Of a DNA stretch of 64,000 bases, positions 1 through 64,000 are shown in pieces. The notes under the pieces are model-generated. The model was not told the DNA's origin and made no database searches. It was given only the letters and a program-made list of their open reading frames with translations. Numbering within the stretch: position 1 is the stretch's first letter; each line of letters starts with the position of its first letter. The translations under genes were made by a program, and so were the position numbers. This stretch comes from Candidatus Omnitrophota bacterium. Its GTDB lineage: Bacteria; Ratteibacteria; UBA8468; B48-G9; DTJG01. The DNA is taken from positions 1 through 64,000 of the forward strand of contig JAMWBU010000007.1 in NCBI GenBank assembly GCA_023819255.1, given 5' to 3'.

Positions 1-308
1 TACCGGACCTAATTGAAATTGGCGTGGATATCATTAATCCTGTGCAGTTCACAGCGAAAAATATGGAACTTGAAAAGCTGAAAAAAGAATTTGGAAAAGA
101 TATAACATTCTGGGCAGGAGGATGCGACACGCAAAATATTCTTCCATATGCAAGTCCATCAAAGGTGAGAGAGCATGTGAAAAGGTGCGTTGAAACTCTT
201 GCTCCGGAAGGTGGTTTTGTTTTCTGCCAGGTTCACAACATTCAGCCTGATGTGCCTGCACAAAATATTATGGCAATGTATGAGGCTGTGAGAGAATTTC
301 ACTCATAA
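1..308 (+). CDS. Uroporphyrinogen decarboxylase-family protein (C-terminal part, cut by window edge)
   Basis: The reading frame is open from base 3 and lacks its N-terminus. The visible roughly 100 residues match the C-terminal half of the UroD/MtaA-like family: an 'IIDxINPVQ'-like strand, a 'WAGGCDTQ' strand-loop, then 'SPSKVREHVKRCVE' and 'APEGGFVFCQVHNIQPDVP'. Members related to MtaA and MtbA move methyl groups from corrinoids, while true HemE decarboxylates uroporphyrinogen. The GG(C/I)xTQ version seen here and in the gene at 32851 fits the methyltransferase-like branch found in sugar-catabolism loci, not haem synthesis; this is inference. Its 3' end overlaps the convergent Gfo/Idh gene by 10 bases. 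Confidence 0.8.
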   Translation, partial: PDLIEIGVDIINPVQFTAKNMELEKLKKEFGKDITFWAGGCDTQNILPYASPSKVREHVKRCVETLAPEGGFVFCQVHNIQPDVPAQNIMAMYEAVREFHS

Positions 309-1486
309 TGCGGCTCAAAATTTTCATCAATAATTACAGGTTTTCCATTTTTGACCATGCTCATTTTCCCTGCTTCAATCACAGATGTCGCGATGATCGC
401 CTGATTGGGTAGGGGCCGTGTTTTTTCAAACGCTGAAATCATCTGTTTTCTTTTTTCAAGCGCTTGTTTCTCGTCAAGAGATGAGGTTGTCTCGATAATT
501 TCAATACAGTCATCTATTGCCTGAACGATACTGCTGGCTCCATAGCCAAGATAGAGGTCAATTTCAGGATTGTTCCAGTCAATGTATGGCTTGAAAAAGT
601 AAGGGTTAAATAACTCATAGCCCGATTTTGTTGTGGAAAAATTGGAATTTCTGTTTGCATTGTCTGCTCTGAATTCTCCCTGTGTGCAGGTCATTTGAAA
701 ACCCTGATTTGAAAGGCAGGGATTTCCATCAGGCAGAATCCATGAAGTTTGAAGATATTGAACCGATCCATTGCTCCATCTGATGAATGCCTGGCAGGCA
801 TCATAGGCATTGATACCAAGTGAAACAAGTAGTTTTTTCTGTCCTGTCGCAATGACTTTTTTCGGAACAAGCCCTGTGATGAATTGGAACATATCAATAT
901 AATGTGTTCCAAGGTATTCAAGAGGACTGCTCCTTTCACACCAGTTTCTAAAATATTTTAGTGGTATTTCTCTCTTTTGCTCATGCCATGCATGGCAGCA
1001 CAGAACCTCTCCCATTTCTCCTCTTTTGTATTTGTACCTTGCTGCCATAAGCGACATATCATGTCTTTTGTGATAGTCAGTAAAAACATAGACTGCTTTT
1101 TCTCTTGATGCCTGCAGTATTGTTTTTGCATCTTTAACTGTCAGGCACAGGGGCTTCTGGACGATAACATGAAACTGGTGTTCAATGGCTGTCAGAGTCA
1201 TTTCCGAATGCAGGTCATCAGGCGTGGCTATTATTACGATTGAAGGTTTCTCCTGGTTTTCCAAAAGTTCCTTCCATGCATCCGGGTCTTCTTCCTTTTT
1301 TTCTGGATACCCTTTTATATTTGCTTCAGGGAAAATCTGCATTAATTCATCAATGGTTTTTTTTCTTCTTGTCGCCACTGAAATTGAAGAGATTTTTCCT
1401 TTTCTTTTTTCCTGAACCAAAACAGGCATTATCACCTGTTTTGTAATCATACCGCCGCCGATAATTGCAACACTGACTTTGTTCAT
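299..1486 (-). CDS. Gfo/Idh/MocA-family NAD(P)-dependent oxidoreductase
   Basis: The product (395 residues) starts with a Rossmann glycine loop ('IIGGGMITK') and has the 'QKPLCL' strand that carries the family's catalytic lysine, followed by the substrate-domain motifs 'YHKRHD' and 'GTHYID'. Such enzymes oxidise or epimerise sugars and inositols. The start is ATG at 1486: it forms an ATGA overlap with the stop of the upstream arabinofuranosidase, whereas a longer reading to 1543 would run into that gene. The protein closely resembles the gene at 58179-59420 (same 'GGGMIT' start and 'EAGxMS' end), so the two look like paralogues. The substrate is unknown. The tight coupling to GH51 suggests a role in pentose or uronic sugar breakdown. 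Confidence 0.9.
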   Translation of the reverse strand: MNKVSVAIIGGGMITKQVIMPVLVQEKRKGKISSISVATRRKKTIDELMQIFPEANIKGYPEKKEEDPDAWKELLENQEKPSIVIIATPDDLHSEMTLTAIEHQFHVIVQKPLCLTVKDAKTILQASREKAVYVFTDYHKRHDMSLMAARYKYKRGEMGEVLCCHAWHEQKREIPLKYFRNWCERSSPLEYLGTHYIDMFQFITGLVPKKVIATGQKKLLVSLGINAYDACQAFIRWSNGSVQYLQTSWILPDGNPCLSNQGFQMTCTQGEFRADNANRNSNFSTTKSGYELFNPYFFKPYIDWNNPEIDLYLGYGASSIVQAIDDCIEIIETTSSLDEKQALEKRKQMISAFEKTRPLPNQAIIATSVIEAGKMSMVKNGKPVIIDENFEPHYE

Positions 1487-3012
1487 TTTTGATTTCTGGT
1501 TTGAATCTTGATCGCTGTTATTGAATGCGCAGGAAAGTTCCATTGCAGATTTTCAGTTTTTACTTTTTCCTGGTATTGCTCCATCTTTATCCTCTCATTA
1601 TCATAGTCGTTTATGGCATCAACATCAGGACCATTGACAACAAACGCGTCAGCATAATTTTTAATTTTGATATTGTGCAGTTCAATTTTGCAGTTAATAT
1701 CTTTTTCAGGGTGTCTGTTAACCGTAATGACGCATAACTGCCCGGATTTTGTGTCGTATGTCGAAGAGACATCGAGATATGGCAGATTATGAATCAGTGG
1801 GATTTTGCTTTCATCCATCTGAAAATTGTCTTTTTTCACATCAAATGTTGGCCAGGGGAAATAACGGTAATCCCTGCATGAGAAACTTTCACAAAAAACA
1901 TCAGGAGCAAGCACCATATCGCCGGTAAGATTTGCAAACAGCATAAAAGGATAGTAGGTGGTTTGCCTTACAAGCCCATCCTGTTTTGTTCTGAGTAGTC
2001 CAAGGCAGTTCACAAGCATTGATTGGTGTGTGAATTCGAGACTTCTGCAAAACCTTAACAGAAGATTCAAAATACTTGCAAAAACAAGGGCATCTTTCAG
2101 ATTATAAATTTCGTCAAGATTGTCCTTGTGCCCTTTTCTATACCAGACGCCAAATTCTGAAAGTGCGAGAAATATTTTTTTTGGTTGCTTTTGCTGGGAA
2201 ATTCTTATGATGTCATCTTCCATTTTCCTGAGATGGTCAGAAATCGTGAGAATCTGGCCAAATGAATCAAGATAGCCGTGCCTTCCGATATAAGTATGAA
2301 CTGAAATTCCGTCAATATAATCCCACGCTGAATCCAGGATTATCCTGTCCCAGTCAGGGTCGTGTTTTCCCATTCCAACAGCAACGATTTTTATTGAAGG
2401 GTCAATCCTTTTCATTGCTTTTGAAAATTCAACAAGTATCCGGCTATACTGGCTGGCTTTTTTTGCGCCAATCTGCCAGTCTCCGTATATCTCATTGCCT
2501 ATTTCCCAGTATTTCACGCCAAAGGGTCTGGTTTCTCCAGTTTCTCTTCGAAGATTTGAATAAAGAGTTTCTCCATTGTAATTGCAGTATTCAACCCATT
2601 CTGCTGCTTCCCTTGGAGTTCCGTCGCCGGCATTTACTGTTATATATGGAGTGCTTTCTGTTTTTCTGCAGAATTTGATATATTCATTTGTGCCGAACAG
2701 ATGATTTTCTTCCCTGATGATTTCGTCTGCGTAGGAAATCTCTGTTTTTCTGTTTTCTTTTGGTCCGATACCATTTTTCCAGCGATACCACGATGAAAAA
2801 TTACCTCCAGGCCATCTGATTGTGGCTGGCTTCAACTTTTTTGTTTCTTCAATAACATCCTTTCGAAATCCATCTTCGTCAGCAAGATGCGACTTAGCAT
2901 CAAAGATTCCGGGATAGACACATTGATGCACATGTTCAATGAAAGAACCGAAAAGGCGCTTGCTTTTTCTTCCCGCGCATCTTGAAAAATCAATAATAAT
3001 GTGAGCCTTCAT
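1483..3012 (-). CDS. Alpha-L-arabinofuranosidase, GH51
   Basis: The 509-residue protein matches GH51 from its first strand ('FGSFIEHVHQCVYPGI', 'DEDGFRKDVIE', 'RWPGGNF'). The acid/base glutamate is E174 in 'IGNEIYGDW', and the nucleophile is most likely E286 in 'LSEFGVWY'. GH51 enzymes release terminal L-arabinofuranose from arabinan, arabinoxylan and arabinogalactan oligosaccharides. No signal peptide is visible, so it probably acts in the cytoplasm on imported oligosaccharides, as is usual for the family. The gene lies two bases downstream of a TIM-barrel epimerase and overlaps the following dehydrogenase by four bases, so the three are one operon. Confidence 0.93.
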   Translation of the reverse strand: MKAHIIIDFSRCAGRKSKRLFGSFIEHVHQCVYPGIFDAKSHLADEDGFRKDVIEETKKLKPATIRWPGGNFSSWYRWKNGIGPKENRKTEISYADEIIREENHLFGTNEYIKFCRKTESTPYITVNAGDGTPREAAEWVEYCNYNGETLYSNLRRETGETRPFGVKYWEIGNEIYGDWQIGAKKASQYSRILVEFSKAMKRIDPSIKIVAVGMGKHDPDWDRIILDSAWDYIDGISVHTYIGRHGYLDSFGQILTISDHLRKMEDDIIRISQQKQPKKIFLALSEFGVWYRKGHKDNLDEIYNLKDALVFASILNLLLRFCRSLEFTHQSMLVNCLGLLRTKQDGLVRQTTYYPFMLFANLTGDMVLAPDVFCESFSCRDYRYFPWPTFDVKKDNFQMDESKIPLIHNLPYLDVSSTYDTKSGQLCVITVNRHPEKDINCKIELHNIKIKNYADAFVVNGPDVDAINDYDNERIKMEQYQEKVKTENLQWNFPAHSITAIKIQTRNQK

Positions 3013-3014
3013 TT

Positions 3015-3845
3015 TTATACAAATTGTTTCAGGTAATCAATCTGCTTCAGCCTTTGTTCAATGTCTCTTGTAGTATCCATATCTTCATTTGAAAGAAAGC
3101 CGTTGTATCCTGCCTTTTTCAGCTGTTCTATGTAATCTTTCCAATCAATGATACCCTCATTGACCGGTACACTTTTTGGTTTCCACTCGATTGTGTTATC
3201 TTTTCTTACACTGCCTTTTTCCCAGATTAAGTTTTTAAAATGCGCATGAATCAGATATGGACCCAGAATTTCAATTCCCATTTTTGCATCTTCCCTTCCT
3301 TCTACCACCTGATTCCCAGGGTCGTGTATTACTCCAAGATTTTCAGGACTGAATCTGCTGCAAAAATGATATGCTGCAGCGCATGAACTGACTGCGAAAC
3401 CATGATGTATTTCAATCGCGGCCTTAATCGGGTAGCCATCAAGAATTTTTTCTATTCTTTCAAATTTTCTCCAGCCATCTTCAACAATCTCCTGATAGTG
3501 TTTATCTCTTTTATAATAGAGGCCTCTTATCCTGAAGAAAGGGCATTCCAGTTCGCATCCCGCGTCTCTGATAATTTTGATATCCTCAATCTGATCCATT
3601 TCAACATAAGAGGAAAAACCCGCTGTATGAAGATTAAACTGCGCATTGATTTTTTTTATCACAGGCACGCTTTTTTTTAGAGAACATACAGCGAGATTGT
3701 TTTTTACCTCTGGACCAAAATCCTTAAGGCATGAATCAGGCAAGACCCTCCATTCAATCCCTTCATATCCGTATTTATGCGCTATCTCTCCTATTTCTTC
3801 GAGCGAATTATTTGGAAGAATGATTGTCTGGATGCTGAATTTCAT
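3015..3845 (-). CDS. Sugar phosphate isomerase/epimerase-like TIM-barrel protein
   Basis: The 276-residue protein belongs to the xylose-isomerase-like/AP endonuclease 2 fold. Likely divalent-metal ligands are the glutamate in 'AIEIHHG', the aspartate in 'VIHDPGN', the histidine in 'IHAHFKN' and the glutamate in 'LSNEDM'. The ATG at 3845 is preceded by AAAGGAG at good spacing; an in-frame ATG at 3869 has no such site. It is the first gene of the epimerase-GH51-Gfo/Idh operon. The substrate cannot be told from sequence. Confidence 0.85.
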   Translation of the reverse strand: MKFSIQTIILPNNSLEEIGEIAHKYGYEGIEWRVLPDSCLKDFGPEVKNNLAVCSLKKSVPVIKKINAQFNLHTAGFSSYVEMDQIEDIKIIRDAGCELECPFFRIRGLYYKRDKHYQEIVEDGWRKFERIEKILDGYPIKAAIEIHHGFAVSSCAAAYHFCSRFSPENLGVIHDPGNQVVEGREDAKMGIEILGPYLIHAHFKNLIWEKGSVRKDNTIEWKPKSVPVNEGIIDWKDYIEQLKKAGYNGFLSNEDMDTTRDIEQRLKQIDYLKQFV

Positions 3846-3959
3846 TGTATCTCCTTTTTTGCGATTCAATGTTTTTATTTATCATTTTACATTTGAGCCG
3901 TCAAGAAAAATCGCAGAAAAACTATGCCTTTTGTGATATGCCGAATACAGGGTGTCTGG

Positions 3960-5408
3960 CTAACCCTTTATTACAGCAAGAGGTTTCATTTTTGCAACCT
4001 TTTTTGAAAGGCCTGCTTCTTCAACAACCCTCACAATTTCATCAACATCTTTGTATGCTTCAGGGATTTCTTCAGCAAGGCCGCCTCTGCTTTTGGCTCT
4101 TGGCAATACTCCGATTTTCAGCAGTTCCTCCTCTATTTTTCTTCCCTTGCTTGTTTTGATTGCCTGGGCCCTTGACATTGTTCTGCCTGCGCCATGGCAG
4201 GTTGAACCCCAGGTTTCTTCCATTGCCTTGTGGGTTCCGACAAGAACATATGAATTTGTTCCCATCGTGCCTGGAATTATGACAGGTTGACCAATTTTTC
4301 TGTACGGCTCGCAGACTGCCTGGTGCCCCTGTGGAAACGCTCTTGTCGCACCCTTACGATGAACATAAACATATTCTTCCTTGTTTTCCACCAGGTGTTT
4401 TTCGTATTTAGCGATGTTATGCGCCACATCGTACACAACATATAGCCCTAACCGTTCGGCAGGTATGGATAACGACTTTTCAAAGCATTCCCTTACCCAG
4501 TGCGTGATTAATTGTCTGTTTGCCCAGGCAAAATTTGCAGCTGCGCTCATTGCAGCAAAATATTCTTCACCCTCTCTTGATGACACTGGAGCGCAAACAA
4601 GCTGTCTGTCTGAAAGGTGGATTCCGTATCTGGCAACAGTTTTTCCAAATTTAGCCAGATAGTCATCGCAAACCTGGTAGCCAAGTCCCCGGCTTCCAGT
4701 GTGCACCATAATTGTGATCTGATCTTTGAAAAGCCCGAAGACATTTGCTGCCTGCTTATCGTATATTTCAACAACCTGCTGTATTTCAAGGAAGTGATTG
4801 CCTGAACCCAGAGTTCCAAGCTGGTCTGAACCCCTTTCTTTTGCCCTGGGACTTACGGCATCGGGATTTGCGCTCTTCATACATCCTGATTCTTCTGTTC
4901 GTTCAGTATCTGAATTCCATCCATAGCCCTGTTTAATGGCATACATAGCGCCGTTTGAAAGAACATCGTCAATCTGGCGGGCCTTAAGTGCTATTTTTCC
5001 ACTGGAGCCGACGCCTGAAGGAATATTAAAAAAAAGGCAGTTTACAATGTTTTCAATCCTGTTTTTTAATTCCGCCGCAACAATATCTGAACGGATCAGG
5101 CGCACACCGCAATTGATGTCATAGCCAACAAAACCAGGTACGATAACACCGCTGTCCTTTTTGAATGCCGCCACGCCTCCTATGGGCGCGCCATATCCCC
5201 AGTGTACATCTGGCATGGCAAGGCTGGACAGGACAATTCCCGGCAGGCACGCGACATTTGTAACCTGTTGCAGGACATTATCTTCAAAAGCCCTATCAAG
5301 AAGGGTTTCAGAAATGTAAAGTATGCCAGGAACAAGCATCCTTCCGCTTTTTTCTATCATCCATTTGCACGGTCCGATTTTTTTTACTTCAGACTTCTGT
5401 CCTGGCAT
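3960..5408 (-). CDS. rtcB: RNA-splicing ligase RtcB
   Basis: RtcB joins RNA 2',3'-cyclic phosphate or 3'-phosphate ends to 5'-hydroxyl ends using GTP and manganese. All signature positions are present in the 482 residues: C100 in 'GYDINCGVRL', H205 in 'GSGNH', H236 in 'HTGSRGLG', H330 in 'DVAHN', and the guanylated histidine H405 in 'STCHGAGR'. The N-terminus ('KIGPCKWMIEKSGRMLVPG') resembles the archaeal/Thermus-type form rather than short E. coli RtcB, which supports the start used. No RtcA or RtcR is nearby. The gene overlaps the upstream ferredoxin oxidoreductase subunit by 20 bases, and the region downstream to 3845 shows no clear terminator. Confidence 0.96.
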   Translation of the reverse strand: MPGQKSEVKKIGPCKWMIEKSGRMLVPGILYISETLLDRAFEDNVLQQVTNVACLPGIVLSSLAMPDVHWGYGAPIGGVAAFKKDSGVIVPGFVGYDINCGVRLIRSDIVAAELKNRIENIVNCLFFNIPSGVGSSGKIALKARQIDDVLSNGAMYAIKQGYGWNSDTERTEESGCMKSANPDAVSPRAKERGSDQLGTLGSGNHFLEIQQVVEIYDKQAANVFGLFKDQITIMVHTGSRGLGYQVCDDYLAKFGKTVARYGIHLSDRQLVCAPVSSREGEEYFAAMSAAANFAWANRQLITHWVRECFEKSLSIPAERLGLYVVYDVAHNIAKYEKHLVENKEEYVYVHRKGATRAFPQGHQAVCEPYRKIGQPVIIPGTMGTNSYVLVGTHKAMEETWGSTCHGAGRTMSRAQAIKTSKGRKIEEELLKIGVLPRAKSRGGLAEEIPEAYKDVDEIVRVVEEAGLSKKVAKMKPLAVIKG

Positions 5409-5982
5409 TATTCATCACCTGTTCCACAATTCTTTTTCCTTCTAACAGCGCCCTGCGATTTAACGATAGTTTATCTTCTTTAATGATTTCTTTTATACCG
5501 GACTCAACATTTTTTTCCTTTGCTGGGAATTCCCCGTTTACAAGAATTTTTATTAAACCACCCAGCATTATCATATTCGCTACTCGAACATCTCCAAGTT
5601 TCTCGGCAAGTTCAGAAGCAGGAATTCCGATGCTTCTGGTTCTTCGTTCTTTTTCTGGGTTGATAAGTGAACTGTTCCACAGAATCCAGGCGTCTTCTTT
5701 GAGATATTGTTTCAGCATTTGCAACGAAGTTTCGTTCATAAACACGCCATAGTCAGCTCTGGAAATTACAGGTGAAACAAGTTCCCCCGTTGAAAATGAA
5801 ATCATGCTGTAAACATAGCCACCGCGCATTTCAGCGCCATAAGCCGGAAGAAAACTTACATTTAACCTGCTTTCAGCACCAGCATATGCAAGGACTTTCC
5901 CAATGGTAACAATTCCCTGGCCTCCAGAGCCGCCAAGAATAATTTTCCACCATCGCAATTTTCTGTTTTTCAAGTCCACCAC
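5389..5982 (-). CDS. 2-oxoacid:ferredoxin oxidoreductase, gamma subunit (orphan)
   Basis: The 197 residues match the gamma (PorC/KorC/IorB-like) subunit: 'GGSGGQGIVTIGKVLAYAG', then 'LPAYGAEMRGGY' and 'SPVISRADY'. In known enzymes this subunit partners alpha and beta subunits that bind thiamine diphosphate to oxidise pyruvate, 2-oxoglutarate or indolepyruvate with ferredoxin. Those partners are not in this window. The only usable start is a GTG at 5982 (or the adjacent GTG), lying inside the end of the upstream epimerase; no strong ribosome site is seen, so translation may be coupled. A function independent of alpha and beta cannot be excluded. Confidence 0.82.
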   Translation of the reverse strand: MVDLKNRKLRWWKIILGGSGGQGIVTIGKVLAYAGAESRLNVSFLPAYGAEMRGGYVYSMISFSTGELVSPVISRADYGVFMNETSLQMLKQYLKEDAWILWNSSLINPEKERRTRSIGIPASELAEKLGDVRVANMIMLGGLIKILVNGEFPAKEKNVESGIKEIIKEDKLSLNRRALLEGKRIVEQVMNNARTEV

Positions 5983-6935
5983 GCTTTTGGCTTTGGTTCG
6001 CTGATAATCAGACCTTTGAGGAAACCTATGGCTTTTTTCAATCCCTCGTCCACACTCATCAGACTGTCTTCGTGTTCTATGCTTAATGCTCCATCATAAC
6101 CAGTAATTCTAAGGGTGCTTACAAAATCTCTCCAGAAGTCCTCGCCATGTCCGTATCCGACTGTTCTGAAAATCCATGAACGGCTTGCTTCTTCAAGATA
6201 GGACTTGGTGTCGAGAACACCGTTAATTGAGGTGTTTATTTCATCAATTCTGGTGTCTTTCGCGTGAACATGATAAATTGCTCCTGAAAGCTTTCTGACA
6301 GCAGCCACAGGATTGATTCCCTGCCAGAAAAGATGACTTGGGTCAAAGTTTGCGCCAATGACTTCGCCAACAGCGTTCCTGAGTTTGAGCAGGGTTTCAG
6401 GATTATAAACAACAAAGCCAGGATGCATTTCCAGGCATATTTCTCTGACATTATGACTCAATGCAAATTTTGCTTCCTCCTTCCAGTAAGGTATTACGCA
6501 TTTTTCCCACTGCCACGCAAGAGTTTTTGAGAAATCATCCGGCCAGGGGCAGGTAATCCAGTTTGGTGCCTTTGCGTTTTCGCTATCGCCAGGGCATCCG
6601 GAGAAACCAATGATTCTCTTGATTCCCAGTTTTTCAGCAAGAAGGATTGTCTGTCTCTGAACATATCTGTGCTCATCAGCGATTTTTCTGTCAGGATGAA
6701 GTGGATTTCCATGGCAGGAAAGCGCTGAAATTTCAAGCCCGCGTTTTTCAACTGCCTTGCTAAAACTTTTTAACTTACTTTCATCGGCAAGCAATTGGTC
6801 GGGATTGCAATGGGTATTGCCTGGATAATTTCCAGTGCCTATCTCGACTGCTTCAAGTCCTAAATCCTTTGCAATGTCAAGAGCTTCTTCAACCTTTTTC
6901 CCTCCAAACAAAACCAGAAAGACACCAAGCTTCAT
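5970..6935 (-). CDS. Sugar phosphate isomerase/epimerase-like TIM-barrel protein
   Basis: The 321-residue protein is a xylose-isomerase-like TIM barrel. Candidate metal ligands are the glutamate in 'CLEMHPGF', the aspartate in 'NFDPSHLFWQG', the histidine in 'YHVHAKD' and the glutamate in 'SIEHED'. The 'FDPSHLFWQGID/N' signature is shared with a large group annotated as IolE/inosose-dehydratase-like epimerases. An excellent AAGGAGG lies seven bases before the ATG. It heads the epimerase-PorC-RtcB transcription unit, divergent from lolC. Confidence 0.88.
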   Translation of the reverse strand: MKLGVFLVLFGGKKVEEALDIAKDLGLEAVEIGTGNYPGNTHCNPDQLLADESKLKSFSKAVEKRGLEISALSCHGNPLHPDRKIADEHRYVQRQTILLAEKLGIKRIIGFSGCPGDSENAKAPNWITCPWPDDFSKTLAWQWEKCVIPYWKEEAKFALSHNVREICLEMHPGFVVYNPETLLKLRNAVGEVIGANFDPSHLFWQGINPVAAVRKLSGAIYHVHAKDTRIDEINTSINGVLDTKSYLEEASRSWIFRTVGYGHGEDFWRDFVSTLRITGYDGALSIEHEDSLMSVDEGLKKAIGFLKGLIISEPKPKAWWT

Positions 6936-7010
6936 ATTTCCTCCTTATTGATTGTGATAAAATATTATACCCTACATATTAATTTATCGATAAACAGGGA
7001 TTTGTCAACT
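6936..7010. promoter_or_regulatory. Divergent intergenic region between epimerase and lolC
   Basis: This 75-base AT-rich gap separates divergent operons and must hold both promoters. A perfect TATAAT on the minus strand (6964-6969) is a likely -10 box for the epimerase operon, but no good -35 lies 16-18 bases upstream. On the plus strand AGGGA at 6996-7000 can serve as the ribosome site of lolC. Confidence 0.4.
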
Positions 7011-8195
7011 ATGTTAAATAAGTGTTTGCTTTTTCTCGCTTCAAGATTTATCGGGAAAAGACACCAGGAAAGTTTTATTTACTTTTCCAGCATTGTCAGC
7101 ATTGTGGGCATTGCTCTGGGCGTGGCAAGTCTGATGCTTGTTCTGGGAATTATGAATGGCTTTAGCAACGATCTGAAAAGGAAGATTGTGGGAGCAAATC
7201 CTCACATCATAATAGAAGGAAATCCTTATCTTGATAGCTACAGAAAAATCGCCGAACAACTTAAATCTGTTCCTGAAATTAAACGGATCGGATATTTTGC
7301 GCAGACGCAGATTATATATAAGGCGTCTTCCTACATGATGGGTGGTTATCTCAGAGGCATTGATGGCGAAGGCGAGATATCAAATCTTAAAAAATTTTTG
7401 AAACAGGGAAATATTGGGGATTTGAGTGAGAACGGGATAATTATTGGAAGCGAGCTTGCGAATGAATTAGGTGTAAATGCGGGCGATACAATATATGTAA
7501 TTGGAGGAATGCCCGCAAGAGAATTTGTATGTAAAATCATCGGGATTGTTGAATATGGGATATACAATGTGGATGTCTCGACAGGGATTATAACTCTACA
7601 GGATTTTCAAAAGAAGTTTTTTTCCGGTAAAGAACTTGCGAACATAGGCATAACAGTTAATGACATATACCATTGCGAGAAAATCGCAGAAAAAATTGCA
7701 GGGATTGTCCCTGCGGATTCAAAGGTAAGCACCTGGATTAAAAAAAACAGGATTCTTTTTGCTGCCCTTGCTCTTGAAAAGAAAGCAATGCTGTTGATTT
7801 TAACAGTCATAATACTTGTGGCTTCTTTTAATATTGCAAGCAGTTTGATGATGACTGTTTACAGAAAAATAAGGGAAATCGGGGTTTTGAAGACGCTCGG
7901 AATGACTAAAGCGCAGATCAGAACTGTTTTCTTGTTGCAGGGATTTTTGCTTGGATTGAAAGGTCTGGCAGGAGGCCTTGTTCTTGGGTCTGCCATCATA
8001 TGGATTTTGAAAAAGTATAATATCGTGAAGCTACCTGAATACATTTACAGTATTTCGTATCTACCGGTTGAATTATCCGGAATGGAAGTTTTTATGATAT
8101 GCGCGTCAGTTTTTTTTATGACAATTATCGCTTCTGTCTTTCCGGCATACAGAGCAGGCAATCTTGAACCTGCTGCAGCAATAAGATACGAGTGA
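7011..8195 (+). CDS. lolC: Lipoprotein-releasing ABC transporter permease, LolC/LolE family
   Basis: The 394-residue protein has the MacB/LolCE layout: an N-terminal transmembrane helix ('VSIVGIALGVASLMLVLGIMNG'), a periplasmic domain of about 200 residues, and three C-terminal helices with 'GVLKTLGMTKAQIRTVFLLQG' and the terminal 'FPAYRAGNLEPAAAIRYE'. It extracts mature lipoproteins from the inner membrane for transfer to LolA. Only one permease gene is present, so a homodimer (LolF-like) is likely. ATG at 7011 is preferred over 6948 because the earlier reading adds non-conserved residues lying in the promoter region. The ATPase gene follows eight bases later. Confidence 0.92.
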   Translation: MLNKCLLFLASRFIGKRHQESFIYFSSIVSIVGIALGVASLMLVLGIMNGFSNDLKRKIVGANPHIIIEGNPYLDSYRKIAEQLKSVPEIKRIGYFAQTQIIYKASSYMMGGYLRGIDGEGEISNLKKFLKQGNIGDLSENGIIIGSELANELGVNAGDTIYVIGGMPAREFVCKIIGIVEYGIYNVDVSTGIITLQDFQKKFFSGKELANIGITVNDIYHCEKIAEKIAGIVPADSKVSTWIKKNRILFAALALEKKAMLLILTVIILVASFNIASSLMMTVYRKIREIGVLKTLGMTKAQIRTVFLLQGFLLGLKGLAGGLVLGSAIIWILKKYNIVKLPEYIYSISYLPVELSGMEVFMICASVFFMTIIASVFPAYRAGNLEPAAAIRYE

Positions 8196-8202
8196 GTTAT
8201 CT

Positions 8203-8889
8203 ATGGCTGAAAATAGTTTTATTATTTCAGGTGAGAACCTCATAAAAATTTATGAAGGTAATATTAGAGCTCTGGATGATATGTCGGTATCCATATCTGG
8301 CGGGAAAATCACTGTCATACTGGGCCCATCCGGTTCAGGAAAAACAACTCTTTTGAATATTCTGGCGCTGCTTGACAGGCCTGATTCAGGCAATGTGCTT
8401 CTTAACGGAAAAGACACATCCTTTTTATCAGAAAAAGAAAAAGCGACTATCAGAAACAGGATGTTCGGGTTTATTTTTCAGTTCTTTCATCTGATTCCGG
8501 AACTGACTGTTGAAGAAAATGTTATGGTTCCCTTGATGATCAGAAATCCTGATGTTTCTTTTGATGTGCACAGAGAAAAGGCAATAACTCTGCTTGAAGA
8601 ATTTCATATTGAAAATAAAAAACATTCTTATCCTAACCAGCTTTCGGGTGGAGAAAAGCAAAGGGTGGCAATATGCAGAAGTTTAATAGGAGAACCGGAG
8701 ATCATTTTTGCTGACGAACCGACCGGAAATCTTGACAGAAAGGCGGCTTCTGAGCTTATATCGTTGATAGAAATTTTGAACAAAAACAAAAACATTGCGT
8801 TCGTAATTGCAACACATAATGAAAACTTTTTGAAAATTGCTGCAAATGTCATATACTTATCTGGTGGAAAAATTGTTCACAGGGGGTGA
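8203..8889 (+). CDS. lolD: Lipoprotein-releasing ABC transporter ATP-binding protein
   Basis: The 228 residues carry every ABC motif: Walker A 'GPSGSGKTT', Q-loop 'FIFQFFHLIPELT', signature 'LSGGEKQRVAICR', Walker B 'IIFADEPTGNLD' and the H-loop histidine in 'IATHNE'. 'FQ..HLIPELT..ENV' is typical of the LolD/MacB/FtsE group. Position directly behind the LolC-like permease supports LolD. The ATG lies seven bases after the permease stop, and the next gene begins three bases after this stop. Confidence 0.93.
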   Translation: MAENSFIISGENLIKIYEGNIRALDDMSVSISGGKITVILGPSGSGKTTLLNILALLDRPDSGNVLLNGKDTSFLSEKEKATIRNRMFGFIFQFFHLIPELTVEENVMVPLMIRNPDVSFDVHREKAITLLEEFHIENKKHSYPNQLSGGEKQRVAICRSLIGEPEIIFADEPTGNLDRKAASELISLIEILNKNKNIAFVIATHNENFLKIAANVIYLSGGKIVHRG

Positions 8890-8892
8890 AAA

Positions 8893-9765
8893 ATGGGACT
8901 ATGGATTTATCTTGACGGCAGGTTTGTTAATGAAAAACAGGCAAAGATTTCTGTTTTTGATCATGGATTGTTGTATGGAGATGGTGTATTTGAGGGTTTG
9001 AGAACATATGGCGGGAAAGTTTTCCGGCTTAAAGAACACATTGAAAGATTATTCAGGTCCGCCAGAGCGATAATGCTGGAAATTCCTGTTTCAATGGAAG
9101 AGATGGCAAACATAATTATTAAGACATTAAAGAAAAATAATTTGAAAGATGCTTATGTGCGGGTTGTTATAACACGGGGAATCGGAGATCTCGGCCTTGA
9201 TCCGAGAAAATGTCCGAAACCGACAATTTTTGTCATAGCGAGCAAAATAAAACTTTACCCGCAGGAATACTATGAAAAGGGACTTTCAGTCGTTACCATC
9301 GCAACAAGAAGAAATCTTACCGAAAGCATCAATCCGGCGATAAAATCCTTAAACTATTTGAATAACATTCTTGCGAAGATTGAAGCAACAAACTCTGGAG
9401 CTATGGAAGGGCTTTTTCTTAACAATGAAGGCTATGTTGCTGAATGCACGGGTGAAAATATTTTCATTACGGTCGGAAATAATCTTTTAACTCCGCCTAT
9501 TTTTGCGGGAGCCCTTGACGGAATTACAAGGGATGCTGTTATTCAACTCGGGAAAGAAATGGGACTTAATGTCGAAGAAAAATTGCTCACAAGATACGAC
9601 CTTTATAATGCGGATGAGTGTTTTCTTTCAGGCACCGCCGCAGAAATTGTTCCTGTAACGCTTATAGATGGAAGAAAAATAGGTTCAGGAAAAATCGGGA
9701 ATTTAACAAAAAAAATCAGAGAAAAATTCCATCAGTTGACCCACACGGATGGAATTCCAATCTAA
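8893..9765 (+). CDS. ilvE: Branched-chain amino acid aminotransferase (class IV)
   Basis: This 290-residue fold-type IV PLP enzyme has 'GLLYGDGVFEGLRTYGGKVFRLKEHIERL' features at the N-terminus. The PLP lysine is K151 in 'AIKSLNYLNN', followed by 'AECTGENIFI', 'GITRDAVIQLG' and 'DECFLSGTAAEIVPV'. It should catalyse the last step of leucine, isoleucine and valine synthesis with glutamate. D-amino acid transaminase and aminodeoxychorismate lyase share the fold, but motif spacing favours IlvE. Its place between lolD and mcsA looks like a passenger in the envelope operon. Confidence 0.9.
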   Translation: MGLWIYLDGRFVNEKQAKISVFDHGLLYGDGVFEGLRTYGGKVFRLKEHIERLFRSARAIMLEIPVSMEEMANIIIKTLKKNNLKDAYVRVVITRGIGDLGLDPRKCPKPTIFVIASKIKLYPQEYYEKGLSVVTIATRRNLTESINPAIKSLNYLNNILAKIEATNSGAMEGLFLNNEGYVAECTGENIFITVGNNLLTPPIFAGALDGITRDAVIQLGKEMGLNVEEKLLTRYDLYNADECFLSGTAAEIVPVTLIDGRKIGSGKIGNLTKKIREKFHQLTHTDGIPI

Positions 9766-9771
9766 TATATT

Positions 9772-10218
9772 ATGAACTGTGCATCCTGCGGAAAGAATAC
9801 GGCAAAGGTGTTTCTTATGGAAATTTCTTCAGCTGGCGATATTATAAGCGGTTGTTATTGCGTTAAGTGCATAAAAAGAAACCCTGAACTTAAATTGATG
9901 TTCGAAATTTTTTCGGAGAATAAAAATACTGTAAGAAAAAACAGGGTCTGTCCATTCTGTGGAATGACAGGAAAAGAGTTAAAACAATCAGGTTTTGTCG
10001 GGTGCGCTATGTGTTACAGGATTTTCAAATCTTATATCAGGGAAGAGATAAAGAGAATTCACACGGGTTTTTTCCACAGAGGAAAGGATCCGTCGGGAAA
10101 TGGGAAAATTTTCTTAAACCGTTTTGAAATCAGAATGAAACAAGCGGTTATGAAATTCGATCTAAAGAAAATTGAAAAGATTAAGCGCGAATTTGATTCT
10201 TTTATAGAAAATGGATGA
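9772..10218 (+). CDS. mcsA: McsA, zinc-finger activator of protein arginine kinase
   Basis: The 148-residue protein has four CxxC pairs (CASC, CVKC, CPFC, CAMC), which make two zinc ribbons. The C-terminus holds a UVR-like helical hairpin ('MKQAVMKFDLKKIEKIKREFDSFI'). In Firmicutes, McsA binds and activates McsB. The order mcsA-mcsB-clpC is kept, but the ctsR repressor usual in Firmicutes is absent. The stop overlaps the mcsB start by eight bases, suggesting coupled translation of the partner proteins. Confidence 0.9.
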   Translation: MNCASCGKNTAKVFLMEISSAGDIISGCYCVKCIKRNPELKLMFEIFSENKNTVRKNRVCPFCGMTGKELKQSGFVGCAMCYRIFKSYIREEIKRIHTGFFHRGKDPSGNGKIFLNRFEIRMKQAVMKFDLKKIEKIKREFDSFIENG

Positions 10219-11248
10219 TAAACTTAAAAATTTAATACTCAATGAACCAGCGCTGTCTAACGGATTGATTGATTTTTCAGTAAGGCTGCGCCTGGCTCGT
10301 AATATAAGCAAATATCCATTTCCACATCAGTTAGATGAGAAACAGGCAGAGAATATTGTTATGGAGGTAATTAAAGCCCTGGACAGGGTTTTCGATTGCA
10401 CATATTTTGTAATCAAGATGCGTGATACGAATCGATTGATGCGAGAACTGATGGTTGAACGACATATAATAAGTCCTGAATTTGCAGAAGACGGGTTTGG
10501 AAAAACTTTAATATGGTTTGTTGAGTCAGGAATGCGAATACTTGTTAACGAAGAGGATCATTTGAGGATTTCCTGTTATGGAGAGGTTCGTAATGTGAGA
10601 AAATTATGGGAAGACATTGATATATTTGATACCAATCTTGCAAAAGAACTGAAATTCGCTTTTGATAAAGAGTTTGGTTACCTTACGAGCTGTCCAACAA
10701 ACCTCGGTCCGGGATTAAGAATTTCTTCCATAATGTTTCTTCCTTCACTTAAAGCGACCAGAAAGATAAATAACATTTTCGAACTTATTTACAGGCTGGG
10801 TTGTGTTATCAGAGGATTTTATGGCGAAGGCTCTTCGAATTTTGCAAATTTTTATCAGATTTCTTCAGGGAGTGTTCTTGGAAAAACAGAGAAAGAGGTA
10901 TGTGAGAATTTTGAAACTATCATAAGTGTAATAAGACAGCAGGAAATAAACGCAATAGCTGGCGTGAATGTCTCAACTGTAAAAAGGAACATAAAGATTT
11001 TCATGGATAGAATTGCGTCGTGCGCTTCGGGAATAACCTTAAATCAGGCGATAAACGGAATTTCGTTGTTGCTTTTTGGGAAAAAGTTGGGTATTATACA
11101 GGTGGAAGAAAACATTCTGAAAAGGTTGATTTATAAAATTATGCCGGCGTCATTGAGCCTTGAAGCAAAAAGACGCCTGGAACCGGAAGAACAGGATGCT
11201 ATTAGATTGCAAATGCTCGGCAATATTTTGAGAGGTGTATATGTTTGA
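10211..11248 (+). CDS. mcsB: Protein-arginine kinase McsB
   Basis: McsB phosphorylates arginine residues, marking proteins for ClpCP. The 345 residues carry the phosphagen-kinase signatures: 'SVRLRLARN' at 23-31, 'VNEEDHLR' at 112-119, 'SCPTNLGPGLR' at 160-170 and 'RGFYGEGS' at 201-208. The C-terminal phosphoarginine-binding motif of Bacillus McsB (RDxxRA) appears here as Q-D-A-I-R-L (328-333), lacking the first arginine and the alanine. The start overlaps mcsA and the end overlaps clpC, each by eight bases. Confidence 0.93.
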   Translation: MDDKLKNLILNEPALSNGLIDFSVRLRLARNISKYPFPHQLDEKQAENIVMEVIKALDRVFDCTYFVIKMRDTNRLMRELMVERHIISPEFAEDGFGKTLIWFVESGMRILVNEEDHLRISCYGEVRNVRKLWEDIDIFDTNLAKELKFAFDKEFGYLTSCPTNLGPGLRISSIMFLPSLKATRKINNIFELIYRLGCVIRGFYGEGSSNFANFYQISSGSVLGKTEKEVCENFETIISVIRQQEINAIAGVNVSTVKRNIKIFMDRIASCASGITLNQAINGISLLLFGKKLGIIQVEENILKRLIYKIMPASLSLEAKRRLEPEEQDAIRLQMLGNILRGVYV

Positions 11249-13760
11249 ACAGTATTTTGAAAGGTTCACCAAAAGGGTAAAAACTGTTCTGGAACTGGCA
11301 AGACAGAATGCGATGAGATACGGTCACAGCCAGATAGAGACAGAGGATATATTGATTGGGCTTATTGATGAAGGACAGGGTATGGGTGTGGCTGTATTAC
11401 ATTTTCTGAATGTGGACCCTGAACGTGTGAGGTTTGAACTGGAAAAAAGCATCAGGGTTGGCATACCTCTTCTTACCTCCGGCGAAATTGCCTTAAGTCC
11501 TGGAGCAAAAAGGGTTCTTGCTCTTTCTTACCGTCAGGCTCAGTATTTTGGTCACACCTATGTGGGGACAGAACATCTTCTCTTAGGATTGGTTGCTGAA
11601 GAAGAAGGACTTGCGGCAAAGGTTCTTGTTCGTTTAGGACTTACAGTGGAAAATATCAGAAAGGCAATAGAGAATCTTTTATGGGGCGAGCCAGAAAATA
11701 TTTCAAAAAACAAACAATCGTCAGTTCATGTTTCTCAACCTCACACCAGATCAAAGACGCCCACCATTGACAATTATGGTAGAGATCTTACCCATCTGGC
11801 TGAAGAAAAGAAACTTGATCCTGTGATTGGAAGAGAGAAAGAGATTGAAAGAGTTACTCAGATTCTTTGCCGGCGCAAGAAAAATAACCCGGTGCTTTTA
11901 GGTGAAGCAGGCGTTGGGAAAACTGCTATTGTTGAAGGATTTGCTCATAGAATAGCCAGTGGCAATATTCCTGAAATACTTAAGAACAAGAGAATTATTA
12001 TGATCGACCTTGCCAGCCTGGTGGCAGGGACAAAATACAGAGGTGAATTTGAACAGAGAGTGAAACTTCTTCTTGACGAAATAAAACAAAACAGAGACAT
12101 AATCATTTTTATAGACGAACTGCATACGTTGGTGGGAGCTGGCGGCGCGGAAGGAGCCATAGACGCCTCAAATATATTAAAACCCGCGCTTTCCCGCGGA
12201 GAAATACAGTGTATAGGCGCGACAACATTTGATGAATACAGGAAATATATTGAAAAAGATGCGGCTCTGGAACGAAGATTCCAACCGGTTTTTGTCAATC
12301 CTCCGACAGTACAGGAGACAATTGAAATATTGCGCGGTTTGAGATCAAAATACGAAGAACATCACAGATTAAAGATAACAGATGAGGCTCTTGTTGCCGC
12401 AGCTAAACTGGCAGATAGATACATAACGGGAAGATATCTGCCCGATAAGGCAATAGACCTTGTAGATGAAGCTGCAAGTAAGCAGAGACTTTTATTCTCT
12501 CGCGGCGCACCATCAGAGATTGAAGACCTTGAAAGACGGGCTGCCCAGCTGGCAACACTTCAGGAAAAGGCCACAATTCAGCAGGATTTTGAAAAGGCGG
12601 CAAAAATAAGAGACAGGCTCAGAGAAATAAGAAACCGCATCAATGAAGACAGATTATCGCTGGAGAAATCTAAATTCGATTCAGCAGGAGTGGTTACAGA
12701 AAAAGAAGTGACAGAGATTGTTTCAAAATGGACAGGCATTCCACTTTCCCATATATGCAGGGAAGAGAGAGAGAAGCTTCTTGAAATGGAAGATTATCTT
12801 CACAGAGTTGTGGTTGGGCAGGATGAGGCGATTTCCGCTATCAGTAGAGCCATAAGGCGTTCAAGGGCAGGCGTGAAAGACCAGAAACGACCGATCGGTT
12901 CTTTCTTATTTTTAGGCCCCACCGGCGTTGGAAAAACGCTTCTTGCTCGGGCGCTTGCTGAATTTTTATTTGGAGACGACCAGGCATTAATTCAGATAGA
13001 TATGTCAGAATATATGGAGAAATTCGCCATAAGCAGACTTATCGGCGCTCCTCCTGGCTATGTTGGTTATGAGGAAGGTGGACAACTCACTGAAAAAGTG
13101 AGGCGCAGACCATATTCTGTAGTTTTGCTCGATGAGATTGAAAAGGCGCATCCAGATGTGTTTAATCTACTGTTGCAGGTCCTGGAGGAAGGAAGGCTTA
13201 CTGACAGTTTTGGCAGAAGTGTAGGTTTTCAGAATGGGATATTGATACTTACATCCAATATTGGCACCCAGCATTTGAAGAACCGTTCAACCATTGGATT
13301 TCAGGAAGGGACTGAAACACTGCCTTATAGCGCTGTAAGAGAAAGAATACTTGAAGAGGTTAAAAAGACATTCAGACCAGAATTTCTTAATAGATTGGAT
13401 GAGATTATAGTTTTTCATCCTCTCGAAGAAGAACATCTGCTTAAAATTGTTGATCTTGAAGTGGAAAAAGTTGCTCAGCGATTGAAGGAGCAGAATTTGA
13501 AAATTTCTCTTTCCAGCGAAGCAAGACAGTTTTTGAAAAATGTTGGCACTGATCCGCAATTTGGGGCAAGGCCTTTAAGAAGAGCTATCTCTCGGTATCT
13601 TGAGGACCCGCTTTCAGAGGAAATCCTGAAGGAAAATTTTCCGCAAAATTCACTTATTCTGGTGAAATCAGCAGAAAATCGATTAATTTTTACCGTTATA
13701 GAGGGAGAACAAAATGACATTGCGATTACGTCTGATACGAATCCTGTTTCCCCTGATTAG
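11241..13760 (+). CDS. clpC: ATP-dependent Clp protease ATPase subunit ClpC
   Basis: The 839-residue AAA+ unfoldase has a double Clp-N domain (about 1-140), Walker A of D1 'GEAGVGKT' near 221-228, a UVR-containing M-domain near 430-475, and Walker A of D2 'GPTGVGKT' near 559-566 with 'FLNRLDEIIVF' in the C-terminal part. ClpC unfolds substrates, including arginine-phosphorylated ones, for ClpP. ATG at 11241 is chosen because the GTG at 11235 falls inside the likely AGAGGT ribosome site. The 3' end overlaps bamA by 47 bases. ClpP itself is not in the window. Confidence 0.95.
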   Translation: MFEQYFERFTKRVKTVLELARQNAMRYGHSQIETEDILIGLIDEGQGMGVAVLHFLNVDPERVRFELEKSIRVGIPLLTSGEIALSPGAKRVLALSYRQAQYFGHTYVGTEHLLLGLVAEEEGLAAKVLVRLGLTVENIRKAIENLLWGEPENISKNKQSSVHVSQPHTRSKTPTIDNYGRDLTHLAEEKKLDPVIGREKEIERVTQILCRRKKNNPVLLGEAGVGKTAIVEGFAHRIASGNIPEILKNKRIIMIDLASLVAGTKYRGEFEQRVKLLLDEIKQNRDIIIFIDELHTLVGAGGAEGAIDASNILKPALSRGEIQCIGATTFDEYRKYIEKDAALERRFQPVFVNPPTVQETIEILRGLRSKYEEHHRLKITDEALVAAAKLADRYITGRYLPDKAIDLVDEAASKQRLLFSRGAPSEIEDLERRAAQLATLQEKATIQQDFEKAAKIRDRLREIRNRINEDRLSLEKSKFDSAGVVTEKEVTEIVSKWTGIPLSHICREEREKLLEMEDYLHRVVVGQDEAISAISRAIRRSRAGVKDQKRPIGSFLFLGPTGVGKTLLARALAEFLFGDDQALIQIDMSEYMEKFAISRLIGAPPGYVGYEEGGQLTEKVRRRPYSVVLLDEIEKAHPDVFNLLLQVLEEGRLTDSFGRSVGFQNGILILTSNIGTQHLKNRSTIGFQEGTETLPYSAVRERILEEVKKTFRPEFLNRLDEIIVFHPLEEEHLLKIVDLEVEKVAQRLKEQNLKISLSSEARQFLKNVGTDPQFGARPLRRAISRYLEDPLSEEILKENFPQNSLILVKSAENRLIFTVIEGEQNDIAITSDTNPVSPD

Positions 13761-15975
13761 TCTTGTTCTGTCGGTTGTTTTATGCGCCGATACAATGAAA
13801 GTAGCCAGCCTTACAATAAAGGGAAACAAAACTGTGTCTTCCGCGAAAATAGTTCTGATGCTCAGGACCAGAGAGGGTGAATCATTCGACGAGCAACTCT
13901 GGAAAAGGGATATTCAGGGTCTGATGGAAACGGGTTTTTTTTCTTCGGTGAAATATGAAATCAAAAAGACAGACAGAGGCCTTGACATTACGCTTTTCAT
14001 TGAGGAATATCCGCAGATTGAAAGCATAAAATTTGCTGGTTTGAAATCTTTTAAGAAGAGCGAACTTGAGAAGATTCTCGGAATAAAAAAAGGCGATTAT
14101 TGCAACGATAATTTGATTAAAAATGCGACTGAAAAACTGAAACAGACCTACCAGGATAAAGGCATTTATTATACAAATATTGAAGCTAACACCACTTTTT
14201 CCAATGAAAACAGGGTGATTCTGGTTTTCAATATAGATGAGGGAGAGAAAAAGCTTATTGTCAGAGCAATAACTTTTTCCGGCAACAAAGCTTTCACTTC
14301 TGCTTTGCTATGCGGTAAAATGAAAACAAAGCAAAGAAAGATGCCATTTATACGTGGAACTTTCAAACCGGAAATTGCTGAAAATGACCTTGAAAGAATC
14401 AAAAGATTTTACAACAACAACGGATTTCCTGAATGCAAAATTGACAGCAAGATTTCTTTTGAAGACAGATGGGTGAGCATAATTATTATTATTGACGAGG
14501 GCAGTAAATATTATTTCGGGGAAACAAAATTTTCGGGAAAACCTGCTGTCAGTTCAACCGTTTTGAATAACGCAATTGAATATCGCGAAGGGCAGCCATA
14601 TTCTCAGGAAAAATTAGAAAAAACGCTGTCAAACATATTTCGTCTGCATTCAGACGCAGGATACATCAATCCGGAGATACTTCCGGTTCCTGAAATAAGC
14701 GAATCAAGAATCAATTATGAAATTGTTATTAATCCTCGCAACAGAGTTTCTATCAATGAAATAAAAATATCAGGAAATACTGTCACAAAGGATAAGGTAA
14801 TCAGACGTGAAATGGTGATACGGCCGGGCGATATTTTTTCTGGCGAAAAAATAAGAAAAAGTTTTAATAACCTTGCTGATCTTCAGTTTTTTGATGATAT
14901 AAATATTGAACCAGAGCCAACCGACGATGAGAAACTTGTTGATTTGAATGTGAGCGTGAAGGATAGGGAAAGGACAGGACTATTTTCATTTGGAGCCGGC
15001 TACAGTTCGCTTGAAAAGAGTATCGGATTTATCAGCATTCAGCAGAGAAACTTTGACATAACAGACCCGCCCTATTTCAGGGGAGCGGGTCAAAACATTA
15101 AACTCGAAGCCATGATAGGAGGCATCACAAAGCATTTCATTTTGAGCTTTACAGAGCCATATCTTTTTGACAGGCCTGTATCTTTTGGCTCTGATATATT
15201 TGTTACTGAAAAATCCTGGGATGACTATACTGAGAAGCACAACGGTTTTGCTTTGAAGATTGGCCGCAGATGGGAACATTATTCAATCGGCTTCAAGATT
15301 ATGACTGATCGAATTGAACTATCAAACATAGAGATGCCTGAATTTAAAAATCAGACAGGTGCCAACAGGATAAACAGTCTTACAACGACTTTCGCTTTTC
15401 AGAACCTCGACAGAAGAATTATGCCGAAATCAGGAGACCTGGCTGAATTGTCTTTTGAGTATGCTGGCAGTGTGTTTGGAAGCGATATTGAATACTGGAA
15501 AACAACATTTCAGAATGATTATTACAGGAGTTTTGGAAAATGGGTATTTCACAGCAAAACCTATGCAGGAAAGGTTAGTAGTTTTGGTTCTACAAAAGAT
15601 GTTCCATTGTATGAAAGGTTTTTTGGAGGAGGTATAGGGACGGTTAGAGGGTATGCGGAAAGAGAACTCGGGCCGAGAAGTTTGGATAATAAATACTACC
15701 TTGGGGGACAATCCATATTTGCGCAAAATTTAGAATTGATGTATCCTTTATCAGGAGAAAATGAGATACTCTGGGGAGTTGTCTTTTTTGATACGGGCAA
15801 TGTCTGGGACAGGGATTTTGATTTTGGAGATTTAAAACAGTCAGCAGGTGTTGGATTAAGAATCAAAATTCCCATAATGCCTGTGCCCATACAGTGTGAT
15901 TATGGTTGGGCAATAAATCCTGAGCCATACCAGAGCAAAGGACAATTTCATCTCGGGTTTACCCTGGGATTTTAA
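13714..15975 (+). CDS. bamA: Outer membrane protein assembly factor BamA (Omp85)
   Basis: The 753 residues include a signal peptide (residues 1-25, ending 'VLCADT'), five POTRA repeats (about 28-400; for example 'VASLTIKGNKTVSSAKI' and 'INEIKISGNTVTKDKVI'), and a 16-strand Omp85 barrel. The conserved loop-6 motif reads 'VRGY' in 'GTVRGYAERELGPRS'. BamA folds and inserts beta-barrel proteins into the outer membrane. The ATG has GAGGGAG seven bases upstream within the clpC end. Skp and lipid A genes follow in the classical order. Confidence 0.95.
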   Translation: MTLRLRLIRILFPLISLVLSVVLCADTMKVASLTIKGNKTVSSAKIVLMLRTREGESFDEQLWKRDIQGLMETGFFSSVKYEIKKTDRGLDITLFIEEYPQIESIKFAGLKSFKKSELEKILGIKKGDYCNDNLIKNATEKLKQTYQDKGIYYTNIEANTTFSNENRVILVFNIDEGEKKLIVRAITFSGNKAFTSALLCGKMKTKQRKMPFIRGTFKPEIAENDLERIKRFYNNNGFPECKIDSKISFEDRWVSIIIIIDEGSKYYFGETKFSGKPAVSSTVLNNAIEYREGQPYSQEKLEKTLSNIFRLHSDAGYINPEILPVPEISESRINYEIVINPRNRVSINEIKISGNTVTKDKVIRREMVIRPGDIFSGEKIRKSFNNLADLQFFDDINIEPEPTDDEKLVDLNVSVKDRERTGLFSFGAGYSSLEKSIGFISIQQRNFDITDPPYFRGAGQNIKLEAMIGGITKHFILSFTEPYLFDRPVSFGSDIFVTEKSWDDYTEKHNGFALKIGRRWEHYSIGFKIMTDRIELSNIEMPEFKNQTGANRINSLTTTFAFQNLDRRIMPKSGDLAELSFEYAGSVFGSDIEYWKTTFQNDYYRSFGKWVFHSKTYAGKVSSFGSTKDVPLYERFFGGGIGTVRGYAERELGPRSLDNKYYLGGQSIFAQNLELMYPLSGENEILWGVVFFDTGNVWDRDFDFGDLKQSAGVGLRIKIPIMPVPIQCDYGWAINPEPYQSKGQFHLGFTLGF

Positions 15976-15989
15976 CAAAAGGAGAAGCA

Positions 15990-16532
15990 ATGAAATCATC
16001 TGTCAGATTTAGCTTCGCATTAGCAGGTTTTATGTTACTGGTTGGATATGCTTTTTCAGCGACTCCCTCAACAAAGGATTCGTCAAAACCTCTCAAGGTG
16101 GGTTATGTGAATCTTGAAATGGCTTTTGACCAGTATAAGAAAACAGCAGAAAGCAGAGACGAGTTTGAAAAAGAAAGAGAAAATCAGCAGAAAGAAATAG
16201 CAAGAAAACAGGAAGAACTGAGAAAGGTTCAGGAATCCTACGAAAAGCAAAAGGATATTCTGAAACCAGATGAAAAGAAGAAAAGCGAAGAAGAGATTCA
16301 GAAACTTCAGCAGGAATTCTATAATTTTGTAGGCCTTGCAAATCAAAAACTTGACGAGAAAAAAGGCCAGCTCATTGAAAGTCGCCTTAAAGAAATTCAG
16401 GATGCGATAAAGGACTTTGCAATTAGGGAGAAATATGATTTTATATTAAACTCACAGGCCGTTTTCTACGGGCCTGAGGGCGCAGATATTACTGACCAGA
16501 TTATAAAGTTTTTAAACAAAGAGAAAAAGTAA
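15990..16532 (+). CDS. skp: OmpH/Skp-family periplasmic chaperone
   Basis: The 180-residue protein has a signal peptide (ending near 'GYAFSATP'), a short beta strand '[20 protein letters not shown]' and a long charged coiled coil (about 55-130, rich in K, E and Q), then the returning '[16 protein letters not shown]' segment typical of Skp. It should hold unfolded outer-membrane proteins for BamA. AAGGAG precedes the ATG at good distance. The bamA-skp-lpxD order matches proteobacterial genomes. Confidence 0.92.
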
Positions 16533-16546
16533 AGGAAATGTTTAAG

Positions 16547-17608
16547 ATGACAGTGAGAGAAATTGCCCGACTTGTGGGCGGGGAGATAGTCGGTGACCCT
16601 GAAATAGTGATCACGGATGTTTCAGGAATAAAAGAAGCAAAAAAAGGTTCAATAACATTTGTTGCTAATCCAAAATATATTGTGCTTTTGAAATCAACTC
16701 AGGCAAGCGCAGTAATAGTTTCCCAGAACAATCATTATTCAGTCAATTCCAATCTAACGCTTATAAAGGTTGAGAATCCCACTCTTGCGTTCTCAAAAAT
16801 AATAGCGTTGATAGGGCCTGAACCTGTGACATTCAAACCAGGAATACATTCCACAGCGATTATAGGCAAGAACGTTAAACTGGGAAAAGATATTTCAATT
16901 CAGCCCTATACTGTAATTGAAGATAATGCCGTGATCGGCGACAGGACAGTTATTGGAGCAGGCACTTATATTGGACACTATACAAAAATCGGTAATGACT
17001 GCTTCATATATCCTCATGTTATAATTCGCGAAAGGATAATTATTGGAGATCGCGTCAATATTCATTCTGGAACAGTGATTGGCGGAGATGGCTTTGGCTT
17101 TGCGACAGTAAAAGGCGTGCATCACAAAATCCCGCAGATAGGAACAGTTGAAATTGGAAATGATGTGGAAATTGGTTCGAATGTGACGATTGATCGAGCA
17201 AGATTTGAAAAGACATATATTGGAAACGGTGTCAAAATAGATAATCTTGTTCAGATTGCCCACAATGTTATCATCGGAGACAATACAATAATAGTCGCGC
17301 AGGTTGGCATCTCCGGAAGCACAAGAGTCGGGAAGAATGTCATTATTGCTGGACAGGCAGGTCTTATCGGGCATATAGAGGTTGGAGATAATGCGATTAT
17401 TGGCGGAAAGGCAGGCGTTACAAAAAATGTTCCCGCCAACGCCAATGTTTCGGGATTTCCAGCAAGGGAAAAATGGGAAGATATGAAATGCGCCGCTTAT
17501 CTTCGCAGGTCACCTGAAATATTTGAGAAAATCAAAGAATTTGAGAATCGGAGAGCTCAATTAGAGAAAAAAATCCAGAAACAAAAAAATGAATCAGAAG
17601 ACGATTGA
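16547..17608 (+). CDS. lpxD: UDP-3-O-(3-hydroxyacyl)glucosamine N-acyltransferase
   Basis: LpxD adds the second acyl chain to UDP-3-O-acylglucosamine in lipid A synthesis. The 353-residue product has the N-terminal uridine-binding domain ('[18 protein letters not shown]'-like region), then many left-handed beta-helix hexapeptides, the '[10 protein letters not shown]' loop and the catalytic histidine region '[12 protein letters not shown]'. ATG at 16547 is preferred: AAGGAA lies ten bases before it but only one base before the alternative ATG at 16538. The end overlaps lpxC by 20 bases. Confidence 0.94.
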
Positions 17609-18905
17609 ACGTCCGTTTTCTATTGAGGGAACAGGACTTCACACAGGAGAAAAAGTATCATTGGTTGTTAATCCAGCGCCCGCGGGCACTGGAATTATTT
17701 TTATTCGAAAGGACATACCTGAAAACCCCGCAATAAAGGCAGATATCAATTTTCTGCTTGATGTGGAAAAATATCCAAGACGTTCTTCAATTTCCAGCGG
17801 CAATGTGCACATTCACACTATAGAACATCTTATGTCAGCAGTATACGGCCTTGGCATCGATAATTTGATTATTGAAATAAAAGGTGCTGAATGTCCGGGT
17901 CTTGATGGCAGCGCGCTGGTTCTGGTTCAAAAGTTTCTTGAATCCAGAATTGTGGAACAGAATGAATCAAAAAATTTCTACAGGGTAAAGGAACCAATTT
18001 ATATCTCAGAGAATTCTTCACACATAGTTGCGCTTCCGTCGGATACACTGAGAATATCATATACGCTTGATTATCCGAATTCGGTTATTAAGTCGCAGTA
18101 CGCTTCGTTCGAGGTTAATACCGAATCTTACGCGCGAGAAATTGCGCCAGCAAGGACCTTCTGTCTTGAAGAAGAAGTTGAAAAACTCAAGTCTCTGGGC
18201 CTTGGAAAGGGTTCTGATTTCAGCAATACCGTTGTTATTGGAGCAAACGGAATTATTAAAAATAGTTTCAGATTTCCAAATGAACCTGTAAGGCATAAAA
18301 TCTGCGACCTTATTGGAGACCTTGCTCTTCTTGGAATGCCTTTGAGGGCACATATCATAGGAATAAGAAGCGGGCACGCGCTTAACACGAAACTCGTGAA
18401 AAGTTTGAAAAATCTTATGCACAGAGAAAAGGCGAGTGCGGTTTATTCGGATGTTTCAATAGAGAAAAGGAAACCTGTTCTTGAAATAGAAGATATTGAA
18501 AAGATTATTCCGCACAGATTTCCATTTTTGCTTGTTGACAGAATCATTGAACTTGAGGAAGACAAAAGGGTTATAGGGATAAAAAATGTTTCCGCGAATG
18601 AATGGTTTTTTCAGGGCCATTTTCCTGGTAGACCTGTTATGCCAGGCGTTTTGATTGTTGAAGCCATCGCGCAGGTTGCGGGCGTTCTTATGCTCAGCAA
18701 AAAAGAAAATCAGGGCAAGCTTGCCTTTTTTATGAGTATCGAACAGGCAAAATTCCGCCGCGCTGTAAAACCTGGTGATCAGCTTGTGTTGAAGGTGGAA
18801 GTAAGCCGTCTGAAAAGCAAAGTTGGCCAGGTTCAGGGAAAGGCATATGTTGATGATAAAATTGCCTGTGAAGCAGTCTTGATGTTTGCACTTGTGGATG
18901 GTTGA
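17589..18905 (+). CDS. lpxC/fabZ: Bifunctional LpxC-FabZ fusion: UDP-3-O-acyl-GlcNAc deacetylase / 3-hydroxyacyl-ACP dehydratase
   Basis: Residues 1-285 are LpxC, with E79 and zinc ligands H80 ('HTIEHLMSA'), H236 and D240 ('[11 protein letters not shown]'), and the general acid H263 ('SGHALN'). These numbers are within one or two of E. coli LpxC. Residues 295-438 are FabZ, with '[13 protein letters not shown]' and the catalytic H344 and E358 in '[20 protein letters not shown]'. The fusion joins the committed lipid A deacetylation step to fatty-acid dehydration, which compete for hydroxyacyl-ACP. Such fusions are known in Bacteroidetes and other Gram-negative lineages. All catalytic residues are kept in both halves. 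Confidence 0.96.
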
Positions 18906-18910
18906 TTGAT

Positions 18911-19696
18911 ATGCCTCTCATACATCCTTCCGCGCAGGTTCATAGTGGCGCACAGATTGGAGAAAACACCTGTGTAGGACCTTTTGTCGTCATCGAAGAA
19001 AAAGCAAAAATTGGAAACGGTTGCAACATAGGACCAATGGTCCACATAGGTCCAGGTGTTGAAATCGGGGATAACTGTAGAATATTTACAGGCGCTGCGA
19101 TTGGAAACCCGCCGCAGGATTTAAAATACAGGGGCGAAATTTCTTTTGTGAAAATCGGGAAGAACAACGCAATCAGAGAATTTGTCACAATCAATGCGGC
19201 GACAGGAGAGAATCAATCTACCATCATCGGGGACAGCAATCTTCTAATGGCATATGTTCATGTTGCCCACAACTGCGTTATTGGAAATAACTGTATAATA
19301 GCAAATGCTGCGACAATAGCAGGACATGTTATTATCGAAGATTACGCTATAATTGGCGGGCTTGTCGGGATTCACCAGTTTTCAAGAATAGGCAAGCATT
19401 CAATCACAGGCGGGTGTTCAAAGATAACCAAGGACATTGTCCCTTTTATTATGGCGGATGGACATCCTGCAAGACCTCATGGAATAAATATTGTTGGTCT
19501 GAAACGGCGGAATTTTCCTTCAGAGGTGATTGAGGCTCTCGAAGAAACATACAGGATTATATTCAGGAAAAATTTGACCCTGCAGGGTTCGATAGATGAA
19601 ATAAAATCGTCAAAATTATGCGAAATTTCAGAAGTTTGCGATCTCGTTAAATTCCTTGAATCCTCTGAAAGAGGAATATCGAGGGAAAGAGATTAA
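18911..19696 (+). CDS. lpxA: Acyl-ACP:UDP-N-acetylglucosamine O-acyltransferase
   Basis: LpxA catalyses the first step of lipid A synthesis. The 261 residues form a left-handed beta-helix from the N-terminus ('IHPSAQVHSGAQIGENTCVGPF'-type hexapeptides), with the catalytic histidine H120 in 'HVAHNCVIGN' and a C-terminal helical domain. ATG at 18911 gives the canonical 'MPLIHPSA' start and has GGATGG nine bases upstream; a TTG at 18902 overlapping the lpxC/fabZ stop is less likely. Confidence 0.94.
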   Translation: MPLIHPSAQVHSGAQIGENTCVGPFVVIEEKAKIGNGCNIGPMVHIGPGVEIGDNCRIFTGAAIGNPPQDLKYRGEISFVKIGKNNAIREFVTINAATGENQSTIIGDSNLLMAYVHVAHNCVIGNNCIIANAATIAGHVIIEDYAIIGGLVGIHQFSRIGKHSITGGCSKITKDIVPFIMADGHPARPHGINIVGLKRRNFPSEVIEALEETYRIIFRKNLTLQGSIDEIKSSKLCEISEVCDLVKFLESSERGISRERD

Positions 19697-19708
19697 AATG
19701 GAGGAATT

Positions 19709-20221
19709 ATGGAGTTTCAGGATTTGATTTTCAAAAGATACAGCGTGCGTTCCTATAAGAAAGACCCTGTAGAAAAATGGAAGATAGAGAAAATTCTTGA
19801 GGCAGCTCGAATTGCTCCTTCAGCCGCAAACCGCCAGCCATATAAAATCATTGTTATAGAAACTGAAGGAAGAAAGGATGAACTTAGAAGGATATATTCA
19901 ACTGAATGGTTTGTTCAGGCACCAGTAGTTATTGCCATATGCGCAATCAAGAGCGACGCATGGACGCGCAAGGACGGCAAAAATCATGCCGATATTGATT
20001 GCGCCATCGCAATGGATCATATAATTCTTGCCGCAACCGACCTTAGTCTCGGGACATGCTGGATATGCGCGTTTGATGTGGAAGAGGCAAGAAGGATACT
20101 TGGAATACCCCGGATGGTTGAACCAGTTGCTTTCACTCCTGTTGGTTATCCAGATGATGCTCCGAAACAGAAAAAAAGAAAACCAGTAGAAGAGATTGTA
20201 TGTTATGATAAATGGCAATAA
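19709..20221 (+). CDS. Nitroreductase-family FMN oxidoreductase
   Basis: The 170-residue protein shows the family's FMN contacts 'KRYSVRSYKKDP' at 9-20, 'APSAANRQPYK' near 36-46, and the C-terminal 'VGYPDDAPKQKKRKP'. These small homodimeric flavoproteins reduce varied substrates with NAD(P)H; the physiological substrate cannot be predicted. GGAGG precedes the ATG. It is the last gene of the envelope cluster and is followed by a hairpin. Confidence 0.87.
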   Translation: MEFQDLIFKRYSVRSYKKDPVEKWKIEKILEAARIAPSAANRQPYKIIVIETEGRKDELRRIYSTEWFVQAPVVIAICAIKSDAWTRKDGKNHADIDCAIAMDHIILAATDLSLGTCWICAFDVEEARRILGIPRMVEPVAFTPVGYPDDAPKQKKRKPVEEIVCYDKWQ

Positions 20222-20231
20222 TACGCCATTT
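20210..20231. terminator. Bidirectional hairpin between convergent genes
   Basis: AAATGGC (20210-20216) pairs with GCCATTT (20225-20231) across an eight-base loop, giving a 7-bp stem followed by a T-rich stretch on the plus strand. It sits between the convergent stops of the nitroreductase and LemA genes, and the TAA of the former lies in the loop. The stem is short, so efficiency may be modest. Confidence 0.5.
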
Positions 20232-20233
20232 CG

Positions 20234-20803
20234 TTATTTTGGAAATTCAAACCTGACTTCCACATCCTTTCGTTCTTCTTCTGGAACAGAAACCAGTTTC
20301 TGTTCGGCATATCCCATCATTTTTGCCACAGCCATATCGGGTATCTGATTTATTCTTATGTTATAAATATTTACGCTTTCGTTATACATTTCTCTTCTGT
20401 CTGATATTTCATTTTCAAGTTCGCTTATTCTGCTTTGCAATTGAACAAAATTATTGTTTGACTTGAGTTCAGGATAATTTTCCGCAACCGCGAAGATTGT
20501 TTTCAACGCCGTTGTTATCTGATTATCTATCTGTTTTTTTTCATCAATGTTTTCTGTGTTTAGATACCGGGTTCTCATCGCTGTTATTTTTTCGAGGGTC
20601 TCCCTTTCATATTTCATATATCCTTCGCATACCTTAATCAGTTTTCCTATTTCGTCATGTCTCTGTTTGAGAAGCACATCTATGTTTGACCAGTTTTTAT
20701 CTATGTCTCTTCTCAACTTTACAAGCCCGTTGTAGATACTGATGAAATAAATAATGATTCCAAGCGCCACAATTCCCGCAAATGCCCAGCCAATTATTAT
20801 CAT
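20234..20803 (-). CDS. lemA: LemA family protein
   Basis: The 189-residue protein has one N-terminal transmembrane helix ('WAFAGIVALGIIIYFISIYNG') followed by the LemA signature 'LRRDIDKNWSNIDVLLKQRHDEIGKLI' and a helical bundle. LemA proteins are membrane-anchored with an unclear role and are often linked to membrane stress or peptidases. GGAGG precedes the ATG. The gene directly follows a GIDE-like membrane protein, a pairing seen in other bacteria. Confidence 0.9.
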   Translation of the reverse strand: MIIIGWAFAGIVALGIIIYFISIYNGLVKLRRDIDKNWSNIDVLLKQRHDEIGKLIKVCEGYMKYERETLEKITAMRTRYLNTENIDEKKQIDNQITTALKTIFAVAENYPELKSNNNFVQLQSRISELENEISDRREMYNESVNIYNIRINQIPDMAVAKMMGYAEQKLVSVPEEERKDVEVRFEFPK

Positions 20804-20811
20804 AATGCCTC

Positions 20812-21672
20812 CTATTTCAATGCTGCCAGGTTAACATATCTTACAATTATCCAGAGACAGACAACTATGAGAAAAGCCCCTCCATATACCATCAAAACAC
20901 TCTGTACCTTCAAATGTTGTACAAGATTATCCTCTTCCATTGTTGAGATGATGAAGGACGAATTTTTGTCTTTTCCAATTATTACATCTTTAAGATGCGG
21001 AAGGACAAAATCATCTTTTTTTTCTTCAAGACTATTTGTTATCCGTTTTTTGATATCCTGTTTTATTTTTTCTTTTGCACTGGCTAATTCATCGTCATCT
21101 ATCCACATATCCTGGTTTTTATCGAGCTTAATTTTTTCTTCCGGGTCATTCATTATCTCCTCAAATCTTTTCTCAACCATTTCGTTTTCAATCATATATT
21201 GAGACGGCAGTTTTTTTGCTTTTCCAAATACATAAAGTTTTTCATTTTCAAGTATATAGTATTCTGTTTTTCGTAAATTTCCTTCTCTTATCACATACCT
21301 GTTGACAAGATTTAATTCCGCACCAGCAGGTTCAATTTTAACCGCGCCTGTATTATCCACAAGGTAAAATGGGTAATTACTGCTTGTATCCAGGATTTTG
21401 ACCCATTTGTAGGATTTTCCCGCTTTTCTAAATTCTTCTTCCACGTACCTGAAAAATACACACTGAACTTTTGAAACAGGGGTTTTCAAAAGAAATCTGG
21501 CTTTTGCCTTTCCTTTTATTTCAACTTCACCTATGGGAATTGCCCTCACTGTGGAGGTTGGCACATTCTGCATTAATCTTTTCTTGCGAAGAATGTTGAA
21601 TCCGTTGAAGAAAAAATATATTCCGGAAATTACGCCTATAACAGCATATGAAAACAATCTGTCATATTCCAT
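20812..21672 (-). CDS. GIDE-domain (MUL1/E3-ligase-like) membrane protein
   Basis: The 286-residue protein has an N-terminal helix ('YAVIGVISGIYFFFNGF'), then the GIDE/BAM-like domain ('STVRAIPIGEVEIKGKAK', 'CVFFRYVEEEFRK', 'YVIREGNLRKTEYYIL'), and a C-terminal helix near the end ('MVYGGAFLIVVCLWIIV'). Eukaryotic members are mitochondrial E3 ligases; bacterial ones lack the RING finger, as here. ATG at 21672 is chosen because a strong promoter lies at 21704-21732, so a start at 21732 or 21705 would fall within or upstream of it. AGGGG lies about 13 bases before this ATG. It forms an operon with lemA. Confidence 0.75.
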   Translation of the reverse strand: MEYDRLFSYAVIGVISGIYFFFNGFNILRKKRLMQNVPTSTVRAIPIGEVEIKGKAKARFLLKTPVSKVQCVFFRYVEEEFRKAGKSYKWVKILDTSSNYPFYLVDNTGAVKIEPAGAELNLVNRYVIREGNLRKTEYYILENEKLYVFGKAKKLPSQYMIENEMVEKRFEEIMNDPEEKIKLDKNQDMWIDDDELASAKEKIKQDIKKRITNSLEEKKDDFVLPHLKDVIIGKDKNSSFIISTMEEDNLVQHLKVQSVLMVYGGAFLIVVCLWIIVRYVNLAALK

Positions 21673-21703
21673 AGTTAGTTCATAACCCCTGGCTCTTTCA
21701 TGC

Positions 21704-21732
21704 ATTATACGTTTTTCGCGGATTAGGAACAA
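21704..21732 (-). promoter_or_regulatory. Sigma70-like promoter of the GIDE-lemA operon
   Basis: On the minus strand TTGTTC (21727-21732) and a perfect TATAAT (21704-21709) are separated by exactly 17 bases. The expected start site near 21697 leaves a leader of about 25 bases before ATG 21672. Confidence 0.55.
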
Positions 21733-21746
21733 TAAAACTGTGATGC

Positions 21747-22622
21747 TTACTTAATTCTCAGAACGCAGTCCATATACGGCAAATCTTTTCGGTACAATTC
21801 TTTTATGAATTCAGAAGTGTGTTTATCCCTGTATCCAGAAATGTCTCTTTCGGTTTTCAGAGACCTGTTTATGCCTCTCATGAAAATTTCTCTTACATAC
21901 TTCCCATATATGCCGGCAAGTGTTCCCAGAAATGACTTCGCTTCTACATCTTTGACAAAATTAAGTATTATTTTTTTGCTGTTTCTTGTAAGCAGATATT
22001 TTGAAGATTCTTTATCTTCTTTTTCTTTCACTATTTCCCATCCGCAAAATCCATTTTTGAGAAAACAGCAATATTTGTTTCTTCCACCGATCTTTCCAGC
22101 CGTTATAACGATATTATCGCAATCAATGATGGACTGAAGCATAATTTTCTCAAATAGCATATAGTCGATGAAGTCCTTTTTCATATTTTTCCTGCAAAAA
22201 TCGTTAAATTTATTAACGCAAAGAATCTGAGAGTTTACAGTTTCCAGCTCTATCTTGTGTTGTGCCAAAAAGCAAGAAAGGTATTCAGTGTATTTTTCAA
22301 TGTCAGCAATGGTTGTCCATAACGGAATTTCAGGCAAATTTTCGAAGCAAATTTTGGGATTCATTTCAAGGCAATGGACATCCTCAAAATTTTCAAAAAT
22401 ATCAAGCGCGTTTTCTGGCGATTTTTTTCTGGAGATTTCGAAAATCGCAAGAGCTATTTTTTCTATTTTCGCAAATTTATCCCGAGAGGAAAAAAGTAAT
22501 TTGCTGTCGCATATGTCGGCAGGCCATTTTTCCGTTATATCGGATGAGCCTTTTACTCCGGTTACCACCAATGGACCAAGCGCTGGACCATAGCCGTTTT
22601 CATCAATTCCAAGATGTGCCAT
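21747..22622 (-). CDS. RNase HII-like protein (divergent family)
   Basis: The N-terminus 'LGIDENGYGPALGPLVVTG' and the following 'CDSKLL' align with the RNase HII/HIII motifs D-E-(A/V)-G-(R/T)-G-P-x-x-GP and D-S-K. The GRG loop that recognises the RNA-DNA junction in RNase HII reads G-Y-G here. Further on, 'GKIGGRNKY' and 'SFLGTLAGIYGKYVREIFM' are in order, but an acidic residue expected just before GGR in the planctomycete-type relatives I recall seems to be replaced by glycine. At 291 residues it is longer than usual RNase HII (about 200). Nuclease activity is uncertain. It lies next to a small conserved protein on the same strand. Confidence 0.6.
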   Translation of the reverse strand: MAHLGIDENGYGPALGPLVVTGVKGSSDITEKWPADICDSKLLFSSRDKFAKIEKIALAIFEISRKKSPENALDIFENFEDVHCLEMNPKICFENLPEIPLWTTIADIEKYTEYLSCFLAQHKIELETVNSQILCVNKFNDFCRKNMKKDFIDYMLFEKIMLQSIIDCDNIVITAGKIGGRNKYCCFLKNGFCGWEIVKEKEDKESSKYLLTRNSKKIILNFVKDVEAKSFLGTLAGIYGKYVREIFMRGINRSLKTERDISGYRDKHTSEFIKELYRKDLPYMDCVLRIK

Positions 22623-22628
22623 TGATCG

Positions 22629-22958
22629 CTAAATTTCTCCTATGCTTGTATTCGGCCCGCCTTTAACTTTTATGAAATAGCGGATGCCTCGTTCCTCGAT
22701 CTCGATATTTGAAATGTCAAAATCATCAGGAAGAAATCTTATATGCGCTATGTTTTCCCTTGGTACAAGCAGAGTGCGAATTTCCTTATCAATATCAACA
22801 GGCGTAATTTTGCCTTTTGACACTATCAACCCCTTGCCTTCAACCATAATCCAATTTTCTGAAAATTCTATCACTTTGCCAACAAAAACCCACAGCCGTT
22901 GTTCTTCAAAATATTTCTTAAACCTTATCTTAACAGTTTTTCCTTTTAGCTGCATCAT
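22629..22958 (-). CDS. Small conserved hypothetical protein, possible SH3/Sm-like fold
   Basis: The 109-residue protein is mostly beta-strand by inspection, alternating charged and aliphatic residues ('KTVKIRFKKYF', 'LWVFVGKVIEFSENWIMVEGKGLIV', 'TLLVPRENIAHIRFL'). Such a pattern resembles LSm/SH3-like barrels that bind RNA or proteins, but this is only a fold impression. ATG at 22958 has GGAG six bases upstream; a TTG at 22970 would lie in that site. It ends seven bases before the RNase HII-like gene. Confidence 0.6.
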   Translation of the reverse strand: MMQLKGKTVKIRFKKYFEEQRLWVFVGKVIEFSENWIMVEGKGLIVSKGKITPVDIDKEIRTLLVPRENIAHIRFLPDDFDISNIEIEERGIRYFIKVKGGPNTSIGEI

Positions 22959-22996
22959 ATTGTTCTCCAAGTTAAGAAAAGAACTTTTCTATTTTA

Positions 22997-23956
22997 TTAT
23001 TTTACCAGAAATGTCAACCATGCTGGAACTGTCAGGAGAGACGCAATATGGGTTATCAAAACACTCGCAGACGCAAATTCAATATCCGCTTTATATGTAT
23101 CGCTCAAAATTATGCTTGCGATTGCCGAGGGCATAATTGCCACGATTGCCAGCACCAGAAAAACCTCATATGAAACAGGGAAAAATGCGATAGCGGCGCA
23201 AGCAACGGCAGGGATCAAGATGAGTCTGAGAAAAGTTATCCAGAACTGGTTTATAGTTCTTAATTGATGCCTCGAAATTCTCGACATTCTGCTTCCCGCA
23301 AGGAATAGCGCGAGGGGAACAGTCGCTTTTCCAAACATATCAATCGCAGTTGAAACACTCTGTACCATACTTTTCAAGAATTCATTTGCTATGAATCCAT
23401 TAAAGCCCGGTGCGTCCCTGATTATTATGATGAATATTGCAAAAATCAGGGAAATCATCGGGACACTGACTAAATTTCTCAGATTTTTCCTTTCCAGCCG
23501 ATTTCCTGTAAGTCCAAGTATTCCTATTGTCCAGACAGAGATCTCAGATCCAAAACTTGAAAAAATAAGATGAGCGACGCCTGTATTGCCAAGAAACATA
23601 ACAACTACTGGCAGAGGAAGAAAAACATAATTGTTTATTGTGCACTGAAAAAGAAATGTGTTTTTTTGTTTCATATCTTCAAATGAAAGAAACTTGATGA
23701 AGAAAACGCCGACAAGATAACCGGTAAACATTATTACCATTGTTCCTGCTGGAAGCAACCAGTTTGACACGAGAGATTCTATTGTAAAACCAGATGTTAT
23801 TGACGACACTATGAGAGCAGGATAAAAAAAGTTTGTCACGCACGCAGCCATAACGCTGGTTGTTTCATCGGTCAAAAAATTCTTTCTTCTTGCTATAGCG
23901 CCTGCAAGGATTATTGAAAAAATGGATAAAACCCTTATAAACACGCTAAAAAACAT
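22997..23956 (-). CDS. AEC-family (auxin efflux carrier-like) membrane transporter
   Basis: The 319 residues form about ten hydrophobic helices, with the AEC/Mem_trans features 'LAGAIARRKNFLTDETTSVMAACVTNFFYPALIVSS' and 'QCTINNYVFLPLPVV'. Bacterial AEC proteins export or import organic acids or auxin-like anions; the substrate here is unknown. GGAG lies seven bases before the ATG. The start overlaps no other gene once the PilZ gene is started at 24048. Confidence 0.85.
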   Translation of the reverse strand: MFFSVFIRVLSIFSIILAGAIARRKNFLTDETTSVMAACVTNFFYPALIVSSITSGFTIESLVSNWLLPAGTMVIMFTGYLVGVFFIKFLSFEDMKQKNTFLFQCTINNYVFLPLPVVVMFLGNTGVAHLIFSSFGSEISVWTIGILGLTGNRLERKNLRNLVSVPMISLIFAIFIIIIRDAPGFNGFIANEFLKSMVQSVSTAIDMFGKATVPLALFLAGSRMSRISRHQLRTINQFWITFLRLILIPAVACAAIAFFPVSYEVFLVLAIVAIMPSAIASIILSDTYKADIEFASASVLITHIASLLTVPAWLTFLVK

Positions 23957-24005
23957 TATGAATCTCCATGGTTCTATGAATTATAACATAAATTCATTTG
24001 TAGCA

Positions 24006-24034
24006 TTGACTAATTTTTGTCAAAAGGGTATAGT
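24006..24034 (+). promoter_or_regulatory. Sigma70-like promoter abutting the PilZ gene
   Basis: TTGACT (24006-24011) and TATAGT (24029-24034) are exactly 17 bases apart. The predicted start site near 24041 leaves only about seven bases before ATG 24048, and no Shine-Dalgarno sequence is present. Confidence 0.6.
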
Positions 24035-24047
24035 AATAATTGAAAAT

Positions 24048-24644
24048 ATGGCTGCCCTTGACTTGAGAAGTGTAAAGGATTTTATCGTAAGGGTTGAAAA
24101 CCGCGAACACACAACCAGATTGCTTGGCACAGGCAGGCAGGGAGAAATTTTTGTCGAATTGACTGATCAGTCCACAGGCGAAAGCGGCATGGGCAAGAAT
24201 GGTGTCGCATTCTTTTTCTGGGAAGGTAAGTGGCATTATTTTACCTGCAAGATTTTCTGTCCGACTCTTAGAAGAATGGCAATAGTAAGAACCTCTCCAA
24301 TCGCTGTTGATAGCAGGAATGAAAGACGCTATGAGATCGGGCTTTTAAGCGGTCGGGCGGTTGAGAAAGGCTTGCTTCATGGCATAATCGATTTCAATAT
24401 TATAAATATCAGCAAAACAGGGATTCGCATCGAGACAAGGCAGCCAATGAAGGTTGGAAAAACATATTCTGTCGAAATGAAGCTTATCATAAAACATTTT
24501 TCTGAAATCATCAAAGCCGACTGTGTTGTATCGAATGAATCGCGCATGGGAACTATATTTCATTATGGTTGCCAGATTGTGGCTATTTCTCCAGAAAATC
24601 AGGTTCTTCTGGAAAAATATCTTGGATTATTAGCAAAGGCATAA
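24048..24644 (+). CDS. PilZ-domain c-di-GMP receptor protein
   Basis: The 198-residue protein has a YcgR-like N-terminal beta domain (1-85) and a PilZ domain (about 90-195). The c-di-GMP motifs are an arginine-rich segment in 'SRNERRYEI' and 'NISKTGIRI', matching N-x-S-x-x-G. It should bind cyclic di-GMP and signal to motility, adhesion or polysaccharide machinery. ATG 24048 is chosen because the domain starts there and a promoter sits just upstream; the longer reading to 23922 runs through that promoter. The next gene encodes an HD-GYP protein. Confidence 0.85.
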   Translation: MAALDLRSVKDFIVRVENREHTTRLLGTGRQGEIFVELTDQSTGESGMGKNGVAFFFWEGKWHYFTCKIFCPTLRRMAIVRTSPIAVDSRNERRYEIGLLSGRAVEKGLLHGIIDFNIINISKTGIRIETRQPMKVGKTYSVEMKLIIKHFSEIIKADCVVSNESRMGTIFHYGCQIVAISPENQVLLEKYLGLLAKA

Positions 24645-24705
24645 GAAATTTTTTTCGCGATATCCAGGATTTTCTACAATTCTTTCAGAAATAGTATATG
24701 AAACA

Positions 24706-26073
24706 ATGAAAAGTTTTAGAGCCAGAGTTTTTATAAAATTTACTCTGCCTGTTATTTCAATTATAGTGGCAGGAAATGTGCTGCTTACCTGGCAGATTTC
24801 AAAATATCAGAAGAAACTTGAAGAAAAAGAATTTCTGGGTATTGCGAATACGATATCAACTCTTATTGAAATTGATCATTTTGACCAATTATCTTCAAAT
24901 ACCGCGAGTTCTGAAGAAAGAAATTTTGCTGGTCTTGAAAGAAAACTTAGAAAAATAATGGATGATATTCAATCGCTTCGTTCTGTCTTTATCCTGGTAA
25001 AAAAGGATGAGCGAAGCTTTTATGTAATCGCTGGCGCAAGTTCAAAATATGAAAGTGAACAGGCGCTGCTGGCAGGCAAGTCATATCCGATCGAGAATTT
25101 TCCCGGTTCGTTGATGGGTTTTGCGGTGCCTTTTGTTTTAAGAGACAGTTCAAGATTTTTGACAGGTTATGTTCCTTTGAGAGATGCCGGAGGAATGCCT
25201 GTTGCCATGCTCAGATTGAGATTCGATCCTTTTAATAATTTGAAATTTAATAGAATGGTATATTTTGAGATACTTGGAATAACAATATTTCTTATTCTGC
25301 TATCCACGTTGTTCGGTTTTTTTATTTCACACCAGATTGCGGTTCCTGTAAATAACCTTGTTGAAGGGATCGATAGTATCCGAAGCGGAAATCTTGATTT
25401 TCGTCTTAAAGTGGAAGGAGATGATGAATTTGGAAAACTTGCTCGCACATTCAATAAAATGGCAGATAGCCTTAACGCTTCAAGAAAAATTCTGCGCGGC
25501 TATTTATACAGAACCGTCCGATCTATGGTATCCATACTTGAAGCCAGAGATCCATATACCAGAGGACATTCTGAAAGGGTTGCTTCTTTTTCAGAAAAGA
25601 TAGCCAGAAAAATGGGGCTGTCAGAGAAAAAGATAGCCCTGCTCAAAGAAACGGCTCTTCTTCATGACATAGGCAAACTTGGCATAGAAGAAAACATTTT
25701 GAATAAAATCGAGCCTCCTACAGACCAGGAGTGGGATATTATCAAGAAACATCCATCTATTGGCGCGGAGGTTCTAAGACCGATATTTTTTGAGAAAGAC
25801 GCTATTGATATCGTGATCCAGCACCATGAAAGATTTGACGGCAAAGGATATCCATATGGCCTGTCAGGAAATGAAATAAACATTTTGGCGCAAATACTTT
25901 CAGTTGCTGATGCTTTTGACGCTATGACATCAGCTCGTGCTTACAAAGAACCTATGTCAAAGAGTGAAGCTGCCCGAGAGTTGAAAGAAAAAAGTGGAAC
26001 GCAGTTCAATCCTGATATTGTCAACGCTTTTTTGCAAATTCTTGAAGATGAAATGCATCATGTGCTTGGCTGA
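24706..26073 (+). CDS. Membrane HAMP-HD-GYP putative c-di-GMP phosphodiesterase
   Basis: The 455 residues comprise a transmembrane helix (about 11-29), a periplasmic sensor (30-183), a second helix (184-207), a HAMP domain (208-262) and an HD-GYP domain. Metal ligands include H320-D321 in 'ALLHDIGKLGI' and 'QHHERFDGKGYP' (372-383); 'EARDPYTRGHS' is also conserved. HD-GYP enzymes hydrolyse c-di-GMP to GMP. Together with the PilZ gene 61 bases upstream it forms a turnover and readout pair; no GGDEF protein is in the window. The start lacks a clear ribosome site. Confidence 0.92.
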   Translation: MKSFRARVFIKFTLPVISIIVAGNVLLTWQISKYQKKLEEKEFLGIANTISTLIEIDHFDQLSSNTASSEERNFAGLERKLRKIMDDIQSLRSVFILVKKDERSFYVIAGASSKYESEQALLAGKSYPIENFPGSLMGFAVPFVLRDSSRFLTGYVPLRDAGGMPVAMLRLRFDPFNNLKFNRMVYFEILGITIFLILLSTLFGFFISHQIAVPVNNLVEGIDSIRSGNLDFRLKVEGDDEFGKLARTFNKMADSLNASRKILRGYLYRTVRSMVSILEARDPYTRGHSERVASFSEKIARKMGLSEKKIALLKETALLHDIGKLGIEENILNKIEPPTDQEWDIIKKHPSIGAEVLRPIFFEKDAIDIVIQHHERFDGKGYPYGLSGNEINILAQILSVADAFDAMTSARAYKEPMSKSEAARELKEKSGTQFNPDIVNAFLQILEDEMHHVLG

Positions 26074-26117
26074 TCGCGCGTGATTTTTTATGTTTATTTG
26101 ATTTGCAGGAAATGCTT

Positions 26118-26123
26118 TATAAT
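26118..26123 (+). promoter_or_regulatory. Putative -10 box upstream of rmuC
   Basis: A perfect TATAAT lies 18 bases before the rmuC ATG, with AAGGAGAG between them as ribosome site. The best -35 candidates (TTGATT at 26098, TTTATT at 26093) have poor spacing, so only the -10 is convincing. Confidence 0.35.
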
Positions 26124-26141
26124 AAGGGAAGGAGAGAAAAT

Positions 26142-27443
26142 ATGAGTGATTTAATGACTGTTTTATTAACAACAATTGCTCTCGCCGCGGTTTTGCTTTA
26201 TGTCCGGGGAAACCTTAAATCCATTGGAGAAAAAAATCGTCATATTTCTGAACTTCAGGATAATATAAAAAATCTCACAGAGCGAAATTCAAAGCTTATG
26301 ATTGAAAATGCCCAGCTGAAGAAAGAAAAAGAGGCATTCGTCGAAAAGATTTCATGGACAGAAAAAACACAGGAACAATTGAAGGAAGCGTTCAGTTCCC
26401 TTGCAACCCAGGTTCTGCGTGGTAACGCAGAGGATTTTCTTAAAAGCGCAAAACAGTCGCTTGAATCCATCGTTCAACAGTTAAAAGGCGACTGGGGAAC
26501 GCAAAAGGTTGAGATGCAGAAGCTTGTTGAACCGCTTTCAGACACTTTGAAAAAAATGGATGAACAGGTGCGCGCTATTGAAACCAGTCGCGAGCGTGCC
26601 TATGAGGGCTTGAAGAAAGAATTACAACATCTTTTTACAGCCCAGGACCAATTAAGAATGCTGACAGTTCAGTTGAATCAGGCGCTCAAAAGCACTGAAG
26701 TCCGCGGCCAGTGGGGACAGATTCAGTTGAGAAGGGTTGTTGAACTTGCAGGAATGACAAAGCATGTTGATTACGAAGAACAGGTGAGCACCGAAGAAGG
26801 CAGACCCGATATGATCGTACATCTTCCAAATGGTGGTATCATTCCTGTAGACGCAAAAAGTCCGATGGTTGCCTATCTTGAAGCAATTAATGCGGAACCA
26901 TCAAAAAGACAGGAAAAAATGACACTTTTTGCGAAAAAGATTAAAGAAACAATTGGAAATCTTGCAAGCAAAAAATACTGGGCTCAATTTAATCCAGCGC
27001 CTGATGTTGTCATTATGTTTGTTCCGAATGAAGCGTCGATAAGCGCCGCGTACGAGGTTGAACCCGGGCTTCTTGAATACGCAATAGAAAACCATGTTCT
27101 GATCGCTACGCCTGTGACACTTCTTGGGCTATTGAAAGCGGTTGCTTTTGGATGGCAGCAACATTCAGTCGAAGAAAATGCCATAGCGATTGCACAGGCA
27201 GGCCGCCAATTGTATGAAAGAATGGCTGTATTTATTGAACATCTCAGGAAAACAGGCAGGTTTCTGGATAGCGCGGCAAAGAGCTACAATGAATCGATAG
27301 CGTCTCTTGAGAGCCGTCTCATTCCTTCGATAAGGAGGCTACAGGAATTCGGGTCTTCGATTGATGAAATTGAATCAGCCGGATATATTGACACGGCTTT
27401 GAGATTGCCTGATAATAAAGAAAATTCACAAAACACACTTTAG
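26142..27443 (+). CDS. rmuC: DNA recombination protein RmuC
   Basis: The 433-residue protein has an N-terminal membrane helix ('LMTVLLTTIALAAVLLYV'), a coiled coil (about 25-170), and the RmuC nuclease-like core ('VRGQWGQIQLRRVVELAGM', 'GRPDMIVHLPNGGIIPVDAKSP', 'FVPNEASISAAYE', 'HVLIATPVTLLGLLKAVAFGW'). RmuC limits recombination between inverted repeats and has a restriction-endonuclease-like fold. ATG 26142 has GGAGAG upstream. The gene ends in TAG, which shows that UAG is a normal stop in this genome. Confidence 0.93.
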   Translation: MSDLMTVLLTTIALAAVLLYVRGNLKSIGEKNRHISELQDNIKNLTERNSKLMIENAQLKKEKEAFVEKISWTEKTQEQLKEAFSSLATQVLRGNAEDFLKSAKQSLESIVQQLKGDWGTQKVEMQKLVEPLSDTLKKMDEQVRAIETSRERAYEGLKKELQHLFTAQDQLRMLTVQLNQALKSTEVRGQWGQIQLRRVVELAGMTKHVDYEEQVSTEEGRPDMIVHLPNGGIIPVDAKSPMVAYLEAINAEPSKRQEKMTLFAKKIKETIGNLASKKYWAQFNPAPDVVIMFVPNEASISAAYEVEPGLLEYAIENHVLIATPVTLLGLLKAVAFGWQQHSVEENAIAIAQAGRQLYERMAVFIEHLRKTGRFLDSAAKSYNESIASLESRLIPSIRRLQEFGSSIDEIESAGYIDTALRLPDNKENSQNTL

Positions 27444-27455
27444 CTGGGAGGAGAA

Positions 27456-28349
27456 ATGTATCACACTGGATTTGCGGACGAAGCAGCGCCTGATATCGAT
27501 GGGCAGATTCGCGTGACAAAAGAGCTTGGTTGGAAATATATTGAGGCAAGAAGCATAGACGGCACGAACCTGACGATGATTGATGACAGAAAATTTGATG
27601 AGGTTGTTGAAAAACTTGAAGAAGCAGGCATTAAAATAAATTGTTTTGGAAGCGGTGTAGCAAACTGGGCTCAAAAGATCACAGAGCCGCCTGATAAAAG
27701 TTATGAGGAAATGAGAAGGGCGATACCCCGGATGAAAAGGCTTGGAACAAAGATGATAAGGATTATGAGTTTTGCAATTCCGCCAGAAGTTCTTGATAAA
27801 GACTGGTCACAGGAAGTAATTAAAAGAATTAAAACAATAGTTAAAATGGCAGAAGATGCCGGAGTACTGTGCGTGCACGAGAATTGTTCTGGATGGGGCT
27901 CCCTATCCTGGGAACATACTTTGAGACTGCTTGACGCTGTTAATTCTCCGGCCCTGAAGCTTGTTTATGACACAGGAAATCCTTTGTTTCATCATGATGT
28001 GAGGGGCGAAAAACCTTATAAGATGCAGGACCCATGGGAATTTTACACTCACGTAAGGGATTATGTTGTCTATGTTCATATAAAGGATGGCTATGTGAAA
28101 GAAGATGGAAAGCATGTTTGCACATTTCCCGGAGAAGGAAACGGTAAAGTGAAAGAAGTTCTCACTGACCTTTTTTCACGGGGGTATGACGGTGGTATAT
28201 CAATTGAGCCGCACATGGCTGTTGTTTACCATGATCCAAGCATTAAGTCGGACGCAGAAGCAAGGTACAGAAACTACATCGAGTATGGAAGAAGAATAGA
28301 AAGACTTGTTTCAGAAATAAAAGAGCAATTGAAAAAGGAGAATAAATGA
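27456..28349 (+). CDS. Sugar phosphate isomerase/epimerase-like TIM-barrel protein
   Basis: The 297-residue protein is a xylose-isomerase-like TIM barrel. Candidate ligands are the glutamate in 'CVHENCSGWG', the aspartate in 'LVYDTGNPLFHHD', the histidine in 'VVYVHIKDG' and the glutamate in 'GISIEPHM'. GGAGGAG precedes the ATG, and the stop overlaps the next start as ATGA. The coupling to an exported DUF4838 protein suggests both serve the same carbohydrate pathway. Confidence 0.87.
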   Translation: MYHTGFADEAAPDIDGQIRVTKELGWKYIEARSIDGTNLTMIDDRKFDEVVEKLEEAGIKINCFGSGVANWAQKITEPPDKSYEEMRRAIPRMKRLGTKMIRIMSFAIPPEVLDKDWSQEVIKRIKTIVKMAEDAGVLCVHENCSGWGSLSWEHTLRLLDAVNSPALKLVYDTGNPLFHHDVRGEKPYKMQDPWEFYTHVRDYVVYVHIKDGYVKEDGKHVCTFPGEGNGKVKEVLTDLFSRGYDGGISIEPHMAVVYHDPSIKSDAEARYRNYIEYGRRIERLVSEIKEQLKKENK

Positions 28350-30604
28350 AACTGTTTGCGCTGACTTTATTGTTGATTTTATTGTCCGTGCCGGTATGGA
28401 GTGCTAAACAGATTCTTCTTGTTGAAAACGGGAACGCAAAATCCGTCATTTTAATTCCTTCTAATCCGCATGAGGATGAAAAGCTTGCCGCCAAAGAACT
28501 GGTTGACCACATTGAAAAAATGAGTGGATGCAGAATTGATGTGGTTCAGGAAATACCTGGTAAGGGATGGGATATTAATCCTGCTTTGAATAAGAAAGGT
28601 TTGTGCTATGTTTTTCTTGGAACTTCTGGAATGACTCAGGAGATGGAAAAAGCTATTCGTTTTTCAGGCAATGATCCAGCGTCCTTTATGATAAAGGCAG
28701 AAGCAAACCCGCAGGCAGTAAATTATATAAGGATTGCAGGCTTATCACCAGAAGGCACTTTGTTTGGAATTTATGAACTGCTTGAACAGATAGGAGTTCG
28801 ATGGTACATTCCAGGCGATCTAGGCACAGTCATACCAGAGAAAAAGACAGTTGCTGTCAGTGAGCAAGCCACAATTCAGGTTCCTTCTTTCGGCGCCAGA
28901 CATCTTCAGATGACAGCAGATAAGACCTGGTACAGAAGGATGCGTCTTGGCGGACCATATTTTCCTTCCGCTCATGGAATAAACATTGGAAAAGCCGATA
29001 TAAATAAAGAGCCAGACCTTTTTGCTCTTGTTGATGGTAAGAGGCAGCAGAGTCAGCTGTGTATTTCAAACCCTGAGGTACTGAAAAGGGCGATAGCAGA
29101 GACCAAAAATTATTTCAGGAAAAATCCGTCTGCGATATGGATCGGAATGGGTCCGAATGACGGAGGTGGGTTTTGCGAGTGCGAAAACTGCCGGGCTCTT
29201 GATGCTGGCGATTTTGACAGTTTTGAACACATGGTATCAATGACCGATAGATACATTTGGTTTTTCAATAAGGTCCTTGAAGGAATTCAGGATGAATTTC
29301 CTGATAAAAAAATTGGTTTTTATTGTTACAGCGCATATATGAAACCACCTGTGAAGGTAAAACCAGACCCAAGGATTGTGCTTGCTTTCGCGCCAATAAA
29401 TTTGTGCAGGATACATGGAATGTCAAACCCAGTGTGCCCGGAAAGGAGTTATTACAAAAAAATTATGGAAGCATGGGGAAAATTGTTGCCAGAGACATAC
29501 GAAAGGGGATATTTTTTCAACCTTGCTGACCCTGGCTTTCCATTCAGCAAGGTGCATGCGATAAGGGATGAGATCCCTGTTGCAAAAGAATTTGGAATTA
29601 AAGGATGGAGGGTTGAGACTTTTCCACACTGGGCAAGTATGACTCCCACAATCTACATTGCCACAAAACTTTTCTGGAATCATAAAGCAGATGTTGACGC
29701 GTTAATTAGAGATTTTGCGGTGAATTTTTTTGGTCCAGCGTCTGGAGAAATGGAGAAATATATTATTTTGATGGACCGGGCATTGAGAGATGCGGATTTT
29801 CATACAGGATGCTCTTATGACCTTCCATTCATTTATAATCCTTCTGTCATGCAAACCGGCCAGCAGTATCTGAAAAAAGCAGAAGCGCTTGTGAAAAATA
29901 CAAAATATGCTGAAAGGGTTGCGATTTTCAGGTTATCCTATGATTACCTTGCATCATTTTTATCGATGTTGGAAAACAGAAATAGATTTGATTTTCTTGC
30001 TGCAAAAAAAGACCTTGAAAATCTTCAGGAAATTCAAAAGAAGGCGTTTCAATACGAGCCAAAGATGTTTTATGAAAAAGCCGCGACTTCTTATATGAAG
30101 AGATTCTTCTCTCCCTGTATTGAGCAGGGATATGAGAGAACCACAGGGAAAAATGTTTTCATCGCAGGCCTGCCGGATGAAATGGATTTCCAGATTGACC
30201 CCGCTGGTGTCGGAGAAGATCTTGGTTATTTTAGGGCGGGGAAAATTGGCGGGAACTGGTTGAAGATAAAAACAAAAACCCTTTCCTGGAGCGATCAGGG
30301 GTTGAGATATTACAAAGGTGATGCCTGGTACAGAAGTTCTGTGATGATACCTGAAAAATTCAAGGGTAAGAAGATCTTTATATGGTTTGGTGGGGTCGAT
30401 GAACTTGCAAAGGTATGGATTAATGGTAATCTTGTGGGCACAAGCCATGGAAGAGCATTTGTACCCTTTGAGTTTGAAATCACTGATTTTGTTCAGTTCG
30501 GAAAAGAAAATTTTATAGCAGTAAAAATTACCAACCAGGAATTGAATGAACTTGGAACAGGCGGTATTACTGCGCCTGTGATGTTATACGCTCAGGAAAA
30601 TTGA
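28346..30604 (+). CDS. Exported DUF4838 glycoside-hydrolase-like protein
   Basis: The 752 residues begin with a signal peptide ('LFALTLLLILLSVPVWSA'). An N-terminal GH20/GH67-type accessory domain follows (about 25-180; 'ELLEQIGVRWYIPGDLG'). The DUF4838 barrel (about 190-470) carries the typical 'GPNDGGGFCECENCRALD'. The C-terminus (about 620-750) is a galactose-binding-like beta sandwich ('WFGGVDELAKVWINGNLVG'). DUF4838 proteins resemble alpha-glucuronidase and hexosaminidase barrels, but their activity is not settled. Export implies action on extracellular or periplasmic glycans. Confidence 0.82.
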   Translation: MKLFALTLLLILLSVPVWSAKQILLVENGNAKSVILIPSNPHEDEKLAAKELVDHIEKMSGCRIDVVQEIPGKGWDINPALNKKGLCYVFLGTSGMTQEMEKAIRFSGNDPASFMIKAEANPQAVNYIRIAGLSPEGTLFGIYELLEQIGVRWYIPGDLGTVIPEKKTVAVSEQATIQVPSFGARHLQMTADKTWYRRMRLGGPYFPSAHGINIGKADINKEPDLFALVDGKRQQSQLCISNPEVLKRAIAETKNYFRKNPSAIWIGMGPNDGGGFCECENCRALDAGDFDSFEHMVSMTDRYIWFFNKVLEGIQDEFPDKKIGFYCYSAYMKPPVKVKPDPRIVLAFAPINLCRIHGMSNPVCPERSYYKKIMEAWGKLLPETYERGYFFNLADPGFPFSKVHAIRDEIPVAKEFGIKGWRVETFPHWASMTPTIYIATKLFWNHKADVDALIRDFAVNFFGPASGEMEKYIILMDRALRDADFHTGCSYDLPFIYNPSVMQTGQQYLKKAEALVKNTKYAERVAIFRLSYDYLASFLSMLENRNRFDFLAAKKDLENLQEIQKKAFQYEPKMFYEKAATSYMKRFFSPCIEQGYERTTGKNVFIAGLPDEMDFQIDPAGVGEDLGYFRAGKIGGNWLKIKTKTLSWSDQGLRYYKGDAWYRSSVMIPEKFKGKKIFIWFGGVDELAKVWINGNLVGTSHGRAFVPFEFEITDFVQFGKENFIAVKITNQELNELGTGGITAPVMLYAQEN

Positions 30605-30646
30605 GATAGAATAGAAATAGAAATGTTTTTCAGCAAGGATGTGCAT

Positions 30647-31432
30647 ATGAAAAGAATGATTTTAATAACTGCAGCTTTTGTATTGTTTATAGGATGCAGT
30701 TGGAATGCTTTTGCCGCAAGAGAGCTCTATTTTGAAATTCAGAAAGACGATGTTTTGATTGCGACAGAGGGCGCGCTTTATGATGTTTCATCCACTGGAA
30801 TTCATTCAGCCGGCTATATGATGTATTTTGCGGCAAAGGACTTTACCGCAAACAAAGACCTTACTGTCAAAAAACTCAAAGAGGCAAAAGTTGTAGTGAA
30901 CAAACCAGACAGAAAAGTCGTCAGGGCAGTGTTTGTTATGGAAAATCAGAAAGGTGAAATAGACAATGATTATGAGCACATAGTTTTTCTCGAAACAAGA
31001 AAAGGACAGCCATTTCTTGCTGTTGATTCACGGTTTGTTTACCTTGGAGAAGGAACCCATGTCTGTGGAATTAACTGGGGGCTTGAAGGCAATTCTGAAG
31101 CCAATAGATTCAAATACTATGCCTATCCAAAAGAAGGCAAGGTTATGAATTATAAACTTGGTCCACTGAAAAGTACTCAAAGTAATAAGATTGGTGTGGT
31201 TAACTGGTTGTATGCACATGACGGTAAAGGTGAAGGAGCAGGGCTGATATGCGCGGGTTTGCTTGGCAAGGGAGAGGATTTTATTTTCATTAATTCGGTT
31301 CCCCAGAAGAAGCAATTAAAAAAAGGTGATTACATTGAGGTATTTTTCATCACAATGCCCATATCAAAGAATTTCAAAATCCTGCAGGAAATCTATGATG
31401 AGATAAAAACAGTAAAGTGGGCATACGAATAA
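30647..31432 (+). CDS. Exported protein of unknown function
   Basis: This 261-residue protein has a signal peptide ('MILITAAFVLFIGCSWNAFA') with a probable peptidase I site after 'NAFA'; the internal 'FIGC' is a poor lipobox. The mature part is beta-rich, with no motif I recognise. ATG 30647 is supported by AAGGA seven bases upstream; the reading to 30623 adds a hydrophilic extension before the signal peptide. It follows the DUF4838 gene by 42 bases, so a shared role in glycan processing is possible. Confidence 0.65.
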   Translation: MKRMILITAAFVLFIGCSWNAFAARELYFEIQKDDVLIATEGALYDVSSTGIHSAGYMMYFAAKDFTANKDLTVKKLKEAKVVVNKPDRKVVRAVFVMENQKGEIDNDYEHIVFLETRKGQPFLAVDSRFVYLGEGTHVCGINWGLEGNSEANRFKYYAYPKEGKVMNYKLGPLKSTQSNKIGVVNWLYAHDGKGEGAGLICAGLLGKGEDFIFINSVPQKKQLKKGDYIEVFFITMPISKNFKILQEIYDEIKTVKWAYE

Positions 31433-31460
31433 TTTTACAATTAACCTTCAGGAGGCGATT

Positions 31461-31997
31461 ATGGGTATCCTGAATGAAGAAGAAAAGGCGAAAATTATTG
31501 AAGAAGAAGAGATAAGGGCATCCGTGAGAAGAAAGTACGAGCAAAAATCATCAGGAGCAGCGGCTGTGCTTTCGGTTCTTTGTCCGGGACTGGGTCAGGT
31601 GTACAATGGCCAGTTTGGAAAGGGCGCTATGTTTTTTATCACGGTCGTGGTGGGACTGGTTCTTTTTGTCTGGGGTCTGGTGGCAACCATTAAAGAAGTG
31701 AGAGCATTTGCGGGCGGCTACCGGATGAGTACTGTTTCTGAAGGAATGAGCATTTCTTCAGAGGAACCTGTGCCGCTTACTGAGGAAGGGGTTGTTATGG
31801 AGGAAGTTGAAAAAGAACAGAAGGCAAAGGAGGAAGGCAAGCAAACAGAAAAAGAAACAATTTCAAAATATATTCCGAAGAAATTTGTTGCGATGACTTT
31901 GGTAGGGCTTATTTTAATGGTCGGTGGCGCTGGCATCGCGGTAAAGGACGCGATAAAAACAGCAAAAAGATTCAATCAGGCCGGATTGAAGGCATAA
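31461..31997 (+). CDS. Small TM2-like membrane protein
   Basis: The 178-residue protein has two helices near the N-terminus. The first part reads 'VLCPGLGQVYNGQFGKGAMFF', a pattern typical of TM2/DUF5683-like proteins (PGLGQxYNGQxxKG), followed by 'VVGLVLFVWGLV'. A charged linker rich in E and K comes next, and a C-terminal helix ('VAMTLVGLILMVGGAGIAV'). The function of the family is unknown. GGAGG lies before the ATG. It is the last plus-strand gene before convergent transcription. Confidence 0.7.
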   Translation: MGILNEEEKAKIIEEEEIRASVRRKYEQKSSGAAAVLSVLCPGLGQVYNGQFGKGAMFFITVVVGLVLFVWGLVATIKEVRAFAGGYRMSTVSEGMSISSEEPVPLTEEGVVMEEVEKEQKAKEEGKQTEKETISKYIPKKFVAMTLVGLILMVGGAGIAVKDAIKTAKRFNQAGLKA

Positions 31998-31999
31998 AT

Positions 32000-32770
32000 T
32001 TATTTTTGTTCTATTGCCCTGCGACACATCTTGACTCTTTCACTGGCGCCAGAGATAAGAAAAGAAACATCAGAACCCGATGTCATCAAAAGAGCGCCCT
32101 GGCTTACCCTCAAGGCGAAATCTTCAGGTGTCGCTGCCGGCATACCCCAGGGTTTTCCATATTTATTGGCTGCCTGAATAACCCTGTCTATGCATTTTTG
32201 TACATCAGGATGTTTGAAATTTCCCCTGTGCCCCATTGAAAAGGATAAATCCGCGTATCCTATCCATATTGCGTCAACAGGAAGCTGGACGATTTCTTCA
32301 ATTTCATCTACGGCTGATGCCTGTTCAATCTGGCATATCAAAAGGATTTCTTTGTTGGCTCTTTCCTCATATTCCTGTTTGAACGCCCAGAAGTCAGTTG
32401 CCCTTACAGGACTGTATCCTCGATTTCCAATCGGCGGATATTTTGAATATAAAATGGCTTTTTTCACATCGTTTGCGTTTTCAATCATCGGCACCATTAT
32501 TCCGCCAGCGCCGGCATCGAGTACCCATTTAATATGAGATGGGTCGTTTCCTCTTACGCGGACTATCGGGGTTGTTTGCGTATTTTTTAGAGAATAGATT
32601 ATTGTCTGAATCTGTGTTTCTGTGAAAGGGTGGTGTTCATTGTCTATCAGAAGCCAGTCATAGCCAGCGTTTGCCATAATGATTGCAACGCCCGGATCTC
32701 CAAGACATATCCATCCGCCAAGAGAAGGCCTTTTTTCCTGAATAAGTTTGAACAATCTGTTTTCTTTCAC
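32000..32770 (-). CDS. HpcH/HpaI family aldolase
   Basis: The product (256 residues from GTG 32770) is a class II pyruvate-type aldolase: 'GGWICLGDP', 'WLLIDNEHHPF', 'PIVRVRGNDPSHIKWVLDAGAGGIMVPMIENA', 'GNRGYSPVRA', 'ICQIEQASAVDEIEEI' and 'IGYADLSFSMG'. Glutamate and aspartate in the last two motifs bind the metal. Such enzymes cleave 2-keto-3-deoxy sugar acids or 4-hydroxy-2-oxoheptanedioate to pyruvate and an aldehyde. The start is uncertain: GTG 32770 fits the family, while an ATG at 32824 adds 18 non-conserved residues. It is divergent from the UroD-like gene. Confidence 0.85.
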   Translation of the reverse strand: MKENRLFKLIQEKRPSLGGWICLGDPGVAIIMANAGYDWLLIDNEHHPFTETQIQTIIYSLKNTQTTPIVRVRGNDPSHIKWVLDAGAGGIMVPMIENANDVKKAILYSKYPPIGNRGYSPVRATDFWAFKQEYEERANKEILLICQIEQASAVDEIEEIVQLPVDAIWIGYADLSFSMGHRGNFKHPDVQKCIDRVIQAANKYGKPWGMPAATPEDFALRVSQGALLMTSGSDVSFLISGASERVKMCRRAIEQK

Positions 32771-32813
32771 GGCGGTTTTTATATTACCATATAACACAAA
32801 ACAGGCAAACAAT

Positions 32814-32842
32814 CTTGAAAACAAAAATTTCTATGGTAATCT
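32814..32842 (+). promoter_or_regulatory. Possible promoter abutting the UroD-like gene
   Basis: TTGAAA (32814-32819) is 17 bases from TAATCT (32837-32842), which keeps the important T1, A2 and T6 of the -10 box. The start site would fall at about 32850, next to ATG 32851, and no Shine-Dalgarno sequence exists. Confidence 0.4.
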
Positions 32843-32850
32843 AATAATCC

Positions 32851-33864
32851 ATGAGACCAAAAGATGACAAAAAATGGATAGAGACAGTGATTAATCACAA
32901 AGAGATGCCTGTGCCGTACAACTTTATGTTTTCTCCAGTTTCGCTAAAAATCGCAGAGCAAAGATACGGAAGTCCGATTGGAGACGCTATTTGTCTGCCA
33001 TTAAGAATGAGTTCGCCAAAATCAATTAAACCCCTGTATGCATCTTGTGAGATTTTTGGTCCCACAGCAGTTGATGAATTCGGCGTTGTGTGGTCAACAA
33101 ACGAAATAGACAGAGGTTCCCCTGAAGGTCCTGTTCTTAAACAACCTGTTCTATCAGGATACAGATTCCCAGAGCCAGGCCTTCCATACAGGTTTGAAGA
33201 TATTGAGATATGGTGTAAACAGCAGAAAGACCACTACAGAATCATATGGGCTGGTGACCTCTGGGAAAGAGCGACCTTTATGAGGGGTATGGAAAATTTG
33301 CTTACCGATATCATACTGAATCCTGACTTTGTGATGGATCTTTTGAGGGGAATTGCTGATTATGTTTTAGGAACAATGGAAATTCTTTTTGAAAGGTTTG
33401 AATTTGAAGCAATAGCGATCAGCGATGATTATGGAACTCAAAAGGATATGCTTATCTCGCCTTCTTTGTGGAGAAAATTCATAAAGCCATTGCTAAAAGA
33501 AATATTTGAATATGGCCAGAAAAAAGAGAAAAGGATTTTTCTGCATTCCTGCGGCAACATTAGCGCAATTATAGCGGACCTGATTGAACTTGGTCTTGAT
33601 ATTCTTCATCCCATTCAGCCAGAGGCGATGGATATATTTTACATTAAAAAGGAATTCGGGATGGATTTGTGCTTTTGCGGCGGGATAAGAACTCAGGATC
33701 TTCTTGTTACTGGAACACCTGAGGAAGTCAGAAACGAAGTAAAGCATCTGAAAGAGACAATGGGCAAAGGCGGTGGATATATTCTTGAACCAGGAATCAC
33801 GATCCAGGCAGATGTAAAGCCTGAAAATTTATATGCTATGATTGACGAAGCAATGAATCTGTGA
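32851..33864 (+). CDS. Uroporphyrinogen decarboxylase-family (methyltransferase-like) protein
   Basis: The 337-residue protein matches the UroD/MtaA superfamily. The zinc-binding residues of corrinoid methyltransferases appear as 'LHSCGNISAIIADLIELG' and the cysteine in 'LCFCGGIRTQDLL'; 'GGYILEPGITIQADVKPENLYAM' closes the barrel. Classical HemE motifs are not evident. Related genes sit in sugar-catabolism clusters of PVC bacteria, possibly for O-demethylation, which is inference. It resembles the partial gene at the window start. Confidence 0.82.
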   Translation: MRPKDDKKWIETVINHKEMPVPYNFMFSPVSLKIAEQRYGSPIGDAICLPLRMSSPKSIKPLYASCEIFGPTAVDEFGVVWSTNEIDRGSPEGPVLKQPVLSGYRFPEPGLPYRFEDIEIWCKQQKDHYRIIWAGDLWERATFMRGMENLLTDIILNPDFVMDLLRGIADYVLGTMEILFERFEFEAIAISDDYGTQKDMLISPSLWRKFIKPLLKEIFEYGQKKEKRIFLHSCGNISAIIADLIELGLDILHPIQPEAMDIFYIKKEFGMDLCFCGGIRTQDLLVTGTPEEVRNEVKHLKETMGKGGGYILEPGITIQADVKPENLYAMIDEAMNL

Positions 33865-33902
33865 GAGTGAAGTTTGTTCTTCAATCAAACCGTTTAAGAT
33901 GA

Positions 33903-34121
33903 AAATACTGGCAAAAAGAGATGTCAATTATGGCTCAACATAACCATATTAAAAAAATCGCCAGAGAAGAAAAAGTTGGACTTGTTGATGTGTTTTTTGC
34001 TTTTGAAAGAGCGGTAATTTCAGGACTTCCTTTTGAAGAATTGATGTCGTGGATTAATCATCCTTCGCGTATGGGTCATGAGGTTATCGCGAATGAAATA
34101 ATTTCATGGTTTCCTTTTTAG
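33903..34121 (+). pseudogene. Remnant of an SGNH/GDSL hydrolase (C-terminal part only)
   Basis: The open part encodes a stretch like the end of an SGNH hydrolase: 'IKKIAREEKVGLVDVFFAFER' and 'MSWINHPSRMGHEVIANEI', the latter being block V with N-H in place of the D-x-x-H dyad. Similarity seems to continue upstream of the first ATG (33921) to an in-frame TGA at 33900, and blocks I to III (GDS, G, GxND) are missing because the UroD-like gene ends at 33864. I read it as a truncated relic. A short functional protein is possible but unlikely. Confidence 0.55.
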
Positions 34122-34146
34122 TTTTTTTCTGACAGGGAGACAAAAA

Positions 34147-35799
34147 ATGATATTCAGCGAAAAAAATAAACTTCCACTCTGGAGAAGAGAAATTTCAATC
34201 CCTGCAATCAAAAACAGATTTTTCCATATTGATCTTAAAGGGCCAAAAATTCCATTTAATGTTTTTTCTTCGCTCCTCCAGCAGATTGCGAGGTGGGGAA
34301 TTAACGGGGTGGTTGTGGAATATGAACACAGGATTCCATATCTTGTGCTATCAGAGCAATTCCCGCGGCACCAGCGATACACAGAGTCACAGATAAAATT
34401 TCTTTTAGAGGAGGCCAAATCTCTTGGAATTGAGTGGGTTCCTCTTGTTCAGACATTCGGGCATGTTGAATATCTTTCAAGATTGAAGACAACAGAAAAC
34501 CTTTTTGAAAACCCGAAGTATCCTTCTCAACTGTGTCCATCAAACAGTTATGTTAGAAAATACATTGAGGAATTAATTGATTATGTCTGTTATCTCCACC
34601 CGGAATCTAAATACATTCATATCGGTCAGGATGAAACGCGTCAGCTTGGTCTGTGCGATGTCTGTTCGAAAAGAATGAAAAAAATTGGCGGAAAAATTGA
34701 GTTATATCTTGAACATTTTATGTTTGTCTGTGATCAGGTTTTCAAACGCGGCAGGATTCCTGTGGCATGGGCTGATATGTTAATTGGAAATGGCAGGTTT
34801 GACCTTATCAGGAAGATTGATAAAAGGGTTGTTCTTATTCCGTGGGACTATTCTTCCATTGGAAAAACCTCAAAATTTGTAATCTACAAAGGATTCAGAC
34901 CTTCAAAAAAACAATTTTATAACAGATACACAGATCCAGAACCGATTCTGGATTTTCCAGATTCAGGCAAATTTTTTGAAGATCTTGGCAGTAAAGAAAT
35001 TAAAAATATCGTTATGGATGAAGAGTCAGGATATCCAGTCAGCTTTGCGCAGGTCAGATTGCTTGCAAAAACAAAAAGACCCTTGTGGGCAGCCAGTGGC
35101 CTTTATATGAGCGCGGATATGCAACTTCATGCGAATTTTGTAAGGGGTGTATTGAATCCGTTAGGTATGTGCGATATCCTCATTTCACTTGGTGGGGAAG
35201 GTGTATTAGGAACGCTCTGGGCAAGGGGCCATTCTTTTGCGCCAGTAAACGCTCCCTGGACAACCGTTCTTTATAATCTTGTGCAATTTGCAAGGGTTTC
35301 TTATAGCGGAGAAACTAAACCCGAGCATTTCAGAAAGAATGCTCGAGAAATCGCCCGTGAACTTGATATGCCGGAAATTTATGCTGGATGCTGGACTTTT
35401 GATGACATCTGCTGGATTATTTCTTCTGCTTCTTCGCGCGGCAAAACAACAACCATAGCAAATGTTATTGACATACTTGAAAAAGAGAATGTTTCCGGAT
35501 GTTTCGGAGAAGGTCTTGCATTGTGTCTTAAAGCAGAGTATTTACAGTCAATGGTCAGGTCTGTCATTGATGAGGCAAGGTGGTGGTATTCAACAAGAAA
35601 TGAAATGCCATCAGATTTGAAAAATGGAATGAAAAGCAGATTTCTTGATGCGTCTAAAGAATCAGAAAAATTAAAAAGACATTTGCAGGACTATTATCTG
35701 AAATGGATCGGGGATAAAGAGTCCTTTTCTCTCTGGTGGGATAATCTTTTCAATCTTGATATGCTACTGGCGAAAGATGTTATGAAAATGTTCAGATAA
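34147..35799 (+). CDS. GH20-like beta-N-acetylhexosaminidase-family protein
   Basis: The 550-residue protein has a TIM barrel in which 'YIHIGQDET' carries the D162-E163 pair that in GH20 assists substrate-aided catalysis (usual motif HxGGDE). Other features are 'HRIPYLVLSEQFPRHQRYT', 'WVPLVQTFGHVEYL' and 'PVAWADMLI'. No signal peptide is seen, so it is probably cytoplasmic. Members release terminal GlcNAc, GalNAc or related sugars. GGGAG precedes the ATG. Confidence 0.78.
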   Translation: MIFSEKNKLPLWRREISIPAIKNRFFHIDLKGPKIPFNVFSSLLQQIARWGINGVVVEYEHRIPYLVLSEQFPRHQRYTESQIKFLLEEAKSLGIEWVPLVQTFGHVEYLSRLKTTENLFENPKYPSQLCPSNSYVRKYIEELIDYVCYLHPESKYIHIGQDETRQLGLCDVCSKRMKKIGGKIELYLEHFMFVCDQVFKRGRIPVAWADMLIGNGRFDLIRKIDKRVVLIPWDYSSIGKTSKFVIYKGFRPSKKQFYNRYTDPEPILDFPDSGKFFEDLGSKEIKNIVMDEESGYPVSFAQVRLLAKTKRPLWAASGLYMSADMQLHANFVRGVLNPLGMCDILISLGGEGVLGTLWARGHSFAPVNAPWTTVLYNLVQFARVSYSGETKPEHFRKNAREIARELDMPEIYAGCWTFDDICWIISSASSRGKTTTIANVIDILEKENVSGCFGEGLALCLKAEYLQSMVRSVIDEARWWYSTRNEMPSDLKNGMKSRFLDASKESEKLKRHLQDYYLKWIGDKESFSLWWDNLFNLDMLLAKDVMKMFR

Positions 35800-35800
35800 T

Positions 35801-36478
35801 TCAATCAGAAGAGTTTTCCCAGTAAGGTCTGCTTGTAAAAACATGATAATCTTTATAAGCTAAATTTAATACCTTTTGTTTAAAATTGTAATAATGCCAG
35901 AAGCATCTTACTATTGGCAATGTGTCAGAAAGACCCTGGAAACTTGCCTGCCACAGTTTTGCTTCTTTCCACGAAACGCTTCCATCCCTGTTTGTGTCTG
36001 CCTGGTTCAGGTCAGTGTCAGTGTAAGTGCCGTTTGCGTATCCCTGCATAAACCACTCACATTCACAGGGGCTGAATTCATATGTATAGCTGCAGGCGGT
36101 CACATTCGGGTTTCTGTAAGCAAATTCAGCCGCGTAGGGCGGGCTGTATCCAGGTATCTGGCTGGGTGGTATGTCGTTGCATCTTGGAAACTGAGCGTTT
36201 CCGTGTCCTGATGAGCCCCTGTATCTGTCTGTAAGGCATATAAAAATTTTGTCTGTTTGCAAATAAGAAGGCACCATTGTGGAAAGCCATGTCGGATAAT
36301 CGTCATAATCCTGATAATATATTTCTATCGCTATTCCTATCTGGTGGAAATTATTTATGCAGTTTGCCTGTCTCCCTTTTTCCCTGGCTGTTGAAAGGGA
36401 CGGCATAATCTGGCCTGCGAGCATGCTTATTATGGCTATTACAACGAGCAATTCAATCAGAGTGAATCCTCGTTTCAT
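35801..36478 (-). CDS. Type II secretion/type IV pilus-like prepilin with EF-hand loop
   Basis: The 225-residue protein starts 'MKRGFTLIELLVVIAIISMLAG', a prepilin leader with cleavage after glycine 4 and the conserved E5 of the mature form. 'STAREKGRQANCINNFHQIGIAI' is typical of planctomycete- and lentisphaera-like pseudopilins (DUF1559-type or GspG-like). Near residue 160-175, 'DTNRDGSVSWKE' is a complete 12-residue EF-hand loop, suggesting bound calcium. The start overlaps the upstream HEAT-repeat gene as ATGA. Confidence 0.85.
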   Translation of the reverse strand: MKRGFTLIELLVVIAIISMLAGQIMPSLSTAREKGRQANCINNFHQIGIAIEIYYQDYDDYPTWLSTMVPSYLQTDKIFICLTDRYRGSSGHGNAQFPRCNDIPPSQIPGYSPPYAAEFAYRNPNVTACSYTYEFSPCECEWFMQGYANGTYTDTDLNQADTNRDGSVSWKEAKLWQASFQGLSDTLPIVRCFWHYYNFKQKVLNLAYKDYHVFTSRPYWENSSD

Positions 36479-37179
36479 TTGTTTTTCTCCTTATTCTTTA
36501 TAAAATCCAGCGTTTGTTTCGCGGTTTCTTTAATTTGCATTTCTGGATCATTGTAGAATATTGCATTTAATCTTCCTTCAAGTTCCATTGTTCCTGTGTG
36601 TTTTAGAACATCGAGAGCCATAGTTCTTATTTCCATATTCTCCTGCTGGTTTTCAGCGATTTCCATAAGATTGTCATTAAATTGTTGTTTTCTTAGCGAA
36701 TCTACTATGCCAAGAATCTTTTTCTTTGTTTCAATATCCTCGCCTGAAAATCTATCCATCATATATGAGACGTTATTTCTGTCCAGTTTGATTAGTGCCT
36801 CCATAGCAATATTTCTTATTTCTCCGTCCTGTGAGTCAAGAAATTTCACAAGTCTGTCGATGTCAATATTTCCAAGGGACCAAGCAGCAACCCGCCTCAC
36901 TTTTATTTCAGGGTCCTGTTTTATTATTGTTTCAAGGGTATCAGCCATTTCCTTTACTCTGTAAAGGCCAATGGTATACACGCCTGTTTCCCTCTGTGAG
37001 GAATCTTTGCTCCGGATCTGCCTGGTATATTTTTCAACAGTTGGATTCTTGCTAACACTGGCTCTATAGATGGTTTTTCCTATGGCGAAAAGAGAAAGGA
37101 GAATTACCGCAAAACAAAACCAGAAAATGATCCTGTTTTTTTTTGCCAGCCCTTTATAGAAATCAGTTATTTTCCTCAT
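36475..37179 (-). CDS. Membrane-anchored HEAT-repeat protein
   Basis: The 234-residue protein has one transmembrane helix ('IIFWFCFAVILLSLFAIGK', about 18-36) and about five HEAT/PBS-lyase-type repeats ('KVRRVAAWSLGNIDIDRLVKFL', 'EIRNIAMEALIKL', 'EIRTMALDVLKH'). Such repeats mediate protein contacts. It is cotranscribed with the pseudopilin through an ATGA overlap, so it may be an assembly partner. Its own promoter (37186-37214) places transcription start on the ATG. Confidence 0.8.
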   Translation of the reverse strand: MRKITDFYKGLAKKNRIIFWFCFAVILLSLFAIGKTIYRASVSKNPTVEKYTRQIRSKDSSQRETGVYTIGLYRVKEMADTLETIIKQDPEIKVRRVAAWSLGNIDIDRLVKFLDSQDGEIRNIAMEALIKLDRNNVSYMMDRFSGEDIETKKKILGIVDSLRKQQFNDNLMEIAENQQENMEIRTMALDVLKHTGTMELEGRLNAIFYNDPEMQIKETAKQTLDFIKNKEKNK

Positions 37180-37185
37180 ACCTTT

Positions 37186-37214
37186 ATTCTACCGGACCAC
37201 TATAATTCTGTCAA
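37186..37214 (-). promoter_or_regulatory. Near-consensus sigma70 promoter abutting HEAT-repeat gene
   Basis: On the minus strand a perfect TTGACA (37209-37214) and TAGAAT (37186-37191) are 17 bases apart. Only six bases separate the -10 box from ATG 37179, so the transcript should start at the start codon (leaderless). Confidence 0.7.
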
Positions 37215-37215
37215 T

Positions 37216-37288
37216 AGCCGGTGTGGCTGGAAATATGCAATGTCGTATATCTCTGATACACAGGTTAATCCGGTATGGTAATGGATTA
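37216..37288 (-). other. Three consecutive hairpins downstream of the small reading frame
   Basis: Three short stems follow one another: TAATCC/GGATTA (37266-37271 with 37283-37288), GTAT/ATAC plus TGT/ACA around 37241-37262, and AGCC/GGCT (37216-37219 with 37225-37228). The first covers the stop codon of the small reading frame. None is followed by a U-run, so they look more like a structured 3' region than a classical terminator. Confidence 0.35.
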
Positions 37289-37384
37289 TGGAGATAGTTG
37301 GTTAGCTATGGACTTGCCCGGATGACATAACTTCATCCTGCTGGAAAGCACGCTCTGTAAAGGAGAACCGCCACCGCCTCGCAT
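37286..37384 (-). CDS. Candidate 32-residue small protein
   Basis: An ATG at 37384 has an ideal AAGGAGG five bases upstream and opens a 32-codon frame ending in TAA. The product starts with a glycine run ('MRGGGGSPLQSVLSS') and continues 'RMKLCHPGKSIANQLSP'. It has no transmembrane segment and I do not recognise it. A sigma70-like promoter (37427-37455) lies at the right distance. The base composition differs from neighbours: the leader holds GGCGCGCGCGC. It could be a leader peptide, a small regulator or a chance frame in a structured RNA. Confidence 0.4.
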   Translation of the reverse strand: MRGGGGSPLQSVLSSRMKLCHPGKSIANQLSP

Positions 37385-37426
37385 ATCTACCTCCTTTCAA
37401 TATATGCGCGCGCGCCTTTTGATTAG

Positions 37427-37455
37427 ATGTTAATATACTATTTGCAGAAAGTCAA
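37427..37455 (-). promoter_or_regulatory. Sigma70-like promoter upstream of the small reading frame
   Basis: On the minus strand TTGACT (37450-37455) and TAACAT (37427-37432) are 17 bases apart. The transcript would start near 37420, giving a leader of about 36 bases that contains the GC repeat and AAGGAGG. Confidence 0.5.
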
Positions 37456-37672
37456 ATTTTCAAATTGCGGCAAAATCCCCCTGCCATTCCCCTTTAGAAA
37501 AGAGAAAATAGTGAATATAAAAGAGGTGTTGGGGAGGAGAAGGAAGAGTAAAGGGAACAGGGATCTTTTAAATTCTTTTCCCGCTTCCCAGAGACCGGTT
37601 GCGCCTTTATCTTAATAAATAGAAACTGGAAGCCTTCGCACTCTGCGCTGCAATTTTGAATGCAGGTTCGCA
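37456..37672. other. Gene-poor stretch with degenerate C-rich/purine-rich repeat
   Basis: No convincing gene lies here. A segment near 37475-37515 ('ATCCCCCTGCCATTCCCCTT' followed by TAGAAAAGAG) looks like one arm of the palindromic CCCCCTTTA-type repeats scattered in many uncultured genomes; the purine-rich stretch at 37520-37570 could be a decayed partner. A 5-bp stem, AATGC/GCATT, lies just downstream of the SGNH gene stop (about 37659-37674). Confidence 0.3.
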
Positions 37673-38695
37673 TTACGCGGGGAAAAGATATTCAATTAGC
37701 TTTTTTGCAGCAGCGTCGTCAGAAATTTTTTCAAGCTGTAGAATTGCCCATTGCCTGCTTTTTTCTATTATGACTTTTTCCTGCGTATTGAAAATTTTTT
37801 CAGCTGCCATAAATCCACAGGCGAAGCATTCAACAATCATTGCTTCATTTCTTACTTTTTCATTATCTGAAAATGCAATTGCCCTGCGGCTGAATGACCT
37901 TGATTTTTGCAGCATCAACCGTTTTAGATTCTGGGATTGAGAAAGATATTCTTTCAGATTGCCTGTTTTCAATGCCGAAAGACAATCAATATAAATAGGG
38001 TTAAGCTGCGCTTGCTGGAGAAAATTTTCAGCATTCACAAAAACCTGATGAATCTGAGGGACAATTGGCAAAATAATGGAAACAAGACTGTGCGCAAAAA
38101 ATTCATTGCCCTGTTCTGTAAGGTGCACTCCGTCTTTTTGAATCCATTTTTCTCTTAATTCTGGTTCTTTTTCAATCTCCTGATGATAAATTTTGAATCT
38201 ATCGTGAACCAGTATGTTTTCATTTTTACCTGTTTCCCTTATAAAAGAGTGGCTGAAAAACTCGACATATGCCTCAAGCCCTCCATAGAAAAGCGCTAAA
38301 GGGTTATTTCTCTGGCTGTGCAACTTTGGATCAAGAGTGGGAATTGTTTCGAGAATGATGTGTTCTGTCGCGTTTTGTTTTATGTGGTTTATTATTTTTC
38401 TGTAAAAAAATTTGAATTGTTCTCTATCAGGCGCCCTGATTGAATCATTTGCTCCAAAACTCAGCGCAACAATATGCGGCTGGTATGAAATACAATCTCT
38501 TTCCAATCTTTCAAATCCTTCCTGCGCTGTGTTTCCGCCGTCTCCGCATGCTGCAACATCAACAATCCAGTTTTCGCCAAGCGCAGAGCTGATCTTTTCT
38601 TCAATAAAATCAGCATATCTTTTTCCTACGGCTACGCCTGGAGACCACGCCATTGAGTCTCCAAAGAGAACTATTTCAAGGAAATTCTTTGTCAT
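37673..38695 (-). CDS. SGNH/GDSL-family hydrolase (probable carbohydrate esterase)
   Basis: The 340-residue protein has all SGNH blocks: 'FGDSMAWSPG' with nucleophile S14, 'CGDGGNTA' near G51-G53, 'FGANDS' with N83, and D188/H191 in 'KDGVHLTEQG'. The last 120 residues are an extra helical region. Enzymes of this group remove acetyl or other acyl groups from glycans. No signal peptide is visible. It lies one base after the GH42-like gene and is the last gene of the minus-strand glycan operon. Confidence 0.85.
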   Translation of the reverse strand: MTKNFLEIVLFGDSMAWSPGVAVGKRYADFIEEKISSALGENWIVDVAACGDGGNTAQEGFERLERDCISYQPHIVALSFGANDSIRAPDREQFKFFYRKIINHIKQNATEHIILETIPTLDPKLHSQRNNPLALFYGGLEAYVEFFSHSFIRETGKNENILVHDRFKIYHQEIEKEPELREKWIQKDGVHLTEQGNEFFAHSLVSIILPIVPQIHQVFVNAENFLQQAQLNPIYIDCLSALKTGNLKEYLSQSQNLKRLMLQKSRSFSRRAIAFSDNEKVRNEAMIVECFACGFMAAEKIFNTQEKVIIEKSRQWAILQLEKISDDAAAKKLIEYLFPA

Positions 38696-38696
38696 T

Positions 38697-41600
38697 TTAT
38701 TTCAAAACAATAAAATCAAAAGTATCCAGCGGGACTTTAAAAGTAACAATTCTGGTTTTTGCATCCTGAGTAAACACCAGTTTTCCATTTTGCGCCGATT
38801 CAACACTTGTAATATTGTTTCTTGCGTCCACATTTACGCTGACCAGTTTCTGCGGATTTCCTGAATAATTTGAAAGGACAATTACGATTCCTTTTTCGCT
38901 TTCAAGCAAATCTGCCTGAATGCAATCAACATCACACCAGACAGGTCTCTGAATTCCGCAGCTCAGGATAAAATCAGTGATAATCTTCCTTTCTTTTTCC
39001 CTGTATCCTGATTCAATCTTTCCCGGTATCCTTTCTACAGGCGCATTATAGCTGTGCCCTGCATAAGTGCCTGTATAAAAAACCCTGCCTTTTCCGGTTC
39101 TGGATTCAATTATCGCAGGCGAGCCGTCCTCCCATTCTCCGATAACCTTTGTTTTTGCCGGGTTTTTTATCTTAAATGAGATTTTTCTTCCAGCGCCTTC
39201 AATTGTTTCATCTGAATTTTTTAAAGTGATTTGTCCTGTTATTATCGCAGGGCTGACTCCATTTTGAGGATTTAATGACCTGCCTGTTGCGCTATCGACA
39301 ACAGTTATGTCATCTATACCTATCAATGGAAGCATCAAATCACATTTTTGACCGTACTGGTCGCCTGTTGCAGGTAGCCCATCAATCCATAGATTTCCGC
39401 CGCTGTTAACCCAGTTTATTATCGCCTTCTTTGCTTCCTTTCTCAGATATTGAGAACTCAAAATAGCGCACTTATAGTTTTTCAAAGCTCCTTTTTCAAT
39501 TTCAAACTCATCGACAAAATCAACTGGAATCTGTTTATGTAAAAGCGCAAGATAAATAAGCTGGTTATTCCACATGCTTGCGTCGTCAGTGCTCCAGACA
39601 GGTTCACTCGCAGACCAGATTATCGCAACCTCAGGATTTCTTGGTTTCCCGTAAAAGGCAGTTTCTTCAACTTTTTCAAGGACCCTTGTGAATTTTGCTA
39701 TGCCAGAAGACATATCCTTGTTCTGCGACCAGTTATCAGGCGAATAATAGGCAGGTCCATAGCGATACACATCAATCTTTTTTGCGCCCTTGCCAATAAC
39801 ACTGGCAAGCTTGAGCTGAATATTGCTTTCACCGCCAACTGGCATAACAAAAGCGCTAACTTCAGCATTATTGATCTTTGCGCAGCCACGGCTTAAATCA
39901 ACAAGATAGGAAACCATCTGTATTCCTGCGTTCCTCCATCCACCTGTGTTTAACCAGTCCTCATTCCAGAAGTCAGTAACGCTGTTTTGCCTTGCAAACT
40001 CCCATATTTCTGCTCCTCTCATATATGAACAATATCCATATGCCCATGGCGGACCAAAGTTTACTCTAACAGTTACTTCTGGCATTCTCTTTATGATTTC
40101 TTCAGCAAGAATTCTATAGACCCTTGCTGTCGCATAGTTCCAGTACCTTAATGTCCAGTAGTAGTTTATGCATGAATCAACAGCAGTCCTGTCAGTCGGC
40201 CTCATCTTCCATGAATCCCTCCAGTTCCAGCTTCCATATGTTTTTATCTCATCCCAGCTTTTTACTCTGATGTCTGATGGTTTTAAGCCCTGAGATTTAA
40301 GGTATTGTTTATATCCATTTTCATACTCAATTCCGGAAAAAACTTCGCCTGCTATTTCATCGCCGGTATCAATAAACTTAATCAGTTTTATCTGGTCAGG
40401 ATCCTGGCTTTTTAGACTTTCCAGTGTTTTTTCAATGAAAGATGAGCATGCCTGCCTTATTTTTTCAATATCAAAGACATTGGTTTTTGTTATTGGGTCT
40501 TTCGGAAGAGCGCTCATTCGGAATGTATGATGGGTTTGCCTGATGTTATATTTCTCAGCGATTTCTCTGTAGACTCCTGCAAGACCTGAATACTGTGTAT
40601 CAAGGGCATTGAATCCCATTATTTTCAGTGTCTTGATTTCTGTTTCAACCATTACCGGATCTGAAAAAACATAATTAAAGCCCTTCAGATGAGCCTCAAG
40701 ATAGAAGTTTTTAAGATTTACAGCCGGCGGATTCAATGATTTCAAAAACTGGTTCCTTTCTATGATGTCATCATCAAGAAATCTGAAGCCACTGATAAAA
40801 TTTTCAGGATTGCTTTCACTTTTCGGTATCATAAGTCCAATGATGTTTCCAGGAGTCGTCCTTGCGAATCTTTTTATGACACATTTTTCATCAGGCATAT
40901 ACGCAAACTCGATGGCTGCATTTATAGAATCAAACTTTTCTTTCAATACAGGTTCAAAGTGAAATCCCGCATAAACAGTTCCCCTGCCTTTAAACTGGTC
41001 GAAGTCCGCAAGATTTATCCAGTTGCTCATTGACCCTGACGAGAGCGCATCTTTCAAAGGATATATTGTAAAATACCAGTTTGGCGGTCCGTAAAGTCCG
41101 TGAATCTTTAACCTGTATTGTTTTCCTTCAGGCTGATTGATGCTGGCTCTCACATATATCCCGTAATCTTTCATTTCATAGACCCTGATATCATCAAAAT
41201 AAGCCGTTCCGGTTCCATTTGCTTCAAGCCGCAATTCACAGTAAGAAATGTTTGGATCAGGGTTTTTTGGTTCACCATAACCGTAGACGTGTTTTCCTCC
41301 GACAAAAGTCAAACCAGCTACTGTCCAGTCAGAATCCGGGCCTATCCTGTTTGAATATGGTTCGCCAATGGCTCCATAGACCACACGAATTGCGCCTGTA
41401 ATTTCTCCTTTTGTTTTTATCCTTGCGCTCACATAGTATTTTTTCCCTTTTTCAACCTGAAATGCGCGCGGTATGTATGTTGCTTTTCTTTTATTCAGCG
41501 TTATGGCAAAAGAATACTGACCTTCATAGGAGATATTTTCAAATGAAAAAATAATGTCAGGCATTGGTTCTTTTTTTTCTGTTGGTTTGATATTCCAGCC

Positions 41601-41723
41601 AGCTGCTAAATTTTCAAAACCCGGATTTGAAACAGGGAATATTTCCTGTTTGAACAGAGAAATTTCTTCGCAAAACAAACCGGTACTTAAAAAAATAATC
41701 ATCAAGAAAACAGTTTTTTTCAT
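38697..41723 (-). CDS. Large exported GH42-like beta-galactosidase-superfamily protein
   Basis: The 1008 residues start with a signal peptide ('TVFLMIIFLSTGLFCEE'). A carbohydrate-binding-like beta sandwich follows (about 30-190; 'NPGFENLAAGWNI', 'ANGTGTAYFDDIRVY'). The central TIM-barrel-like part (about 340-670) holds 'FIDTGDEIAGEVF' and 'VTDFWNEDWLNTGG', with candidate acidic catalytic residues. The 'NPEVAIIWSASEPVW' and 'NSGGNLWIDGLPATGD' regions (about 690-830) match the GATase1-like trimerisation domain of GH42. A final beta domain follows. The exact family and substrate are not clear. Confidence 0.7.
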   Translation of the reverse strand: MKKTVFLMIIFLSTGLFCEEISLFKQEIFPVSNPGFENLAAGWNIKPTEKKEPMPDIIFSFENISYEGQYSFAITLNKRKATYIPRAFQVEKGKKYYVSARIKTKGEITGAIRVVYGAIGEPYSNRIGPDSDWTVAGLTFVGGKHVYGYGEPKNPDPNISYCELRLEANGTGTAYFDDIRVYEMKDYGIYVRASINQPEGKQYRLKIHGLYGPPNWYFTIYPLKDALSSGSMSNWINLADFDQFKGRGTVYAGFHFEPVLKEKFDSINAAIEFAYMPDEKCVIKRFARTTPGNIIGLMIPKSESNPENFISGFRFLDDDIIERNQFLKSLNPPAVNLKNFYLEAHLKGFNYVFSDPVMVETEIKTLKIMGFNALDTQYSGLAGVYREIAEKYNIRQTHHTFRMSALPKDPITKTNVFDIEKIRQACSSFIEKTLESLKSQDPDQIKLIKFIDTGDEIAGEVFSGIEYENGYKQYLKSQGLKPSDIRVKSWDEIKTYGSWNWRDSWKMRPTDRTAVDSCINYYWTLRYWNYATARVYRILAEEIIKRMPEVTVRVNFGPPWAYGYCSYMRGAEIWEFARQNSVTDFWNEDWLNTGGWRNAGIQMVSYLVDLSRGCAKINNAEVSAFVMPVGGESNIQLKLASVIGKGAKKIDVYRYGPAYYSPDNWSQNKDMSSGIAKFTRVLEKVEETAFYGKPRNPEVAIIWSASEPVWSTDDASMWNNQLIYLALLHKQIPVDFVDEFEIEKGALKNYKCAILSSQYLRKEAKKAIINWVNSGGNLWIDGLPATGDQYGQKCDLMLPLIGIDDITVVDSATGRSLNPQNGVSPAIITGQITLKNSDETIEGAGRKISFKIKNPAKTKVIGEWEDGSPAIIESRTGKGRVFYTGTYAGHSYNAPVERIPGKIESGYREKERKIITDFILSCGIQRPVWCDVDCIQADLLESEKGIVIVLSNYSGNPQKLVSVNVDARNNITSVESAQNGKLVFTQDAKTRIVTFKVPLDTFDFIVLK

Positions 41724-41735
41724 ATTTTCCCTTTT

Positions 41736-42842
41736 TTAAATTGCAAAAAGTTTTTCTATCCTTTCAAGCGGTACTATGATGAGTTCTATTATTCTTTTTT
41801 TTCTTGAAAATGCTACAAGCAGATTTCTCTGATACTCAAGAACGTGCGGATACTGAAGGGTTGATCCTTCATCATTCGGGATATCAATTCTTGCCATATG
41901 AGTGAAGATTCTGCCATCATGTGTGATTGATAGGTGCATCTGTTTTCGAAGAACATTCATATTTCTGTTTGCGTTAGAAATAAAGACCCTGTAGTTTCTG
42001 CTTGTTTTTAATCCGAAAAACTTGGTTGTCGCGTTCGGGAAGTTTGTTTTTACAGGTTCGGTCCAGGTTTTTCCATCATCCATGGAGAAACATCTGAAAA
42101 TTTTACGCTTGCCGCTATTGTCCCTTAAAAGCATGGCTAAATTTCCATCATCCTGCCTCCACCAGAATGGCTCATCTGGAAGAAAATTGAATTTATTTTT
42201 CTGCTTTACAACCGGATAACTCTTCCATTCATCAAAAGATTTTTCTGCGCCAATAAGTGAATAGACATTCATCAAAACATCCCTTCCTGTCATCATCCAT
42301 TTGCCTTCTTCCAGCAGTTGGGGTGGAAAGTTGTTGATAGCATCATCAAAAACAACTCCGGTAAATTTCCATTTTCTGTAATGCCACCTGTATGCGTGAA
42401 GCGACAATTTTTTTCCTTCTCCGAAAGCGCCTGGTCCTGTAAAGTATGCTGCAAGCCCAAGAAGATTATTTTTATAAACCCAGAAACCACGCGCAATATA
42501 GCCGTATCCTTTGTCTCTGGGTTCAGCAAGAATCTGTGGCTTTTCCCAGTTTATTCCATCCCTGCTTGTGGAATAAACAACTGATTGGCCTACAAGGGCT
42601 TCTTCCTCGGGTCCAAAACTCCACATACACCAGAACCGATTTTCATGATAAAGAAGATAATTATGGAGCTGAAATTTCCATTCAGGATGTTCATCACTTA
42701 ATACAATGTGGCGAAGTGGCTTGATCACAGGTAATTTATCGTAATCGAGTTTCCTTACATATTTGCCTTCAAGCACAAGCATTGTTCTCTTATAATTAAG
42801 CGTCAAATCTTTATAGCTGATATTTCTTTTGTAAATGTTCAT
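41736..42842 (-). CDS. Sialidase-like (BNR/Asp-box) beta-propeller protein
   Basis: The 368-residue protein has Asp-box-like turns 'STSRDGINWEKP' and 'FSMDDGKTWTEP' and repeated beta-sheet blades, as in the exo-alpha-sialidase superfamily. The arginine triad of true sialidases cannot be confirmed by eye. No signal peptide is seen. It sits between the GH172 and GH42-like genes, so a glycan hydrolase role is likely; inverting hydrolases of other propeller families (GH43- or GH130-like) are alternatives. Confidence 0.65.
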   Translation of the reverse strand: MNIYKRNISYKDLTLNYKRTMLVLEGKYVRKLDYDKLPVIKPLRHIVLSDEHPEWKFQLHNYLLYHENRFWCMWSFGPEEEALVGQSVVYSTSRDGINWEKPQILAEPRDKGYGYIARGFWVYKNNLLGLAAYFTGPGAFGEGKKLSLHAYRWHYRKWKFTGVVFDDAINNFPPQLLEEGKWMMTGRDVLMNVYSLIGAEKSFDEWKSYPVVKQKNKFNFLPDEPFWWRQDDGNLAMLLRDNSGKRKIFRCFSMDDGKTWTEPVKTNFPNATTKFFGLKTSRNYRVFISNANRNMNVLRKQMHLSITHDGRIFTHMARIDIPNDEGSTLQYPHVLEYQRNLLVAFSRKKRIIELIIVPLERIEKLFAI

Positions 42843-42851
42843 ACTAAATTC

Positions 42852-43991
42852 TTACTTTTTCGCACCGGCTGATTTTGCCCATCTTTTTTTCATTCTTTTC
42901 ATTTCATCTGTCATTTTCACCTGTTTGGGTTTAATCTGTCTGGATGGGTCAAGTAACCATTTTCCATGGTGATCTTTCATTACAGGCAGTCTTTTTTCCA
43001 CAGGCGGAACCTCCTTAATTCTTGCTGGTTCTTTTGAATACCAGTAAGCCACAGAAGAATATTCATTTGCAAGATGATTTGCGTGTCCATGTTCTATGGT
43101 AACCTTTATTTCTTTTTGAAATCTTACAGGATTTTCAACATGAAAGATGTATGATGTTTGATAGCCGCCTGTGTCTTCTTCGTGGATTGAGGAGCCATTT
43201 CTCAAAAACGCGTTTTTCTGCATTCCCCACGCCTGATTAAAATAATCCTCGCTTCCTGTTCCGTGAAGGTCTGGTGGCCATTTATATCCATCAATCCATA
43301 TCATATCATCGCCTTCTCCCCACCAGGTCCCCTGAAAGTTAGTAACACTGATATTACAGCCGACATAATGACCTGTCCCTTTTGTTTCAAGAATCACATA
43401 ATTGTTTTCCCATGCGATTTTTTCTTTGTTTACGACATTTGCTTCAGGCGTGTTCACTTTGATTTCATGTCCCCAGCCGCCAAAAGGATATGCTCTTGCG
43501 AATTCTGCATGTAAATATGCCTGGTTTTCATCAGGGTTGTCATATGTTTCATAGTCAATATAAAAATATTGATAGTGGTCCTGGTTGCTTTCATTTACTA
43601 ATTCAACAACAGCCCTTTTTCTAAATGGCATCGGAAGATAGCAATTAAGGGCGCAGCCCATGCTGAACCTATTATTGTGCCGCGTTGAAGCTGTAAAAAA
43701 AATTGATTGAAAAGAATTGACAATGCTATGACCGAGGCAGAAAAAATCCCCAAGTGGAACAAGCACTGAAGGATAAGGCGCATTGTCCCAGGTAATTTTT
43801 AATAGGCACTCCCTGTAATGATTTGTCTGGGTCATCCAGATATGGGTTATTTTTCCCGGTCCTTTAATATCTGCCAGCACCTTTGCAGTTTTTGCAGGAA
43901 TTACCCAGAAGTCCCTGTTTCTTCCAGAAGTATCCCATGATGAAAATCTCTGTGTTTTACCATTTCTTATTCGAGATATTTCATAAAACAT
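42852..43991 (-). CDS. GH172-family (DUF2961) glycoside hydrolase
   Basis: The 379-residue protein matches DUF2961/GH172: N-terminal 'RFSSWDTSGRNRDFWVIPA', 'GPGKITHIWMT', 'VPLGDFFCLGH', 'NFQGTWWGEGDDMIWIDG' with E226, and 'HGTGSEDYFNQAWG' with E248; the two glutamates are the expected catalytic pair. Characterised GH172 members act on D-fructofuranosides (difructose dianhydride) or D-arabinofuranosides. No signal peptide is visible. GGGAGGA lies before the ATG. The C-terminus carries an unusual Lys/Arg-rich tail of about 45 residues. Confidence 0.88.
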   Translation of the reverse strand: MFYEISRIRNGKTQRFSSWDTSGRNRDFWVIPAKTAKVLADIKGPGKITHIWMTQTNHYRECLLKITWDNAPYPSVLVPLGDFFCLGHSIVNSFQSIFFTASTRHNNRFSMGCALNCYLPMPFRKRAVVELVNESNQDHYQYFYIDYETYDNPDENQAYLHAEFARAYPFGGWGHEIKVNTPEANVVNKEKIAWENNYVILETKGTGHYVGCNISVTNFQGTWWGEGDDMIWIDGYKWPPDLHGTGSEDYFNQAWGMQKNAFLRNGSSIHEEDTGGYQTSYIFHVENPVRFQKEIKVTIEHGHANHLANEYSSVAYWYSKEPARIKEVPPVEKRLPVMKDHHGKWLLDPSRQIKPKQVKMTDEMKRMKKRWAKSAGAKK

Positions 43992-44006
43992 AAATTTCCT
44001 CCCTTT

Positions 44007-46640
44007 TTATTCATAATCACCGCAGTTGTATATTTGTTCATACTGGCTTCTATCGATAATAAGCCTGTCTACTGCAGTTTTTGCGATGATAGAAAAATAA
44101 TCTCCTGTCGCACTGACACTAGCATTTGAAACACTGACAACTTTTATTTTGTAGTCAGAGCCGGATTTCAAGCCCGCAGGTATCTTCCATAACAGAGAAC
44201 CAGTTCCACCATAGCCAGGGGATTTTGTTCCAATAAGTCCGAGGAACTTTGAACCCTTATAAAGTTCAATTCTAAGAGTTGTCCCTGGATTTCCTTTATA
44301 TGTCCACACAATATTTTTTGTTTCACCGACTGTCCATACTTCGTTACCAGAAGGCGTGATCAAGTTTATTGAGCCGTTTGAAATTGTCAGGGCATCACTG
44401 GTATCAGTTATGAATGGATCATTTGTTGCGGTAATCCGTATTTTATAGTTTTCAGAGGCATGTAAACTTGATGGTATATACCAGAGATAGGAGCCATTGT
44501 TTTTATTTAGATAAACCTGCGCAATGGTAAAAGAAGAAGTACCCTGCAGGCATTCAATTTTTGCATAGACCGGATAAATTCCTGAATATGTCCATGAAAT
44601 TTCCTGCGATGTGCCTGTGTACCAGACTTCTTCAGCACCAGGCGATGTTAATGTTATTGAAGGTCCAGCGATAGTAAATGGTTGGCTTACCCCATAAATT
44701 TTCGGGTTTGTTGTACTGACGACCTTTATTGAATAGTCATTGCCGGGCGCAAGAAACGAAGGTATCTTCCACACGCAGGAGCCGGTCGAATTTGAACTTG
44801 TTGACGCAGTAGAAAAAATCGTGCTAACAAATTGTCCGGATTTCAGCAGTTCAATTCTTACAAAACTACCCACATTTCCATAGCACTTCCATTGGATCAA
44901 CTGTTGTGTATCTTTAGAAAAACTTACAGAGCCTGATGGACTCTCAACCACAATCCTTCCGGAAATAATTGAGAAGGTCGAATCGCTTAAATCTGCGATA
45001 TCCCTTACAGTGCTTGAGATACGGATTTTATAATCATCAGATTCAGATATATTTGCAGGAACCTTCCACTGATAAAAACCGCTGCCATTACTTCCAATCG
45101 GAATCCCTGAAGCGATAACACAGATCAACATGTCATTTTTCAATAATTCAATCTTTAGATTCCCTTTAATTTTACCGGCATACTTCCATATAATTGTCTT
45201 TGTGCTTCCTTGTTCCCATTGTTCGCCACCATTTGGAGAGACAAGTTCCAGTCCAGAGGCTGTGCCATAAACCTTTATGCAAACATTTGAGCCAGGCCTT
45301 GATAATGTAATATCCCTCCATATTATTCCATCATTGCTCACAAAACTTTGTCCGGCAGATGCTATTGCCTTGCTGCTATAACCTGCGATTGGTACTTCCA
45401 TTGGGATTGGATAATTGTGGTTTGGGGTTTTCAATTTCACGACAGCAGAAAACTTTTCATTTTTTGAAACAGGTACATCAGTGAGAAGCTTTACTGTGTG
45501 ATATCCGGGGTCTGGAATAGTGCCTGATTTTATTGTTTGCAATGAGCCATCTACAGGTGAAGAATCAGAAACATTCTTGTATATTTTTACTTCATATTGC
45601 GAGTTCAAAACAGGAGTGTAAAATCCAACCGCCTGTATTAATCCTGATTGGGTCGCAGTAAAAACATTGGCAAAATGTGCTGTATCATCACCAAATCCCG
45701 CTGAAGTGACCCACCCGAGCGGGTCATACTGGTATATCAGGTTATAATTGTCAACAGGTTCTGCATTATTGAAAACAGCGCAGTTTTTCCCTGTGTTGGT
45801 GTCATAGTAAGAGATGTAGAAGTATCCTGATTCTCCCCACAAAGTCCCCCAGCTATTTTTTACTATGAAAGCACCGTCTCCTGGTGGAATCCCGGCAGCA
45901 CTTCCATAAAAATTTGTTCGGCTGTAATTATCAATCCATCCAACGATTGAAACTGCATGGTTTGAAACGCTGGAACCACTATAATAATAGTTTTTCCCTT
46001 TTGCAAGATAGGCATTGTTGTAATACATTGTCGTATAAATTGCTCCATACTTCATCACTGCCTGTTTTATTGCGTTATTGTCCAGTGAGTTTTTTCTATC
46101 AGGCAAAAACACGACATCCTGAACATGCTTTACGGGTTGCAGATTTTCAGGAGAACTGGATGAATTTGCCTCATATGGGTCCGAAAATTCTAAAATTGGA
46201 CCTGACCATCTTACCAGATAGGCAGTTGACATAAAATGGTTGCCCCCATCAGACGCTTTCCTGTCAAATCCTTCTGCATAGGAGGAGCTTAAAATGTTTT
46301 TCATGTGATTTTCTGAAAAATCCATTGATTCGTTGTTTGACAAAAGATATGATTCAAGGGATGAATATGTGGCGAAGGCCCAGCAGCTTCCTGCTGTTTT
46401 TTGATCTTTTACAGGCGAAACTTTCTTATATGAACGAAGGTCGAATGAGGATGGCGCAGAAGAATAAAGAGCAGATGGCAGGGAGATTGGAACAGGGGAT
46501 ATTATTTGCTGAGAGTCAAATGTGGACTTTTTCACAAATTCAGGATTCGGTGGCGCAAAATCAAGGGTTTCAGCTGAAAACAGCTTTGAGACAGCCAGCA
46601 GCAAGAAAAGATAAAAACCTGTCAGAATCTTTTTGTGCAT
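44007..46640 (-). CDS. Exported papain-like (C1) protease with lectin-like domain and four Ig-like repeats
   Basis: The 877 residues begin with a signal peptide ('GFYLFLLLAVSKLFSA'). The C1A peptidase domain (about 60-290) has Q80, C86 ('DQKTAGSCWAF'), H228 ('NHAVSIVGW') and N262 ('FIVKNSWGTLWGESGYF'), so the triad is complete. A lectin-like domain follows (about 295-470; 'YQYDPLGWVTSAGF'). Four beta-sandwich repeats of about 95 residues then occur, each starting like 'SPNGGEQWEQGSTKTIIWKY', as in Kre9/KNH domains. No propeptide inhibitor domain is obvious. It is probably secreted and may expose glycans on glycoproteins for the surrounding hydrolases. Confidence 0.88.
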   Translation of the reverse strand: MHKKILTGFYLFLLLAVSKLFSAETLDFAPPNPEFVKKSTFDSQQIISPVPISLPSALYSSAPSSFDLRSYKKVSPVKDQKTAGSCWAFATYSSLESYLLSNNESMDFSENHMKNILSSSYAEGFDRKASDGGNHFMSTAYLVRWSGPILEFSDPYEANSSSSPENLQPVKHVQDVVFLPDRKNSLDNNAIKQAVMKYGAIYTTMYYNNAYLAKGKNYYYSGSSVSNHAVSIVGWIDNYSRTNFYGSAAGIPPGDGAFIVKNSWGTLWGESGYFYISYYDTNTGKNCAVFNNAEPVDNYNLIYQYDPLGWVTSAGFGDDTAHFANVFTATQSGLIQAVGFYTPVLNSQYEVKIYKNVSDSSPVDGSLQTIKSGTIPDPGYHTVKLLTDVPVSKNEKFSAVVKLKTPNHNYPIPMEVPIAGYSSKAIASAGQSFVSNDGIIWRDITLSRPGSNVCIKVYGTASGLELVSPNGGEQWEQGSTKTIIWKYAGKIKGNLKIELLKNDMLICVIASGIPIGSNGSGFYQWKVPANISESDDYKIRISSTVRDIADLSDSTFSIISGRIVVESPSGSVSFSKDTQQLIQWKCYGNVGSFVRIELLKSGQFVSTIFSTASTSSNSTGSCVWKIPSFLAPGNDYSIKVVSTTNPKIYGVSQPFTIAGPSITLTSPGAEEVWYTGTSQEISWTYSGIYPVYAKIECLQGTSSFTIAQVYLNKNNGSYLWYIPSSLHASENYKIRITATNDPFITDTSDALTISNGSINLITPSGNEVWTVGETKNIVWTYKGNPGTTLRIELYKGSKFLGLIGTKSPGYGGTGSLLWKIPAGLKSGSDYKIKVVSVSNASVSATGDYFSIIAKTAVDRLIIDRSQYEQIYNCGDYE

Positions 46641-46694
46641 GATGCCTCCTTTAATTTCTAATTTTCACTGAATTCAGAAATTTGTCAAAATTTT

Positions 46695-47555
46695 CTACGA
46701 TGAAATCTTTTTGTATATAAGAGGTCTTCTGTATCTCGGATGAAACAATGGATCAGACCTTCTTCTTTTAAGCGTTTCTGCCTTGAGTGTGTGTATAATC
46801 ATCTGTTCTGTTGTTTGGCCTGGTTTTGTTTCCGCTTCGATTTCACCAAAAGGATTGATAACCATCACAAGGGGCACTCCATAATACTCGACTCCTTTTT
46901 CATTCACAGGTCCGCATGCATTGATTGTAATATGATAAACTCCATTCTGCCAGGCGGCTGCTCTGAAATTTATTAACGCAAGTTCCCTCCAGTCATCATA
47001 TGCTTTGAGTGGATTTGTTTTTATATTATCTGATCCCCAGCACATATAAAATGGCGCGATTATCACTTCTGCGCCATTAAGATATGATAATCTTGCCGAT
47101 TCACAGAACCAGTTGTCAAAACATATATTAACCCCAACTCTTGCCTTTTTTGTTTCTATAACAGTGAAATCATCAGCACCTGCTTCAATTGTGTATTCAA
47201 GCGGCGGAATATGAGTTTTTCTGTATCTTCCTAAAAATCCATCAGGTGAAACAAAAACATAGGTGTTTCTTATAATATCACACTCATCTTTTTCTGCAAT
47301 TCCGAAGCCAATGGTTACATTGAATCTTTTTGCTGCTTCAATCATTTTTTGTGTTGATGGGCCTTTAAAGTATTCGCTCGCCTCGAAAAAACTTCTGTCA
47401 AAGCAAAAACCAGTGATGCTCATTTCAGGAAAAAGACACCAGTCAACTTTATGTTCAACGGCTTTTTCTAACCATTCAGTATGCCTTTTGAAATTTTCCT
47501 GTGGATTAGCGGGTCTGCTTCGCATTGAGATTGCCGCGACCTTGATATCTTCCAT
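46695..47555 (-). CDS. Carbon-nitrogen hydrolase (nitrilase superfamily)
   Basis: The 286-residue protein has the complete E-K-C triad: E44 ('LFPEMSITGF'), K113 ('YRKTHIPP') and C145 ('GVNICFDNWF'). Family members hydrolyse amides such as omega-amides, carbamoyl-putrescine or N-carbamoyl amino acids. GGGGAG precedes the ATG. Between a NagA-like deacetylase and an exported protease, it may handle an amide-bearing sugar or amino-sugar derivative; this is inference. Confidence 0.87.
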   Translation of the reverse strand: MEDIKVAAISMRSRPANPQENFKRHTEWLEKAVEHKVDWCLFPEMSITGFCFDRSFFEASEYFKGPSTQKMIEAAKRFNVTIGFGIAEKDECDIIRNTYVFVSPDGFLGRYRKTHIPPLEYTIEAGADDFTVIETKKARVGVNICFDNWFCESARLSYLNGAEVIIAPFYMCWGSDNIKTNPLKAYDDWRELALINFRAAAWQNGVYHITINACGPVNEKGVEYYGVPLVMVINPFGEIEAETKPGQTTEQMIIHTLKAETLKRRRSDPLFHPRYRRPLIYKKISS

Positions 47556-47573
47556 TATCTCCCCTTATACAGG

Positions 47574-48872
47574 TTAAATAACCTTTTCTCCTCTGATAAA
47601 TACAGAATCAATCTTTAAGGAGTAATTACCTGGCCTGCCTTTTATTTCTCCAATCACAAGATCAGCGAACTTTCCATTTTTAATTTCACCGGTATTAAGG
47701 TCGTCTCCATTATTTTTCTTAATCATTTTCACTATATTGGTTGAACAGCAGGCAGAGGTAATGGATAGGGCCTTTTCAAAAGGAATGGCTGGATGTTTTT
47801 TATGCCATATGCCTGACATTGGTTTTGTCAGATATGAAAGCAGGTTTGAGAATACTTTATCAATCGTGGCAAGGCTTCCGTAAAGCGTGGTGGGCCCTTT
47901 TTCAGTAACATAAACATATTTATAGTCCTTATCAACTGTTCCTTTTATACCATCGCACTCAAACTCTCTGACCCCCTTCGACTGGCTCACAAAAACTGAA
48001 TCTGTAATTGCCATAATGTCACAAGATTCTTTTTTTGCGAAAACCTCCCTGATATACCATGGAGCAATATGATATCCATCGACAATAAGCTCTAGCATAA
48101 TATCAAGCGTAAGGGCTGCTTCAAGGGCGCCACCGCCAAAAAAACTTTTGTAAATATTTCCTGTCGGTCCGTTTAGAAAATGGATGAAATACTTCAGGCC
48201 TGCTTCAATTGATTCCTTAAACTGCCGGCAGGTTGCAGAGGTGTGTCCTGCGCCAACAGAAACGCCTTTTGAGACAAGATATTCAGTAAGTTTTACCGCT
48301 TTTTTCCCGTGATCTGGCGGAACATTGACAAGTCGCGCAAGGCCGGTTTCATTTATTTCGTCAAAAACAGTTCTATCAGGTTCAAATACATATTCTGTAT
48401 TCATTGCTCCCTGATTCGCTGGATTAATAAATGTTCCTTCTAACATTGCGCCTTCGTAAAATTTGCCCATCCAGTAATGACTGTTATTTTTTATGAATTT
48501 TTCAAGTTCTTTGAGAGCAAACCTGATTTTTTTCAAGGGAATTGCTGCTGTTGAGGCGTAAAGTTTTGTAGCGCCTGTTTTTACCCTGAGTTTTGCCCAG
48601 TTTTCAAGACCTTCCTGATAAATCTCGCTGGACGACTCAAACACTTTTTTTTCATTACTGTATCTTCCGGCATAAAATGAGAAAAGCCCTGCGCCATGGG
48701 TATGAAGTTCGATAAAACCAGGAAAGACATACTTGCCCTTGAGATCTATGGATTTTATCTCTGTATTTGCTTTACTGGATTTTTCAAGATAAAGCCTTTC
48801 ATTTTTAATGACGATATCAAGCCCTTTTTTCAAACCTTTTTCAGTGCAGATTATGCCATTGGTAAGTTTCAT
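47574..48872 (-). CDS. N-acetylglucosamine-6-phosphate deacetylase-like amidohydrolase
   Basis: The 432-residue protein has the amidohydrolase/NagA order of motifs: 'FIELHTHGAG' (H57, H59), 'AMLEGTFINP' (the metal glutamate of NagA), 'VGAGHTSA', 'FIHFLNGPTG', 'DGYHIAP' and 'AITDSV' (catalytic aspartate). It probably removes an N-acetyl group from an amino-sugar phosphate or related compound. NagA is usually about 380 residues, so this one is longer. ATG 48872 has AAAGGAGAG just upstream. It is the first gene of the long minus-strand operon. Confidence 0.82.
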   Translation of the reverse strand: MKLTNGIICTEKGLKKGLDIVIKNERLYLEKSSKANTEIKSIDLKGKYVFPGFIELHTHGAGLFSFYAGRYSNEKKVFESSSEIYQEGLENWAKLRVKTGATKLYASTAAIPLKKIRFALKELEKFIKNNSHYWMGKFYEGAMLEGTFINPANQGAMNTEYVFEPDRTVFDEINETGLARLVNVPPDHGKKAVKLTEYLVSKGVSVGAGHTSATCRQFKESIEAGLKYFIHFLNGPTGNIYKSFFGGGALEAALTLDIMLELIVDGYHIAPWYIREVFAKKESCDIMAITDSVFVSQSKGVREFECDGIKGTVDKDYKYVYVTEKGPTTLYGSLATIDKVFSNLLSYLTKPMSGIWHKKHPAIPFEKALSITSACCSTNIVKMIKKNNGDDLNTGEIKNGKFADLVIGEIKGRPGNYSLKIDSVFIRGEKVI

Positions 48873-48972
48873 ATCTCTCCTTTTCAACAGTCAAATTTTT
48901 CCAACAAAAGGCAAAAATTTCCTTGAACGGAAAATTCTAATATAGTATAACATAATCAATCGGAGGATAATT
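48873..48972. promoter_or_regulatory. Divergent intergenic region between the two glycan operons
   Basis: This 100-base AT-rich gap separates the NagA-like operon (minus) from the DegT operon (plus). The plus promoter is clear (48923-48951); several TATA-like sequences on the minus strand lack a well-spaced -35. Confidence 0.45.
48923..48951 (+). promoter_or_regulatory. Sigma70-like promoter of the DegT operon
   Basis: TTGAAC (48923-48928) and TATAAC (48946-48951) are 17 bases apart. Transcription should start near 48958, giving a 15-base leader that holds CGGAGGA before ATG 48973. Confidence 0.6.
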
Positions 48973-50124
48973 ATGGAAAAAAAGCAGATTCCATTTCTGG
49001 CGATGGGTGGTTTGTATCAACAGGATGACCTTGATGCTGTAATCAGCGTGATAAAAGAAGTATGTGATGGCAGGGGCAGTTTTTTCCCTTTACCTGAAGA
49101 AAATGAGTTTCAACAGCTTTTCGCAGCGCACGAAGGAGCAAGAAAAGCAGTGGCAGTTAATTCCTGTGGGACAGCCCTTGATTGTTGCATGATGGCGCTC
49201 GGTATAGGTGATGGCGACGAGGTAATCACGACACCATTTTCTTTTGTATGCACAGCAGGCACCGCAGTTGCAAGGGGTGCAAGGGTCGTTTTTGCCGACA
49301 TTCATCATGAAACTCTCAATCTTGATCCTGAAAGGGTGAGGGAAAAGATTACTGAAAGAACAAAAGCAATTATCCCTGTCCATTTTGCTGGACTTTCGTG
49401 CGATATCGACGCCTTTGATGCAATTTCAAAAGAGGCAGGAATTCCAGTTATTTATGATGCTGCCCACGCAGTCGGTGCAAAACACAACAATATGCCCATC
49501 GGAGGTAAAGGGAAGGCAAGTTGTTACAGTTTTCAGGGTAACAAGAATATGACATGTCTTGGAGAAGGTGGAGCAGTGACGACCGATGACGACCAGTTTG
49601 CGGAAAGAGTAAGACAGCTAAAAACATTTGGTTATGTGTATGGAGAAAAACTTCGCATTGTGAGCATAGGATTTAACTACCGGATGACAAAGGTTCAGCT
49701 TGCTGCTGGCATAACACAGATTAAAAAAATTGATTTTGTGAACAGTTTAAAAAGAGAAAGAATGCAGAGATTGAATGAATTGCTCAGGGATGTCGATGAG
49801 ATAATTTTGCCACCCGGCATTGATGAAAATCATGCGTGCCATCTTTATGTTATCCGGATCAATACCGATGTTTTAGCGGTAAAAGCTGATCTTTTTGCTG
49901 CGCATCTGAAGAATAATTACGGGATCCAGACAGCAAAGCATTATCCACCTATATGGGAATGGGAGATTTTTGCCACACTGGGATATGATGGTTCTGATTG
50001 TCCTGTCGCTGCTAAAGTGGCATCTCAGGTATTGAGTTTGCCTGTTTTTCCAAACACAACATATGAGGATCTGGAATATATTGCGTACTCTATAAAGCAA
50101 ACAGTTTATGAACTAAGAAAATAG
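48973..50124 (+). CDS. DegT/DnrJ/EryC1/StrS-family PLP aminotransferase
   Basis: The 383-residue protein is a sugar-aminotransferase-type PLP enzyme: 'AVNSCGTALDCCMMALGIGDGDEVITTPFSF', D162 in 'PVIYDAAHAVGA', the PLP lysine K191 in 'SFQGNKNMTCLGEGGAV', and 'GFNYRMTKVQLAAG'. Members transaminate keto-sugars, often nucleotide-linked ones, or act as dehydratases when the lysine is lost; the lysine is kept here. Its pairing with a Gfo/Idh oxidoreductase matches amino-sugar or amino-cyclitol metabolism (oxidise, then transaminate). Stop codon is TAG. Confidence 0.9.
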   Translation: MEKKQIPFLAMGGLYQQDDLDAVISVIKEVCDGRGSFFPLPEENEFQQLFAAHEGARKAVAVNSCGTALDCCMMALGIGDGDEVITTPFSFVCTAGTAVARGARVVFADIHHETLNLDPERVREKITERTKAIIPVHFAGLSCDIDAFDAISKEAGIPVIYDAAHAVGAKHNNMPIGGKGKASCYSFQGNKNMTCLGEGGAVTTDDDQFAERVRQLKTFGYVYGEKLRIVSIGFNYRMTKVQLAAGITQIKKIDFVNSLKRERMQRLNELLRDVDEIILPPGIDENHACHLYVIRINTDVLAVKADLFAAHLKNNYGIQTAKHYPPIWEWEIFATLGYDGSDCPVAAKVASQVLSLPVFPNTTYEDLEYIAYSIKQTVYELRK

Positions 50125-50132
50125 AGGTAAAA

Positions 50133-51140
50133 ATGGAGAAAAAAATAAGATGGGCATTGATCGGAGCAGGAACAATTGCAAAGAAAAGAGTGTGCGCTGC
50201 CATTTTCGATGAACCGCGGAGCGATCTTGTAATTATTGTTGACAGAGATGTCTCAAAAGCAAAGGAGCTGGCGGAACTTTACGGTTGCCAGACATATTCT
50301 GATAATTTTCAGGACGCGATTGAAAATCCCGATGTTGATGCTGTTTATATTGCGACGCCTGTGTTTCTTCATGCTGAACAGACAGTTGCGGCAATAGAAG
50401 CAGGCAAACATGTGATATGCGAAAAGCCTCTTGCTCTTGACTATAGATCGGCCATCAGGGTTGTAAAAGCCGCGCAAAAATCCGGTGTGCGAGCAACCAC
50501 TGCCTATTTCAGAAGATTTTCTCCGAAATATCTTTTTACGAAAGAATTGATAACGAAGGGTATCTTTGAAAAAATTTTGTTGACGAGGATATGCTACCAC
50601 ACATGGTTTCAAATTTTGCCACAGAGTCCGTTATTCTGGAGGGCACAAAAGGATCTTTCAGGAGGCGGAATTATTTTTGATATGGGCTCGCATATGTTTG
50701 ATGTTTTGATTGGCCTTTTTGGACTGCCTGTCAGTGTTTTTGCAAAAATGCGAAAAATTGTTTTTGATTACAGCGTCGAAGATTCCTCAGCCATAATAAT
50801 GGAATATGAAAATGGCATGCTGGTGACAGCCAGTTTTAACTGGAATTCAAAAACTTATGCGCACGAATTTGAAATTATTGGAACCCGGGCTAAGATAAGA
50901 TGGATTCCTTACGACGGGGATAAGATTACTTTGATCACTGACAGTAAGGTGGAAGAGGTGGAAAAACCAAATTACAAAAATGTGCATTACCCATTAATAG
51001 AGGATTTTGTATCCGCCATCAAGGAAAATAGAAATCCTGCTATATCAATGGAAGATGCCGCAAAGACAAATCTTTTAATGGAGGCATGTTATCTTTCATC
51101 TCAACAATCAAGGGAAATATACCTGAAGGAGATTTCTTAA
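50133..51140 (+). CDS. Gfo/Idh/MocA-family oxidoreductase
   Basis: The 335 residues have the Rossmann loop 'IGAGTIAKKRV', the conserved 'VYIATPVFLHAEQ' and the catalytic lysine K98 in 'VICEKPLAL', plus 'GGGIIFDMGSHMFDVLIGL'. It should oxidise or reduce a sugar or cyclitol hydroxyl with NAD(P). AGAGGT precedes the ATG, eight bases after the DegT stop. The likely role is to supply the keto substrate for the aminotransferase, which is inference. Confidence 0.9.
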   Translation: MEKKIRWALIGAGTIAKKRVCAAIFDEPRSDLVIIVDRDVSKAKELAELYGCQTYSDNFQDAIENPDVDAVYIATPVFLHAEQTVAAIEAGKHVICEKPLALDYRSAIRVVKAAQKSGVRATTAYFRRFSPKYLFTKELITKGIFEKILLTRICYHTWFQILPQSPLFWRAQKDLSGGGIIFDMGSHMFDVLIGLFGLPVSVFAKMRKIVFDYSVEDSSAIIMEYENGMLVTASFNWNSKTYAHEFEIIGTRAKIRWIPYDGDKITLITDSKVEEVEKPNYKNVHYPLIEDFVSAIKENRNPAISMEDAAKTNLLMEACYLSSQQSREIYLKEIS

Positions 51141-52393
51141 TGACTTTATTACCTGCTCCACCAGAGAATGACTTTGCTTTTTTTATTTCGACATATTATC
51201 AGGAGTGCAAAAATAGATTTGGAAAGATTGAAGCGATTGCAGGAAAATGGGAATTTGAAGATTTAATACCTGGCTTGAGCGATTTTGACAGTAGATACAT
51301 TTGTTCAGACCAGATGGGTGCGCAGGACTGGTGTGATATGTCAATGATTGTTGGAAATGTGCATCTTGAACTTTGCAAAAGGTTTCCACAATGGATAAGA
51401 ATTCTTGAACATCTACCAGGAATTAACATCACATGGCAGGAATTGACAGGTGAAAATACATATTACCCGGAGTATAAACAATGGAGCTTTTATCATACCT
51501 CAAATGAGAGAAATCATATCTCAGCAAAGACACATATCGAATTAAGGAAATGGGATCTAAAGGACGAATATTTCCATCTTAAAAAATTTCTAACTTATTA
51601 CGGACCTTATGACAGAAATATAGATGTGCCAATAAATCTGGGCAGATTTATCGTCAAGTATCCCCTTCATAGCAGAGTTATGCATTATTTTAACCCGCCT
51701 GTTCAGTCTGCTGTTTCCATTATTACAAAAGGAACAGTCAGGGGTAAAAAGGAATCTTTTAGATTGGCTCAGAAGTTATTTCCTCATTGTGCAATATTTG
51801 GTGAGATGCTTGATCTTGTCGACAGGCATTATGAAGAGCCATCATTGTATCAGGAAAAGGCTCTGTCATTCTTAGAGAGCAGAATGTTTGAAACACTGAA
51901 AGAACTTCTCAAAGAGATTTTAGAGAATATATCCTTGGTCCCTGATGCTAAAAATAAAACAGACCGGCAGCTTAAAGAGGTTTTGAGAAATTTGCAAACT
52001 GAGAAAAACCTGGTAATTTTTGAAAACGCAAAATTTGCGCGGCTTATGAAAGGCAGGTTATTTTTCTATATCAATGCTCCTGATTACTTTGATAGTGTTT
52101 ATCTTATAAGAAATGAAATGAGACGTATTGGAAGAAATTTTTTCATTGTGCCATTTTCAATTTTCTGGGAATTGAAAACAGGAGAAAGGATCCAGGATCC
52201 TTCAACTATACTCAATGAATTAGACGACGTTTTAACGAAAGATGAGATCAACTGCACTTTGAAATTTGCTCAACTCACAAAGCTTGATTATGAGAATAAA
52301 GAAATGGAGATTGCCCGTCAAATTATTGATATCTATGACGGTTTTTACAGCGCTCTCCATAAAATAACAGAACTTGTCAAAAAAAGTGGGTGA
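51140..52393 (+). CDS. Uncharacterised protein with nucleotidyltransferase-like motif
   Basis: The 417-residue protein contains 'DLIPGLSDFDSRYI' (about 41-54), where D48 and D50 match the D-h-D-h core of nucleotidyltransferase-fold proteins; the usual upstream GS pair is replaced by PGL. Following motifs 'CDMSMIVGNVHLELCKRFP' and 'LEHLPGINITWQEL' look conserved within a family, but I cannot name it. The rest is largely helical. AAGGAG precedes the ATG, which overlaps the previous stop by one base (TAATG). No signal peptide. Confidence 0.65.
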   Translation: MTLLPAPPENDFAFFISTYYQECKNRFGKIEAIAGKWEFEDLIPGLSDFDSRYICSDQMGAQDWCDMSMIVGNVHLELCKRFPQWIRILEHLPGINITWQELTGENTYYPEYKQWSFYHTSNERNHISAKTHIELRKWDLKDEYFHLKKFLTYYGPYDRNIDVPINLGRFIVKYPLHSRVMHYFNPPVQSAVSIITKGTVRGKKESFRLAQKLFPHCAIFGEMLDLVDRHYEEPSLYQEKALSFLESRMFETLKELLKEILENISLVPDAKNKTDRQLKEVLRNLQTEKNLVIFENAKFARLMKGRLFFYINAPDYFDSVYLIRNEMRRIGRNFFIVPFSIFWELKTGERIQDPSTILNELDDVLTKDEINCTLKFAQLTKLDYENKEMEIARQIIDIYDGFYSALHKITELVKKSG

Positions 52394-52396
52394 AAA

Positions 52397-53530
52397 ATGA
52401 AGATAAAGGCATATCCTTTAAAAAACAACAGATTCTCTAACTGGTATACCGAAGTGATTAACAGATGGCATTATGAGGATTTTATAAAAGATCCAGACTG
52501 GAAAAATGGGTGGATCAGTTTTGATTGTTGTTTTTATTTAAACGACCTGAAAAACTTATATCTGGGTTTAACATCATTCAATTCGGATATATTTTACGGA
52601 TTTGATACGGTTAAGAAAGTTTTTTTCTCCTGCGGTTATGAAAGAGTAAAAGACAAATATGATGCAAAATTTCACCGTTCACTTGTATTTTCTGAAAAAG
52701 ATAAGTGTTTATATGGGGCTGTTGCGCAACTTCATGACATTGACAGCTACTACGACGCTCCTGGCGGAGCAATTGTAAGATTTGACATTTTACATAATAA
52801 AATCGAAAAAATTTGTATTCCAGCGCCGCACGCATATATCCAGTCAATTTGCATTGATGATAACAAAGGCATTATTTACGGGATTACCTTAAATCCAGAG
52901 GAGATGTTCAGTTATGAGATAAGTTCGGGCAGGGTCGAAAAACTTGGTGTTTTCGGAAGCGCTTACAGTATTGCTCAGGGCGAAAATATAGAGATTGATA
53001 ATCAGGGTTGCGTCTGGTGTGGCTGGAATATTTTAAGACCATGGCAGAGTTCACCCGGACCTGATGAACATCGCCTTTGCAAGTTTAATCCGGATAAAAA
53101 AAAGATGATTTATTTTAAAGATGGTCTTGAAAACCCTGAGGGCGATGGATTTGTAAAGGTGGAAGGAATTTTTAATCTTGGCTGTGGATTGTTTGCAAGC
53201 GGCGGAAATGGTTCAATATTCAGGATTAATACAGAGACAGGCCACGGAGAATATATTTGTACTCCAATTAAGGACAGAAAAAGCCGTCTTGCTTCTCTAA
53301 AAATGGCTCCTGACGGTTGCGCATATGGGGTTGTGGGGAAGGAAGGATATTGCCAGCTACTTAGGTTTGATCCATTCAAGGGCAGTTTTCATCTGCTTGG
53401 CGAGATTGAATATGGCGGCGAGAAATGCTGGCAGGTTCATGACATAGCGATTACTCAGGATTTCGTAATTTATGCCTGTGAGAACGATAATCCTTATAGA
53501 GCGTCATACCTGTGGGAAATTTCTCTTTAA
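52397..53530 (+). CDS. Beta-propeller-like protein of unknown function
   Basis: The 377-residue protein shows repeated blade-like units such as 'IVRFDILHNKIEKI', 'MFSYEISSGRVEKLGVFG', 'LCKFNPDKKKMIYF' and 'IFRINTETGHGEYI', as in SMP30/YncE-type propellers. 'DAPGGAIVRFD' and 'GGNGSIFRIN' mark strand turns. Catalytic residues cannot be assigned. No signal peptide is present, unusual for a propeller of this type outside lactonase-like enzymes; a sugar lactonase role next to the dehydrogenases is possible. Confidence 0.65.
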   Translation: MKIKAYPLKNNRFSNWYTEVINRWHYEDFIKDPDWKNGWISFDCCFYLNDLKNLYLGLTSFNSDIFYGFDTVKKVFFSCGYERVKDKYDAKFHRSLVFSEKDKCLYGAVAQLHDIDSYYDAPGGAIVRFDILHNKIEKICIPAPHAYIQSICIDDNKGIIYGITLNPEEMFSYEISSGRVEKLGVFGSAYSIAQGENIEIDNQGCVWCGWNILRPWQSSPGPDEHRLCKFNPDKKKMIYFKDGLENPEGDGFVKVEGIFNLGCGLFASGGNGSIFRINTETGHGEYICTPIKDRKSRLASLKMAPDGCAYGVVGKEGYCQLLRFDPFKGSFHLLGEIEYGGEKCWQVHDIAITQDFVIYACENDNPYRASYLWEISL

Positions 53531-53538
53531 GGAGGAAT

Positions 53539-55146
53539 ATGAAGATTAAGATTGCTGGAGAAAGCTGGAGAAAATATTATTTGTTTGATATGATACGACG
53601 ACTTGGCATTCTTGCGCAGGTTACCGATGATGAAAGCGCTGATATGATTCTGGTGAGTGAAAATGTGAAGGATTTGGAAGTGGATCGGATTCTGGATTTC
53701 GCGCGAAACGGGAAAATTGTCGTTTTTCTTCAACCAGAATCAAGAGTTCTTAAATATTTTGGCGATGAGCTAATGTACACGCATCATTTCCCATTGATGA
53801 AGCTTGATTGCGATGGAATTTTAGCGAGTTTTTTGCAGGTTTTCCCGCCTGTTTGTTTAATAAAACAGAAGCAGGGAGAAAATTATGGAGCTTTTGCTTT
53901 TGATTTTTCTCGTTCCGGAGAAAACTATACAACAAAATATCCAGCGATAACTTTGAGAAATTTCGGTTCAGGTAAAATATGCCTTTTCCTGTATGATTTT
54001 ATTTCCACGATGCTTTTGCTTCTTCAGGGATGGGAATTTTTCACCTCTGAAGGCGGACTTGCGCATCAATCAAGATTAGCCACCAGCCGGGCAAGGCATT
54101 TATCCGATCACCTAATAAATAAGGAACTTTATTTAATTCCGCAGGCCTATTTTCACGAACTATTGCTTCTTTATCTTTTAAGAAGGATGGCGCGTCCGAA
54201 AGACCCTTTGCCGAGAATCTGGTATTATCCATCATCATACACAGCGGCATTTCTTCTTAATGGTGATAGCGATAATCTTGAGAAAAAATATCTTGAAAAG
54301 GCATGGAATATGCTTTTGAAAAAGGGCTTGAAATATACGCAGTATATTATGACACAGGACATTGAAAAATTTTCAAGTGATGAAATTTCCTGCTGGTCGA
54401 AAAAAGGAATTGATTTTGGGCTTCATTATTTTGCGGGAATTTCACCATCAGAAGGAGAAATGTTAGATCATATAACGGAAGCAAGAAAAGTATTTGAGGA
54501 AAAAGGCCAGAAAATAATTTCCTGCCGGGGCCATAGCTGCATCTGGGTTGGATGGGATGGTCAGATTAAAATTATGGAAAAGAGCAAGATTTTGTATTCA
54601 TCAAATCTTCTTTACTGGCATCCAGGAGTAAGTTATGGTTTTCCATATAATCTCTATAAGAAATCAGGTCGATCCAGTGTTCAGGAATTACAGATTTTTT
54701 GTTCTGACGATGTAATGCTTTTTAACAAGTCAGGAATGCTTCCTCTTAAGCCTGTTCAATATATGAAAAATATAATCGCCTGGCTGGACATTAATAATGA
54801 CCTGTACTATCAGCCAGTAAATCCAATCTTTCATCCCTTTTATCTTGTCAAACAACCATCGACCTCTGAAATCTTGAGCGAAAGCGTGGAATTTGCAAAA
54901 AGCAAAGATATCATTGTTACAAACCACAAGAAGTTTTTCCAGTGGTGGGAGAAAAGAAAGAGAGTAAAATTGACCTATAAGGTTGTTGATGATTCAATCC
55001 AGTTTGATCGGAAAGAACTAGATCCAGAGATCGCAATTGCCGTGCCTGAACAATGGAAGGTAAATGTTTTTCCTGAAAGGAAAATGCTTAAAGGCACCTG
55101 TGAAAAGCTTTTTTATGAAAAAAGGAGCAATGGCTATGAAGAATGA
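53539..55146 (+). CDS. Polysaccharide-deacetylase-like protein with N-terminal GATase-like domain
   Basis: The 535-residue protein has an N-terminal flavodoxin-like part (1-200; 'ADMILVSENVKDLEVDRIL', 'GKIVVFLQPESRVL'). A NodB-like region starts near 'AAFLLNGDSDN', where the usual T-F-D-D metal motif appears as N-G-D-S-D-N, with later 'FGLHYFAG' and 'SCRGHSCIW'. If active, it would be an N- or O-deacetylase with altered metal ligands. AAGGAGG precedes ATG 53539; a reading to 53512 overlaps the propeller gene without support. The stop overlaps the next gene by 11 bases. Confidence 0.6.
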   Translation: MKIKIAGESWRKYYLFDMIRRLGILAQVTDDESADMILVSENVKDLEVDRILDFARNGKIVVFLQPESRVLKYFGDELMYTHHFPLMKLDCDGILASFLQVFPPVCLIKQKQGENYGAFAFDFSRSGENYTTKYPAITLRNFGSGKICLFLYDFISTMLLLLQGWEFFTSEGGLAHQSRLATSRARHLSDHLINKELYLIPQAYFHELLLLYLLRRMARPKDPLPRIWYYPSSYTAAFLLNGDSDNLEKKYLEKAWNMLLKKGLKYTQYIMTQDIEKFSSDEISCWSKKGIDFGLHYFAGISPSEGEMLDHITEARKVFEEKGQKIISCRGHSCIWVGWDGQIKIMEKSKILYSSNLLYWHPGVSYGFPYNLYKKSGRSSVQELQIFCSDDVMLFNKSGMLPLKPVQYMKNIIAWLDINNDLYYQPVNPIFHPFYLVKQPSTSEILSESVEFAKSKDIIVTNHKKFFQWWEKRKRVKLTYKVVDDSIQFDRKELDPEIAIAVPEQWKVNVFPERKMLKGTCEKLFYEKRSNGYEE

Positions 55147-56143
55147 TTTTTTTGAAATAAGACTGGGTTTTATTTGCCGGGTCAAAGAAGAAGGGTGGGA
55201 ACAAGCTTTTAGTAAATACAAAAAAGAATTCGGAATTTCTGAAAGCACAGCAAAAAAATGGTGGAAATGGTATGAAAAGGAAGTATGCGTTTCTCAGGTA
55301 TGCTACGAGACAGATTCCGGGCCGGAAATTATTAAAAGCGCAAAAGGAAAGGCAAAGCGCATTGAACAATTGCCTCTTGTCGTCAAAGGTCCGCTGATGG
55401 TGGAATTCAACGGGGCTGTTTACAGGATTGAGCGTGAAGGGCTTTACAGGTTTACAATAATGACAAAAAGCGTCAGGAATCTGATAATGGTAATTGATGA
55501 AAATTCAGTAATGCCGATACTCAAAGCCCTTTCTTTAATCCAGATTCATGGAAACAGAGACCAGAATTTTTCGCTGGAGGAAAAGAAAAATCTTGTTCTG
55601 TCAAGATACTGGATTTCCCTGACCTGTGGAGATATCGCGGCTCTCACGCAAAAAATTCTTGAAGATGCGGGATTTAAATCAAGGCTGGTCAGCGCCCTGA
55701 CGACCCGGAGCTGGAATACCTACAACAATGGACATGTGCTTTTAGAAGTTTTTTTCCCTTCACTGTCGGGATGGGTTCTTACTGACATTGATATGGGTTA
55801 TATCTTTATGCAAAACGGTGCCCTTGTGAGTGCGATAGAATTTTACAGATGTGTGAAAGAAAACAGACAGCCAGATTTTGTACTTTTATCAAAAAAGGAA
55901 ATAGACCCTTTGTGGCTTGAAAGCAATGGTTTTTCTTATTCTCATATGTGGAGAACGATCGTCACACATATCCCTTCTAAATGGATGTGGTATAGAAGGA
56001 TTTTTCAGACATTCGGTATGAAAGAAAACAACAGATTTATTTATCTTGCCGAGGGCAATGATGCCAAGAGAGTTTTTCAGTACAGGGGGCACTATGCGAA
56101 AGTAATGCCTGAAAAAGAGTTCCAGAAAAAGTTCTATGGATAA
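55136..56143 (+). CDS. Transglutaminase-like (cysteine protease fold) protein
   Basis: In this 335-residue protein C164 ('SLTCGDIAALTQKILEDAG'), H200 ('NNGHVLLEVFF') and D217 or D219 ('GWVLTDIDMG') match the Cys-His-Asp triad of transglutaminase-like enzymes; in bacteria these are usually peptidases or amidases. The first 60 residues carry an HTH-like 'FGISESTAKKWWKWYEKEV' segment that may bind nucleic acid or a partner. ATG 55136 has AAAGGAG at eight bases. No signal peptide, so it works inside the cell. Confidence 0.65.
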   Translation: MKNDFFEIRLGFICRVKEEGWEQAFSKYKKEFGISESTAKKWWKWYEKEVCVSQVCYETDSGPEIIKSAKGKAKRIEQLPLVVKGPLMVEFNGAVYRIEREGLYRFTIMTKSVRNLIMVIDENSVMPILKALSLIQIHGNRDQNFSLEEKKNLVLSRYWISLTCGDIAALTQKILEDAGFKSRLVSALTTRSWNTYNNGHVLLEVFFPSLSGWVLTDIDMGYIFMQNGALVSAIEFYRCVKENRQPDFVLLSKKEIDPLWLESNGFSYSHMWRTIVTHIPSKWMWYRRIFQTFGMKENNRFIYLAEGNDAKRVFQYRGHYAKVMPEKEFQKKFYG

Positions 56144-56163
56144 ATTAAAAAAGAGAGGAAAAA

Positions 56164-57351
56164 ATGGAGAAAATTGTTAGATGGGGAATTATCGGTCTCG
56201 GACACAGGGGAAGTGCTCTATCGTATCTGTGCCATCATATTGTTCCGCAAAGCAAGGTAGTTGCTCTTTGCGACACAATAAAGCCACTGGCAGAGAAAGC
56301 AGCAAGAAATTTGAAAGATCCGGATATCAAAATCTACACTGATTTTATGCAAATGCTGAAGAATGAAGATATTGATGTTGTCGGGGTTTTTGTTGCGCCA
56401 GAGGACAATCCTGACATTGTTTGTGAGGTTCTCGAAGCAGGAAAGCACGTTCTGTGCGAGGTTCCGCTTGCTTTAACAATGGAGGGCTGCTGGAAAATAG
56501 TAACCACAGTTGAAAAGACAGGTCTGAAATTCCAGATGGCCGAGCAATTAAGGTATGCCGCTTTTGTAAGAAGCTGGAAAAAAATGGTGGCTGAAAATAT
56601 GCTGGGAAAAATTCTTTATTGCGAGGGACAGTATCTTCACGGAATGGGACCTGATAGATACTGGATTAATAGTGAAACAGGAGAAAGGGTTTCCATTGAT
56701 GAAGCCGAAAAAGGAAAACTTCCTTTGAAAAAAACAAGGTTCTGGAATTTGAAACATCCAATCTATTACCTTCCTCATGAACTCAGCCCTTTTCTTTGTA
56801 TACTTGATGACAGGGTGGTGAAAGTTGTTGGAATGTCAACAAAGGTGCCATCTTACAGGTACCAGTGGTTTCCGCAGGCAGACATTGAAGTCGCTCTTAT
56901 GCATACCGAAAAGGATACAATAATGAGATTGATGGCTGGATTTACGATAGAAAATCTTTCTGGAAGCGAACACTCCAACCGAATGGTGGGGACAAAGGGC
57001 TGGGTTGAGCAGCCGAAAACAAAATCAGAAAAAGGAAAGATGTGGTTATCAGGATTTTATTTTTCTGACAGAATGGATGTAGAATGGGGATATTCAAAAT
57101 ACTGGGAAGTTCCGCGTTCTGCTTTAAGCACCGGCCATGGTGGAAATGATTATTATCCAGTTTTTAATATGGTTGAGGCGATACGGCTCGACAAACCAGT
57201 CGAGATGGATGTTTATAAAGCGGCAGATACCGCAGCGCCAGCAATTCTTGCAGGATTATCGATAGAAAACGGAAGTATTCCTTTTAATGTTCCAGATTTC
57301 GCCCCTGGAAATAACAGGCGTTCAGGGAAGATGCCAGATAAACTTTTTTGA
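56164..57351 (+). CDS. Gfo/Idh/MocA-family protein with substituted catalytic lysine (EVP variant)
   Basis: The 395-residue protein has the Rossmann start 'IIGLGHRGSAL' and 'VFVAPEDNPDIVCEVLEAGKHVLCEVPLAL'. The usual E-K-P motif reads E-V-P, so the catalytic lysine is valine at position 100. 'AEQLRYAAFVRSWK' and 'YYLPHELSPFL' follow. Some family members share this EVP form, and their reaction is unsettled. GAGAGG precedes the ATG. The araC-type regulator begins four bases after its stop. Confidence 0.85.
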   Translation: MEKIVRWGIIGLGHRGSALSYLCHHIVPQSKVVALCDTIKPLAEKAARNLKDPDIKIYTDFMQMLKNEDIDVVGVFVAPEDNPDIVCEVLEAGKHVLCEVPLALTMEGCWKIVTTVEKTGLKFQMAEQLRYAAFVRSWKKMVAENMLGKILYCEGQYLHGMGPDRYWINSETGERVSIDEAEKGKLPLKKTRFWNLKHPIYYLPHELSPFLCILDDRVVKVVGMSTKVPSYRYQWFPQADIEVALMHTEKDTIMRLMAGFTIENLSGSEHSNRMVGTKGWVEQPKTKSEKGKMWLSGFYFSDRMDVEWGYSKYWEVPRSALSTGHGGNDYYPVFNMVEAIRLDKPVEMDVYKAADTAAPAILAGLSIENGSIPFNVPDFAPGNNRRSGKMPDKLF

Positions 57352-57355
57352 ATGG

Positions 57356-58177
57356 ATGATAAAAAAAGAACAATTCAGGTATGATCGAATTTCAGGAAGT
57401 AGGTTCAGCGGTTATGGAACAAGAGACGAACCTCCTTTTTTTCATCATCCTGCGATAGAAATTCAATTGTTCTTGCATGGCAATGCCAGATATTTCATCA
57501 AGGACACTGTATACCAGGTGAGCAAGAATTCTCTCCTTATCATCCACAAAAATGAAATTCACAGATACCTGCCACATCCGGAAATAGAGATAGAGAGACT
57601 TAATATTGTTTTTCCTTCGTTTTTTGTTAGATCAAGAAAGGCTATAAAGCAGATTGTAGAAAAAAAACTTTCTGAAATCCATCATATAATTCTTCCTGAA
57701 AAAGAAGCCACGATAATAAGGTTCTTGATGGAAGACATAATAAAAGAGGTTCTTCATAAGGATGCTTTCTGGAAAGATGCGGTTATGGCAAGCATTGAAA
57801 AAATTTTTGTTATGCTTAACAGGATCAAGTACAGGACAGAAGACACAAAGAAGGAATCGGATTTAATAAAAGAAATCATTTCCTATATTGATCTTCATTT
57901 CAAAAACAGCATAAGGCTCGAGGATATTGCCAGAAATTTTAAAAGGTCCATATTTACTCTCAGCAGAAGTTTTAAGAAAACCACAGGTATAGGTTTCAAA
58001 GAGTATCTTAACAACAAAAAAATTGTTGAAGCCAAAAAAATGCTTGAAACAGGTTCTTACAAAATTCTGACAGTTGCACATGAATGCGGGTTCTCAGATA
58101 TTTCATCATTTAACAAAGCATTCAAACGGTTAACAGGAATAACGCCCACAATGTACAGAGAGATTATGACTCCCTGA
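57356..58177 (+). CDS. AraC-family transcriptional regulator with cupin sensor domain
   Basis: The 273-residue protein has an N-terminal cupin (1-120; 'HHPAIEIQLFLHGNARYFI', 'LLIIHKNEIHRYLPHP') that should bind a sugar, and a C-terminal double helix-turn-helix (about 175-270; 'RLEDIARNFKRSIFTLSRSFKKTTG', 'ILTVAHECGFSDISSFNKAFKRLTGITP'). It is the last gene of the DegT operon and is the natural candidate to control the divergent promoters at 48873-48972, which is inference. Reading from 57287 would overlap the dehydrogenase, so ATG 57356 is preferred. Confidence 0.88.
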   Translation: MIKKEQFRYDRISGSRFSGYGTRDEPPFFHHPAIEIQLFLHGNARYFIKDTVYQVSKNSLLIIHKNEIHRYLPHPEIEIERLNIVFPSFFVRSRKAIKQIVEKKLSEIHHIILPEKEATIIRFLMEDIIKEVLHKDAFWKDAVMASIEKIFVMLNRIKYRTEDTKKESDLIKEIISYIDLHFKNSIRLEDIARNFKRSIFTLSRSFKKTTGIGFKEYLNNKKIVEAKKMLETGSYKILTVAHECGFSDISSFNKAFKRLTGITPTMYREIMTP

Positions 58178-58178
58178 C

Positions 58179-59420
58179 TTATCTGAAGGCAATATGCGGT
58201 TGAGGTTCATAAAATATTCTTACAGGCCTTCCATCATTCAGTATTGACATCCTTCCTGCTTCAACGACAAGCTCATTAATAAAACTGTTTGCCGGCGTCG
58301 CAATAATTCCTTTCGCATCTATATCCTTTATGAGTTTTTTTCTCATTTCTATATCATCACCTGCATTATCCTCGATGTTTTTAATTGCACCAATAATTGC
58401 TGACACTGAGTCAGGTCCATAGCCGACAGGTTTATATCCTTCGCCTTCCCACGGGACAAATCTGAAAAAGTCAGGGCTTACATAATTGTAAGCAGAGCCA
58501 CCAGGACCGATATCTTCAAGATAACAATAAGCAACTCCCCTGTATTGGTCGTCATGTTTTATCATACCTGTTTTCCCATTTCCTTCGCAGTACATCAAGA
58601 GTCCCTGGTCGTTGCTTCCGGCTCCAGCATCAGGATAACCAAGTCCGTTTGTCACAGACAGCAGCGCATCGTTTTCAAATCTCACTCTCGCATCTGACCA
58701 CATAAATCCAGTATTACCATTAGGAAATTTTCCTTTTACACCTTCCACAGAAACTTCAACGGGTTTAAGTCCTGTAATGAAATAAACAAGATCCACATAA
58801 TGACAGCCAATATAAACAAATGGGTCTGTTCTGTCCACTGTAAACCAGTTCTGGAAGTTTGAATATCTGTAATAGTAAGGTTCTATGAGTTTTGCTTCTC
58901 CGATTGCAAATTCTCCAAAATGTCCAAGCATGTATGCCCTTTTTGCCATAAGAGACCTTCTGTCAAATCTTTTGTGATATTCAACACCAACAAAAAGACC
59001 CTTTTCCATTAAAATATTTTCTATCTCTTCTGCCTGTTTATACTGGAGCACAAGCGGCTTTACGCATAGCACATGCTGATTGTTTTTAAGCGCTTCCATA
59101 ACCACTTCATAGTGCAGGTTATCAGGCATTGCAACAACAACCACCTGTCTTGGTTTCATTTCTGAAATAACCTTTTTGTAGAGTTCAGGATAGTTTTTGT
59201 CATCCGGCTCAGAAAAATCAGGATATGGTGTAAATGATTGATCAGGAAATGCTTGTTTGAGTTCCTGGTTATCTCTTAGATATTTCAGTGGAGCGCTATT
59301 GAGCGCGCATATTTTTATTTCTCCGACTATTTTTGTTCTCTGAAGGTGATAAATTGAGGGTAATAGCAAATCATTGGTAATCATTCCTCCGCCCACAATT
59401 GTTACATCTATACTTTTCAT
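58179..59420 (-). CDS. Gfo/Idh/MocA-family oxidoreductase
   Basis: The 413-residue protein has 'TIVGGGMITNDLLLPS', 'VVAMPDNLHYEVVMEAL' and the catalytic-strand motif 'VLCVKPLVLQ', then 'YHKRFDRRSL' and 'YIGCHYVDLVYFITGL'. It is a paralogue of the gene at 299-1486. ATG 59420 has AGGAGG six bases upstream; reading to 59450 passes through the ribosome site. It ends one base from the convergent AraC gene. The substrate is unknown. Confidence 0.9.
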   Translation of the reverse strand: MKSIDVTIVGGGMITNDLLLPSIYHLQRTKIVGEIKICALNSAPLKYLRDNQELKQAFPDQSFTPYPDFSEPDDKNYPELYKKVISEMKPRQVVVVAMPDNLHYEVVMEALKNNQHVLCVKPLVLQYKQAEEIENILMEKGLFVGVEYHKRFDRRSLMAKRAYMLGHFGEFAIGEAKLIEPYYYRYSNFQNWFTVDRTDPFVYIGCHYVDLVYFITGLKPVEVSVEGVKGKFPNGNTGFMWSDARVRFENDALLSVTNGLGYPDAGAGSNDQGLLMYCEGNGKTGMIKHDDQYRGVAYCYLEDIGPGGSAYNYVSPDFFRFVPWEGEGYKPVGYGPDSVSAIIGAIKNIEDNAGDDIEMRKKLIKDIDAKGIIATPANSFINELVVEAGRMSILNDGRPVRIFYEPQPHIAFR

Positions 59421-59451
59421 CTGCGCCTCCTGTAATTTTTCATAGTACAAT

Positions 59452-59480
59452 ATTATAACACTGGAGGCCTGATATGAAAA
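59452..59480 (-). promoter_or_regulatory. Minus-strand promoter with overlapping plus-strand -10 box
   Basis: On the minus strand TTTTCA (59475-59480) and a perfect TATAAT (59452-59457) are 17 bases apart. The plus strand reads TATAAC at 59454-59459, so the two -10 boxes overlap. The minus -35 covers the start codon of the divergent gene. Confidence 0.45.
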
Positions 59481-60691
59481 TAATACGACTGCTGTTTTTT
59501 CTTTTAATCTTCCTCAATTGTCTTTTTTCTCAAACCAATCAGAGTGCTGAAAAGACGGTCGCTGCAATTATTTCCGACTGGTTCAGGTATTCCCATTCTG
59601 ATGTCATTCTTTCAAGAATTTTGAAGACCTATACCCTTGATGGTAATGGTCAGAAATCGCAATTGAAGCTTATTTCAGTTTACAGAGATAAACCAACTGA
59701 AAAGGATATGACAGTTTCATTGGCGCAAGAATACGGATTCAAAATTTCCGGCACAATTGAAGAAGCGCTGGAATCAGAAACCGGTATTCTATCCGTTGAT
59801 GGGGTTTTTATTATAACCGAGCATGGCAAATACCCGATTTCGGAAACATCTCAGGTGATAAGACCCAACAGAAAGTTGTTTGAAGAGATGGTAAGAGTTT
59901 TCAAAAAAAACAAAAAGGTTGTTCCTGTTTTTATAGACAAACATATTGCTACAGAATGGGACGACATTAAGTGGATTTATGAAACCTCAAGAAAATTGAA
60001 AATACCGCTGATGGCAGGTTCATCAGTTCCTGTTTCCTGGAGATATCCTCCGGTTGACGTGGATACGCATTCAAAGCTGAAGGAGATTGTCGGGATTTCA
60101 TATCACACGCTTGATGGCTATGGATTTCACGGGCTGGAAATGATTCAATGTCTTGCTGAACAGAGAAAGGGCGGCGAAACAGGAATAAAGTCGGTTCAGT
60201 GTTTAACAGGCAACAAAGTATGGGAAGCCGCAGGGAAATTATTTGATAAAGATCTTTTTAATATGGCAATTGAGAGAACAGGAAGAAAAATACCCGAAGG
60301 TAAGAATTTGAATGACTTTGTCAAAGAGCCTGTTCTTTTTGTTATTAATTACTATGATGGATTGCGAGGTTTTCTTTTTACTCTCAATGGTTTTGCCAAT
60401 CAATGGACTGCCGCATGGAAATATGATGATAAAAATACGGATTCAACCCTTTTTAAACTTGATGAAAATCTTTCAACCCTGATGCATTTTGCAAATCAGG
60501 TGCTTGGCGTTGAAAAAATGATACTTTCAGGTAAACCCTCCTGGCCGGTTGAGAGGACTGTTTTAACCAGCGGCGCTCTCAATGCCCTTTTAATTTCAAA
60601 GGCAAATTCGGAAAAGGTGATTTATACTCCGCATCTCAGGATCAAATACAAATCTGACTGGCGCTGGAAGGAGACTGCTTTTCGACAATAG
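59474..60691 (+). CDS. Exported conserved protein of unknown function
   Basis: The 405-residue protein has a signal peptide ('IIRLLFFLLIFLNCLFS'). The mature part reads like a Rossmann-type sugar-pathway protein: 'SDVILSRILKTY', 'VDGVFIITEHGKYP', 'VVPVFIDKHIATEWDDIKWIYE', 'PLMAGSSVPVSWRYPP' and 'LDGYGFHGLEMIQCLAEQR'. I recall this motif order from a widespread uncharacterised family in planctomycete-like genomes, usually near Gfo/Idh genes. No catalytic residue can be named. GGAGG precedes the ATG. Stop is TAG. Confidence 0.7.
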   Translation: MKIIRLLFFLLIFLNCLFSQTNQSAEKTVAAIISDWFRYSHSDVILSRILKTYTLDGNGQKSQLKLISVYRDKPTEKDMTVSLAQEYGFKISGTIEEALESETGILSVDGVFIITEHGKYPISETSQVIRPNRKLFEEMVRVFKKNKKVVPVFIDKHIATEWDDIKWIYETSRKLKIPLMAGSSVPVSWRYPPVDVDTHSKLKEIVGISYHTLDGYGFHGLEMIQCLAEQRKGGETGIKSVQCLTGNKVWEAAGKLFDKDLFNMAIERTGRKIPEGKNLNDFVKEPVLFVINYYDGLRGFLFTLNGFANQWTAAWKYDDKNTDSTLFKLDENLSTLMHFANQVLGVEKMILSGKPSWPVERTVLTSGALNALLISKANSEKVIYTPHLRIKYKSDWRWKETAFRQ

Positions 60692-60694
60692 AAG

Positions 60695-61162
60695 TTATCT
60701 TTGCATTTTTTGCCGGGAAACATCCGGGATAAAAGGCATCTGAGGCGGAGGGACAGGTGGTGTTTTCAAAAGTTGCAGCAGGATGTCATCCATCATCAGA
60801 GCAAGTTTGATCTGCTTGCCGGGTGAAAGTGATTTCATTATGTCATTTCTTATTTTTTTTATGCCGTCATTTAGCTGCAGTGAAAGTTTGTCAAGGTATG
60901 CGATTTTTTCCTCCACTTTTTTTGCCGCTATTTCCTCTTCAGTTTGTCGAAAAATACCACCAATCACTTCTTCTTTTGTTTGTCTGAATTTAGAAATAAA
61001 TTCTGGCATCTGGCTATCTTTTATCTCCATTTCATTAATCAATCTGACAAGCAACTCGTTTTCGAGGCTTTTCTCCCACAATTTTTGTGGAAACTGCATT
61101 TCCTAACAGTAACCATAAATTGATACCAAAAAAACTACTATAAGAGCTATACTTTTTTTCAT
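60695..61162 (-). pseudogene. Spy-like small periplasmic protein gene interrupted by in-frame UAG
   Basis: An ATG at 61162 with AAAAGGAG upstream encodes a clean signal peptide, 'MKKSIALIVVFLVSIYGYC', then a TAG (61103-61105), and the same frame continues for 135 codons to 60695. The continuation is helical and charged with a proline-rich end, resembling LTxxQ/Spy-type periplasmic proteins ('KSLSPGKQIKLALMMDDI'). Without the stop it would be a normal exported protein of about 155 residues. UAG ends several other genes here, so it is not globally reassigned. Nonsense mutation, readthrough or a sequence error are the options. Confidence 0.65.
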
Positions 61163-61187
61163 ACTTGCTCCTTTTATGAAAGTTATT

Positions 61188-61652
61188 TCATATTTTGAGA
61201 AAGCTTAGTATTTTTGGTTGAACCAGTTTTACAAAATCCTCAAAGGAAATTCTTACCAGTTCAGTGTGTGTTCCTGCGTTAAACACTATTTCTTTGTTCT
61301 CTGTGAGTGAATCTTCAACAAATGTTTCCATTCCGTAAAGATTTCCAAAAGGCGGCATTGCTCCTGTTTCACATTCTGGAAACGCATCTTTGAATTCCTG
61401 TTCAGTGGCTACTGTCAGTGATTTTGCTCCTGTTGCTTTTTTCAGTATTTCTACATCAACATGATAATTAGCGGGCAGCACCGCCATTGCAAGTTTTCCA
61501 TCTTTGTTAAGTATGACTGTTTTGGCAAGCTCCTTGCCATGGATATGCGCCTGCGCCGCAATTTCCTGCGCTGTGTATGCCGGAGAATGCTTGATTGTTA
61601 TGTACTTGATACCATTGGTGTCGAGAAATTCTTTTAGTTTTCTGGAAGGCAT
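61188..61652 (-). CDS. YbaK/EbsC-family aminoacyl-tRNA deacylase-like protein
   Basis: The 154-residue protein matches the YbaK/ProX editing fold: 'HSPAYTAQEIAAQAHIHGKELAKTVILNKDGKLAMAVLPA' features, 'GAKSLTVATEQEF' and 'CETGAMPPFGNLYGM' with the conserved GxxPPFG loop. Members hydrolyse mischarged tRNAs such as Ala- or Cys-tRNA(Pro). ATG 61652 has AAGGAGG upstream; the reading to 61694 adds an unconserved extension. Confidence 0.9.
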   Translation of the reverse strand: MPSRKLKEFLDTNGIKYITIKHSPAYTAQEIAAQAHIHGKELAKTVILNKDGKLAMAVLPANYHVDVEILKKATGAKSLTVATEQEFKDAFPECETGAMPPFGNLYGMETFVEDSLTENKEIVFNAGTHTELVRISFEDFVKLVQPKILSFLKI

Positions 61653-61706
61653 CTTTATCACCTCCTTGTGCATCCACTTTTTTATACCCGGCAACGTAGT
61701 TTGATG

Positions 61707-61898
61707 TCAATCCCTTTTTTCTGACCACTCGGCATCTACAATTTTTTCGTTTTTGCTATTATGAATTGAGCTGCATCTCACAACAAGGAAATTTTTTTTC
61801 AGACGAGTCAAAGATAATAGAGCGAAAATCAGCGCCAGAAAAAAGAAAAACCCGATGATAATAAGAGGCGCAAGCAAAATCCAGAAAAGAATTTTCAT
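61707..61898 (-). CDS. Small single-pass membrane protein, hypothetical
   Basis: The 63-residue product is one long hydrophobic helix ('ILFWILLAPLIIIGFFFFLALIFALL') followed by a basic and polar tail. It starts nine bases after the repeat-protein gene, but no convincing ribosome site is visible. It may be translated by coupling, or it could be a chance frame. Confidence 0.45.
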   Translation of the reverse strand: MKILFWILLAPLIIIGFFFFLALIFALLSLTRLKKNFLVVRCSSIHNSKNEKIVDAEWSEKRD

Positions 61899-61907
61899 TT
61901 TTCGATG

Positions 61908-63782
61908 TCATTCAATGTTAATCAAATATCCGGCTCCGTTTTCAGTGTTTCTTGGATTGACGGCTTTTTGCCATGTTCCAGAAGAGAATTCATTATTTCC
62001 TTTTCCAAGGTCAATAAGAAAACTGAAATTCCCACCTATGGAATTTTTTGGATGATACTCGAGTGGGCCGCAGATTCCCTGAACCCTTAAGGCGTTTTTT
62101 CCCGTATATGTATCAGAGCCGTCTCCATCAATAAGTATTGCCCAGGAGCCCTGGCACGCAAAGCCCTGTCCGCTGATAGTTGCGGTATAACTGTCATCTC
62201 CGGAAAAATCGACAAGCGCTGCGGTTCCTATGTCCCATCCGAAGCCCTGTATTCCGAGAGTTCCAATATATGTGTCGTTTCCTGTGTCATCGTATAACAG
62301 ACCTACCGCGTAATGGCAGGCATAACCAAATCCGTATCGCGTGAAATTATTGGTCAGGGGCCTGCGGATGTCATTTCCTCCAAAATCCCTTGCAATTCCT
62401 GCGGCAAACCAGTATCCTCCAGTGGAAAAATAATCAGCTTCATAAGTATCATCTCCACCGCCATCAAGCATTATTCCGAACCCGCCATTTGAAATTCCTC
62501 TGAAACCAGAACCGCAGCCCTGAGACCATGCATGCTTGTAATAATGCGGTGGTTCCTGATATGGTTCATCATACTTGCCGCCTGCCCTGTAGCAATCATC
62601 GCCATCTGTATCTTCAAATACGCCAATTCCAAGCATTCCTCCATAGCCCTGTCCGAAAAGATTTGTCGAGTACCTGTCGTTCCCTTTTCTGTCTATAAGA
62701 ATCCCAATTCCGCAAAGTGCGCTTCCCTGATTTCTTCTGTCTCCGTTATAAATGTCCTGCCCATCGTCATCAACAAGAATTCCGATGCCCATCAGCCCGA
62801 CTCCCTGACATACATCAGCGCCATCGTAAACATCATTTCCGCTTTTATCGTAGAGGATGCTAATTCCAAAGAAACCAGCACCCTGCGCAAAACCATCAGG
62901 GGCAAGATACCTGTCATTTCCTTCAAAATCAATAATTAACAGCACAGGTTTTTCAATGCCGGTTTTTCCACCTGTGTAAGTATCATTTCCTCCAGGGTCG
63001 ATTACACATACGATATTTTTCATCTTATCAAGATCGTATCTGTCATTTCTTTTTGAACCGACCAGAACCTTTCCGTATTTTCCTGGTTTCATTTTTTTAA
63101 AATTTTCAAAATCAGGATGGTTCAAAATATCTATTAAAACAATGGTTGCTTCTACCATTTTGTTTAATTCTATTCTGGAAGCCATTGAGGCAAGCGCAAG
63201 GCCAGCTTCTCTTTCGGGTAAAGAATGTGCGACGATATCTCCAATTTGCCTTACTGCGAGTCGCTCTGTAAGTTCCATAAATTCAGCCATTTTAGCAGGC
63301 GAGAAACTGGTAAAGGCAGATTGAACATATTTTTCCGCAATCGAAATCTTTTTATTCAAGTAAGAAATGGTTAATTTTTCTCTGTCAGGCGTTTCATTTA
63401 TTTGAACTTCTAAGTCAAGTAATTTTGCGCACTCTTTCAAAATGTCGTTAAAAGCCCCATTTTTACATAGTTGATGCAACTTTTGAGTGATCTGTTCTCC
63501 TTCAACAATACAGTCGACAGGATTGCGCAGCCACCTATCAATTGTTTTTAATCTGAAATAGCCATTCTTGTCATTCCACCATCTATCCCCGCTTGTTCTG
63601 TCAAGGATATCCGAAACATATTTTGTATATTGCTGGTAAATGTTCAATTGATTATTGTCTTTCAGAGTTTGCGTAATGATTCTGACTGCCCTTTTTACAA
63701 TTTCATCTGTTTTTTGTGTTTGGCAGAACGTGAAAACTGAAAAGAAAATCGGAGTGAAAATAAAAATTCGAAATATTTTCAT
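61908..63782 (-). CDS. Exported protein with 11 RTX-like 'DxxGNDxY' repeats
   Basis: The 624-residue protein has a signal peptide (ending near 'VFTFCQTQ'), a helical N-terminal domain (25-240), and a repeat domain with D-x-x-G-x-D-x-Y turns at residues 262, 285, 312, 338, 364, 391, 440, 466, 498, 525 and 552. Most are 26-27 residues apart, separated by 'QGxGxxGxGIL'-like strands. The pattern suggests a calcium-binding beta-solenoid related to, but longer per turn than, RTX nonapeptides. No protease or adhesin motif is evident. Its start overlaps the phosphohexomutase stop as ATGA. Confidence 0.8.
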   Translation of the reverse strand: MKIFRIFIFTPIFFSVFTFCQTQKTDEIVKRAVRIITQTLKDNNQLNIYQQYTKYVSDILDRTSGDRWWNDKNGYFRLKTIDRWLRNPVDCIVEGEQITQKLHQLCKNGAFNDILKECAKLLDLEVQINETPDREKLTISYLNKKISIAEKYVQSAFTSFSPAKMAEFMELTERLAVRQIGDIVAHSLPEREAGLALASMASRIELNKMVEATIVLIDILNHPDFENFKKMKPGKYGKVLVGSKRNDRYDLDKMKNIVCVIDPGGNDTYTGGKTGIEKPVLLIIDFEGNDRYLAPDGFAQGAGFFGISILYDKSGNDVYDGADVCQGVGLMGIGILVDDDGQDIYNGDRRNQGSALCGIGILIDRKGNDRYSTNLFGQGYGGMLGIGVFEDTDGDDCYRAGGKYDEPYQEPPHYYKHAWSQGCGSGFRGISNGGFGIMLDGGGDDTYEADYFSTGGYWFAAGIARDFGGNDIRRPLTNNFTRYGFGYACHYAVGLLYDDTGNDTYIGTLGIQGFGWDIGTAALVDFSGDDSYTATISGQGFACQGSWAILIDGDGSDTYTGKNALRVQGICGPLEYHPKNSIGGNFSFLIDLGKGNNEFSSGTWQKAVNPRNTENGAGYLINIE

Positions 63783-64000
63783 TTTTTGAGCTCTGGTATT
63801 AGGGAAAATATCTCGTTTTTTATTCTTTCAAGCTCCTGGTCAGTTTTCCCTTCAAACCTCATCGTAAGCACGGGTTCTGTAACTGATTTTCTGACCAGAG
63901 CCCAGCCATGCTCAAATTGGATTCTTACGCCATCAAGAGTGTTTATCATCTCTGGCGGATAATGATTGATGAGAGTTTCAATGATCCTTTCAGGATACTC
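63779..64000 (-). CDS. Phosphomannomutase/phosphoglucosamine-mutase-family protein, C-terminal part
   Basis: The frame is open to the window edge. The last 73 residues contain 'DGVRIQFEHGWALVRKSVTEPVLTMRFEG', close to the C-terminal phosphate-binding domain motif (R-x-S-x-T-E-P) of alpha-D-phosphohexomutases. These enzymes interconvert hexose 6- and 1-phosphates. The substrate cannot be told from this part. Confidence 0.85.
   Translation of the reverse strand, partial: EYPERIIETLINHYPPEMINTLDGVRIQFEHGWALVRKSVTEPVLTMRFEGKTDQELERIKNEIFSLIPELKK

What the first reader, a model, noticed from the sequence alone, without database searches (positions are those of the whole stretch)
48973..58177. Divergent pair of operons pointing to an undescribed amino-sugar or cyclitol pathway
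The plus operon (DegT aminotransferase, Gfo/Idh, NTase-like, propeller, deacetylase-like, transglutaminase-like, Gfo/Idh with EVP, AraC) is built of tightly spaced genes, none with a signal peptide. Dehydrogenase plus aminotransferase is a known way to make an amino sugar; a nucleotidyltransferase-like protein could activate it. The four middle proteins have no assigned role together. The divergent minus operon supplies hydrolases, a NagA-like deacetylase and an amidase, so the region may degrade one amino-glycan or make one. This is inference from gene order.
Basis: partly seen in the sequence, partly recalled or inferred. Interest (0 to 1): 0.65.

Follow-up and report, generated by a model that had tools for sequence, protein, structure and literature searches.

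The report
Conserved amino-sugar-type operon shared between phyla
A tightly packed bacterial gene set (an aminotransferase, two sugar-dehydrogenase-type proteins, a deacetylase-like protein and two protein families with no known role) turns out to be the same gene set found in a very different bacterial phylum, so it is very probably a real, still undescribed pathway that handles an amino sugar or a similar amino compound.

Summary
The genes are there as described: DegT, idh1, orphan 51140, propeller, NodB-like protein, transglutaminase-like protein, idh2 and AraC, nearly without gaps, behind one sigma70-like promoter conserved in sister genomes. In the genus it looks weak: G004 keeps only deac-TG-idh2, G006 keeps these plus a 33-codon degT stub (a deletion), and G003 has lost everything. 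Across phyla it is strong: 9 of 64 genomes of an unrelated phylum carry the 51140 family. In all 8 that can be judged it lies beside a degT ortholog (57-67% identity). Five also carry idh1 (44%), the propeller (51-53%) and a deac-like gene in one run with 51140; four of these have an idh2 ortholog (42%) nearby. A DegT tree groups them with support 1.0. So this is a conserved, patchily inherited pathway. Corrections: idh2 is GH109-like, not plainly a dehydrogenase; the deac protein has the NodB fold but no HxxxH metal motif; the transglutaminase is genus-specific; the minus operon persists where the plus operon is lost and is absent from the other phylum, so it is not part of it. Substrate and direction remain inferred; I favour turnover of an N-acylated amino sugar or aminocyclitol.

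The parts
48923..48951 (+). sigma70-like promoter TTGAAC-N17-TATAAC of the plus operon
   Evidence: same position and spacing in G006 and G004; pattern found once in the window, 0 expected
48973..50124 (+). degT: PLP sugar-aminotransferase (DegT/DnrJ/EryC1/StrS), PLP lysine K191
   Evidence: PF01041 337 bits; K191 invariant; orthologs 57-67% in another phylum, clade support 1.0
50133..51140 (+). idh1: Gfo/Idh/MocA oxidoreductase with EKP motif
   Evidence: PF01408 101.7 bits; ortholog 44% directly after degT in five genomes of another phylum
51140..52393 (+). 51140: orphan family, NTase-like motif GKW..D-L-P-G..SDFD.R
   Evidence: no Pfam or PDB hit; 42-49% orthologs in nine genomes, always with degT where it can be judged
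52397..53530 (+). 52397: beta-propeller family, function unknown
   Evidence: profile matches designed beta-propellers in the PDB; 51-54% orthologs next to 51140 in six genomes of another phylum
53539..55146 (+). 53539: GATase/GH42-trimerisation-like domain plus NodB-like (deacetylase-type) domain
   Evidence: AF2 model matches Agd3, NDST1, PelA and CE4 structures; canonical HxxxH metal motif absent
55136..56143 (+). 55136: transglutaminase-like protein, genus-specific, C164-H200-D217
   Evidence: Transglut_core 19.6 bits; triad conserved; not found outside the genus
56164..57351 (+). idh2: GH109-like Gfo/Idh, EVP in place of EKP, Y157, H205, H325 in TGHGG loop
   Evidence: best PDB hits are GH109 (6t2b 4.8e-20, 2ixa 6.2e-19); catalytic residues as listed in PMC10755693
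57356..58177 (+). AraC-family regulator, only in the full-length version of the operon (G000, G002)
   Evidence: HTH_18 75.7 bits; present at the G002 contig end, absent in G004 and G006

Best explanation
The plus strand from 48923 to 57351 is one operon, and it is this genome's copy of a pathway gene cluster that is conserved between unrelated bacterial phyla and is inherited patchily. Most likely mechanism: idh1 and DegT work as a pair that interconverts hydroxyl, keto and amino groups on a sugar or cyclitol (as NtdC/NtdA do for kanosamine). The NodB-like 53539 removes an N-acyl group. The GH109-like idh2 cleaves the glycoside (or oxidises the sugar). 51140, if it is a nucleotidyltransferase, activates or tags the amino compound, and the propeller acts as a lyase or lactonase, or binds the sugar. 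I judge breakdown or remodelling of an N-acylated amino sugar or aminocyclitol likelier than its synthesis. Shown by sequence: one transcription unit, cross-phylum conservation, catalytic residues of DegT, the transglutaminase and idh2. Inferred: substrate, direction, and the roles of 51140, 52397 and 53539.
For: Conservation: 51140 homologues in 9 of 64 genomes of another phylum; a degT ortholog nearby in 8 of 8 that can be judged; propeller in 7 of 8; idh1 in 6 of 8 (5 orthologous at 44%, plus G178 at 31%); deac-like gene in 6 of 8; idh2 ortholog in 4. DegT and idh1 trees join the window with these, support 1.0. No DegT in its own phylum outside G000/G002 exceeds 42% identity. One promoter, conserved in sister genomes. 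degT stub in G006. Chemistry: DegT with K191, GH109 residues in idh2, NodB fold matching N-deacetylases of hexosamine polymers. A second, independent DegT/deac-like/Gfo-Idh association in G007, G010, G335 and (without Gfo/Idh) G013. For breakdown: SSF symporter between degT and 51140 in G393, amidohydrolases and NodB-like genes near the clusters; no glycosyltransferase or acetyltransferase in the window operon.
Against: No substrate is known. In G178 and G392 the neighbour of 51140 is an AAC(3)-type N-acetyltransferase instead of a deacetylase, which fits synthesis equally well. The nearest named DegT enzymes are biosynthetic (PseC, ArnB). H205 of idh2 is Tyr in the other phylum. 53539 lacks HxxxH. 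deac, TG and idh2 persist without DegT in G004 and G006.
Confidence: 0.5

Rival explanations
1. Biosynthesis: idh1 oxidises a sugar phosphate or cyclitol, DegT aminates it, 51140 activates or adenylylates it, and the cluster makes a small amino-sugar or aminocyclitol product that is exported.
For: DegT is nearest to biosynthetic PseC/ArnB-type enzymes; NTase-like motif; AAC(3)-type acetyltransferase beside 51140 in G178 and G392; a DUF6785/6784 protein of unknown function upstream of degT.
Against: No glycosyltransferase, dehydratase, carrier or phosphatase in the operon; NodB-like and GH109-like hydrolase folds; SSF uptake-type symporter in G393.
Confidence: 0.33
2. Two modules under one promoter: degT-idh1-51140-52397 is one pathway and deac-TG-idh2 is another, joined only for shared regulation.
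For: G006 lost exactly the first four genes and kept the last three (60-78% identity); G004 has only the last three.
Against: In five genomes of another phylum a deac-like gene lies between idh1 and 51140, and four of these carry the idh2 ortholog upstream of degT; the deac-like gene there is only about 15-22% identical, so orthology is not certain.
Confidence: 0.3
3. The minus operon (NagA-like, amidase, C1 peptidase, DUF2961, BNR, GH42-type) and the plus operon together degrade one amino-glycan.
For: Divergent arrangement around one intergenic region; glycan-degradation genes on the minus strand.
Against: G003 keeps nagA and the amidase with the plus operon absent; no nagA or other minus-operon homologue in the other-phylum loci.
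Confidence: 0.08

Closest known systems
NtdCAB / KabCAB kanosamine operon of Bacillus (PMC8788734)
   Same: Gfo/Idh dehydrogenase next to a DegT-family aminotransferase in one short operon without glycosyltransferases
   Different: no phosphatase (NtdB) here; extra NodB-like, propeller, orphan 51140 and GH109-like genes; the DegT gives only 152 bits to NtdA
GH109 NAD-dependent glycosidases (AmGH109A, 6T2B)
   Same: Gfo/Idh fold; equivalents of Tyr226, His259 and His404 (Y157, H205, H325) and the TGHGG loop in idh2 of this genus
   Different: Pfam GH109_C score 20.0, below the cut-off of 27; H205 is Tyr in cross-phylum orthologs
Agd3 (CE18), NDST1 N-deacetylase, PelA
   Same: N-terminal Rossmann/GATase-like domain followed by a NodB-like domain; best Foldseek hits of the 53539 model
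   Different: no HxxxH metal motif; sequence similarity undetectable; partial model confidence (pLDDT 67)
PseC / ArnB nucleotide-sugar aminotransferases
   Same: best-scoring NCBIfam and PDB relatives of DegT; PLP lysine conserved
   Different: 252 and 232 bits against cut-offs of 423 and 631; no nucleotide-sugar genes in the operon

Membership tests
DegT/DnrJ/EryC1/StrS aminotransferases | PF01041 domain above cut-off | tested here: met
   337.4 bits, cut-off 19.8
DegT/DnrJ/EryC1/StrS aminotransferases | PLP-binding lysine | tested here: met
   K191 invariant in all seven DegT aligned
PseC or ArnB equivalog | NCBIfam equivalog score | tested here: not met
   252.3 against 423.5; 232.2 against 631
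Gfo/Idh/MocA dehydrogenase (idh1) | Rossmann domain and EKP lysine | tested here: met
   PF01408 101.7 bits; CEKP in the alignment
GH109 (idh2) | catalytic Tyr, His and His of the GGHGG loop | tested here: met
   Y157, H205, H325 in the window, G004, G006, G007, G010; H205 is Tyr in the four cross-phylum orthologs examined (residues named in PMC10755693)
GH109 (idh2) | curated family score (Pfam Glyco_hydro_109_C) | tested here: not met
   20.0 bits, cut-off 27
GH109 (idh2) | NAD-dependent glycosidase activity | not testable with these tools
   needs an enzyme assay
CE4 / CE18 deacetylases (53539) | NodB-like fold | tested here: met
   Foldseek hits to CE4 structures, Agd3, NDST1, PelA, probability 1.00
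CE4 / CE18 deacetylases (53539) | Asp-His-His triad with HxxxH | tested here: not met
   D243, H332, H432 invariant, H296 variable, no HxxxH (motif from PMC7229062)
Transglutaminase-like superfamily (55136) | Cys-His-Asp triad | tested here: met
   C164, H200, D217 conserved in four genomes
Transglutaminase-like superfamily (55136) | Pfam score above cut-off | tested here: not met
   19.6 against 23
Nucleotidyltransferase superfamily (51140) | G-x-(W)...D-x-D metal motif | tested here: inconclusive
   GKW..D-L-P-G..SDFD.R invariant in ten sequences, but no profile or PDB match and the AF2 model failed
NtdABC-type kanosamine operon | third gene: sugar-phosphate phosphatase (NtdB) | tested here: not met
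   no phosphatase among the operon genes in the Pfam and NCBIfam scans

The most novel reading that the evidence does not exclude
An undescribed pathway, shared by horizontal transfer between unrelated candidate phyla, in which DegT and Gfo/Idh enzymes work with a new nucleotidyltransferase-like family, a new propeller enzyme family and a non-canonical NodB hydrolase on an N-acylated amino sugar or aminocyclitol that no known pathway covers.
Probability: 0.4. Interest if true: 0.75.

Novelty: new variant of a known kind. Interest (0 to 1): 0.6.

Why it matters
Three protein families without assigned function (51140, 52397, 53539) get a firm shared genetic context and concrete substrate classes to test. 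The cluster is a defined target: six genes, conserved between phyla that diverged long ago, with a natural deletion series in the host genus. If the pathway is new, it would add an amino-sugar or aminocyclitol route in uncultured bacteria, and it shows that GH109-like and NodB-like folds are used next to DegT chemistry.

Tried and rejected
The one genome-contig scan with 51140 found only the sister genome. A first sample of 99 genomes suggested 51140 was an orphan of one genus; the larger sample overturned this. I first read the four-gene block as an insertion into a three-gene core; the degT stub in G006 shows a deletion there instead. Membership of 53539 in CE4/CE18 was rejected for want of HxxxH. 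PDB profile searches with A5 (TG) and A4 (deac) found nothing. A search of the small phylum of G335 added no further genome. Chance proximity was rejected by the cross-phylum conservation. Literature searches found no paper holding these terms together; subscription journals are largely missing from that library.

Full report
What is there. All eight plus-strand ORFs are present at the stated positions with gaps of -11 to +20 bp. Pfam and NCBIfam assign DegT (337 bits), two Gfo/Idh proteins (101.7 and 70.1 bits) and AraC; the transglutaminase match is below cut-off, and 51140, 52397 and 53539 are unassigned. The nearest named record to the sister genome G002 is a 'Candidatus Omnitrophota' MAG. 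The window's phylum, as held, has 35 genomes; that it is Ratteibacteria is my guess.

One transcription unit with a conserved promoter. A sigma70-like site TTGAAC-N17-TATAAC lies at 48923-48951. The same spacing and the TAGTATAAC core occur upstream of the shortened operons of G006 and G004; the pattern occurs once in the window with none expected in shuffles. G003 keeps a -10-like relic (TATAGTATAGCAC) where the operon is missing; this last point is suggestive only.

A deletion series in the genus. G000 and G002 have the full set. G006 keeps promoter, start codon and 33 homologous codons of degT, fused directly in front of deac-TG-idh2. G004 has deac-TG-idh2 only. In G003, nagA and 58179 are adjacent and the whole plus operon is gone. 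So degT-idh1-51140-52397 was removed as a block at least in G006, and deac-TG-idh2 can persist alone. The minus-strand genes nagA and amidase survive in G003 without the plus operon; they are neighbours, not partners.

The cross-phylum cluster. In 386 genomes 51140 hit G178 of another phylum at 43% identity over its full length. There it lies directly downstream of a DegT that is 58% identical to the window's, whereas the best DegT in the window's own phylum outside G000/G002 is at most 42% over a part. Searching that phylum (64 genomes) gave nine genomes. In eight the surroundings can be judged (G392 starts inside the cluster). degT ortholog: 8 of 8, 57-67%. Propeller: 7 of 8, 39% in G393 and 51-54% in the others. 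idh1: G403-G407 at 44%, plus a 31% relative in G178. deac-like gene: G403-G407 and G401. idh2 ortholog: G403-G406, about 42%. In G403-G407 the order is DUF6785/6784 protein - degT - idh1 - deac-like - 51140 - propeller; in the window it is degT - idh1 - 51140 - propeller - deac - TG - idh2. Trees group window DegT and idh1 with these sequences at support 1.0. GC3 differs greatly (0.33-0.42 in the window, about 0.75-0.89 in G401 and G403-G407), so any transfer between the lineages is not recent. A rescan with the ten-sequence profile in 386 genomes added no further phylum.

A second DegT/deac association. Distant relatives of 53539 (20-22% identity) in G007, G010, G013 and G335 lie directly downstream of a DegT of a different subfamily; a Gfo/Idh lies upstream in G007, G010 and G335. 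The DegT tree separates this subfamily with support 1.0. NodB-like protein plus DegT plus Gfo/Idh has therefore come together in two DegT lineages.

What the proteins are likely to do. DegT: PLP lysine K191; nearest PseC/ArnB but far below equivalog cut-offs. idh1: EKP-type Gfo/Idh. idh2: best PDB relatives are GH109 glycosidases. The three catalytic residues reported for AmGH109A, Tyr226, His259 and His404 (PMC10755693), correspond to Y157, H205 and H325, all kept in this genus and in the G007/G010 proteins, while the other phylum has Tyr for H205. 53539: a moderate AF2 model (pLDDT 66.8) matches Agd3, NDST1, PelA and CE4 enzymes; the HxxxH metal motif of those families (PMC7229062) is absent, while D243, H332, W336, H432-P433-x-Y435 are invariant across all subfamilies. 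51140: invariant GKW..D-L-P-G..SDFD.R block, compatible with a nucleotidyltransferase, not proven. 52397: beta-propeller by profile, with invariant H93, H145, H348, K91, R94. TG: intact triad, genus-only.

Interpretation. The conserved unit and its link to DegT chemistry are well supported. The substrate class (amino sugar or aminocyclitol) follows from established knowledge of DegT and Gfo/Idh pairs such as NtdA/NtdC (PMC8788734). Direction is open. The hydrolase folds, the SSF symporter in G393 and the lack of glycosyltransferases favour breakdown; the AAC(3)-type acetyltransferase beside 51140 in G178 and G392 and the biosynthetic nature of the nearest named DegT enzymes favour synthesis.

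Limits. No expression or enzyme data exist here.

Noticed in passing
L012, L013, L053, L055 (G007, G010, G013, G335): A separate conserved pair: DegT of another subfamily directly followed by a 53539-like NodB protein, mostly with a Gfo/Idh upstream, near GH42/GHL6/GH20b-type genes.
   Followed up: partly
L041:7293-8441, L036, L039, L040, L035: Paralogues of propeller 52397 sit in a second conserved cluster in the genus, beside a 290-aa amidohydrolase-like gene, a 291-aa gene and a secreted protein of about 840 aa.
   Followed up: partly
L033:2870-8796 (G032): Two tandem 52397-family propellers next to two transglutaminase-like genes and a GHL15 gene: propeller and transglutaminase associate again, with other subfamilies.
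   Followed up: partly
L077:3-1856 (G011): Spurious ORFs translating to repeated SIPACAGES / VYPRVCGGI strings, as type I-E CRISPR repeats do; probably a CRISPR array.
   Followed up: no
L093:8389-9162 and L103:1250-2074: AAC(3)-type aminoglycoside N-acetyltransferase homologue directly downstream of 51140 in G178 and G392.
   Followed up: partly
window 299-1543 and 58179-59450: Two related Gfo/Idh genes (GGGMIT... N-termini) near the two ends of the window; 58179 is kept at 85-90% identity in sister genomes regardless of the plus operon.
   Followed up: no
window 61908-63782: 624-aa protein made of repeated GND-Y / GGDD-Y motifs; a similar protein lies in G003 (L088:9956-11539); not identified.
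   Followed up: no
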